Virus record (IMG/VR): IMGVR_UViG_3300044821_000022
Span: 1 to 29,575 of that record
Length of the DNA stretch: 29,575 nucleotides
Source: a virus
Strand: one strand, 5' to 3'
In this document: positions 1-29,575 of the stretch, in pieces
Layout of the letters: every line of letters begins with the position of its first letter
Numbering within the stretch: position 1 is the first letter of the stretch
Notes under the pieces: generated by a model
Told to the model about the DNA's origin: nothing
The model's database searches: none
What the model saw: the letters and a program-made list of their open reading frames with translations, nothing else
Position numbers and translations under genes: made by a program

Positions 1-594
1 GCGACATTATTAGCACCAACCGTAGCCGGGACAGCTGCCGCAGGAGCTGGGTATGGATTGGGAGCTTACAATAGTGCTAAAGATGTGATTTCGAACCCCA
101 CATTAAAGAACACCGCCCAACTATTAAATAGCACGCTAGGGCCGGCTAGTGTTGTTAACGCAGCAAAAGGCGCCGGTGCAGCTATTACGTCAGCGGTTAA
201 CACAGTAACCAGTATCTTCTGTTTCCATCCCGACACCTTGGTAACAATGGACAATGGCTCTCAACTACCCATCTGCAGAATTGGAGTGGGAGACATCACC
301 AAGGGCGGGAAGGTTTTAGCTACAACTCGCGCCGTAGCACGAGAGTTTTACTGGTACAACGGAGTCCTTGTTACCGGCAAACACGCGGTAAAAGAAGACG
401 GTAAATGGATACGTGTTGAAAACACGCGTTTAGGTCATCGTATTCCTCTATTGACTGAAGTGGTATGTAATCTCGTAACAGAAGACCACAGAATTTACGC
501 TAATGGTATCGAATTCGCGGATCAATATGAGACAGATCTATATGAGTCATTAGATATGGATGAATCCTTACAGGAATTAAATAAATATGTCTAG
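1..594 (+). CDS. Virion protein C-terminus with Hint (intein-like) domain, partial
   Basis: The frame is open from base 1, so this is the C-terminal part of a longer protein that begins outside the window; the TTG at 58 is not needed as a start. The visible part opens with about 73 Ala/Gly-rich residues. A Hint domain then starts at Cys (codon 220-222), in CFHPDTLVTMDNGS, followed by a VGD...GG turn, a TxxH block (TGKH, about 380-391) and a C-terminal EDHRIYANGIEF block. This pattern is common at the C-termini of phage tail and internal virion proteins. Hint domains perform self-cleavage at the Cys through a thioester. The terminal His-Asn of splicing inteins is absent, so cleavage rather than splicing is inferred. 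The identity of the parent protein cannot be told from here. Confidence 0.8.
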   Translation, partial: ATLLAPTVAGTAAAGAGYGLGAYNSAKDVISNPTLKNTAQLLNSTLGPASVVNAAKGAGAAITSAVNTVTSIFCFHPDTLVTMDNGSQLPICRIGVGDITKGGKVLATTRAVAREFYWYNGVLVTGKHAVKEDGKWIRVENTRLGHRIPLLTEVVCNLVTEDHRIYANGIEFADQYETDLYESLDMDESLQELNKYV

Positions 595-916
595 AAGCAT
601 GTGGGCTGATTATTTCGAAGAAAAGGGTTTAGTTGTTGTAGAAACCCAACGCGGACTCATGAGCGCCTACGTAGTAGGCGACGTTTGTATGGTTGATAAC
701 TTCTATGTTAAGCCAGAATACCGTGGGACAGGTTCAGCGCTTCAACTTACACTTCAAATCATTGAGCTTGCCAAAGAAAAAGGATGCAAGTCTTTCTGTG
801 CTGAAATATATAAAAGCGATCCAATGTATAACTATATTCTTAGGCTTCACAATCATTTTGGGATGGAAGTAGTTGAAGATACAGAGTACAAAACTATAAC
901 AAGTAAGGAAATCTAA
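587..916 (+). CDS. GNAT-family acetyltransferase-like protein
   Basis: A 109-residue protein whose start overlaps the preceding stop by 8 bases. The central VKPEYRGTGSALQL segment (about residues 41-54) matches GNAT motif A (acetyl-CoA pyrophosphate loop, R/Q-x-x-G-x-G/A, here YRGTGSA). It is followed by the usual helix (LQIIELAKEKGCKSF) and a C-terminal strand pair with HNHFGMEVVEDTEYK, typical of the fold. T7 gp13, an internal virion protein, is GNAT-like and lies among virion genes in a similar way, so a structural or assembly role is as likely as enzymatic acetylation. The substrate is unknown. Confidence 0.7.
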   Translation: MSRSMWADYFEEKGLVVVETQRGLMSAYVVGDVCMVDNFYVKPEYRGTGSALQLTLQIIELAKEKGCKSFCAEIYKSDPMYNYILRLHNHFGMEVVEDTEYKTITSKEI

Positions 917-917
917 C

Positions 918-1184
918 ATGATCGATATGAAAACACTGTTACCGATGGTTAAACGTCTCCTCCCTAAGGAGTCTGACGCTGATCTTATAGCCGGAATTAA
1001 ACAGTTTGCTAAAGCTCATCCTGATTTAGGCAACAAAGAAGCTCTTCAAGCTCTCATCACAGCATTAAAACAAGCACAACAGCCACAACAACAGCCTCAA
1101 CAGCAACCACAAGCACCCGCTCAAGCTCCCGCTAAGCCGTTCGGACAGAGTCTGATGAGCAGTATTCCTACAGGAGTAAAATAA
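918..1184 (+). CDS. Small Gln/Pro-rich protein in the virion gene block
   Basis: An 88-residue protein with a helical N-terminal half (residues 1-52, charged/leucine pattern) and a C-terminal tail made of Gln, Pro and Ala (about 54-75, QQPQQQPQQQ type). AAGGA lies about 9 bases before the ATG. It sits 1 base after the GNAT gene stop and 1 base before the next gene. No family is recognised. The low-complexity tail suggests a flexible linker or scaffold role in virion assembly (inference). Confidence 0.7.
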   Translation: MIDMKTLLPMVKRLLPKESDADLIAGIKQFAKAHPDLGNKEALQALITALKQAQQPQQQPQQQPQAPAQAPAKPFGQSLMSSIPTGVK

Positions 1185-1185
1185 C

Positions 1186-2460
1186 ATGGGATTTCTAGAC
1201 AGCATCACTGGATCATCTGATAACTCCGCACAGGAGTATCTAAAACAAGCTCTCGCGGCTTATAACAATGTAAACGTTCCCACTACGGCGTCAGAAACTG
1301 TCAACGAGTTACCCATGCAATCGGTGCAGGGTACTGTCACGCCTCAGAACATCCAAGTGGCTGAACAAGCTCCATCAGAATATAATAACATTTCCCTTGA
1401 TCCTGCTACGCGGGCGGCCCAGATGTCGGCGCTACAATCGTACACAGACATCGCTAATTCTGGTGGGCTTGACGCAGAATCTAAACTGGCGATTCAACAG
1501 GCCATAGATGCCGCCAATGCTCAATCTAGAGGCGCTCAAGGCGCTATAATGAACCAAGCCCAAGCAATGGGACAAGGCGGTGGTGACTTCGCTTTAACAC
1601 AGCGTGCGATAGCAGCACAAGGAGCTTCTAACACAGCGGCCACCCAGGGAATGCAAGCCGCAGCAGAAGCTGAAGCCAATAGAGAAGCAGCTCTTAATTC
1701 TATGGCGAATATCGGCGGATCTATTAATGCTTCAGATTACGGCCAGGCAGCGAACAAGGCGGCATCCCAAAATACGATTAATGCGACAAATACAGGGGCA
1801 AGAAACGCTGCTAATACAGGCAACGTGTCTAATCAGATACAGACCGGCGAATTTAATACAAATACCGCTCAAGGTGTTAATGCTGCGAATACAACCGCTG
1901 GGCAAAATAAAGTTTATTATAACGCCAGTCTCCCTCAACAGCAGTTTAATAACGAACTAGCTAAAGCATCTGGTGTCGCCGGTGTTGATGCTACACGAGC
2001 AAACGCGGCACAAGCTGCTACGAATGCTAACAATGCTTTCACAGGTTCTTTACTTGGTACAGCCGGCACAGTGGCGGGAGCAGCGCTCGGTGGTCCTGCC
2101 GGAGCTGTTATTGGCAATCAAGTGGCAAAAACAGCAGCACCAAAATCTAATAATGCTTCTGCAGGAATAAACGCGGCTCACGGCGGTTATATGTGCTATG
2201 CTGACGGCGGTGTGGCTCACGACCACGGTATCTGCATGAAACTCGGTGGACACGTAGGCGGTGAAGCCTCAGTGCCTGGCGATAGTGAAACTAATGACAC
2301 GATCCCAGCCATGTTGAGTCCTGGTGAATTAGTTATCCCTCGTTCAGTACCTAAAGACGGAAAACATATGGAAGAGTTTGCACGGAATGCCCCAGTGCAC
2401 GGTACAGATAAAAAGGTGGATCTCACTGGATTCACGTCGGGCTATAAAAGGAGTCGCTAA
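1186..2460 (+). CDS. Internal virion / DNA-ejection-type protein (Ala/Asn/Gln-rich)
   Basis: A 424-residue protein with AGGAG 9 bases upstream of its ATG. Residues about 80-280 are Ala/Asn/Gln-rich and probably helical. A glycine-zipper-like hydrophobic stretch (TAGTVAGAALGGPAGAVIG, about 291-309) could insert into a membrane. A YADGG motif follows, and then a C-terminal segment with NDTIPAMLSPGELVIPRS, a signature often seen in phage virion proteins. Position among other virion genes and composition fit an internal or ejected protein, as in the T7 gp14-gp16 group; there is no specific homology I can name. Confidence 0.7.
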   Translation: MGFLDSITGSSDNSAQEYLKQALAAYNNVNVPTTASETVNELPMQSVQGTVTPQNIQVAEQAPSEYNNISLDPATRAAQMSALQSYTDIANSGGLDAESKLAIQQAIDAANAQSRGAQGAIMNQAQAMGQGGGDFALTQRAIAAQGASNTAATQGMQAAAEAEANREAALNSMANIGGSINASDYGQAANKAASQNTINATNTGARNAANTGNVSNQIQTGEFNTNTAQGVNAANTTAGQNKVYYNASLPQQQFNNELAKASGVAGVDATRANAAQAATNANNAFTGSLLGTAGTVAGAALGGPAGAVIGNQVAKTAAPKSNNASAGINAAHGGYMCYADGGVAHDHGICMKLGGHVGGEASVPGDSETNDTIPAMLSPGELVIPRSVPKDGKHMEEFARNAPVHGTDKKVDLTGFTSGYKRSR

Positions 2461-2461
2461 C

Positions 2462-4147
2462 ATGCCTTTAAATCACGGAAAATCAAAAGAAGCTGTCAGC
2501 AAGAATATAAAGACGGAAGTGGAAGCTGGCAAGCCGCAGGATCAAGCTGTAGCGATTGCTTTAAACACGGCGCGTGAAGCTGGGGCTGACATTCCTAAGA
2601 AACATATGGCTGAAGGCGGAGCCGTAGGTAGCATGGATGAAAGTGCGGAAAAATTTGACCAAGGAATGGAGAACGCTAACGCGCAGCATGACTCAGACGC
2701 TGTTCGATCTTATCTAGCAAGTAAATTCCACGATCTCACGAACCCTACTACAGAACAAATTCCTGCCCAACAGCCACAGCCAACTGGTATGTCTGAAACA
2801 GAGATGGCTAAAAAACAAGGGGAAGGTATGGCAGATGGTGGCTATCCTCACGTGACATTTCTGGAAAACGTCAGCACCCCTGAAATGAAGAAAACGGTCC
2901 ATTTAGAAGATCCTTCTGGTGCGCATGGTAATAAGATAACCACTGGTCATGAAGAAAACTACGCTGAAGGCGGCGCCATTCACAAGGCCGAAGGGCGAGA
3001 TAAAGAGCCAGCCAAACCCGCAGATATTGATATGTCACATGAAAAGAAGTTACATTCGATCTATAAAGCGATGGGAATTAAGGGCTATGCTGATGGCGGG
3101 CCAGTAGATCAAACACCTATCGATCCTTCAGGAATGCCTAATCCTAGCGATCCTACATATTGGGATCAGATAAAAGCTGCTATGGCTAAGCTAGCCGCCC
3201 CAGCCGGTGCTATGGCTGCGCCTCTCGAAGGTGCTGCTAGAATGGCCGCTCCGCTTGCTCCTGCAGCTGTCGGTGCGGTTAATAGGCTCACGGGTGCATC
3301 TTTGCCAGTTCCGGCTGTTCCAGCTCCTCAGACAGCAAATCTGGGTGCTCCGACGCCGCTCTCCGCGCAGATGCCTCCAGCAATACCAGCAGCCCCAGTG
3401 GCTCCCCCGGTGGGTGGCCCAGCTGCTAACACAGGCGCTCCTGATTTAAAGAACCTGTTCAATCAGGATACATCCAAACTTACTGAAGGAGTGAATCCCG
3501 AAGATAGGCAGAATTTAGCAAACGCCACTCTTGGTCAACAGCGTGGGCTAGGTTCTATCGTAGCTGAAGCCGTTGCCGGATTAGGTGATGCTCTGGCTGC
3601 TAAAGGCGGAAGAGAGCAGCACTCATTAAAGGACATCTTCTCGATGCAAAAACAGCAACGAGATGAAGCGCTTGCCAATTTTGATAAAGCGCGTCAGGAT
3701 AGACTTCAAAAACTAGACCTGCAAACTAAGATGGGAAATAACTCAATCCAGAAACTAGCCGCGCAAGACGCTTATGGCACAGACGAGTCTCTAAATAAGC
3801 AACTTGGCGCTCCTCCGGGAACACTTCATAAAGATCTACCACTGTACATGCAGATGATGACGGCTAAAGTAGCACAACAAGAGAAGGATTCAGATCTCTA
3901 TATGAAAGCGCATACTCAAGCTGCTAATGATATAGACTCGGCGATTAAAAACGCCGGCATGCTTAATATAAAGCCAAGTCCAGCGCAAATTCAAGCTAGT
4001 GGCGCAAAACTTGCCGACCAGTATTACAATCGAGCTAAAGGAAATGTCCTGTTTCAACCGTCAGATGGGCAGAAACCCGTATGGATCCCAGCCCAGAACC
4101 TTCAAAAGGCGAAGCAGATGGATCCTCACGGTACTACCATTCAGTAA
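2462..4147 (+). CDS. Internal virion protein with repeated A(D/E)GG motifs
   Basis: The chosen start is the ATG at 2462, with AAGGAG 8 bases upstream. A longer open frame from 2378 overlaps the previous gene and lacks a comparable ribosome site. The 561-residue product opens with MPLNHGKSKEAVSKNI and GKPQDQAVAIAL, a small conserved phage module (GKSK...GKPQ.QAVAIAL). Four copies of [MY]A[DE]GG follow (about 2608, 2830, 2962 and 3088). A Pro/Ala-rich linker (about 3190-3440) then leads to a long helical C-terminal half with charged heptads (KQQRDEALANFDKARQDRL). An internal or ejection protein is inferred from context. Confidence 0.7.
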   Translation: MPLNHGKSKEAVSKNIKTEVEAGKPQDQAVAIALNTAREAGADIPKKHMAEGGAVGSMDESAEKFDQGMENANAQHDSDAVRSYLASKFHDLTNPTTEQIPAQQPQPTGMSETEMAKKQGEGMADGGYPHVTFLENVSTPEMKKTVHLEDPSGAHGNKITTGHEENYAEGGAIHKAEGRDKEPAKPADIDMSHEKKLHSIYKAMGIKGYADGGPVDQTPIDPSGMPNPSDPTYWDQIKAAMAKLAAPAGAMAAPLEGAARMAAPLAPAAVGAVNRLTGASLPVPAVPAPQTANLGAPTPLSAQMPPAIPAAPVAPPVGGPAANTGAPDLKNLFNQDTSKLTEGVNPEDRQNLANATLGQQRGLGSIVAEAVAGLGDALAAKGGREQHSLKDIFSMQKQQRDEALANFDKARQDRLQKLDLQTKMGNNSIQKLAAQDAYGTDESLNKQLGAPPGTLHKDLPLYMQMMTAKVAQQEKDSDLYMKAHTQAANDIDSAIKNAGMLNIKPSPAQIQASGAKLADQYYNRAKGNVLFQPSDGQKPVWIPAQNLQKAKQMDPHGTTIQ

Positions 4148-4162
4148 ATAGAGGGCTTTAAT

Positions 4163-6046
4163 ATGGCATTAGACTTTACAGCACTACAAGGTACTCCAGC
4201 TGAAACAGGCCATCTAGACTTCTCTGCTCTAGGGGCCGTCCCTGCTGTTGGGGGATCACCAGATGAAGAAACAAGTGCTCTAGGAGCTGCAGGACGTGGA
4301 GCCGTTGGTATGTTGCCACTTGGCAACCAAGCGTATTCTGCTATAGCGGGAGCCGTTGAACATAAACCGTACACACAAGAGCGTCAAGAGCTCGACAAAG
4401 AGATAGAATCAGATACGGCCAATCATCCTCTAGCTCGACTCGGCGGTCAAGCAGCTGGAGTCGTAGCTCCGGCATTACTTACCGGAGGCGCAAGCCTACC
4501 AGGTGGAGCCATTACAGAAGGCGCTCTTATGGGCGCTGGATTTGGAGCTGGAAACGCCATAGACACACTAGCTAGTGGTGGAAGCGGAGAAAAAGCCGCG
4601 ATGGAAGGCATTTTAGGCACAGCGGCAGGCGCAGCAGGTGGAGCGGCTGGCAAAACCCTCGGCAATGTTATCACGAAGGTGGCGAAACCGTTTGTCACCT
4701 CGCATGACGAGCTTATGGCTGAAGCGACAGCGGGCATTCTTGGCGGCACTACACGACAAATTAGAGCACTTCCAGGTAAGAACCCAGTACAAACACTGAA
4801 TAAATTAGGACAAGACATGTCTAGCTATCGTGTGGGTAATGAGCCATTGATAGCAGTAACAGATCGTATGCCGGCACGTCTCGATAAGTTTATAGCGCTT
4901 CAGAAACAATCCGGCCAAGTGATAGGTGATACAATTAAAAATGCTGGCGCGCCTCCGATGTCTGCTCAACCAGTCACAGATGAGTTAAACGCGGCTTTAA
5001 AGTTTGCTACACCAGACGATCAAGCTCAGATGAAAGCTGTTATAGATGAAGTACAGAAGTACGCGGATAAAGATGGAACCATTCCATTTATGCGTTTGCA
5101 ACAGTTGAAAAGTGAACTTGGAGATAGAGCATTTGAAGGTCAAGGAAGCCCGGTACTTCAATCAGCTTACCACGTCGTCAGTGACGTCCAAGATAGAGAA
5201 CTAGAAAAGCTTTCATCTACTATCAACAAGCCAGCCTTTGACCAAGCTAAGAATGCGTATCAATTAACATCTAGAGCGATCCCTATGCTTCGGATGGCCG
5301 TCTCTAAAGAAGTAGGGGGCAAGACGAACGTCTTAATGCCAGGAGCCGCGCTTCTATCTGGTCACCCAATAGTGGCAGCCGGCGCTCTTGCAAAGAACCG
5401 CATTGCACAGATGGGAAGTGGCGCTATGTTTAAGGGTATGCAATCTCTACCTGAAGGTACAGGAGCCGCGCTAAGTGCTCTCCCAGGAAAAGCAGGTGGT
5501 CAAATAGCAGGGATGGCCGTGCAACAAAATATGGGAGAAATAAAACCCGTACCAGGAAAAGGCGTCGTTCCTTCTCCGAGCACAACGACGCCTAATAGGT
5601 TAAACATCGATCATCCAGCACTGTCGCAATGGAAATCAGTCTTTCAGAAAAACGCGATGAACGCTAAGAATCCAGGCGAAGTAGATAAGTCGCACGATGT
5701 CACCGACTTCGTCCTCAGCCAACGGGACCCAGGTTATGCAGCGGCTAAGCAGAAAGCGGCTGATGAACCTATGCCAGAAATGCCGATACAACCGCAACAG
5801 CCGGTAAAGATGGCAGAAGGTGGAGTAGTAGAGTCTCCTGAAGAGATAGAGAAGCGGCACGCATTCGGAAGCAATCTTGAAGGGCTTTCGAATCTTATGA
5901 AGAACCCAGTGCACGAAGCGCAGCCTGAGCCTGAGACATTGCCCACTACGTCCGGCGTGAACTTTAATGAGTCACTGTTGGGCAATGATTTTGAAGCTAA
6001 AGTAAAGGCGTATTTAAAGGAGAAAGAAGATGCCCAGTCTCGATAA
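4163..6046 (+). CDS. Large internal virion / DNA-ejection protein
   Basis: A 627-residue protein with AGAGGG 8 bases before the ATG. Residues about 90-170 form long Gly/Ala-rich hydrophobic runs (for example LGTAAGAAGGAAGKTLG) resembling glycine-zipper membrane segments of ejected phage proteins. The middle (about 190-400) is helical and charged, and the C-terminal third is Pro/Gln-rich with one more MAEGG motif. It is the last of three large adjacent proteins of this type. The 3' end overlaps the next small gene by 17 bases. A role in genome delivery is inferred from composition and position, not from a recognised domain. Confidence 0.65.
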   Translation: MALDFTALQGTPAETGHLDFSALGAVPAVGGSPDEETSALGAAGRGAVGMLPLGNQAYSAIAGAVEHKPYTQERQELDKEIESDTANHPLARLGGQAAGVVAPALLTGGASLPGGAITEGALMGAGFGAGNAIDTLASGGSGEKAAMEGILGTAAGAAGGAAGKTLGNVITKVAKPFVTSHDELMAEATAGILGGTTRQIRALPGKNPVQTLNKLGQDMSSYRVGNEPLIAVTDRMPARLDKFIALQKQSGQVIGDTIKNAGAPPMSAQPVTDELNAALKFATPDDQAQMKAVIDEVQKYADKDGTIPFMRLQQLKSELGDRAFEGQGSPVLQSAYHVVSDVQDRELEKLSSTINKPAFDQAKNAYQLTSRAIPMLRMAVSKEVGGKTNVLMPGAALLSGHPIVAAGALAKNRIAQMGSGAMFKGMQSLPEGTGAALSALPGKAGGQIAGMAVQQNMGEIKPVPGKGVVPSPSTTTPNRLNIDHPALSQWKSVFQKNAMNAKNPGEVDKSHDVTDFVLSQRDPGYAAAKQKAADEPMPEMPIQPQQPVKMAEGGVVESPEEIEKRHAFGSNLEGLSNLMKNPVHEAQPEPETLPTTSGVNFNESLLGNDFEAKVKAYLKEKEDAQSR

Positions 6047-6203
6047 GCGCTTGACGAAGTTAGAAGATGCTCTTTTACAGCATCTAACAGAATCGGGAGA
6101 GATAAGGGGAGATTTAAAGTGGCTCAAAAAGGCATTTTGGACCCTAGCGGGTCTGGTAGGTACAGGTTTCGTTAAAGAGATATTACACGTCCTATGGAGA
6201 TAA
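6030..6203 (+). CDS. XhlA-like small membrane protein, possible holin
   Basis: A 57-residue protein starting inside the end of the previous gene, with AAAGGAG upstream of ATG. It has an N-terminal charged amphipathic helix (LDKRLTKLEDALLQHL), a linker GEIRGDLKWLKK and one C-terminal hydrophobic segment (AFWTLAGLVGTGFVKEIL). This order matches haemolysin XhlA-type phage lysis proteins, which associate with the membrane and act with a holin or endolysin. It sits at the end of the late genes just before a DUF5675 gene, consistent with a lysis cassette. The functional call is inferred. Confidence 0.65.
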   Translation: MPSLDKRLTKLEDALLQHLTESGEIRGDLKWLKKAFWTLAGLVGTGFVKEILHVLWR

Positions 6204-6207
6204 GCGT

Positions 6208-6441
6208 ATGCAATCGACGTCGCTGGTCTGTCCTGGTTGTGGTTATAGGGTTGAGCCTATCTACATATTCGATCGCAGCCCAAAAACTAAGAAGCCCTAT
6301 CTCATCACTCGATGTCCGAAGACTAGCTGTAATTTCAATATCGACATCCAAGACTACACAGGAAAAGCAAGAAAGCGTGCTGAGGATAACACGAAGGACG
6401 ACAGTAGTGGGGGAAAGTCAGGTTGGAGATATGACTTATAA
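6208..6441 (+). CDS. Zinc-ribbon protein
   Basis: A 77-residue protein with GGAGAT upstream. Cys8/Cys11 (VCPGCGY) and Cys36/Cys41 (RCPKTSC) form a zinc-ribbon-like set, followed by a strand NFNIDIQDY and a basic tail (GKARKRAE). The same DNA read one frame over, from 6194, encodes a signal-peptide-like segment joined to the DUF5675 frame. The zinc-ribbon reading is preferred because its Cys spacing is coherent. Its 3' end overlaps the DUF5675 start by 65 bases. Function unknown; nucleic-acid binding is possible. Confidence 0.6.
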   Translation: MQSTSLVCPGCGYRVEPIYIFDRSPKTKKPYLITRCPKTSCNFNIDIQDYTGKARKRAEDNTKDDSSGGKSGWRYDL

Positions 6442-6727
6442 TGGAGGGTTTATCTGTTACACCCTAGAACACGAGAGCGTTAAGATACCGGCAGGAACAT
6501 ATAAAGGCGAATTGCGGTGGAGCGAACGCTTTCAAGAGTATGTGCCATACATTCAGGTTCCGTCGCGAAGCGGCATAGAAATACACGTTGGGAATTGTCC
6601 TCGAGACTCCGGTGGATGTATTCTGGTTGGTGAAGCAATAGATGGTGCTTGCTTGGACAACAGTAGAATGGCGTTTGAGCGTATGATGGAAGAATTGCCA
6701 CAGACATTTACCGTAATTGTAGAATAA
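6377..6727 (+). CDS. DUF5675 family protein
   Basis: A 116-residue protein read from the GTG at 6377, where the family's first strand begins (VLRITRRTTVVGES). The recognisable core is MTYNGGFICYTLEHE, IPAGTYKGEL, SGIEIHVGN and DSGGCILVG, matching DUF5675 (IPAGTY, IHxGN, xGCIlVG). The family is found in phages near lysis or tail genes; its biochemical role is not established to my knowledge. The open frame runs back to 6194, adding an RRR-plus-hydrophobic segment and an AxA-like site that would be a signal peptide, but that region overlaps the zinc-ribbon gene. The true start is therefore open: 6194, 6377 or ATG 6431. Confidence 0.75.
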   Translation: MLRITRRTTVVGESQVGDMTYNGGFICYTLEHESVKIPAGTYKGELRWSERFQEYVPYIQVPSRSGIEIHVGNCPRDSGGCILVGEAIDGACLDNSRMAFERMMEELPQTFTVIVE

Positions 6728-6808
6728 TCATCGAAGCACTAACCAGAAGCACGCCATTACACCGCCTAAATATAACACCAATAAGATCAACAGCGCACGT
6801 AGTTCCAT
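6728..6808 (-). CDS. 26-residue single-span membrane protein
   Basis: Read on the minus strand this is an ATG with a strong AGGAGGG site 4 bases upstream, encoding 26 residues that are nearly all hydrophobic (LRALLILLVLYLGGV...FWLVLR). It is the promoter-distal last gene of the minus-strand run. Its TGA begins on the base after the DUF5675 stop on the other strand. A membrane microprotein next to lysis-type genes could be a lysis regulator, but no family is recognised. The ribosome site is the main support. Confidence 0.55.
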   Translation of the reverse strand: MELRALLILLVLYLGGVMACFWLVLR

Positions 6809-6816
6809 AATCCCTC

Positions 6817-7950
6817 CTAGAGAAGTCCTTGTCGTTTAGCCATCCAGTAGCACAATAAGAAATCAAGTCCCGTATAATGAATAGTATATTCAGGCGAATC
6901 TGCGCCTGTATTCCCCACCCATTCGTCTAAACTAAACATATTCCGCTGCCAGAAGAAGTCCTGTCCGCCTCTCCGCCATATAGGAAGAGCCTTTTTGGCT
7001 AATTCATTTGATCCCCATTTCACACTCTCTACCGTTCCGCTATTAAGGCTCTGTCTGTTACTGCGGATGCCGCTGTGGAAGGTACTAAGAATTGACAGAT
7101 TTACGTCTTCTGGGGCTAATACTGGAGCGCATAACACGTTTACCCATGCATTATTCGCCTTACGGGTGATCCTATGCAGGCGGAGAAGCCCATCTTTATA
7201 CGTTTCGTCACGGGTTAATTCCCACAGGATATGTAGATGGATGGCCGCCCGGTGAGTATCGTAGTCTGTATCCCACCATAAAAGCTTAACCTTGGCGTAT
7301 GGGAGGATTTCTTTATACTTCCTATAGATAGCATCATAGTGAGGCTCGAATTTAGCTCTATCAATCTTCATAGCTAATGCGAGGATAGCTAGGAGAAGAG
7401 TGACGCGTAAAGGGTCGGTCTTCCATCCCTGCTCTAGTTGCCCATATGTCGTTGGAGCGCCGTTTTGGTCGGCTAACGCGTAGCCGTCATCGATGATTCG
7501 TTGCGCCCATTGAACGGTGGACAAGCCAAGCACCATAGGATGCATGTATTGCCATGCACAGTATAAAGCGAGTAGCATGCCGGTTCCAGCGTCATTTGAC
7601 GTTGTATCGTTTACAGTTCCATCCGCCCGGTACCCGCGAATTAGTCGGGCGTTTTTAAAAAGACTCGACAAAGGACAGAGATCTCCTTCGAGGTCTCCTT
7701 TCAAAAACCGGTAAGCTGTGTATAGCCCTTGAAACAGGGCGCAGTCTCCAGCATCTTCTGGAAAAGGAGTTTGATAAAGAAACCACCCGTCGCGCTTAAA
7801 ACCGGCCTCTAGATTAACAGAGAACAGGTTTTCAAGCCCTTCTAAGTTAGTTGTATCAGTGAACGCCGTTTCTTCGAATGGATCGATCAAACGATTAATG
7901 ATATCCGCGATCCAGATGGCTCCTACTTTAATAAGATTGATTATAAGCAT
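6817..7950 (-). CDS. Alpha/alpha-toroid (six-hairpin glycosidase-like) protein
   Basis: A 377-residue protein beginning with a hydrophobic amphipathic stretch (residues 1-20). The body repeats helical-hairpin features: DAGDCALFQGLYTAYRFL, RGYRADGTVNDTTSNDAGTG, MLLALYCAWQYM, LLLAILALAMKIDR, AAIHLHILWELTRDETY and HYTGLDFLLCYWMAKRQGLL. Aromatic- and acid-rich loops between helices resemble (alpha/alpha)6 barrels such as six-hairpin glycosidases and related lyases. Catalytic residues cannot be assigned with confidence; Asp/Glu in the DGTVNDTTSND loop are candidates. It lies beside the lysis-type genes but on the opposite strand, at the far end of the early run. Enzyme activity is inferred only from the fold pattern. 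Confidence 0.45.
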   Translation of the reverse strand: MLIINLIKVGAIWIADIINRLIDPFEETAFTDTTNLEGLENLFSVNLEAGFKRDGWFLYQTPFPEDAGDCALFQGLYTAYRFLKGDLEGDLCPLSSLFKNARLIRGYRADGTVNDTTSNDAGTGMLLALYCAWQYMHPMVLGLSTVQWAQRIIDDGYALADQNGAPTTYGQLEQGWKTDPLRVTLLLAILALAMKIDRAKFEPHYDAIYRKYKEILPYAKVKLLWWDTDYDTHRAAIHLHILWELTRDETYKDGLLRLHRITRKANNAWVNVLCAPVLAPEDVNLSILSTFHSGIRSNRQSLNSGTVESVKWGSNELAKKALPIWRRGGQDFFWQRNMFSLDEWVGNTGADSPEYTIHYTGLDFLLCYWMAKRQGLL

Positions 7951-7957
7951 ATATCAC

Positions 7958-8086
7958 CTATGACGGTCGTTGTTTTAAACACTCTGGACAGGTTACTTCT
8001 CTCCATTTGTAACTTGACCAATCTTGGCCGTTAGTTTTACACATAAATAACCCATTCTCATCCCGCATATGTACATTAGGCGTCAT
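7958..8086 (-). CDS. 42-residue CxxC protein
   Basis: ATG with AAGGAG 5 bases upstream. The product has one upstream Cys (FMCKTNG) and a CPEC pair near the C-terminus (VTCPECLKQRP), a minimal zinc-ribbon-like layout. Its first bases overlap the stop of the upstream gene (ATGA), so translation is probably coupled. No family recognised. Confidence 0.6.
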   Translation of the reverse strand: MTPNVHMRDENGLFMCKTNGQDWSSYKWREVTCPECLKQRPS

Positions 8087-8217
8087 AGAGTCTCCTTAGA
8101 AATTAGATCTAGCAGTACTTTCCGCAATGTAGCCGCGTTTGTTCCTAGTTCTTTGGCCAATCGACGCATAATCTCGTCGCCTTCTAATCGTTGGGTACCA
8201 CACGGGTCGTAGGGCAT
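8083..8217 (-). CDS. 44-residue helical protein, HTH-like
   Basis: ATG preceded by AAGGAG. The sequence EIMRRLAKELGTNAATLRKVL has the look of a short helix-turn-helix (helix, GTN turn, helix), but the protein is too short for a full domain. It is coupled to the downstream CxxC gene by ATGA overlap. Function unknown. Confidence 0.55.
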   Translation of the reverse strand: MPYDPCGTQRLEGDEIMRRLAKELGTNAATLRKVLLDLISKETL

Positions 8218-8218
8218 A

Positions 8219-8290
8219 TTAGTCTCCTTCTACAGGACAAAAAGGGCACGCATCACCACAATAGATGGCTCCACATTCAGAACATTTCAT
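8219..8290 (-). CDS. 23-residue Cys-rich microprotein
   Basis: ATG with AAGGAG 5 bases upstream. The 23 residues contain five Cys: CSEC, then C and CPFC (MKCSECGAIYCGDACPFCP), enough for a single zinc knuckle. The gene fits exactly between two co-directional genes. Without the ribosome site it would not be callable; no family recognised. Confidence 0.5.
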   Translation of the reverse strand: MKCSECGAIYCGDACPFCPVEGD

Positions 8291-8292
8291 AG

Positions 8293-8484
8293 TTACTCCT
8301 TCCAATCAATAAATACACTGCCGCTCCCATACATCATGACGTCTCGTATAGCGTCTTCTATTTTTCCTTCAATCTTATGCTTATACATATATTCTACAAT
8401 GTTCTCGAGCATTTTCTTGCGGCGCCACCAGAAAGGGTTAAAATAAGTATACCAATGTAGCGGTGTAATTTTAAAACGCGTTAT
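8293..8484 (-). CDS. Small basic protein, probable non-ATG (ATA) start
   Basis: The frame continues upstream of the first ATG (8412, 39 residues) with protein-like sequence ITPLHWYTYFNPFWWRRKK, but no ATG, GTG or TTG occurs before the upstream stop codon in this frame. An ATA at 8484 overlaps the TAA of the preceding gene as ATAA, and GGAG lies 7 bases before it, giving 63 residues. The C-terminal part is helical and charged (IEGKIEDAIRDVMMYG). The ATG at 8412 is the conservative alternative. No family recognised. Confidence 0.5.
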   Translation of the reverse strand: MTRFKITPLHWYTYFNPFWWRRKKMLENIVEYMYKHKIEGKIEDAIRDVMMYGSGSVFIDWKE

Positions 8485-8657
8485 TTTCCCTCTCCGTCTG
8501 TTAGTTTCTCGAAATTATACGTCTCTTTGGCCGCCTTCTTCCTTTTCACTTCGCGTTTTATATCTGTGTCTGATCTACCCCAGAAGTACTCGATTAACAG
8601 CACGATAAGAATGGCCGTCTCTATCACTCGATCATAAAGATGGCCCCATTCAATCAT
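8481..8657 (-). CDS. 58-residue single-span membrane protein
   Basis: The start is taken at the ATG at 8657, with GGGAGGG upstream and an ATGA overlap with the previous gene; a longer reading from 8687 has no such site. One transmembrane segment (VIETAILIVLLIEYFW, about residues 11-26) is followed by a strongly basic, helical cytoplasmic-type tail (DIKREVKRKKAAKE). Small membrane protein of unknown role. Confidence 0.6.
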   Translation of the reverse strand: MIEWGHLYDRVIETAILIVLLIEYFWGRSDTDIKREVKRKKAAKETYNFEKLTDGEGK

Positions 8658-8845
8658 AAAGTTGCCCTCCCATGATTGCATAGACAAGTACCGGTATATC
8701 CGATATATCCCTGTTTACAACACGGCGCCGTACACGCAGCCAGATTTGTATAAAACGTAGGCGTCGGAGCATACTGCTGGAGTGAATCGCGTTCCCTAGC
8801 TCTAACTTGCGTACAATCATGACACTCGCACCGTTCCTGGTTCAT
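8654..8845 (-). CDS. 63-residue Cys-rich protein
   Basis: Starts by ATGA overlap with the upstream gene. It has eight Cys in two clusters: CECHDC near the N-terminus and CTAPCCKQGYIGYTGTCLC near the C-terminus, which could hold one or two zinc ions or disulfides. No signal peptide, so zinc binding in the cytoplasm is more likely. Function unknown. Confidence 0.6.
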   Translation of the reverse strand: MNQERCECHDCTQVRARERDSLQQYAPTPTFYTNLAACTAPCCKQGYIGYTGTCLCNHGRATL

Positions 8846-9060
8846 TTCCCAGCCGCCTTGCGCCAGGCTTCGAGCGCATCTTTATCTAATTTGCCCAATG
8901 GCACTTTATCTTCAAATAAACAAACTATAGTCTCTGCCGCTTCCAGCCGGGCGAGGAAGGCTCTAATTTCTTCGTCTGTATCGAAATAATTGCAAACGTC
9001 GATATCTGGCCATTCGTTTAATTTTCTTTTTAATTCTTTCAAATCCTCATCTGTGAACAT
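8842..9060 (-). CDS. Acidic helical hypothetical protein
   Basis: A 72-residue protein with high Asp/Glu content and a helical pattern (DEDLKELKRKLNEW, DEEIRAFLARLEAAE). AAGGAGAAAATAA precedes the ATG. It abuts the KOW-like gene upstream (stop and start adjacent). No family recognised. Confidence 0.6.
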   Translation of the reverse strand: MFTDEDLKELKRKLNEWPDIDVCNYFDTDEEIRAFLARLEAAETIVCLFEDKVPLGKLDKDALEAWRKAAGK

Positions 9061-9270
9061 TTATTTTCTCCTTAACGGTTTCTTTACTTTTATATAGTCT
9101 TCTCCAACTCGACAGGCGTATCCACTTGGCAACCTAATCGTATACTCATACCAGTAATCTGTTAATCCCAAATTATAACCCTCGAAGTCTACTACAATAC
9201 CGGTTTGTTTCGCATAGTAGCCTGTTGTTAGGACGACTTTTGTCCCGCAAGCTAATGGTGGCTTATTCAC
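9061..9270 (-). CDS. KOW/SH3-like small beta protein
   Basis: A 69-residue protein. CGTKVVLTTGYYAKQTGIVVDFEG resembles a KOW motif: a hydrophobic strand, then a G at the tight turn, then a second strand (G-I-V-V). The remaining strands (YWYEYTIRLPSG, YIKVKK) suggest a small barrel. KOW proteins bind nucleic acid or protein in transcription and translation; that role is only a suggestion. GGAGGATAAATT lies upstream of the start. Confidence 0.5.
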   Translation of the reverse strand: MNKPPLACGTKVVLTTGYYAKQTGIVVDFEGYNLGLTDYWYEYTIRLPSGYACRVGEDYIKVKKPLRRK

Positions 9271-9281
9271 AATTTATCCTC

Positions 9282-9404
9282 CTACGCCCATCCCCATAAT
9301 AACGCAGTAATTTGTTCGACCATACACTTTGCATTATCGTATTCATCGTTGTAAATGTTAAACTCTCCTTTACACCACACTGTTAATCCTTCGATATCGG
9401 TCAT
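9282..9404 (-). CDS. 40-residue hypothetical protein
   Basis: ATG with AAGGAGGG upstream, coupled to the previous gene by ATGA. The product is acidic with two Cys and a hydrophobic C-terminus (ITALLWGWA). No family recognised; the strong ribosome site is the main evidence. Confidence 0.5.
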   Translation of the reverse strand: MTDIEGLTVWCKGEFNIYNDEYDNAKCMVEQITALLWGWA

Positions 9405-9571
9405 TTAACCCTCCTTTTATTCAACCGCCAGCGGTAAATCCCCCACCCAATAATCAAGTAGACTAAGTATCCTATCAAGAGCGTCTGTAGACGCATAGAA
9501 GCACCAACATACACCCACGTCCCATCACTCCACAACCGTAGATATGTCCCTAACCCGTCTGTGATTGTCAT
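9401..9571 (-). CDS. 56-residue single-span membrane protein
   Basis: ATGA overlap with the upstream gene and GAGGAG 5 bases before the ATG. The C-terminal half has one transmembrane span (LLIGYLVYLIIGWGIY) followed by a very basic tail (RWRLNKRRVK), predicting an inside C-terminus. Unknown role. Confidence 0.6.
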   Translation of the reverse strand: MTITDGLGTYLRLWSDGTWVYVGASMRLQTLLIGYLVYLIIGWGIYRWRLNKRRVK

Positions 9572-9768
9572 GCTTTCTCCTCTGGTTTAGGCAACAGAAT
9601 ACTCAATCCCATCCTTACTCCTACGATCTTAGCGTGTAAAGGGCTATAGAACACCTCATCTGCCGCATGTAAGGTGGCATTCATCTTAGCCATATGCTCG
9701 AAGTACTTTTGACAGTCTTCTAATACAGCGTCAATCTTCTGTAATTCTCGTTGAACATTCTTGTTCAT
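9568..9768 (-). CDS. Helical hypothetical protein
   Basis: A 66-residue protein with a helical, coiled-coil-like N-terminus (VQRELQKIDAVLEDCQKYFEH) and a hydrophobic C-terminal segment (IVGVRMGLSILLPKP). It starts one base after the stop of the protease gene, in the same direction. No family recognised. Confidence 0.6.
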   Translation of the reverse strand: MNKNVQRELQKIDAVLEDCQKYFEHMAKMNATLHAADEVFYSPLHAKIVGVRMGLSILLPKPEEKA

Positions 9769-9769
9769 T

Positions 9770-10495
9770 TTAGTCGCCAGTTATCGCGTAGAGCAAATCA
9801 GGTTTCTTAAGTTTAGACTCAGCCAAAAACTTTAGCAGGTCCTTAGCTGGAACGCCACCACTAACACCGATCTCGCGGTCGTTAGAATCGCTCCATCCCA
9901 CGTCTGTTAAAGCGACAATCTCACCTTTTGCGTTCGTCCATGGGCCACCAGAATTGCCTCCGCGGATAGTGGCGTCAGTAAGTACCCACCGGTCATGCTC
10001 CCCGCTAATTATACCGTAACTAACGAACCAAACCATAAAACCTTTGATATTCCCTACCACTACAATAGGCTCCCCTGTTCGTACTTCGGTCGCTATAGTA
10101 GGCGTCTTATGCCCTAAAACTGGCGTCTCGAGCGTCAGGAGGGCCAAATCATTAGGAAGGTTGACGAATTTCACCTTAGCACGTACCACCTGAGCTCCAG
10201 GATACGGATAGATCCACATGTTTTTAGCTGAATGGTCGTCGCCTAACACATGGGCGCACGTAAGGACAGTTGTAGAGCTAAGGAGAATGCCGGTCCCACG
10301 GGAAATGCTTCCCATGTCCTCGTTGCTTATCAGAACAGTGAAATCCTGTACGGTCTTGACCACGGCGCCGCTTATAGCTGGAGCGCTATATCGGGAGTCT
10401 GGCAGCGTGACGCTGTGCTTAGGAGGCGTCAATTTAACGGCTAGGACAGCACCTAATGTGGACATACTGCACACTAATAAGATGAGTCGCTTCAT
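9770..10495 (-). CDS. Secreted trypsin-like serine protease
   Basis: A 241-residue protein with a Sec-type signal peptide (MKRLILLVCSMSTLGAVLA, cleavage near 19). The chymotrypsin-fold triad is visible: His82 in LTCAHVLG, Asp116 in NDLALL and Ser182 in RGGNSGGP. There is no PDZ domain, so it resembles the minimal protease part of HtrA/trypsin-like enzymes. AGGAGATCAG precedes the ATG. Substrate unknown; export to the periplasm is inferred. A secreted protease in an early phage operon is unusual, and degradation of an envelope protein or superinfection control are possible roles. Confidence 0.85.
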   Translation of the reverse strand: MKRLILLVCSMSTLGAVLAVKLTPPKHSVTLPDSRYSAPAISGAVVKTVQDFTVLISNEDMGSISRGTGILLSSTTVLTCAHVLGDDHSAKNMWIYPYPGAQVVRAKVKFVNLPNDLALLTLETPVLGHKTPTIATEVRTGEPIVVVGNIKGFMVWFVSYGIISGEHDRWVLTDATIRGGNSGGPWTNAKGEIVALTDVGWSDSNDREIGVSGGVPAKDLLKFLAESKLKKPDLLYAITGD

Positions 10496-10725
10496 TTCTG
10501 ATCTCCTTTTTTAGGCGATTTAATCCTAGCGGCTTTCATGCCCTGGAAGATTTTATGCTCTACCAACTCGGGATGGGCGTCTACGATCATATCAGGTTTC
10601 TTATACTCTCCCAACAATCTCGCCATATCAGCTCGAGTCTTAGGCTCCTTTGTTTTTGCCCATTCCATAAACTTAATATACTCGTCAGCGTTAGTAAACA
10701 CGTCTATGCGCGTCATCTTTTTCAT
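10492..10725 (-). CDS. Hypothetical protein with charged C-terminus
   Basis: A 77-residue protein starting within the stop of the exonuclease gene (TGATG) and ending by overlap with the protease gene. The N-terminal half (TRIDVFTNADEYIKFMEWA) could form a small alpha/beta unit, and the tail is Lys-rich. No family recognised. Confidence 0.6.
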   Translation of the reverse strand: MKKMTRIDVFTNADEYIKFMEWAKTKEPKTRADMARLLGEYKKPDMIVDAHPELVEHKIFQGMKAARIKSPKKGDQK

Positions 10726-11444
10726 CAGATCTTCTCTCCTTTAAACCTGTGCCCACATTTTTTGCACTGATAAACCTGATATAGTCCGTCTGCACCGCGT
10801 TTTTTGCCGTACTTTATCGCGTATCGTCTAGGACATAGATGCGCAGGATTAGGCATACTTTGCGGCACCCATGCTTCTATTTTCTGATATAATTCTTCTG
10901 TCGACAACACGTCTTGTATATTGTAGCGCTTCATCTCATTCCACGCGGCAAGATTTCCTTTTAGACACTCACTCCAGAGAGACAGGCCTGGAAACTTGCT
11001 GTGTGATAGCTTCTTATACTTAGTGCAGAACTTTTCTGATAAGTATTCCAGCGAATGTGACGTAAAAGATGCCACCCGCTTCGCGATAAGATATGTGTCT
11101 AGATGTCTATACGGGCTAGGCGCCTTCATCCCGTGAAGCATGAATCGAGCGTTGATCTTCTTGGCATCAAACGCCTTTCCATTCTGTGTGATGACAATAT
11201 CAGCCTCATCGAGCAACCGCCATAGAGGCTTTAGGATAGGAAGATCATTGCCTGCCTTCAGCTTCCGTTGGTCGTAATACTGGATGCTAGAGGCCGGTTC
11301 TCCTAGCCATTTAGCACTCCAGGCCATAATGTGCCAGTCCTGTACAACCTGATTAAGACCTACAAACTGATCTTTAAGGTTCCACACGTACACAACCAGC
11401 GGCGACGTCTCGATATCCAGCACCAAGACTCGTTGTTTGACCAT
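10725..11444 (-). CDS. DEDD-family 3'-5' exonuclease (RNase H-like) with C-terminal zinc ribbon
   Basis: A 239-residue protein. Exo I is Asp10/Glu12 (LVLDIETSP), Exo II includes Asn88/Asp93 (ITQNGKAFD) and Exo III is Tyr174/Asp178 (YNIQDV), the DEDDy set. The fold matches phage RNase_H-like 3'-5' exonucleases related to the proofreading domain of polymerases. Residues 204-232 hold Cys204, Cys227, Cys230 and His232, a likely zinc ribbon for DNA contact. GGGGC lies upstream of the ATG. It lies near the DNA polymerase gene, which keeps its own exonuclease domain, so a separate repair or end-processing role is likely. Confidence 0.8.
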   Translation of the reverse strand: MVKQRVLVLDIETSPLVVYVWNLKDQFVGLNQVVQDWHIMAWSAKWLGEPASSIQYYDQRKLKAGNDLPILKPLWRLLDEADIVITQNGKAFDAKKINARFMLHGMKAPSPYRHLDTYLIAKRVASFTSHSLEYLSEKFCTKYKKLSHSKFPGLSLWSECLKGNLAAWNEMKRYNIQDVLSTEELYQKIEAWVPQSMPNPAHLCPRRYAIKYGKKRGADGLYQVYQCKKCGHRFKGEKI

Positions 11445-11611
11445 TAGTTGCCCCTTTTCCGTTCTTCGACGATAACTTCGGACAGTATTTCTGCACCGAT
11501 TATCATATCGAATAACACACGCACTGACGCCTCAAACCCTATGTTGCTATAGAGCTGTCGCATCTCAAACTTTAACTGAGCTTTATCTAACTCCGAAGGA
11601 TTTGTGGACAT
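11444..11611 (-). CDS. 55-residue helical hypothetical protein
   Basis: ATG with GAGG 6 bases upstream; its start lies inside the end of the neighbouring gene (25-base overlap). The product is helical and acidic (ELDKAQLKFEMRQLYS, LFDMIIGAEILSEVIVEE). It ends in the start of the exonuclease gene (TAATGG context). Unknown function. Confidence 0.55.
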   Translation of the reverse strand: MSTNPSELDKAQLKFEMRQLYSNIGFEASVRVLFDMIIGAEILSEVIVEERKRGN

Positions 11612-11883
11612 TTCTCGCCTCTTTTCAGTATAAACCCATACTTGTTATTTTGCTTATTCCAATCGTCGTATAATTCTTGACGCGTAGCGTTTACATAACG
11701 AGTCTTACCTGTAGGTTTTTCGGTCCCACCAGGCCATCCATAACGGAGATAATCGAAACCCCCATCGACAAACGTCCCACATTTACACCCATGAAAGTCA
11801 TGACGAGCTCTACTATACATCTCAAGGTCGCATTTACGACAGATGACAGTGTAAACCCGCGTCCGTACCTGCTTTTTAGCCAT
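11587..11883 (-). CDS. Zinc-finger hypothetical protein
   Basis: A 98-residue protein with CRKC and CKC (VICRKCDLEMYSRARHDF, HGCKCGTFVDGGFDYLR), forming a CxxC...CxC zinc site. A conserved-looking GGFDYLRYG segment follows. The layout resembles small phage DUF7695-type proteins, though the family assignment is tentative. GAGGTG lies 7 bases before the ATG. Function unknown. Confidence 0.6.
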   Translation of the reverse strand: MAKKQVRTRVYTVICRKCDLEMYSRARHDFHGCKCGTFVDGGFDYLRYGWPGGTEKPTGKTRYVNATRQELYDDWNKQNNKYGFILKRGEKCPQILRS

Positions 11884-11884
11884 C

Positions 11885-12028
11885 TTATTTCACCTCGGTA
11901 ACGTAGACATCCACTGGAATTTCTCCGCCCTTTTTCTTAGCAGCCGCCATGAGCAATTCTACCACTTCGATGGGACTAAACGTATCTAATGTTGGCGTCG
12001 CATCGATAATCACGTGGAACAGTTTCAT
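11885..12028 (-). CDS. 47-residue hypothetical protein
   Basis: The start is taken at ATG 12028, which has GGAGG 6 bases upstream and an ATGA overlap with the HNH gene; a longer open frame to 12076 lacks this. The product looks like a small alpha/beta unit (KLFHVIIDATPTLDTF, PVDVYVTEV). No family recognised. Confidence 0.55.
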   Translation of the reverse strand: MKLFHVIIDATPTLDTFSPIEVVELLMAAAKKKGGEIPVDVYVTEVK

Positions 12029-12345
12029 GACTTCCTCCGTTGTTGCGCGGTCTTCTTCTTGTGACAGATCTTGCATAAAGCTCTTTGAGGACCGAAAAAC
12101 ATCTTTTCTAAGAAGGCCGACGTGTCACGCCAGCTCACCAACGTTCCGATAGGTGGCTCATGGTCCACTTCGCACATTTGGAGGGGCCAAGACTGCTTGC
12201 ATTCAGGACAATGAAAATGTTTGTAGTCTAACACAGCGCAATCACACGTAGTCGCTTTGATGATGGTCCGTCTTTCTGCGCTTCTAGACCAAATAAGCCG
12301 CAGTGCGGAGCGTAGCTTAGTTTCTAATGTCTTTGGTTTCTTCAC
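12025..12345 (-). CDS. HNH endonuclease-like protein
   Basis: A 106-residue protein read from the GTG at 12345 that overlaps the upstream TGA, with GGAG about 9 bases upstream; a TTG at 12384 would add 13 residues. A CPEC pair, then CEVDHEPP, and finally LCKICHKKKT give the HNH pattern: an Asp-His pair in the first strand, zinc Cys pairs, and a terminal CxxCH-K-T. HNH proteins cut DNA using one divalent metal. It sits one gene downstream of the DNA polymerase gene, where homing nucleases often settle. Confidence 0.75.
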   Translation of the reverse strand: MKKPKTLETKLRSALRLIWSRSAERRTIIKATTCDCAVLDYKHFHCPECKQSWPLQMCEVDHEPPIGTLVSWRDTSAFLEKMFFGPQRALCKICHKKKTAQQRRKS

Positions 12346-12569
12346 TGTGAATGCTCCATGCAAAACGTCATATAACGAGTCCAAGCCGCGTTCATATTCG
12401 GCGTGAATCTTAAACCTATGCTTATAGCGATGTTTCCAGCTTTAGAGACGTACGTTTTATCAGCGTTTCGCATAGCGTTTCCAAATTCTTCTATAATAAG
12501 CTCTAATTCTGCGGCTTCCCGTTGTTGTTTTAGCGTGTTAAACTTTACTTGTGTTCCAGTCTTGCCCAT
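12342..12569 (-). CDS. Hypothetical helical protein downstream of DNA polymerase
   Basis: A 75-residue protein with GGAGG 6 bases before its ATG. Its start lies within the last 32 bases of the polymerase gene. Helical pattern with charged N-terminal half (LKQQREAAELELIIEEFG) and a more hydrophobic C-terminus. No family recognised. Confidence 0.6.
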   Translation of the reverse strand: MGKTGTQVKFNTLKQQREAAELELIIEEFGNAMRNADKTYVSKAGNIAISIGLRFTPNMNAAWTRYMTFCMEHSQ

Positions 12570-14430
12570 ACCCTACCTCCGATTTGAGCCTTAGTGACGG
12601 TAGCCAACTAGGTGATCTTTCCATAACATCCTTTAACGCTTTAGTCGTAGTTTGCGCTGTTTCAGACGGACTAACTGCGATGATTTCATCATGAATCTGT
12701 CCCACGCATTGAATTCCACTTCGTTCAGCTCTTTCAATAGCGTCTTTACATAGTTCTCCCGCGAGAGCTTGGCAGACATTTTCGATAACCATCCCGCCAT
12801 AGATGCCAACAGGTTCCGCTTCGTACGTCTTAAAGAACGCGTCATAGTGCCACCCCTCTCGTTTCTTGTTAGCTTTCTTATCCATGTACCAGCCATGTCT
12901 AAGGTTTGGATACTGAATTGCTAGCCCCGAAGGTAGTATCACGGCGTTTTTTCTTACCTTGATGAACGGCGCGAACCACATGCACCCAACCGAGCCCGTG
13001 GATATGAGCGGCAAAATGGCATTTGCCTGTTCCCATAATTTGGGGACATTGAAGTATGTCGTGCGGTATAAATCTACGGTGCGCCATGCTTCATCCTCCG
13101 TTATGTCTTTTTTAAGCACTGTTTTAATCCGTGCTTGAAACTTCTTGGCTCCCATACCATACCCAAGACCTAAAATGCCTTCTTTTCCGAAGAATCGCTC
13201 CGTTGGATGATCTTTCTTGTTAATTGGGCGACCATATACTACTGAGGCAAAGTCTGAGTATACGTCTACGTCTTTAACGAAGGCTGACATAAGCCTAGGT
13301 TCCTTAGCCAACCAGGCGACAAGACGCGCTTCTATAGCGGCAAAGTCGCCTACTACGAGAGATTGACCATCAGGAGCACAAACAGCAGAGCGAAGAAAGC
13401 TGCCCCTAGTGAAATTTTGAGGATTACCACCAGCTCCTGATCCCCCCGAATAGCGATGAGTTTGTACAGCTCCTGAAAAGCCAACATCGAACGGGAAAGC
13501 GCCAGTTTTAGCGACAGCCAAAAGGCTTTCACCGCGTGTTTCAAGGAGGCTTGCTTTGCTTGCGATTCTGGCGGCATATAGTTCAGGATGGGAGTTTCTG
13601 AGAGCGTCAAGTCCAGTATCCGTTTTCGCAAACGCAGGGATCGCTTTTCCTGTTCTTGGTGACACTTTTGTTCGTACTGCGACGCCCCGTTCCATAAGGA
13701 GTTGTGCGAATTGTTTATCCGAGCTAAGGACTGTCTTTTCGATGCCCGACGCTTTGATGACCGTTTCCCTGCGGAGCTTTTCTTCTTGGACGCCTTTTTC
13801 GAGGACGGCCTCGGATAGTCTAAGCCTAGGTTCGAGAAAGGTTCGAATTGTCCAATCAATGGACCATAGCTGCGAGATGGGGAACTGTCCGATAAGCTTA
13901 TCATATATTCCTCCGCATAGATTAACGTCGTTGCAGCAATACTCACCTAAAGCTGCCAATTGTTCAGCCGTAGGATTCAGCACACCATCGCATGACAGCT
14001 CGCCTTTTGCAGGCAGCCCCAGATACTCGGCCAGTCGCTTTAACGAATAGCTTGACACATTCCCACCTATAACAGCTTTTGCTAGCCCCACGGTGTCCAT
14101 ATAGGCATGGGGTGGGAGCATATTGAACCGCCACCGCAGAATAGCGCCATCGAAACGGATGTTGTGCGCTACAAGCACCGTGTTCATCCAATCCACTGAG
14201 GCTACCCACGCCTCTATAGCGTGATCTCCGGCGATCCAGTGCGTCTTGGTGTCATCTAAGAAGCGATACCCTATCCCATGAGCTTTGAAACGAGTATCTT
14301 TAACGTACTGGACGATAGGCAACCCCTTAGGGCTTTCCTTAGTCTTCAAACAATAACCGCCCTTCTTATCGTAGAAGGTTTCGAAGTCGATGACTAGGAT
14401 GCGCTTACGGTCGTAAGTTAAAATGGCAAT
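12538..14430 (-). CDS. Family A DNA polymerase with 3'-5' exonuclease; ATT start proposed
   Basis: The 630-residue reading begins at ATT 14430. Exonuclease residues are Asp15/Glu17 (VIDFETFYD), Asn90/Asp94 (HNIRFD) and Tyr164/Asp168. The polymerase has motif A Asp362/Glu367 (GDFAAIEARL), motif B Arg412/Lys416/Tyr424 (FFGKEGILGLGYG) and motif C His580-Asp581-Glu582 (GQIHDEI). It copies DNA in replication. The first ATG/GTG/TTG-type codon, TTG 14349, would cut off the DFE metal ligands, whereas frame and family both require sequence upstream of it. AAGGG lies 8 bases before the ATT, and the start overlaps the preceding gene. No 5'-3' exonuclease domain is present. Confidence 0.9.
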   Translation of the reverse strand: MAILTYDRKRILVIDFETFYDKKGGYCLKTKESPKGLPIVQYVKDTRFKAHGIGYRFLDDTKTHWIAGDHAIEAWVASVDWMNTVLVAHNIRFDGAILRWRFNMLPPHAYMDTVGLAKAVIGGNVSSYSLKRLAEYLGLPAKGELSCDGVLNPTAEQLAALGEYCCNDVNLCGGIYDKLIGQFPISQLWSIDWTIRTFLEPRLRLSEAVLEKGVQEEKLRRETVIKASGIEKTVLSSDKQFAQLLMERGVAVRTKVSPRTGKAIPAFAKTDTGLDALRNSHPELYAARIASKASLLETRGESLLAVAKTGAFPFDVGFSGAVQTHRYSGGSGAGGNPQNFTRGSFLRSAVCAPDGQSLVVGDFAAIEARLVAWLAKEPRLMSAFVKDVDVYSDFASVVYGRPINKKDHPTERFFGKEGILGLGYGMGAKKFQARIKTVLKKDITEDEAWRTVDLYRTTYFNVPKLWEQANAILPLISTGSVGCMWFAPFIKVRKNAVILPSGLAIQYPNLRHGWYMDKKANKKREGWHYDAFFKTYEAEPVGIYGGMVIENVCQALAGELCKDAIERAERSGIQCVGQIHDEIIAVSPSETAQTTTKALKDVMERSPSWLPSLRLKSEVGYGQDWNTSKV

Positions 14431-14828
14431 TCGCCGGTCCCTTCACACGCCCCGCATTGTTTTTCGTTGGGTTTGAATCTTTCTTTTACAAATTCTGCTC
14501 CATTGATGTTAAAGAATACACCAGCCGCATGATCCTCATCCGTATCTCCACGCAACCAAGCCCGGAAGTGATTAAACGCCGACTGACGGAAACGATGATA
14601 TTCTGCCTCTCCTGTGGCTAATGTCCAATTTGCCACACCAGGCGTCACGTCAGGGTATTTAACGGCTCCCTTAGTGAGATGCTGAGCCCAACGATCGAAC
14701 ATCGGACCATCTACGATGCGCAGATAGTTTGTTTTTCCACCGACAGGTTCCCTTACCATCCCACTAGCGAACAGCTCTCGTCCGCCGCCGTCTTTTACAG
14801 TAAACTTATCGCCTGCCTTAGTTTCCAT
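14418..14828 (-). CDS. dATP/dGTP diphosphohydrolase-like protein (DUF5664 family)
   Basis: A 136-residue protein. Segments SGMVREPVGGKTNYLRI, DGPMFDRWAQHLTKGAVKYP, FRQSAFNHFRAWLRGDTDED and HAAGVFFNINGAEFV match the phage family once called DUF5664 and now described as the N-terminal domain of dATP/dGTP diphosphohydrolases. Known relatives hydrolyse dATP/dGTP and are linked to remodelled purine pools, but I cannot show activity here. The C-terminus ends in CGACEGTG, a CxxC with a DnaJ-like GTG. It sits directly upstream of and overlaps the polymerase gene. GAGGAATAAACC precedes the ATG. Confidence 0.7.
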   Translation of the reverse strand: METKAGDKFTVKDGGGRELFASGMVREPVGGKTNYLRIVDGPMFDRWAQHLTKGAVKYPDVTPGVANWTLATGEAEYHRFRQSAFNHFRAWLRGDTDEDHAAGVFFNINGAEFVKERFKPNEKQCGACEGTGELPF

Positions 14829-14831
14829 GGT

Positions 14832-14993
14832 TTATTCCTCTTCTTTCTTCGCTAGATTGTTAGCGACTTGCCATTCTACGCCTGCCGCCGTTACCCATAC
14901 AAAACACATCGCGTTGCCGCTCCATGCAGTCAGTATAGCCGCTATGATGGACAGAACAGAAGTCGTGTACCACATGATCGCTCTTGTATTCAT
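14832..14993 (-). CDS. 53-residue membrane protein
   Basis: ATGA overlap with the upstream 26-residue gene. It has two hydrophobic stretches (IMWYTTSVLSIIAAIL and AMCFVWVTAAGVEW) and a charged tail ending KKEEE. Two spans separated by a short SGN turn are possible. Small phage membrane protein of unknown role. Confidence 0.55.
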   Translation of the reverse strand: MNTRAIMWYTTSVLSIIAAILTAWSGNAMCFVWVTAAGVEWQVANNLAKKEEE

Positions 14994-15070
14994 AGATGCA
15001 TGAGCCAGATGATTAGATCAGTCGTCACGTCTATCCACCAGTCCTTAAGCGCCTGTATTTTTGAAGACAT
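14990..15070 (-). CDS. 26-residue amphipathic microprotein
   Basis: ATG with GGAGAAG close upstream, nested in the 3' end of the previous gene by 26 bases and coupled by ATGA to the next. The product (KIQALKDWWIDVTTDLIIWL) is Trp-rich and amphipathic, likely membrane-surface. Supported mainly by the ribosome site and the overlap pattern. Confidence 0.4.
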   Translation of the reverse strand: MSSKIQALKDWWIDVTTDLIIWLMHL

Positions 15071-15311
15071 AAACTTCTCCATTCTCCCCAACTTTCTGGT
15101 CTTCATAAGGGGCGGCAATCCGACGATATAGTTCTAATTTGGCGCATTCTAAAGCCCCTACAAGTTCATTCAACACTGTATAACTGAGCCCACGCATTGC
15201 AAGGTAGTCATTACAAAGCTTTGATACCTGATAATTCAATTCGCCAGGTTTACGAGCCTTTAGTCCGCGTAGGTCTAAATTGTCTCTATCTTCTTTCATA
15301 ATGTAAGGCAT
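15045..15311 (-). CDS. DUF6899-like phage protein
   Basis: An 88-residue protein whose layout, MPYIMKEDRDNLD, then GELNYQVSKLCNDYL, then GALECAKLELYRRIAAPYED and a GENGEVY tail, matches a small family common in phages (DUF6899). Function is unknown. It is helical with a conserved ALECAK...YRR core. Its stop lies inside the downstream microprotein gene. The ribosome site is GGAGG about 8 bases before the ATG. Confidence 0.7.
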   Translation of the reverse strand: MPYIMKEDRDNLDLRGLKARKPGELNYQVSKLCNDYLAMRGLSYTVLNELVGALECAKLELYRRIAAPYEDQKVGENGEVYVFKNTGA

Positions 15312-15490
15312 TATAATTCCTCCACTTTAGCGATATGTAAATCAATCAAATCTATCTTGTGCAATTGATCTGCCGCAGCTTGAAGATCGTCGCCAAATAA
15401 AAGCTCAATATACCGGTCTTCTGCCATGCTACGGGACTTTTCTAGACGCGCCAACAGACCGGGGATGTTCCAACTATCTCTCACGCTCAT
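15311..15490 (-). CDS. 59-residue helical hypothetical protein
   Basis: The start is chosen at ATG 15490, with CGGAGG upstream and ATGA overlap with the deoxyribosyltransferase-like gene; an ORF extension to 15538 overlaps that gene. The product has a charged helical pattern (GLLARLEKSRSMAEDRYIEL, LHKIDLIDLHIAKVEEL). No family recognised. Confidence 0.6.
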   Translation of the reverse strand: MSVRDSWNIPGLLARLEKSRSMAEDRYIELLFGDDLQAAADQLHKIDLIDLHIAKVEEL

Positions 15491-15927
15491 TTTATCCTCC
15501 GTTTGAGCCAGCGGAAAGCCGCCATTTGTGTGGGGCATATCTTCGTGGCTAGTATTGTGCTAAAATTTACTAGCGTCTTGTCGTACATACGGGGTGCGAC
15601 AAGAATGATAGGCCGTTTATGCTTGAAGTACATCCTAGCCATTTCCCACGCTGTCCCAGAGCTTGATTTATCTCCGGTAAGCACCACGATAGCTTTGCAG
15701 CGGTCTAGACTGTGAAAATCCTTCTTTACGAAGCGCTTCATCCGCCTAAGATTAGGCTTGACATCAATGATCTGATGCGGTTTGACGTATTCATCTGCGC
15801 TAGGATCGTACGGCTTGAGCCCTAGCTGTTTGCAGATGTCTACAGCATTCTCACGCTCAGTCAGCACATCTCGGCCTAGTCGACCATGCATCGCGCCGGC
15901 TAGATAACAATCGAAGATCAGTTTCAC
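15487..15927 (-). CDS. Nucleoside 2-deoxyribosyltransferase-like protein
   Basis: A 146-residue reading from GTG 15927, which overlaps the upstream TGA as GTGA. The N-terminal strand CYLAGAMHG matches the YLAGP loop of nucleoside 2-deoxyribosyltransferases. YDPSADE follows, then CKAIVVLTGDKSSSGTAWEM and KRPIILVAP match the second half of the fold, with Glu in SGTAWEMA at the usual nucleophile site. The family exchanges bases on deoxyribosides and recurs in phage nucleotide blocks. The YLAGA in place of YLAGP is a deviation, and a related base-sensing or DUF4406-type role remains possible. Confidence 0.65.
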   Translation of the reverse strand: MKLIFDCYLAGAMHGRLGRDVLTERENAVDICKQLGLKPYDPSADEYVKPHQIIDVKPNLRRMKRFVKKDFHSLDRCKAIVVLTGDKSSSGTAWEMARMYFKHKRPIILVAPRMYDKTLVNFSTILATKICPTQMAAFRWLKRRIK

Positions 15928-16130
15928 GACTGTATCCCCATGTAGTACTGAGGGTCTTCGCCATTGGGCCAATCGTAACACTCACGGTGGATAATCTCAA
16001 CACATTTCTCAAGCTCGGTTATCGCGTAAGTGACACCGCTCTCGAGGTCCACAAAGGTTGAGAGTACTACCGCCACAAGTTTATCTCCGTCTTTAAACGG
16101 AAAATCGCATATCGGGCATAGTTTTGGCAT
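15924..16130 (-). CDS. Zinc-binding hypothetical protein
   Basis: Read from the ATG at 16130, which overlaps the upstream TAA (TAATG); longer readings run into the neighbour. The 68-residue product begins MPKLCPICDFPF and continues to IIHRECYDW, giving CxxC plus HxxC zinc ligands around a beta-rich middle. No family recognised. Confidence 0.6.
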   Translation of the reverse strand: MPKLCPICDFPFKDGDKLVAVVLSTFVDLESGVTYAITELEKCVEIIHRECYDWPNGEDPQYYMGIQS

Positions 16131-16591
16131 TAGTCCCACCATCCTTGCATATATTTGTCTAAGTGTTTCCACAGGCCGTGCCAGTTTCTACGTTCTCGGC
16201 GATGTGTAGCTCTCAATGCTTTTTGACATCCGAGAGGGTCTTTGCAATCGTTGAAGTCTTTCAGACTCACGTGCCATTGGTTCCAGTGCATAGACCATTC
16301 ATCGTCTGGGTCCTCGTCGTCGATGTTCCGCAGCATCACTTCAGCTTGGGCCATCTCAGCTACATGATCTTCCGCGTGGGCTATGATCGCGTGTGTCTCC
16401 ATGTGGTGGCGCATCCGGTTTATCTTAAACCGCATCATCCGCAGAAGATGGGCATGGTCCCAGTCTCTGTCTTCCCACAACAGCGGGGCGTAGTCGTACA
16501 GGCGGACAATGAAGTCCCAGATGTCGCCTGGAACATAGGTCCAGAACTTCCACCAACGAGAACAGTATTTCCGATATGGGTTATAGCTCAT
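16130..16591 (-). CDS. Trp-rich hypothetical phage protein
   Basis: A 153-residue protein starting by ATGA overlap with the upstream gene and with GGAAAGG upstream. It is unusually rich in Trp, His and Met (RWWKFWTYVPGDIWDF, LLRMMRFKINRMRHHM), and ends GWWD. Similar Trp-rich proteins with a WWD end occur in many tailed phages without an assigned role. Helical throughout. Confidence 0.6.
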   Translation of the reverse strand: MSYNPYRKYCSRWWKFWTYVPGDIWDFIVRLYDYAPLLWEDRDWDHAHLLRMMRFKINRMRHHMETHAIIAHAEDHVAEMAQAEVMLRNIDDEDPDDEWSMHWNQWHVSLKDFNDCKDPLGCQKALRATHRRERRNWHGLWKHLDKYMQGWWD

Positions 16592-16989
16592 TGAACACCT
16601 TTCCAGCACTTAGCGCAACGAGTATACAACCAACCTTTACCTCGGAGCTTACCCTTCTTCCCACACTCCTCGCAGACAAAGGCGCTCTTCCGTTCCGCTA
16701 TCTCCACCACTTCATACATCTCATCAGTTCCACTACTTAGATAGAATCTCAGCGTCCCAAACTTCTCCTTGATCTGGCTAGCCCGTGGATGGTACTCATT
16801 TTCAAGCGTGGCCTTACTCCATTCAACGATAAGAAGCTCTAGTTTCGCTGCCGCTTCCTCAATGATACTATACCACCCGTCCCCACACTCAAAACCCCAG
16901 CACATAGCGGTTGTCTGCATAGAAGCAGTACGATCCGCGAAGACGTGGGGATACTTGCGGCAAAGTTCCTTATCTAGTTTGGCGTTCAT
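16588..16989 (-). CDS. Hypothetical protein with C-terminal zinc ribbon
   Basis: A 133-residue protein starting by ATGA overlap with the PrimPol gene; no Shine-Dalgarno sequence is evident, so it probably depends on coupling. The segment MCWGFECGDGWYSIIEEAA and the later IKEKFGTLRFYLS are familiar from uncharacterised phage proteins. The C-terminus has CEECGKKG and CAKC, a four-Cys zinc ribbon. Function unknown. Confidence 0.65.
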   Translation of the reverse strand: MNAKLDKELCRKYPHVFADRTASMQTTAMCWGFECGDGWYSIIEEAAAKLELLIVEWSKATLENEYHPRASQIKEKFGTLRFYLSSGTDEMYEVVEIAERKSAFVCEECGKKGKLRGKGWLYTRCAKCWKGVQ

Positions 16990-18569
16990 ACTTGTTCGTT
17001 TAACCCCCGTACCACAATACCCGTGGGCGTATCTATCACTGAAGCATAGAATGCTTTCGCGGCCGATGCTAGCGTGCTCTTAGTGTGCCAGATTAGAGAC
17101 GTTCCTGCGCTTACCTTACGGACCGTCAGCATAAACTCAGCCGCAGCGATGATTCCCACGCTCCCTACCATCGTCCCCGCTGTTGGTTCTCCTTGCGGCT
17201 CACCGTTAGGATAGGCCATTTTAGACTCGTGGTTGATGAAAGCAAACGTGCATCCTATCTCATTACGAAGAGATTTTACTCGTTCAAGTACCTTTTGAAT
17301 CTCTGTGCGGTCATTCTCTGGCGCTGTGTGAAATGTAGCGAAGCTATCGATAATTATTAAGTCCGGGCGCATCTCTAAAAGCTCCGTACGGAAAGCTTGG
17401 AATGAGGAGTCTATGTTAAGCTTGATCGTCGTACCAGACTTGACGAAAAGTCGTCCCTCTAAATCCTTCTTTACCAATCCCTTGGCGGCAAGTACAGCTC
17501 CGAAGCGTCTTTGAGTTTCGCCCTTCCAACGCTCTTGATCGATGAATAAAACCTTGCAGCTTGTCACTGGAAACAAGCCGATCCATAGACCGGATTCCCG
17601 AGCACTTTCCACAGCGAGATCGATACACAACCAGGTTTTGAGTGTTCCTGGCAATCCAGCTACGAAGCCGATTGACTTTTTCGCCACGAAGGGTTCGCAT
17701 ATCCATTCCGCCTTTTTGACGTCTTGTAGAAACTCGTCGATTGTTTCGGCTTTTGATTCTCCTGGCGCGGTCATAGGAGCTGCATACCGGGTCCAGATTT
17801 CAGTTATCTTGTCTCGTAGTCCTTCATACGGTTTGCCATTCTCAAGAGCATGTGGCTGAAGCAGTGCATATGTATCCGCTTCGCTGAAGTTATGCTGTCT
17901 AAACTTACCGAGCACACGAATAAGGGTATTGTGTACATGGCCATTCTGCATCTCTTTAATAGCTTCTGCTATCCAACCTGTCTCATTTCGCTTTATTAAG
18001 CCTGGCAGCGTAGTTTTTGGCTCTATAAACATAATAGGCAGTGGAGGCAGCAAGCCTCTTGAAATCGGCGATCCAGCCCAACAGTACTTCTTTCCGTTCG
18101 GGTGCAAACTCGGCGGTGCCACGACGAATCCACCCGTCCCCCGAGTATCCACGCCGTCGGCTATTTTTGCGGCTCGCCTTGTGACGAGCTTCTGTCCTTC
18201 TGGCACGAGATACCATAATTGTTCTCCATTCCCTGTGATCGTCCTAATAGGCGATACGAGACCCATCTTGCGGCCTGACGCGAGTCCTGCTTGGCCGTCA
18301 AGATCTACAACGCCTATCCCATCACCAGTTCGTATGCCTATATTAGCATTAGGCCACTGTGTCCACCACTTCCGCACCTGTTCCAGATCTGTCGTAGCAT
18401 CTGCTAAACCATGAGCGGTACGCGGGTGCTTACCCTTGCTATGCTTATCACCGTTGGGCAATACATCAGCCGCGCCGTGAGAACATGAGCAGACGCCGAC
18501 TCCAACAGGTTCCCATAACGGGAACACTGGGAAGCCTGCTTCTGCATATTTAAGCGCGTGTAGCATCAT
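16986..18569 (-). CDS. PrimPol-helicase: primase-polymerase fused to RecA-like ATPase
   Basis: A 527-residue two-domain protein. The N-terminal AEP primase-polymerase (about 1-180) shows GIRTGDGIGVVDLDG with metal ligands Asp89/Asp91, and DTRGTGGFVVAPPS. The C-terminal RecA-like ATPase (about 285-500) has a Walker A-type loop GLPGTLKT (Lys311) and Walker B LIIIDS (Asp408). Together they would prime and unwind DNA at the fork. The P-loop has Leu where Gly normally precedes the Lys. Residues 26-47 contain CSC plus His residues that could bind zinc. It starts by ATGA overlap with the upstream gene. Confidence 0.85.
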   Translation of the reverse strand: MMLHALKYAEAGFPVFPLWEPVGVGVCSCSHGAADVLPNGDKHSKGKHPRTAHGLADATTDLEQVRKWWTQWPNANIGIRTGDGIGVVDLDGQAGLASGRKMGLVSPIRTITGNGEQLWYLVPEGQKLVTRRAAKIADGVDTRGTGGFVVAPPSLHPNGKKYCWAGSPISRGLLPPLPIMFIEPKTTLPGLIKRNETGWIAEAIKEMQNGHVHNTLIRVLGKFRQHNFSEADTYALLQPHALENGKPYEGLRDKITEIWTRYAAPMTAPGESKAETIDEFLQDVKKAEWICEPFVAKKSIGFVAGLPGTLKTWLCIDLAVESARESGLWIGLFPVTSCKVLFIDQERWKGETQRRFGAVLAAKGLVKKDLEGRLFVKSGTTIKLNIDSSFQAFRTELLEMRPDLIIIDSFATFHTAPENDRTEIQKVLERVKSLRNEIGCTFAFINHESKMAYPNGEPQGEPTAGTMVGSVGIIAAAEFMLTVRKVSAGTSLIWHTKSTLASAAKAFYASVIDTPTGIVVRGLNEQV

Positions 18570-18739
18570 TTATTTCCGCAGATCTGGATGAGATGCTCTT
18601 TAGCGGCATTTTTCATCCGATTGATTTGAGCAAGGGACTCTAGTTTGCGATTCACCTGTCTAGCAACCTTCCGGCTCGCTGATATAAGGGTCTTCAACTG
18701 TTTGATTGCTTGACGTTTCTGCGACAAGGGTTTCCTCAT
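18566..18739 (-). CDS. Small basic protein
   Basis: Read from ATG 18739, which has AAAAGGAG 7 bases upstream, although the frame also offers ATG 18757. The 57 residues include about 16 Lys/Arg and are helical (QKRQAIKQLKTLISASRKVA). It lies largely within the 3' end of the RNA ligase gene (80-base overlap). A nucleic-acid-binding role is possible but unproven. Confidence 0.55.
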   Translation of the reverse strand: MRKPLSQKRQAIKQLKTLISASRKVARQVNRKLESLAQINRMKNAAKEHLIQICGNK

Positions 18740-19655
18740 TGGCTGGCTCCTTTTCAAACTGCTGCTTCAATAGTAACTCTTTATACCACATTGGCAAACC
18801 GTGTGACACACGACGAGCGATCTGCGGCCATGCGAAGTCAAACAATTGTTGCTTAATTTCTTCTTCACATTCGCGCTTCACGTCTTCCGGGATTTCCTTC
18901 ATAAGCGCGCTAATGTCTTGGACCGACCCTTTAATTATACCATGTTCTGTGAGATGTTGTAACCCCTTTTGCCAGCGGGCCTGTGTACTATATTTTAGGG
19001 CCAAAAGGCCTATGAAGTCAACGGTCGTGGGATGGTCTTGCCGCCAAGTCTTAGAATGCACCTCTTTAAAGGCTTCGCTCACGAATTTGCCCATAAGCAC
19101 CTTTTTATCAAGCCCAAATAGCCCATATCCTACCGGTTTGACTACCACACCCTCAATCTTTTGGCCTCCTAGAATGCTCTCTATGTCTAGGAACGCACGA
19201 AACTCATCTAGGCTAGCTACGATACCCTCTTTGAGCAAAGGTACCACTTCTAGGCCCAATCTAGCGGCTTCTGCCGCTTTCTCTGCGTAGGGAAGGAATT
19301 CACATTCCCCTATTTCGATGTCGAATAGAATGACATGAAGAGCAGGAATACGTTTATAAATCAAGCTGTTATGCTTAGGAGTACGCAAATACTCCCCACG
19401 GTAGGTCCAGCCTGGGTGCAGCTTGGGGGCTAGCATTTTAACCGTTTCCACGGCCAACGAGAACATCTTTTCGGGCGCATCCACGATCATCTCGCAGCCT
19501 TTAGATCGAACGCGGATATCGCCGTTCTCATCCACTCCAAAAGAGAACTGTGAACCGTCCACCTTCTCTTCGACATAGACAGGACCCTTGAGCAAGTCGC
19601 CAATAGCCTTGTGTCCCATGTTGTAGATCGAGCTGTACGAATGCCAACTATTCAC
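18660..19655 (-). CDS. RNA ligase (Rnl2-like nucleotidyltransferase)
   Basis: A 331-residue protein with a GTG start at 19655 and AGGAG 6 bases upstream. Nucleotidyltransferase motifs are visible: motif I EEKVDGSQF with the adenylated Lys31, RGEYL (86-90), FDIEIGE (about 111-117), motif IV EGVVVKP (168-174) and motif V with Lys190 (VLMGKFVSE). The spacing fits the Rnl2/T4-type ligase rather than DNA ligase. It seals RNA nicks using ATP, in phages often for tRNA repair after host anticodon-nuclease attack. The long helical C-terminal extension (about 200-331) is unassigned. No partner kinase-phosphatase gene is visible nearby. Confidence 0.85.
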   Translation of the reverse strand: MNSWHSYSSIYNMGHKAIGDLLKGPVYVEEKVDGSQFSFGVDENGDIRVRSKGCEMIVDAPEKMFSLAVETVKMLAPKLHPGWTYRGEYLRTPKHNSLIYKRIPALHVILFDIEIGECEFLPYAEKAAEAARLGLEVVPLLKEGIVASLDEFRAFLDIESILGGQKIEGVVVKPVGYGLFGLDKKVLMGKFVSEAFKEVHSKTWRQDHPTTVDFIGLLALKYSTQARWQKGLQHLTEHGIIKGSVQDISALMKEIPEDVKRECEEEIKQQLFDFAWPQIARRVSHGLPMWYKELLLKQQFEKEPANEETLVAETSSNQTVEDPYISEPEGC

Positions 19656-19710
19656 GGAACGCTCCTAAGAGAACCAGCACTAAAACGATGATAAGCAGGT
19701 CGTGATTCAT
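19648..19710 (-). CDS. 20-residue membrane microprotein
   Basis: ATG with GGAGG 6 bases upstream encodes 20 residues dominated by a hydrophobic run (DLLIIVLVLVLLGAF). Its end overlaps the RNA ligase GTG start by 8 bases. The ribosome site is excellent, but the product is too short to recognise. Confidence 0.4.
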   Translation of the reverse strand: MNHDLLIIVLVLVLLGAFRE

Positions 19711-19711
19711 C

Positions 19712-20113
19712 TTACGCCTCCATTCGACAGCTCTTTATATAATCTCTACGATTTCGTCGTTGCTCAGACGGCGTGGCCCATCGGCAATTATAGAACTCAT
19801 AATTTCCGTCGTTATTTACTCGATCTAACGAAGTGTTCTTTGGTCTATCTCCCATATCACGCAGAAAGTTCACGAACTCTTTCCACGATTCGTCAACTTT
19901 TATCCCACGCCCACCATAGTACTTATAGTTACTCGCGGCGGGATTTGTACAGCGAGCCCACATTGACGCCCATGATTGATAAGTCGGTGTCCATTCTTTT
20001 CCGATCGTATGACCATGTGTCCGGCGGTCTTTTTGTCCAGCTCCGAATCTTAAACCAAGCTTATGACCTGGTTTAAATCGTTTACCGTATGGATGCCCCT
20101 TCTTAAATGGCAT
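19712..20113 (-). CDS. HNH homing endonuclease
   Basis: A 133-residue protein read from ATG 20113 with GGGAGG about 6 bases upstream. Near the N-terminus is the basic KGHPYGKRFKPGHK region. The HNH core is RCTNPAASNYKYYGGRGI, SLDRVNNDGNYEFYNCRW and ATPSEQRRNRR, typical of phage homing nucleases that bind and cut a DNA site. It is inserted between the Cas4-type nuclease gene, whose 3' end it overlaps by 11 bases, and the RNA ligase gene. Confidence 0.85.
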   Translation of the reverse strand: MPFKKGHPYGKRFKPGHKLGLRFGAGQKDRRTHGHTIGKEWTPTYQSWASMWARCTNPAASNYKYYGGRGIKVDESWKEFVNFLRDMGDRPKNTSLDRVNNDGNYEFYNCRWATPSEQRRNRRDYIKSCRMEA

Positions 20114-20732
20114 TTGGTAACCTCCCAACGTCATCAAACATAGCGCGAAGTTTGAGGAACCTATTGAGTGGCCGCTTGCCTAATTTGAACACCTTGGTTG
20201 TCAGTTTGAACCGCGGCTTATCTTTGCTAACATGCACAATCATTCCTTCTTTCAACTCTATGCCAGTTTGCTCTTTATACGCTTGAGCATAAGCTACGAG
20301 CTGAAGGTCCATGTCTGGGTAGATACGCGTGCTAGTCTTCCAATCGAACAGCATCCGCTTCCCGGCAAACATACCTACTGCGTCTAAAGTACCTGAATAG
20401 GCATACTTATGGCTTACTACTTTGAGCTCTGTGGCATGGATTTCACCATTCACAGTCTTAGCCCACTCAATGAATGACGCCATCATACCATTTACCCGTT
20501 TCTGCATGTTGCTTGACAATTCACTGCTTGCTAAGTAGTAACGATCTGCTAAGTATTCATCTACGCAACGGTGAAACTCTGTTCCCACCTTGCTAGCAGT
20601 TTCTGTCTTACGTTCCGCTAGGTATCCCCACTTGTCTCGCCACGCATTAAGCCAAGGCTTTTCCTCTGACCCCGTTATGGTAGAGACCGAGGGATACCAA
20701 ACGCCATCGATGAATGTCTCACTGTGCGGAAT
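20103..20732 (-). CDS. Cas4/RecB-type PD-(D/E)XK nuclease; non-ATG start proposed
   Basis: Nuclease residues on the 209-residue reading from ATT 20732 are His54, Asp117 (GTLD), Asp130-x-Lys132 (FDWKTS) and the QxxxY of Gln144/Tyr148, as in Cas4/RecB-like exonucleases. The first GTG (20588) would remove a conserved N-terminal block (WYPSVSTI, EKPWLNAW, LAERKTETASK) that carries family features. That block reaches back to one base after the upstream gene's stop without any ATG, GTG or TTG. ATT 20732 has AGGA about 9 bases upstream; CTG 20747 is an alternative. Likely acts in recombination or DNA end processing next to the OB-like protein. Confidence 0.8.
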   Translation of the reverse strand: MPHSETFIDGVWYPSVSTITGSEEKPWLNAWRDKWGYLAERKTETASKVGTEFHRCVDEYLADRYYLASSELSSNMQKRVNGMMASFIEWAKTVNGEIHATELKVVSHKYAYSGTLDAVGMFAGKRMLFDWKTSTRIYPDMDLQLVAYAQAYKEQTGIELKEGMIVHVSKDKPRFKLTTKVFKLGKRPLNRFLKLRAMFDDVGRLPNAI

Positions 20733-20733
20733 T

Positions 20734-21111
20734 TTAGGCTTCCTCAGTGATGAACTTAGCTAATTCTTTGGCGTCTAGTTTGACTTGCGCCAAATACGCG
20801 GCTCGATCTGCCGTTGTACAATACTGGCCGTAGTTCACGGAACTAAGAAGAGCTTGAAGGACGCCTGATAAGCGAATACATTCGCCCGTTCGGATGTCAC
20901 GCGCTTCTTTGCGGTCCCAATACTCCTCTTTGGTTAGTGATGCTTCATTACCAGCTTTAGCTGCTCGAGCTTTAGCAACGGCTGGAGCCGCTTTGGGCGC
21001 GACCGCAGCAGTAGACGCTTGGATAGTAGTAGCTGCTTGTCCTAACATTGCTGGTTGTCCTAACATTTCTGGTGAAGCAACGGCGGCTGATGTTTTCTTT
21101 AATAAAGGCAT
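20734..21111 (-). CDS. Phage hypothetical protein with Ala-rich N-terminal linker
   Basis: A 125-residue protein. Residues about 8-52 are Ala/Pro/Thr-rich and probably disordered. The conserved-looking part is LTKEEYWDRKEARDIRTG followed by a helical region (GVLQALLSSVNYG). Such proteins commonly lie next to single-strand binding and exonuclease genes in phages, and replication or recombination support is inferred. AGGAGG lies upstream. Confidence 0.65.
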   Translation of the reverse strand: MPLLKKTSAAVASPEMLGQPAMLGQAATTIQASTAAVAPKAAPAVAKARAAKAGNEASLTKEEYWDRKEARDIRTGECIRLSGVLQALLSSVNYGQYCTTADRAAYLAQVKLDAKELAKFITEEA

Positions 21112-21120
21112 TATGTCCTC

Positions 21121-21477
21121 CTATTCGATAACGACACTGAAGACGTGAGCTGGATTTCCACGGCCTACTTTCTTTGTACCTTTATACTCAATGGTAACTG
21201 TCTCGCCATCTTTAACATGCGCTAATTGGCGCGCGAGTCGAGTAGGAGCAAACGCTTCGACGATTTGGCCTTCTTCTGGTTGAACCTCTTGCTTATTAAG
21301 CGTGAATTTACATGACGCGTCCAACACTTTGAAACTATACACGGGTTTTGGACCATATTGCGTCTTAACATCACGCTTGCCAGTCAACACACCCTTAAGC
21401 ATTGCACCTTCTTCTTTCAACATCGCTGTAGGTGCGAAGCTTCCACCGCCGCCTTCGTCTGGAATGTTTCTTCCCAT
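21121..21477 (-). CDS. OB-fold-like protein, possible ssDNA-binding
   Basis: Read from ATG 21477, which has GGAGG 9 bases upstream; the ATG at 21486 is too close to the ribosome site. The 118-residue product is beta-rich after a Gly-rich N-terminus. Segments AMLKGVLTGKRDVKTQYG, VYSFKVLDAS, EAFAPTRLARQLAHV and ETVTIEYKGTKKVGRGNPAHVF fit an OB-like barrel. Its place beside the nuclease gene supports an ssDNA-binding role, which is inferred. Confidence 0.55.
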   Translation of the reverse strand: MGRNIPDEGGGGSFAPTAMLKEEGAMLKGVLTGKRDVKTQYGPKPVYSFKVLDASCKFTLNKQEVQPEEGQIVEAFAPTRLARQLAHVKDGETVTIEYKGTKKVGRGNPAHVFSVVIE

Positions 21478-21492
21478 ATTATACATCCTCCT

Positions 21493-22041
21493 TTATAGTT
21501 TTACCGACATGAACAACACGAAGTCTAAGTCTTTCAACCCTGTAGGATTCACACCAGCATTTACAGACAGATTACCCCAACAGTTGTATCCTGCAGATAT
21601 GTAAGGCTTAGCGAACACATATTGGTGATCGAGAGACACGCCAATAGCGACAGAGGCATCAAACGCTCCCCAATAGAACGGCTCGAATCCAAGCAATCCG
21701 CGAGTAGTATCGGAATATCCTACGCCGATAATAGGCCGTGCTTCAAACCCAAACATGTGTCGGTCAACTGTAATACGCCCGTCCTTCTTAACGCGAACAG
21801 TAGGATTGCGAGCGTACATCTTAACAGTACCAGAAGATGTCTCAATGATAATACGATGAGTCTTCTCGTTAAACGTTATTAGTTCTTGCTCATCAGAACG
21901 TAATCCTGTATGCCCTGGAATAGAAAGTAGGACGATAGTTCTTTCAACCTTATGCTTAAACCAAAGAAACGCTCCTAATAAGATCGCGCCAATTACAGCT
22001 ATGATCTTTAAAGAAAACTTGAAATGATCGCTAAATATCAT
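21493..22041 (-). CDS. Membrane-anchored beta-rich envelope protein
   Basis: A 182-residue protein with GGAGGG 5 bases before ATG. Residues about 10-28 form one N-terminal transmembrane segment (SLKIIAVIGAILLGAFLWF). The rest is beta-rich with alternating polar and hydrophobic residues (ARPIIGVGYSDTTRG, AFDASVAIGVSLDHQ, PYISAGYNCWGNLSVNAGVN), resembling small beta-barrel or spanning-fibre proteins. It would be anchored in the inner membrane with the barrel-like part outside. Function unknown. Confidence 0.55.
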   Translation of the reverse strand: MIFSDHFKFSLKIIAVIGAILLGAFLWFKHKVERTIVLLSIPGHTGLRSDEQELITFNEKTHRIIIETSSGTVKMYARNPTVRVKKDGRITVDRHMFGFEARPIIGVGYSDTTRGLLGFEPFYWGAFDASVAIGVSLDHQYVFAKPYISAGYNCWGNLSVNAGVNPTGLKDLDFVLFMSVKL

Positions 22042-22259
22042 TTGCCCTCCATAGCTTTAGCCACGGCAGCGGCAGACAATGCTTCTTTAATCTTATCAAA
22101 AGGCCAGTCTGAACATAGCACACCAGCTGGGCCGGCGATCAGAGTCTCACACCCAGGAGTCGCCACGCCAGGGATTTGAACGCCTTCAACCTGCATAGGA
22201 TTGATCCATAAGTGGCTGCCGACTTGGATCAATGCGAAGGCCATCTTTACGTGGTACAT
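22038..22259 (-). CDS. Hypothetical protein
   Basis: A 73-residue protein with GGAG 8 bases before ATG and an ATGA overlap with the downstream gene. It has short beta segments (FALIQVGSHLWINPMQVEGV) and an Ala-rich C-terminal helix (IKEALSAAAVAKAME). No family recognised. Confidence 0.6.
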   Translation of the reverse strand: MYHVKMAFALIQVGSHLWINPMQVEGVQIPGVATPGCETLIAGPAGVLCSDWPFDKIKEALSAAAVAKAMEGK

Positions 22260-22408
22260 TATACGCTCTCCTGTTGTCTAAGTGCTCTGGCGGCTTTTCG
22301 CTGTAGCTTCGCGGCCTTCTTATTAGTCATAAATACGTCGCGTCTCATCCCTTTACGTGTCTTTCTATTTGGAGTGGTTGTACTATTTGGATAGCTTTTG
22401 AATAACAT
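22259..22408 (-). CDS. 49-residue basic protein
   Basis: ATG with AGGAAAGG upstream. Lys/Arg-rich throughout (NRKTRKGMRRDVFM, KKAAKLQRKAARALRQQ), with stop and next start overlapping as TAATG. Its start lies inside the 3' end of the 3D-domain gene (26-base overlap). It may bind nucleic acid; no family recognised. Confidence 0.55.
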   Translation of the reverse strand: MLFKSYPNSTTTPNRKTRKGMRRDVFMTNKKAAKLQRKAARALRQQESV

Positions 22409-22757
22409 GATGATCCTTTCCTGGGGCATGGATAGCCCACACGCGAAGATGTCTAGTACCTATACGCCTTTCTTCTTGCTTGGTGTAAACAAAAAGGTCA
22501 ATACGCCGTTTGTGACGAGCTGCCATACAATCATTAATAACGCGGCAACCAAAACCATCAACACATAGCACATCCCCGTAATGAACAATACCAGACCGAA
22601 GCAGATCCTGAGAAACAGCCACACCGGCCTCGCTAACGTTATCACCGACAGAAGTTTCACAGTGGTGCCTCCCAGTGCATTCAGGCTTCGTTTGTTCGGG
22701 TACCGCGCGATACGATGTCACGGTCATAGTTCCGATGAGGACCGCTTCAATAAGCAT
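22383..22757 (-). CDS. 3D-domain (RlpA/MltA-like) protein, candidate peptidoglycan enzyme
   Basis: Read from ATG 22757, with GGGGA 7 bases upstream; longer readings run into the neighbouring gene. The 124-residue product carries the double-psi beta-barrel 3D signature: TMTVTSYRAV near the start, GVAVSQDLLRSG, GDVLCVDGFG, VINDCM and RRIDLFV, giving the three Asp residues. 3D and RlpA/MltA barrels cleave peptidoglycan glycan strands. There is no clear signal peptide, although the first residues are hydrophobic. Four Cys suggest disulfides or metal. A lysis or wall-degrading role is inferred. A membrane-protein ORF is embedded in another frame. Confidence 0.75.
   Translation of the reverse strand: MLIEAVLIGTMTVTSYRAVPEQTKPECTGRHHCETSVGDNVSEAGVAVSQDLLRSGIVHYGDVLCVDGFGCRVINDCMAARHKRRIDLFVYTKQEERRIGTRHLRVWAIHAPGKDHHVIQKLSK
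22460..22660 (-). CDS. Embedded membrane protein in alternate frame, holin-like candidate
   Basis: A 66-residue ORF lying wholly within the 3D-domain gene in another frame of the same strand. It starts at GTG 22660 with GGGAGG 8 bases upstream. It has two long hydrophobic stretches (PVWLFLRICFGLVLFI, MCYVLMVLVAALLMIVW) and a basic end (TPSKKKGV). A membrane partner embedded in a wall-enzyme gene resembles the nested lysis genes of other phages, but hydrophobic out-of-frame ORFs also arise by chance, so this stays tentative. Confidence 0.4.
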   Translation of the reverse strand: MKLLSVITLARPVWLFLRICFGLVLFITGMCYVLMVLVAALLMIVWQLVTNGVLTFLFTPSKKKGV

Positions 22758-23031
22758 TGGTTGTCCCCTTTGGTCTAAAGTCAGCTTGATGATCTCCACC
22801 ACACTCAAACTCGCACGTTTTAATCTCCACTCTATTGCCAGTGGCGAGACAATTTGGACAAGGCACATATCCGAAACGAGCAGCATTTACAGCCTGATTA
22901 TACCAACTGTCTACATCACGCCATCCTTCTTTCGCGTCCCATTGGTACACAAAGAAGTCTATGCAGCACTCTGGGATTTTAGAATGTTTTCCAAAAGCTT
23001 TGTGGTATTTCCGCGCTTCTTCGTTAGTCAT
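22747..23031 (-). CDS. Cys-rich hypothetical protein
   Basis: The start is set at ATG 23031, which overlaps the upstream gene's stop; the open frame extends to 23085. The 94-residue product has IPECCIDFFVYQWD, then GYVPCPNCLATG and EIKTCEFECGGDH: two Cys pairs plus a CC, suggesting zinc. The 3' end overlaps the 3D-domain start by 11 bases. No strong ribosome site is seen, so coupling is likely. Function unknown. Confidence 0.55.
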   Translation of the reverse strand: MTNEEARKYHKAFGKHSKIPECCIDFFVYQWDAKEGWRDVDSWYNQAVNAARFGYVPCPNCLATGNRVEIKTCEFECGGDHQADFRPKGTTNAY

Positions 23032-23215
23032 GTGGAGTAAGAGCGTCTCTTTCTGGGATAAACTCATCAGTATTGTCTGGGTCATAATCTACTGTGCCTT
23101 TACCGTCGCACTCTGGGCACAATTCATCTACGCCGTCTTCTACATCGCCTATGGTAAAGCTACCCATTCCGTTGCACGTAGGGCAATCAAACACGTTCAC
23201 GATGTCAACCTCCAT
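23024..23215 (-). CDS. DnaJ-type CxxCxGxG zinc-finger protein
   Basis: Read from ATG 23215, with AAGGGA upstream. The 63-residue product has CPTCNGMGSF and CPECDGKGTV, two CxxCxGxG repeats as in the DnaJ central zinc domain. No J-domain is present. Such small repeats occur often in phages; a chaperone or protein-binding role is only suggested. An ORF extension to 23287 overlaps the neighbouring small gene. Confidence 0.65.
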   Translation of the reverse strand: MEVDIVNVFDCPTCNGMGSFTIGDVEDGVDELCPECDGKGTVDYDPDNTDEFIPERDALTPHD

Positions 23216-23354
23216 GATGGCCGGTCCCTTCTGTCTCAATTGCTCCGCATTCAGGGTTAAGACAAACCCAATAACCACCGCCGTCAAATGTAGACTTCCA
23301 TTCTAACTTATGCTCTCCTTGCATCGATGACTTAGAATGACAGATAGAGATCAT
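23205..23354 (-). CDS. 49-residue Cys-containing protein
   Basis: ATGA overlap with the collagen-like gene and GGGG just upstream. The product has CHS near the start, YWVCLNPECG in the middle and a His-rich end (GTGHHGG), a possible zinc-binding set. It overlaps the next gene's start by 11 bases. No family recognised. Confidence 0.5.
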   Translation of the reverse strand: MISICHSKSSMQGEHKLEWKSTFDGGGYWVCLNPECGAIETEGTGHHGG

Positions 23355-23968
23355 TTTAACCCCAACTTTCTTTTTAGTTCATCTAGTTCACGCTGTTCGT
23401 AAGACCGCCCAAGCTTGATCTGTACCACGGCAATGTCCACCGTATGGTTGTAATGCTTCACGTCGTAACGGTAGCCGCTGTTCAGGGATACGTACTTCCA
23501 GTCATACCAGCGAACATCTAAACCCACGTTCAGGAACAGGTTATTGTTGATATTAGCGTCCACACCATCGCGGCCGTCTTTACCATCTTTCCCGTCTTTA
23601 CCCTTAGCTCCAGTATCACCCTTTGATCCTGTAACGCCTTGTGTACCTTGAGCACCAGCAGCTCCAGCGCTCCCCTTCAACTGAGAGAGCGGCACATAGT
23701 CGATGTCTGTGGTGTTATGCGGAGCGTTTGGATCCTGTTCGCCAGCTGCCGGATCACCGACGCGGTTGTATTCAACTGGCACATAGAATTGTCCGTTAGG
23801 TGCTTGTGTAGGATGGTCATAGATCGTCGTTACGCCTAACCCTGAAGCTCCAGCTTTCGCGTCATGTTCTGCTTGACTATCTGTTACTGCCGGATAGTTG
23901 AGACCTAAATCAGCACGAGCGACGCTAGCCGTCAAGATCGTTGCTATGAATACCGCTAGTTTGTTCAT
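23351..23968 (-). CDS. Secreted collagen-like protein
   Basis: A 205-residue protein with a Sec-type signal peptide (MNKLAVFIATILTASVARA). Residues about 99-135 are collagen-like Gly-X-Y triplets (GVTGSKGDTGAKGKDG and repeats of GKD), preceded by a polar region. The C-terminal third is beta-rich (NNLFLNVGLDVRWYDWKYV, SGYRYDVKHYNH). The end is charged and coiled (EQRELDELKRKLG). Collagen-like segments are frequent in phage fibres, but this one is in the early strand and secreted, so it probably acts in the host envelope or outside (inference). Confidence 0.7.
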   Translation of the reverse strand: MNKLAVFIATILTASVARADLGLNYPAVTDSQAEHDAKAGASGLGVTTIYDHPTQAPNGQFYVPVEYNRVGDPAAGEQDPNAPHNTTDIDYVPLSQLKGSAGAAGAQGTQGVTGSKGDTGAKGKDGKDGKDGRDGVDANINNNLFLNVGLDVRWYDWKYVSLNSGYRYDVKHYNHTVDIAVVQIKLGRSYEQRELDELKRKLGLK

Positions 23969-24072
23969 TTTGTCTCCTTTAACGTCTCTAACAAAGCCTT
24001 ACGTTTCTCCAGCGCCAATTGCTGCTGAAACCACATTGTTTTAAGCTCTTGAATCTCTTGTTTGATAGTCAT
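23965..24072 (-). CDS. 35-residue coiled-coil microprotein
   Basis: ATG with GGAGAAC upstream, coupled by ATGA to the collagen-like gene. Heptad-like, charged helix (TIKQEIQELKTMWFQQQLAL, EKRKALLETLKE). Could trimerise or act as a translational coupler; no family recognised. Confidence 0.5.
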   Translation of the reverse strand: MTIKQEIQELKTMWFQQQLALEKRKALLETLKETK

Positions 24073-24081
24073 ATGTTCTCC

Positions 24082-24348
24082 TTATCCTGCCCAGTTCGGT
24101 TCAGGCAATCCAGCGAGTAAGTCATGCTTCTGCTCGAAGCGTTCTATCACAATAGGCTTACGATTGCTGCTTGATCTAGGCATACCGTGCCCCATCAAGA
24201 AAGGAAATAATTCACCTTCTACACGAGCTACTATTGCGGCTTTCTTAGCTGGATCCATCTGTTTGTATACGTGCTTAAAGTTAGTCTTATGATCTAAAGC
24301 CTCGAGTACGTTGTTAAATTTAACACCGCACCGTTCGCAATTCTTCAT
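24082..24348 (-). CDS. C2H2-like zinc-finger protein
   Basis: An 88-residue protein starting by ATGA overlap. CERCGVKFNNVLEALDHKTN with FKH behind gives CxxC...HxxxxxH, a C2H2-like finger. The C-terminal part (FPFLMGHGMPRSSS, VIERFEQKHDLLAGLPEPN) is unassigned. DNA binding is a reasonable guess. Confidence 0.6.
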   Translation of the reverse strand: MKNCERCGVKFNNVLEALDHKTNFKHVYKQMDPAKKAAIVARVEGELFPFLMGHGMPRSSSNRKPIVIERFEQKHDLLAGLPEPNWAG

Positions 24349-24575
24349 GAGATTAGTCCTTTCTCTTTCATGCCTTCTAAACTTAACGTGACATTGCCAT
24401 TGCGGTTTCCGTAGATATACCCAGCGATTTTAGGTTTTAAAATGTCGTATAAGTGAAACCCACCATTTGGACCATTCTGCCATCCTACGTGTTTCACTTC
24501 AATGCCTGCACCTTGGATAATCACCATCTCTGATTCGAGCACTTCTTCCGGTGTCGCGATATCGATTCGTTTCAT
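24345..24575 (-). CDS. Hypothetical protein downstream of promoter copy C
   Basis: A 76-residue protein with AGGAGG 5 bases before ATG. It appears beta-rich (MVIIQGAGIEVKHVGW, GYIYGNRNGNVTLSLEG). It directly follows the 35-bp promoter-like element at 24592-24626. No family recognised. Confidence 0.6.
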   Translation of the reverse strand: MKRIDIATPEEVLESEMVIIQGAGIEVKHVGWQNGPNGGFHLYDILKPKIAGYIYGNRNGNVTLSLEGMKEKGLIS

Positions 24576-24591
24576 TTTGTCCTCCTGATTA

Positions 24592-24626
24592 ATTATACCT
24601 TGAGAACGCCGAAAAGTAAATGGGTC
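24592..24626 (-). promoter_or_regulatory. Promoter-like 35-bp repeat, copy C
   Basis: On the minus strand: GACCCAT, then -35-like TTTACT (24620-24615), a 17-base spacer with GTTCT, and -10 TATAAT (24597-24592). It matches copies A and B at most positions (27 of 35 against A). It overlaps the last codons of the preceding CxxC gene. A start about 7 bases downstream would fall on the AGGAGG of the next gene, giving a leader of only about 10 bases. Confidence 0.7.
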
Positions 24627-24781
24627 AAAAGCATTATTTTTAGGCCGCTATCTTTATCGAGCTCAGTCATATAATCACAGTAGCCAGAATAACAGCCTAA
24701 ACACCACTGTTCACCACTTGGGCCTTCATAAGTAGCATCAGGTTTGTCACACTTCTCGCAGAGATATAATTCCTGGATCAT
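24593..24781 (-). CDS. Zinc-ribbon protein
   Basis: Read from ATG 24781, which overlaps the upstream TGA; the longer frame to 24853 overlaps the membrane-protein gene. The 62-residue product has CEKC and CLGC (LYLCEKCDKPDATYEG, QWCLGCYSGYCDYM), a zinc ribbon. Its final residues (LLTHLLFGVLKV) are encoded within the promoter-like copy C, so that end is constrained by two functions or the reading is slightly off. Confidence 0.55.
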   Translation of the reverse strand: MIQELYLCEKCDKPDATYEGPSGEQWCLGCYSGYCDYMTELDKDSGLKIMLLTHLLFGVLKV

Positions 24782-24879
24782 TGTCCCACCATCCACACTA
24801 TGACGGCCAACGGGATATACACTATAGCGGTAAAGATCACCACGGCAAACCATCCTAATGCTTTAAATAACCTAGTCAT
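24778..24879 (-). CDS. 33-residue single-span membrane protein
   Basis: ATG 24879 overlaps the end of the lipoprotein gene and has AAGGGG upstream. The product is one hydrophobic helix (ALGWFAVVIFTAIVYIPLAV) with a basic N-terminus, so probably inner membrane. Immediately after the lipoprotein gene, it could be a partner in an envelope complex. Confidence 0.5.
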   Translation of the reverse strand: MTRLFKALGWFAVVIFTAIVYIPLAVIVWMVGQ

Positions 24880-25046
24880 TTTAAGCCCCTTTTCTGGCAC
24901 GTCCATCTACCTTGGCCGTCTCTTGTGCAATCAGACGTCTGAACCATAGAGCATCCGGTGAGAAGCAAAATTATAGTAAAAACTAAGCAGATTATAAAAA
25001 CTGATATCACTGTTTCTTTAATCCATTCTAGGGTTGAATTAGTCAT
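24876..25046 (-). CDS. Small lipoprotein, o-spanin-like candidate
   Basis: Read from ATG 25046, with GGAGG 7 bases upstream and ATGA overlap; a longer frame to 25079 lacks this. The 56-residue product has a long hydrophobic signal (SVFIICLVFTIILLLTGCSM) whose lipobox LLTG-Cys would be lipidated. A short polar tail with two more Cys follows (SDCTRDGQGRWTCQK). Size and order suit an outer-membrane spanin, but no paired i-spanin with a clear coiled coil is visible. Function is inferred. Confidence 0.6.
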   Translation of the reverse strand: MTNSTLEWIKETVISVFIICLVFTIILLLTGCSMVQTSDCTRDGQGRWTCQKRGLK

Positions 25047-25270
25047 CTTAATCCTCCTACGTATGGCGGTGGGTCGCATTCTTTGTGGCGAATAATATCG
25101 TCACCTATTGACTGCCACTTGCCGGCGTCTTTCTCAAACTGGATACTAGCTCCGCAGATATAGCATTGCTGCCAAAGTTTCTCACCGTTTTCTAATATAC
25201 AAGGCCTATCAACAAACTCTACAACGGTGCTTTTAAACAGCCGTGGGTAGATAGGGTGTAAGTAAATCAT
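25043..25270 (-). CDS. Zinc-binding hypothetical protein
   Basis: A 75-residue protein, ATGA-coupled at both ends. It has CYICG and later RHKECD (QQCYICGASIQF, DIIRHKECDPPP), giving CxxC and HxxC ligands. Beta-rich. No family recognised. Confidence 0.6.
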   Translation of the reverse strand: MIYLHPIYPRLFKSTVVEFVDRPCILENGEKLWQQCYICGASIQFEKDAGKWQSIGDDIIRHKECDPPPYVGGLR

Positions 25271-25566
25271 ATGCCCTCGTCGTTAATAAGATCGTATCCT
25301 AAAGCACAGCGTTTCTCATCCCACGCTATCCTATAAGCCGTATAAGCGTAAGCATCTATAAGCTTCCAGTCTCCAGCTACTTGCTCTTCAAAGTGCCGAT
25401 TCTCATCTGTCATTCGCATTTGAGTCTTCGTTATCTGGATATTAGGCACTCTCTTGAATGCTCCGGACGGCCAAAACTCAATCAATTCGTAACGGTAAGC
25501 AGTTTCTGCAGGTCGATTATGCTCGCCTATAGCTCGAACCATCTTCCTAAAGAAAGGAACGCTCAT
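25267..25566 (-). CDS. Hypothetical protein
   Basis: A 99-residue protein starting by ATGA overlap with the DUF8033-like gene. Mixed alpha/beta, with TAYRYELIEFWPSGAFKRV and GDWKLIDAYAYTAYRIAW as the most regular segments. No family recognised. Confidence 0.6.
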   Translation of the reverse strand: MSVPFFRKMVRAIGEHNRPAETAYRYELIEFWPSGAFKRVPNIQITKTQMRMTDENRHFEEQVAGDWKLIDAYAYTAYRIAWDEKRCALGYDLINDEGI

Positions 25567-25808
25567 TTTATCACCGCTATAAGACGATCAAAGTATTCTT
25601 GCGGCTTCATATCCCATTCTACTGGTTCAGATACTATAGGCCACGAGTTAATGTGGCGAGTTGTTGTGCGACTATACTTAGTTTGAGTACGATAATACTG
25701 TTTAGTCCTACGATCTTGAGCAGCTACTGGCGTACTATAACTAATTAAAACCCTGTAATCGTTCAACACTAACTCGGTCACGTTTCGCTTCAAGGTTATT
25801 TTGTCCAT
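25563..25808 (-). CDS. DUF8033-like small phage protein
   Basis: An 81-residue protein with YRVLISYSTPVAAQD, YYRTQTKYSRTTTRHIN and a C-terminal helix, matching a small phage family with a YSTPVA...RT.KKSRTTTRHIN pattern (DUF8033). Function unknown. The ATG has no Shine-Dalgarno site and starts only 6 bases after the -10 of promoter copy B, so the mRNA would be leaderless or nearly so. Confidence 0.65.
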   Translation of the reverse strand: MDKITLKRNVTELVLNDYRVLISYSTPVAAQDRRTKQYYRTQTKYSRTTTRHINSWPIVSEPVEWDMKPQEYFDRLIAVIK

Positions 25809-25813
25809 GCTAT

Positions 25814-25848
25814 CTTATACCCCCAGAACACTGGAAAGTACATGGGTC
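25814..25848 (-). promoter_or_regulatory. Promoter-like 35-bp repeat, copy B
   Basis: On the minus strand: GACCCAT, -35-like TGTACT (25842-25837), a 17-base spacer CAGTGTTCTGGGGG-type, and -10 TATAAG (25819-25814). It shares 30 of 35 positions with copy A. The expected start near 25807 coincides with the ATG of the downstream gene. Confidence 0.75.
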
Positions 25849-25854
25849 TTTTGG

Positions 25855-26229
25855 CTAATAATTCGCCTTATAACGCGCTAGGTTCTCCTGATTCTTACCT
25901 ACATAGCGAGAATGGATCTCATCCGCAGAACATCCCCAAATCAACAGCGCTTCAACCGTAAAATGGAGGATGTCTATAAGCTCAGTCTTAATATAGTCTG
26001 GATCAGCTGGGGTTGTCTGTGTCTTCCAGTGTTTCCACCTAAGTGCTCCTTGACCCTTCACGCCGTTGATGTCGTCACCGTTTAATAGCTCACCTAGCTC
26101 TGCTAGGATAGCTACTATCATCTCTACTGTGAGTGTTTCCTTAGCTTTCTGATCCATACTAGCGATGTCGTGAAACTTATTGGCGATGATGAGCTGCCGA
26201 GCTACGATATCTTCAAGCTTGTCTTGCAT
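25855..26229 (-). CDS. All-alpha dUTPase (MazG/dUTPase_2 superfamily)
   Basis: A 124-residue protein read from ATG 26229 with AGAGGA upstream; a longer frame overlaps the HNH gene. Metal ligands Glu44/Glu47 (ILAELGELL) and Glu83/Asp86 (KTELIDILHF) give the EExxE/D set. LRWKHWK and HSRYVGKNQENLARYKANY are signatures of dimeric dUTPase-type enzymes. It would hydrolyse dUTP to dUMP, lowering uracil in DNA and feeding the synthase gene encoded nearby. Confidence 0.8.
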   Translation of the reverse strand: MQDKLEDIVARQLIIANKFHDIASMDQKAKETLTVEMIVAILAELGELLNGDDINGVKGQGALRWKHWKTQTTPADPDYIKTELIDILHFTVEALLIWGCSADEIHSRYVGKNQENLARYKANY

Positions 26230-26239
26230 AGGTTCCTCT

Positions 26240-26629
26240 TTAGGCGAACGTTCCATTTAAAAGTCTAACGCGTTTTGTCATTGATCTTTTACTATTTACG
26301 CTCCGTGTTACCCATCTGACGTTTCTAGGTTCATAATCGCCGTGAGAGTCAATCCTATCAACCGTGTATCTTAGCCCCGGTTTCTTACAACCAAAATCTT
26401 GCTCATAAACGCTAAAGATATGCCATGGCTTATACACTCTAACATCTTGGCCGCCATAATTAGAATACTGAGGTCGTTTCGTATTGTAACATCGAACCAT
26501 CATAGCATCCCAGTTTGTAAAAGATGGGTGATTGACGCACCACAACTTGCTCTGCACGCGATACTTAAGCTTATGGGCCTTATAATACTGGGCCGCGTAA
26601 GTCTTTTGTCGTGCGCTATACACTAGCAT
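26240..26629 (-). CDS. HNH homing endonuclease
   Basis: A 129-residue protein. The core is MMVRCYNTKRPQYSNYGGQDV, followed by YTVDRIDSHGDYEPRNVRW, the pattern of phage HNH/AP2-linked homing nucleases (RCYN...YxxYGG...DRIDxxGxYxPxNxRW). It lies between the dUTPase and ThyA-like genes; its start overlaps the ThyA-like gene's 3' end by 14 bases. Confidence 0.85.
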   Translation of the reverse strand: MLVYSARQKTYAAQYYKAHKLKYRVQSKLWCVNHPSFTNWDAMMVRCYNTKRPQYSNYGGQDVRVYKPWHIFSVYEQDFGCKKPGLRYTVDRIDSHGDYEPRNVRWVTRSVNSKRSMTKRVRLLNGTFA

Positions 26630-27341
26630 ATCCTAGCATTTTCTTAACCTTATCGTGGTCGCGTTCATAATAATGCATTGAATTGGCTATGTGCGTATAG
26701 GTACCTTTCGTTAAAGTTGGATAAGTAGATTTTAATTCCGCTATCATCTTGTCAAGCAAACTAGCAAACCAAGGTAAATCGTATACAAGCCCTAACACTA
26801 GATCATTAGACCGCATTATAATAGTCAAATGAAGTTGATCGTTTCTTATGAGGAAATTGCCATACATCGTACATGGAAAGTCTTTCACACCTATCCGTTG
26901 ATGTTCGGGTAAACTAAAACGTAAGATAGCTTGTCGTGTATCCTTATCAGCGATTAAGCTTTGCTTTGCCCAATCCCACGGAGTTAAACCATTAGGACAA
27001 CTACGGTTTCGCCATATCAAGAAACCATAAGCTGACACGATCGTGCCATCCTCATTAGCGATCTTACTCCAGAAACTACTCGCCTTCTCAAAATCTTCAA
27101 GCCGATTAGTCATACTATTGTAAAGCTCACACTCTAGCTTAGTATAATTCGCAATCACTTTATTACGTTCTTCGTCGTGGGTTATAATAGGTTCAGACGT
27201 AGGATGCGTCACAGTAAAACTATAGTTTACTATCTCTTTAATGGCTTGCCCACGCGGCGCAGAACGGTATTGATAAGCGTTAAATACGTCACTAAGCGCT
27301 CCTAAATAAGCTTGATGTGTAGTGCTATGTATTATAGACAT
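26616..27341 (-). CDS. ThyA-fold pyrimidine synthase, possible dCMP hydroxymethylase
   Basis: A 241-residue protein of the thymidylate synthase fold. The catalytic Cys is Cys157 (KDFPCTMYGN), the phosphate-binding Arg and Asp are Arg177/Asp180 (MRSNDLVLGL), and His223/Tyr225 sit in SMHYYERD. Asp188 occupies the position of E. coli Asn177, which contacts the base. Asp there is the feature of T4 dCMP hydroxymethylase and of TS mutants that use dCMP. Methylation of dUMP is therefore less likely than hydroxymethylation or methylation of dCMP, but the call rests on one residue. It is translationally coupled to the upstream kinase gene (10-base overlap). Confidence 0.75.
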   Translation of the reverse strand: MSIIHSTTHQAYLGALSDVFNAYQYRSAPRGQAIKEIVNYSFTVTHPTSEPIITHDEERNKVIANYTKLECELYNSMTNRLEDFEKASSFWSKIANEDGTIVSAYGFLIWRNRSCPNGLTPWDWAKQSLIADKDTRQAILRFSLPEHQRIGVKDFPCTMYGNFLIRNDQLHLTIIMRSNDLVLGLVYDLPWFASLLDKMIAELKSTYPTLTKGTYTHIANSMHYYERDHDKVKKMLGYASV

Positions 27342-27838
27342 ACTGTACCTATGATTGCTCCAATTTTATTTAATATATCGTCAAGATTCTGCTTGTTTGA
27401 TCCATCATAATTTATAAATGGAATGCTATTTTTAATTTTCATAACGTTTTCAAAACTCATCGCAGCGCGCATATTCATAGTGTTATCTACTAATTCTTGC
27501 TGTTTACTAACTTTAAGCCTTTTATTAGCGAGTTTAATATCTGTTGACGCGTATATTAAAATAGCTTTCATTGATTTTAGCATATATTCAATTACACGAA
27601 ACTCGCGCTCATTAATGCCTATCGTACCGCGAAACATTGGCCCATAAACTAATTCACCAAGATGGAACCTATCACAAACTGTTGAATATTTTAAATCTAA
27701 TAAAAAATCTATATACTCATCCGCCGGGCGCCTTTTCGGTGGTCCAGAGTGATAGTAATGATAGCCAAACCGCTTAGCAATAGCTTTAGCTAACGTAGTC
27801 TTTCCCGTTTTGTCTGCGCCTTCAATTATAATTAACAT
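27332..27838 (-). CDS. Thymidylate kinase-like P-loop nucleotide kinase
   Basis: A 168-residue protein with Walker A GADKTGKTT (residues 7-15, Lys13) and a DRFHLGELVYGP segment (Asp56-Arg57), as in phage dNMP kinase and related P-loop kinases. The C-terminal half is more divergent and AT-rich. It would phosphorylate a dNMP to the diphosphate, or, as in some phages with hypermodified thymidine, phosphorylate a modified base in DNA. Its overlap with the ThyA-like gene supports a shared pathway. Confidence 0.75.
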   Translation of the reverse strand: MLIIIEGADKTGKTTLAKAIAKRFGYHYYHSGPPKRRPADEYIDFLLDLKYSTVCDRFHLGELVYGPMFRGTIGINEREFRVIEYMLKSMKAILIYASTDIKLANKRLKVSKQQELVDNTMNMRAAMSFENVMKIKNSIPFINYDGSNKQNLDDILNKIGAIIGTVCL

Positions 27839-28176
27839 TATCGCTCCATTTCCGCTTTAATAAGATTATACGCGGCCATGTTGCCTTTAACCCATTTCTT
27901 AATACGCGCTTCAATCGCTTTGATATGTTTGGCTACCCCTTGGTGCGAGATGCCAAGCTCGGCCCCTATCTCATCTTGTGTAAGCTTGTCATAGTTGTAA
28001 AGGGCCCACACCCGCTTCTGCCGGGGCGTGAGATACTTCGCGGCCTCACGCACCAGCAGCTGCTCTGGTGTAGGATGCTGTTGACCAGGAGTAGCACCAG
28101 CAAACGGGTGATTCGGAGATAAACTCTCCAAACTTACCCCAATTGGGTTCTTAATCTTATCTTGATTTCTTTTCAT
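27838..28176 (-). CDS. Sigma-70 region 4-like helix-turn-helix regulator
   Basis: A 112-residue protein. The C-terminal half has LTPRQKRVWALYNYDKLTQD followed by EIGAELGISHQGVAKHIKA, the sigma region 4 type HTH (about residues 50-93). The N-terminal 45 residues are polar and unassigned. It would recognise a -35-type sequence or act as an early/late switch; its binding site is unknown. The ribosome site is weak and distant, and the stop overlaps the kinase start (TAATG). Confidence 0.75.
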   Translation of the reverse strand: MKRNQDKIKNPIGVSLESLSPNHPFAGATPGQQHPTPEQLLVREAAKYLTPRQKRVWALYNYDKLTQDEIGAELGISHQGVAKHIKAIEARIKKWVKGNMAAYNLIKAEMER

Positions 28177-28215
28177 AATATAGTTTTACTCTCCATATAT
28201 AGCGTTCTTGGCAAC

Positions 28216-28497
28216 CTATTTATGCAAACTTTTGCTAATTTTACGGGCCAACATCTTATCCCACTTGATTTTATCAACTGTTTCTATCTTCATCACTTCG
28301 ACAGTGAGGCCCAATCCTCGCTTGAGCGCGTCATGCAGCTTGACCTGGGCTGGGCTTAGCTTATCTAGCGGAGTTTTCAACTCGATAAGACGAACTACGC
28401 CATTCTTCATGACCAGTAAATCTGGCCATCCTGCGCGGAACACCTCATATCCTTGATTTTGCAATTCATCATGTATTCTCTGCTCATTTTTGTTCAT
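28216..28497 (-). CDS. VRR-NUC domain nuclease
   Basis: A 93-residue protein read from ATG 28497 with AAAGGAAATT upstream. Active-site features are Glu in NEQRIHDEL, Asp in GWPDLLVM and Glu-x-Lys in IELKTP, then QVKLHDALKRGLGLTVEV. It is a stand-alone VRR-NUC (PD-(D/E)XK-type) nuclease, often found in phages; DNA junction or end processing is inferred. Confidence 0.8.
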   Translation of the reverse strand: MNKNEQRIHDELQNQGYEVFRAGWPDLLVMKNGVVRLIELKTPLDKLSPAQVKLHDALKRGLGLTVEVMKIETVDKIKWDKMLARKISKSLHK

Positions 28498-28511
28498 AAT
28501 TTCCTTTAATA

Positions 28512-28529
28512 GCAACCTCGACAGGTTGC
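28512..28529. repeat. 7-bp inverted repeat hairpin
   Basis: GCAACCT and AGGTTGC flank a 4-base loop (CGAC) between the small CxxC gene and the VRR-NUC gene. It is not followed by a T-run on either side, so it is not a standard terminator. It could be an mRNA processing or stability hairpin in the leader of the nuclease gene. Confidence 0.45.
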
Positions 28530-28557
28530 CACCCACCCTATATCTGTAGATAGCGAG

Positions 28558-28743
28558 CTACTCAGCTACTATCTTAGGGCTAACAATCCCTTGATCTGTT
28601 GAAGACGGTTCATCATATGCCTCATCGCGATTACCAGTATCGAATGATACCTTGTCGCTAAGCATAAACCCTTTGAATTCTTTCCAACAGACATCGTGGA
28701 CACCCTTATTCGTTCTACCGCTACAGAACACACATTTAAGCAT
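28558..28743 (-). CDS. 61-residue CxxC protein, first gene of the early run
   Basis: Read from ATG 28743, with AGGAG 6 bases upstream. CVFCSGRTNKGVHDVCW gives CxxC plus HxxxC zinc ligands; the tail is acidic. It is the first gene after promoter copy A (leader of about 32 bases). Function unknown; early host-takeover or regulatory role is possible. Confidence 0.65.
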   Translation of the reverse strand: MLKCVFCSGRTNKGVHDVCWKEFKGFMLSDKVSFDTGNRDEAYDEPSSTDQGIVSPKIVAE

Positions 28744-28781
28744 TATATTCTCCTGGATACGGCATTCGCGGCTACTCAACG

Positions 28782-28816
28782 ATTATACCCCCAGAACACA
28801 GGAATGTAAATAGGTC
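28782..28816 (-). promoter_or_regulatory. Strong promoter-like 35-bp repeat, copy A
   Basis: On the minus strand: -35-like TTTACA (28810-28805), a 17-base spacer and -10 TATAAT (28787-28782), close to the sigma-70 consensus. It is the most upstream copy and is placed correctly to drive the entire minus-strand run. The spacer carries the shared GTTCTGGGGG. Confidence 0.8.
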
Positions 28817-28831
28817 CAACAGCCCAATTTG

Positions 28832-29011
28832 ATGAGCCAGATAAACTATACACCTGAACAACGCAAGCGAGCCTATCAAGACCTGATCGAGTCTTGCTAC
28901 AATCGAGATCATCTTCCCCGCCTGTTAGAAAAAGCGGCTAAGCTCTACGGGGTGCTCAAGACGACGGATCTTACAGATTTACTTAAACAGAAACGAGCCA
29001 AGAAGTACTAG
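28832..29011 (+). CDS. Small plus-strand hypothetical protein
   Basis: ATG 28832 encodes 59 residues with helical, charged character (TPEQRKRAYQDLIESCYN, RLLEKAAKLYGVL, LTDLLKQKRAKKY). There is no clear ribosome site. It faces away from the early run, next to promoter copy A. No family recognised. Confidence 0.5.
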   Translation: MSQINYTPEQRKRAYQDLIESCYNRDHLPRLLEKAAKLYGVLKTTDLTDLLKQKRAKKY

Positions 29012-29083
29012 TTGGACATGCACTAGCTATCGAGAGCTTGACCCACTCTCCCATAGCGACGCTCACGAGGCGAAATGTCCATA

Positions 29084-29107
29084 GAGAGATATAGATCTAT
29101 CTCTCTG
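29084..29107. repeat. 9-bp inverted repeat
   Basis: AGAGAGATA (29084-29092) pairs with TATCTCTCT (29099-29107) across a 6-base loop. No T-run follows, so it is more like a protein-binding or recombination element than a terminator. Confidence 0.6.
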
Positions 29108-29161
29108 TAAATAGATACTCTGGGTCCTTTCTGATATCTTACGACAGACGAGTTAATCGCC

Positions 29162-29263
29162 TAGTAAAGAATAGAAGAACTAGCGAGCTAGAATACTAGT
29201 AAGCTAGAGTATCTAATCCCTAGGAGATTAGATTGCTAGGATTATCTATCCTGTAATCCTAGT
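29162..29263. repeat. CTAG-dense cluster with two hairpins and a direct repeat
   Basis: CTAG occurs eight times (29162, 29181, 29189, 29197, 29205, 29221, 29237, 29260). A 14-base direct repeat ACTAG(C/T)(G/A)AGCTAGA recurs at 29180 and 29196. Hairpins are TCTAATC/GATTAGA (29213-29219 with 29227-29233) and CTAGGATTA/TAATCCTAG (29237-29245 with 29255-29263). Confidence 0.65.
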
Positions 29264-29348
29264 AGCTTTATTAGCCAAACGGGAGAATTTAAGCGGATAG
29301 TAGACTTATAATCGCTGAGATGCGCCAAAGTTGCAAACATTTGTTAAG

Positions 29349-29368
29349 ATTAATTAATTTTAATTAAT
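29349..29368. repeat. AT-rich palindrome, possible unwinding element
   Basis: ATTAATTAA and TTAATTAAT form 9-bp arms around a 2-base centre. The surrounding 60 bases are highly AT-rich, with further short repeats (GTTAA...TTAAC), as at DNA-unwinding elements. Confidence 0.55.
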
Positions 29369-29422
29369 GTTAACACGATTTAACATGTTACATAGCTGTA
29401 AAGCTTACAGAGATGTAAAGAC

Positions 29423-29466
29423 TAGGCGAATGTGGCGCTTGATTAGCTGAATGGGGTAGGCGAATG
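29423..29466. repeat. Direct repeat TAGGCGAATG
   Basis: Two exact copies (29423-29432 and 29457-29466), spaced 34 bases start to start, downstream of the AT-rich palindrome. They could be binding sites for an initiator or regulator. Confidence 0.45.
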
Positions 29467-29575
29467 GTAAGCGTGTGGGGGTTTTTTAAGCGCAGCCCTA
29501 CGAAGTGTCTTCCACCCTACAATCTAATTATAACAGGTATTTGGGTAGAATGTAACCCCCCTGTATAAGATTTTA

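Follow-up and report, generated by a model that had tools for sequence, protein, structure and literature searches.

AUU start codons are known from cellular genes, although they are rare; pcnB has one. The infC gene of Escherichia coli, which encodes initiation factor IF3, itself starts with ATT, and non-canonical starts are repressed by IF3 (PMC5472188). The GTC start of sigR in Streptomyces likewise reduces expression, and IF3 represses it (PMC5472188). In Staphylococcus aureus, the AUU start of cvfC1 and the AUA start of ccpN are conserved, were found by comparison and ribosome profiling, and give roughly 10% of AUG expression in poor medium (PMC13009471). At the stop-start junctions of coupled E. 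coli genes (ATGA, TAATG), overproduction of IF3 inhibits re-initiation, an effect that a Shine-Dalgarno sequence weakens (PMC2268962).

The DNA polymerase gene analyzed here appears to share features with each of these systems. As in infC (PMC5472188) and pcnB, AUU is the sole plausible start, it is conserved, and low, IF3-sensitive initiation would be expected. Unlike infC and pcnB, which are cellular regulatory or RNA genes, this gene encodes a phage replicative polymerase whose AUU overlaps the upstream stop, and the phage lineage has further putative AUU starts. The conservation of a non-canonical start recalls cvfC1 and ccpN; those genes depend on extended Shine-Dalgarno pairing, whereas the pairing in the phage cases is ordinary or weak. 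The polymerase and sigR both have a non-canonical start, but the sigR codon is GTC and sigR is not a phage gene. A search of the open-access literature for AUU or ATT starts in phages gave no description of such a case. To our knowledge, no phage replicative polymerase has been described with a conserved AUU that is joined to the preceding stop and accompanied by other AUU starts in the lineage.

The sequence examined, referred to as the window, comprises 29,575 bases and is a virus record of IMG/VR; the polymerase gene lies on its minus strand. The features at the start of the gene are as follows.

12538..14424, minus strand: family A DNA polymerase gene that includes a 3'-5' exonuclease domain; counted from ATT 14424 up to the stop, it has 628 codons
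14347..14349, minus strand: TTG, the first conventional start, rejected; it lies downstream of DFE, and the aligned codon in L164 is CTC
14380..14388, minus strand: DFE exonuclease metal-binding motif (D12, F13 and E14 invariant in alignments), upstream of the first canonical start
14422..14424, minus strand: proposed start codon ATT, invariant in seven phages; the coding substitution pattern begins there
14428..14430, minus strand: alternative ATT, proposed earlier, 8 nt after AAGGG and conserved in none of six relatives
14439..14443, minus strand: AAGGG, Shine-Dalgarno-like, duplex energy -5.9 kcal/mol

The encoded protein matched Pfam DNA_pol_A (1.6e-22, above the cut-off) and phrog_17 (3.2e-69), with a DNA_pol_A_exo1 match (0.00025) just below the cut-off, and could be aligned to homologues along its full length. 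The polymerase A domain and the DFE motif both identify it as a family A polymerase with a 3'-5' exonuclease. The Pseudomonas phages KPP25 and phiR18 and Rhizobium phages have the same family A polymerase, at about 31-32% identity over nearly the full length.

The polymerase frame is open throughout from the TAA at 12538 back to a TGA at 14445-14443, and a search of this frame in the window from TGA 14445 to the DFE found no ATG, GTG or TTG. These results bear out a sequence-only reading of the window, which had noted that the frame reaches a TGA without any of the three codons and that the DFE (14388-14380) lies upstream of the first conventional start, TTG 14349. Standard gene-finding software would clip the polymerase because it has no normal start codon. 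Two in-frame ATT codons, 14430 and 14424, occur upstream of the DFE in the window. The same reading had placed the start at 14430, correctly noting an AAGGG 8 bases before it (14443-14439 on the minus strand), and had taken ATT 14424 as an internal codon.

To locate the start, we compared the gene with its homologues. Eighty IMG/VR loci of distant homologues were retrieved first, and 79 were readable through the start. All 79 had an ATG, GTG or TTG within 11 codons before the DFE, mostly at six codons; the wide family is thus not characterized by an ATT start. Closer phages (62-71% identity to the window) were found by an alignment-based scan and a primase scan, and the start was readable in 15 clade members, the window included. 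Seven of the 15 (the window, L164, L167, L169, L170, L172 and L173) had no usable canonical start, and every one of the seven had ATT-YTA-ACY-TAC. The canonical codons in the frames of the six relatives were all out of place, namely upstream ones in L170 and a GTG within VVV directly before the DFE in L169, L170 and L172. The remaining eight clade members had an ATG, GTG or TTG at the position of ATT 14424 or one codon after it: the junctions read GTGA (L166, L175 and L176), TAGTG (L174), TTG (L165 and L168) and ATGA (L180), while L171 reads ATG-GTG, its ATG occupying the ATT position. A pattern search for more ATT polymerase starts returned 24 stretches, in which a polymerase was found only in the known clade members; L186, considered as a further case, was a chance match.

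In the alignment of the seven starts, ATT 14424 was invariant, while none of the 24 columns before it was. Over codons 2-13 after ATT 14424, 136 of the 183 differences among the seven phages fell at codon position 3, while upstream of the ATT the differences were spread about evenly over the codon positions (91/76/80). Differences mainly at codon position 3 are the signature of translated sequence. The polymerase start is most likely ATT 14424, which would give fMet-LTYDRKRILVIDFE. An ATT start is thus strongly supported, as the sequence-only reading had proposed, but its position is most likely 14424, where the invariance in seven phages points to a start and not to an internal codon. The alignment with homologous phage polymerases that had been suggested as a check found ATT in all six relatives at 14424, but a variable codon at 14430 (TAT, TTT, GAT, GTT, CTT or GCC).

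It is unlikely that the window phage instead starts at ATT 14430, two codons upstream, which would add Ala-Ile: none of the relatives has ATT at that codon, and L164 has an in-frame stop at the codon immediately before the aligned position. The AAGGG, however, ends 8 nt before 14430, a better spacing than the 14 nt for 14424, which exceeds the usual distance, and since this spacing favors 14430 in the window alone, that codon is kept as a rival for the window phage. The polymerase Shine-Dalgarno sequence is good in five relatives and weak in L164. Duplex energies were computed with a generic anti-Shine-Dalgarno tail; with this tail, energies at the ATT starts were like those of canonical genes, except in L164, where there was almost none.

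A start further in, either at the Ile codon ATC 14400, eight codons downstream, or at TTG 14349, would agree with the distant homologues, which begin only 5-7 residues before the DFE; the codon at 14400 is ATH in every case, and TTG 14349 is the first conventional start. However, the LTYxGKR stretch upstream of 14400 is kept with mostly synonymous changes and must therefore be translated. A start at TTG 14349, which had been named as an outcome that would refute the ATT start, would drop the DFE, and this TTG is not conserved in the relatives. We regard an inner start as extremely unlikely. The other such outcome, a missed base whose correction restores an ATG, is contradicted by six other IMG/VR records that share this architecture. 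The window is itself a metagenome record, in which a sequencing or assembly error could have erased a normal start, but the six relatives are separate metagenome records and thus exclude such an error in the window; the chance of it is negligible.

We then analyzed the junction with the preceding gene, which has the following features.

14418..14828, minus strand: upstream gene, weakly like the dATP/dGTP diphosphohydrolase N-terminal domain (PF18909, 4.6e-5, below the cut-off)
14418..14420, minus strand: TAA stop of the upstream gene, inside ATTTTAA; the last codons, TTT TAA, overlap the ATT

In all seven ATT phages the upstream gene ends with TTY-TAA in the other frame, so that its stop and the polymerase start share ATTYTAA. 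The overlap was 7 nt in every ATT member checked, with both genes on the same strand. The arrangement is that of a translationally coupled pair, with a start that overlaps the upstream stop on the same strand, as in the E. coli ATGA and TAATG junctions (PMC2268962). The clade relatives show GTGA, ATGA, TTGA and TAGTG at the polymerase junction, like the E. coli coupling overlaps, and those with canonical starts mostly have the classic XTGA overlap. Unlike the E. coli junctions, the putative AUU starts lie in ATTYTAA (polymerase) and in TAATT (a 905-codon open reading frame in G004). In each of the seven phages, the A of the polymerase ATT occupies the third position of a four-fold degenerate codon in the upstream gene (CCA in four, GCA in two and CTA in one); the chance of seven A's, as a product of base frequencies, is near 4.5e-5 if they are independent, which related sequences are not. 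If the upstream stop changed from TGA to TAA, TTG would become TTA, and initiation could then pass to the ATT located three bases upstream.

It was also considered that the polymerase may arise as a fusion protein if ribosomes undergo -1 frameshifting on the TTY TAA that closes the upstream gene. The polymerase frame is indeed -1 relative to that gene, and the junction is conserved. However, the junctions read CCA TTY TAA, CTA TTC TAA and GCA TTT TAA and contain no X_XXY_YYZ slippery heptamer, the Phe-tRNA would mismatch ATT after the slip, and in eight clade members this junction carries an independent canonical start. No shared RNA structure was found at the junction and polymerase start. 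Frameshifting would also leave unexplained why the exonuclease and 905-codon genes described below have ATT instead of ATG. We therefore consider it very unlikely.

To look for other starts of this kind, we set the open frames of the window against those of its relatives' long contigs, using the aligned starts of orthologues. The genes found are listed here.

20103..20732, minus strand: exonuclease gene (phrog_298, 4.6e-37; PDDEXK_1, 1e-4), the second putative ATT start in the window
20730..20732, minus strand: exonuclease ATT start, lying 1 nt past the TAA stop (20736-20734) of the preceding frame, with GAGGA at 20745-20741
L206, G004 45278-47920, minus strand: 905-codon open reading frame, family not recognised, whose ATT lies within TAATT; a small HNH-like gene immediately precedes it
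L216:18110-18985, minus strand, and L223, G013 36829-37689, minus strand: C5-cytosine methyltransferase, candidate ATT start with GGAGG or GAGG 7-8 bases before it
L207, G005 8961-10196, minus strand: tail-fibre gene with a Collar domain, candidate ATC start with GGAGG before it; relatives have TTG or ATG there

The exonuclease ATT 20732 aligned with an ATG in eight relatives (G001, G002, G003, G004, G006, G007, G008 and G011), and the first canonical codon in the window gene, GTG 20588, is 48 codons in; G005 has ATT too. Relatives of the 905-codon frame have ATG, TTG or GTG where G004 has ATT. The methyltransferase ATT start in G008 and G013 was judged from Pfam and solved structures and not from orthologues with canonical starts: the Pfam match runs from residue 2, solved relatives align from residue 1 of the ATT-started protein, and the first ATG falls inside the SAM-binding motif (motif I). 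Three other candidates were rejected, G004 14305-14748 and G006 11050-11457 as internal alignments and G004 31677-32099 since it has an ATG upstream. ATT starts thus appear to recur in this phage group, in the polymerase, exonuclease, methyltransferase and 905-codon genes, together with one ATC. This recurrence, the ATT at 20732 and the overlap of the polymerase start with the upstream stop are additions to the sequence-only reading.

The control set was drawn from more distant phages and comprised 73 dereplicated loci, 5-10 kb pieces around the polymerase that add up to 597 kb. The same pipeline found none without a nearby canonical codon among 319 aligned control starts, whereas the clade gave at least 7 among 405 (Fisher p 0.02, or 0.003 counting 10 cells); both p values are generous because cells that belong to one gene family lack independence. 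Relative to the upstream stop, the ATT starts lie at -7, +1, -14 and -1, while 48% of canonical starts lie within -20 to +3. The methyltransferases read TAAcATT, where the frame ending at the TAA is short and a candidate gene only. By gene family, a tendency of the ATT starts to sit at upstream stops is suggestive at most.

Taken from sequence comparison, these results make it highly probable that the polymerase is translated from AUU 14424, either by re-initiation after the upstream UAA or by fresh initiation. Ribosomes ending the upstream gene would stop at the UAA that overlaps the AUU (AUUUUAA) and would re-initiate at AUU 14424, or others would start afresh there, with the formyl-Met initiator tRNA, so that the first residue would be fMet. 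The literature on IF3, AUU starts and re-initiation leads one to expect that less polymerase is made and that its synthesis is linked to translation of the upstream gene. Translation of the polymerase would be coupled to that of the upstream gene, its output would fall below that from an AUG, and IF3 would modulate initiation at the AUU; such a low output and IF3 link would agree with the published non-canonical starts. The polymerase AUU could serve as a natural test case of why selection keeps a weak start and of re-initiation at non-AUG codons. Where a rule admits only ATG, GTG and TTG, the polymerases, exonucleases and methyltransferases of phages are shortened in viral databases, and catalytic motifs such as the DFE are lost.

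Five of the ten long clade contigs (G001, G005, G006, G007 and G013) encode a CAU tRNA with a C1xA72 mismatch, a CUCAUAA loop and an encoded CCA. A C1xA72 mismatch, CAU in a CUCAUAA loop and a CCA end are hallmarks of initiator tRNA. The genes are located as follows.

L195:1043-1117, plus strand: initiator-like tRNA
L207:15292-15366, minus strand: initiator-like tRNA
L212:12407-12481, minus strand: initiator-like tRNA
L214:11537-11611, plus strand: initiator-like tRNA
L222:14046-14120, plus strand: initiator-like tRNA

We call these tRNAs initiator-like because, of the three G-C pairs 29-31:39-41, only G30-C40 is invariant across the five. No such tRNA was found in the 29.6 kb window, which, judging by its relatives, probably represents part of a genome of about 50 kb. 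A near-cognate start occurred in five of five tRNA-positive and three of five tRNA-negative long contigs, a difference that was not significant. A functional link between the tRNA and the AUU starts is hypothetical. It could be imagined that the AUU starts and the encoded tRNA form an altered initiation programme with start-codon choice as a timing switch: genes with AUU starts, replication genes included, would be raised during infection as the balance of initiator tRNA and IF3 shifts, and the phage tRNA, with its relaxed anticodon stem, would act together with the AUU starts. We hold this to be unlikely. A search for an IF3-like gene in these phages found none. The phage-encoded initiator-like tRNAs in the lineage make a possible takeover of initiation directly testable. 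A tRNA-Ala call by ARAGORN in G009 proved to be a tandem GC-rich pentapeptide-like repeat array and no tRNA. This array and a similar one in G013 are located at L218:9324-9710 and L224:11773-11918.

The polymerase tree was nearly star-like, with the window and L164 as sisters (100/99). A single clade of the seven ATT phages was weakly rejected (p-AU 0.033), which makes repeated gain or loss of the ATT start, or its movement by recombination, probable. A search of genome contigs for the host gave one distant match, on an archaeal contig, and searches with the primase and two plus-strand window proteins found no informative isolate relative. An Rfam search of the window gave no match. Three large genes at 1186-6046 on the plus strand of the window are common to ten clade contigs; they have hardly any PHROG matches, and among isolate phages no relative of useful extent was found. 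The window also encodes, at 10725-11444 on the minus strand, a second RNase H-like 3'-5' exonuclease (DNA_pol_A_exo1, 1.3e-6) besides the exonuclease domain of the polymerase itself.

What the first reader, a model, noticed from the sequence alone, without database searches (positions are those of the whole stretch)
29012..29575. CTAG-dense, hairpin-rich non-coding region
CTAG is under-represented in many bacterial genomes, yet eight copies fall in about 100 bases (29162-29263), with two perfect 7-9-bp hairpins, a tandem 14-base repeat, and an AT-rich palindrome and direct repeats behind it. Together this looks like an origin or a protein-docking control region rather than chance.
Basis: seen in the sequence. 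Interest (0 to 1): 0.6.

Follow-up and report, generated by a model that had tools for sequence, protein, structure and literature searches.

The report
Phage early-gene control region, CTAG-rich
A short stretch of viral DNA between two oppositely read gene blocks of a bacteriophage carries a genuine cluster of CTAG repeats and hairpins, most likely the on/off control region for its early genes and possibly also where DNA copying starts; it is an ordinary kind of region, and the repeat cluster itself is not shared by the closest relative found.

Summary
Eight CTAGs lie in 102 bases (29161-29262), none of 5000 random placements gave this, and six of them are in one 8-bp phase. Three hairpins and an AT-rich palindrome are also real. 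The premise that CTAG is rare fails here (observed/expected 0.89). The window is a 29.6-kb linear fragment of an uncultured tailed-phage contig. In five relatives whose contigs run through the matching place, it is the strand switch between the early/replication module and the terminase/structural module. That gap carries a sigma70-type promoter match facing the early genes in the window and four of the five. It holds the AT-richest (or tied) 50 bp of the contig in the window and three relatives. The CTAG array is not conserved: the closest relative (mostly 47-71% identical proteins) has background CTAG in this gap, though three more distant relatives have 7-9 per kb. Eight-bp-spaced CTAG is not generally favoured in other phage DNA. 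Best reading: a divergent early control region with a lineage-specific array of NNCTAGNN operator-like sites. Origin and packaging site remain open rivals. Interest is modest.

The parts
29012..29575 (.). Non-coding end of the contig; by comparison with relatives, the divergent gap between the early/replication module and the terminase/structural module
   Evidence: No ORF above 34 aa; relatives' gene maps
29161..29262 (.). CTAG cluster: 8 copies, six in 8-bp phase (29180, 29188, 29196, 29204, 29220, 29236); read as NNCTAGNN octamers or an imperfect 16-bp direct repeat
29083..29106 (.). Hairpin/dyad, 9-bp arms, 6-nt loop (11 pairs on the + strand with a G-U pair, 29081-29108)
29211..29233 (.). 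Hairpin/dyad ATCTAATC...GATTAGAT with CCTAGG in the loop
29236..29262 (+). Hairpin/dyad CTAGGATTA...TAATCCTAG, 9-bp arms (12 pairs on the + strand); weak terminator-like site on + strand (29233-29265, then CTTTATT)
29342..29375 (.). AT-rich palindrome TGTTAAGATTAATTAA/TTAATTAATGTTAACA, inside the AT-richest 50 bp of the contig
29388..29420 (.). 17-bp imperfect tandem repeat including dyad CTGTAA-AGC-TTACAG (29396-29410)
   Evidence: sequence
29527..29556 (-). Promoter-like site GTTACA-18-TATAAT facing the early genes; it would transcribe through the array
   Evidence: consensus match only
28782..28810 (-). Best promoter-like site TTTACA-17-TATAAT just upstream of the leftward early operon
   Evidence: similar sites face the early genes in four relatives
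28558..28743 (-). Small ORF (61 aa, CxxC) with AGGAG ribosome site, probable first gene of the early operon
   Evidence: sequence
28832..29011 (+). Small ORF, 59 aa, no known relative; may or may not be a gene
27838..28176 (-). HTH protein, sigma-70 region 4-like (112 aa), a candidate regulator

Best explanation
The region is the divergent early control region of an uncultured tailed phage. Shown: it is non-coding and holds a non-random CTAG array, dyads and the contig's AT-richest 50 bp; in relatives the same place separates early/replication genes from terminase/structural genes and has a sigma70-type promoter match facing the early genes. Inferred: host RNA polymerase starts the early operon from the promoters at 29556-29527 and 28810-28782. 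A small DNA-binding protein, phage- or host-coded, sits as dimers on the short palindromic NNCTAGNN boxes in 8-bp steps, shutting early transcription down or switching to the divergent late transcript. The array is lineage-specific, as operators of fast-evolving phages usually are.
For: Cluster and 8-bp phase beyond chance. Position at the strand switch in relatives. Promoter matches of at least 10/12 facing the early genes in the window and in G001, G002, G003 and G006. AT-richest 50 bp in the same gap in the window, G002 and G006, and tied in G003. One relative (G006) has a comparable AT-rich, CTAG-bearing repeat region in the same gap next to the small terminase gene. CTAG cores and tandem 8-base boxes are known repressor-site designs (PMC1166578; PMC12925634).
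Against: The nearest relative (G001) has neither CTAG enrichment nor long repeats there. Eight-bp spacing of CTAG is not preferred in other phage DNA, and degenerate 8-bp arrays are only about twice as common as 10-bp ones. No cognate protein was identified. Promoter calls are consensus matches, no more numerous in the region than in shuffles (2 found, 3.1 expected).
Confidence: 0.48

Rival explanations
1. Replication origin: the CTAG repeats are iterons for an initiator and the TTAATTAA palindrome is the unwinding element.
For: Repeats beside the contig's AT-richest 50 bp, a feature kept in position in three relatives. In G001 the cumulative GC-skew minimum (15-16 kb) falls at the equivalent strand switch. 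Polymerase and primase-helicase genes lie in the adjoining module.
Against: The skew turn is equally explained by the change of gene orientation. AT-richness is also typical of promoters. The repeats are not conserved and no initiator was identified.
Confidence: 0.27
2. Packaging (pac/cos) site: repeats bound by the small terminase subunit, whose gene would lie just to the right.
For: Relatives begin the opposite module with terminase genes; in G006 the small-terminase gene borders the gap directly. A separate phage contig (L020) also has an 8-bp CTAG array about 130 bp from a small-terminase gene.
Against: Contig ends of most relatives lie elsewhere; the array is not conserved in G001.
Confidence: 0.1
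3. Structured RNA: consecutive hairpins in a + strand transcript, ending in a weak terminator at 29233-29265.
For: RNA folding z = -3.4, and two of three stems are longer on the + strand through G-U pairs; terminator-like site.
Against: Minus strand and DNA fold nearly as well; no Rfam match; no + strand promoter found.
Confidence: 0.08
4. No selected function: diverged leftovers of a short tandem duplication in a non-coding gap.
For: Imperfect 16-bp repeat; no conservation in G001; many phage CTAG arrays are plain tandem repeats.
Against: Dyads and the 8-bp phase persist although the bases between the CTAGs have diverged.
Confidence: 0.07

Closest known systems
Tandem 8-bp repressor boxes (MetJ met boxes; TrpR operators)
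   Same: Short palindromic boxes in 8-bp steps near promoters; CTAG is the core of known repressor sites (PMC1166578) and met boxes are contiguous 8-base units (PMC12925634)
   Different: Sequence differs from the met-box consensus AGACGTCT; no MetJ- or TrpR-like protein found in the window; regulator unknown
Phage early promoter/operator regions at divergent module boundaries
   Same: Position, sigma70-type promoter matches facing the early genes, AT-rich DNA, repeats
   Different: The CTAG array is particular to this phage and absent from its nearest relative found
Iteron-type replication origins
   Same: Direct repeats beside an AT-rich segment, near a skew turn in a relative
   Different: No initiator identified; repeats are degenerate and not conserved

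Membership tests
Phage divergent early control region | Lies between oppositely transcribed early and structural modules | tested here: met
   Not visible in the window itself (the contig ends), but met in the relatives whose contigs span it
Phage divergent early control region | Promoter facing the early genes | tested here: inconclusive
   Consensus match present in the window and four relatives, but matches in the window region are no more numerous than in shuffles
Phage divergent early control region | Regulator binds the repeats | not testable with these tools
   Needs footprinting
MetJ/TrpR-type tandem operator | Boxes repeated every 8 bp | tested here: met
   Six of eight CTAGs in phase, P about 0.007
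MetJ/TrpR-type tandem operator | Cognate MetJ/TrpR-family protein encoded nearby | tested here: not met
   No such Pfam match among the window proteins scanned; the host, which could supply one, is unknown
Iteron-type replication origin | AT-rich unwinding segment next to repeats | tested here: met
Iteron-type replication origin | Repeats conserved among relatives | tested here: not met
Iteron-type replication origin | Replication starts there | not testable with these tools
   No sequencing depth or replication data
Phage packaging site (pac/cos) | Adjacent to the terminase genes and cut or bound by terminase | tested here: inconclusive
   Adjacent to terminase genes in relatives; cutting or binding not testable

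The most novel reading that the evidence does not exclude
A phage-coded regulator or initiator of an unknown family binds tandem NNCTAGNN boxes in 8-bp steps, making a new class of operator/origin array that also occurs, degenerate, in unrelated phages.
Probability: 0.07. Interest if true: 0.55.

Novelty: new member of a known kind. Interest (0 to 1): 0.25.

Why it matters
It gives a testable candidate for the transcription and replication switch of an uncultured phage lineage, with a clear binding-site pattern that could be used to find its regulator. Otherwise it is an ordinary control region, and it shows that a rare-tetramer argument must be checked against the genome in hand.

Tried and rejected
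Rarity of CTAG as such: rejected, observed/expected is 0.89. A general phage preference for 8-bp CTAG spacing: rejected, distance 8 is not enriched in 2.3 Mb of other phage sequence, and 11 degenerate 8-bp arrays against 5 at 10 bp and 2 at 7 bp (that scan was truncated) is weak. That those arrays are always intergenic is trivial, because phased CTAGs put stops in all six frames. Terminal repeats at the contig ends: no shared 12-mer in direct orientation. tRNA and Rfam matches: none in the window. Near DNA matches in phage and plasmid records: none; distant matches were short and chance-like. Host through genome contigs: no hit. Shared 10-mers between relatives' gaps: only scattered. CTAG enrichment of the gap across five relatives: 20 against 11.7 expected, P 0.017, uneven.

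Full report
What the window is. The window is a complete record of 29,575 bases in the viral contig collection, classed linear, so probably a fragment. It carries a T7-type exonuclease, a family-A-like DNA polymerase, a primase-helicase, RNA ligase, thymidylate synthase and other early genes on the minus strand (about 6.8-28.7 kb), and genes on the plus strand at 1-6.7 kb. It has no near DNA match among phage or plasmid records.

The observation. CTAG occurs 106 times in the window against 118 expected, so it is not depleted. The cluster of eight in 102 bases is nevertheless far beyond chance. Six of the eight CTAGs lie in one 8-bp phase and the stretch resembles itself most at lags 16 and 8. 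Aligned in eights, it reads AACTAGCG AGCTAGAA TACTAGTA AGCTAGAG TATCTAAT CCCTAGGA GATTAGAT TGCTAGGA (sequence). Three hairpins and a 34-bp AT-rich palindrome are present. The structures fold about three standard deviations better than shuffles, but about equally so on both strands and as DNA, so folding does not tell RNA from DNA dyads.

The surroundings. To the left are a 59-aa plus-strand ORF without known relatives and the probable start of the leftward early operon, with a promoter-like TTTACA-17-TATAAT at 28810-28782 and a second site at 29556-29527.

Relatives. The exonuclease found nine relatives in viral contigs. The best, G001 (49.9 kb), shares much of the early module and several plus-strand genes, mostly at 47-71% identity. 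Reading outward from the early genes in relatives shows a strand switch: early genes one way, terminase and structural genes the other. In G006 the small terminase gene borders the gap directly. The window's right end therefore most likely lies in this switch; this is an inference from relatives, because the window stops before the next gene. In that gap a promoter match of at least 10/12 faces the early genes in the window, G001, G002, G003 and G006. The AT-richest 50 bp of the sequence held lies there in the window, G002 and G006, tied in G003 and loosely in G005, but not in G001. In G001, the relative in which skew was computed, the cumulative GC-skew minimum falls at the switch, as expected either from an origin or simply from gene orientation.

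Conservation of the repeats. G006 has an AT-rich, CTAG-bearing direct and inverted repeat region in the same gap, with different sequence. CTAG density in the gap is raised in G002, G005 and G006, but not in G001 or G003; in total 20 against 11.7 expected from other non-coding DNA. The array is therefore lineage-specific, while the position and AT-richness are shared more widely.

Is 8-bp spaced CTAG a general phage device? A scan of 2.9 million viral contigs found 57 distinct loci with four CTAGs at 8-bp steps. Twenty-four were plain tandem repeats and 11 had unrelated spacers, against 5 of the latter at 10-bp steps. Distance 8 was not enriched in 2.3 Mb of other phage sequence. The general claim is not supported.

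Mechanism. I favour a control region in which a small dimeric DNA-binding protein occupies tandem palindromic CTAG-centred boxes and governs early transcription. The design resembles tandem met boxes (eight-base units in contiguous copies, PMC12925634) and CTAG-cored Trp and Met repressor sites (PMC1166578). That TrpR operators carry CTAG half-sites 8 bp apart is from my own knowledge. No MetJ- or TrpR-like protein was found in the window, so this is a likeness, not membership. Origin and packaging-site readings fit the position nearly as well and cannot be excluded.

Verdict.

Noticed in passing
window 28832-29011 (+): 59-aa ORF with no relative in any library searched, ending where the CTAG region begins; its AAKLYGV stretch recalls small helix-turn-helix proteins, but no family matched.
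   Followed up: partly
window 23351-23968 (-): Collagen-like triple-helix repeat protein inside the early/replication module of the phage.
   Followed up: no
window 7951-9769: 1.8-kb stretch without a listed ORF of 80 aa or more, next to the convergent end of the two gene blocks; unexplained.
   Followed up: no
L309:14883-14996: 57-bp tandem repeat (93%) with CTAG and AGTAACAGCT boxes in an AT-rich gap next to the small-terminase gene of a distant relative.
   Followed up: partly
L045, L033, L066, L068, L020: Apparently unrelated phage contigs with intergenic islands dense in CTAG with varied spacers, for example next to a ParA gene in L033 and a small-terminase gene in L020.
   Followed up: partly
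L308:10891-10965 (+): An odd tRNA gene (two-base anticodon 'tt', isotype not called by ARAGORN) in the strand-switch gap of relative G005.
   Followed up: partly
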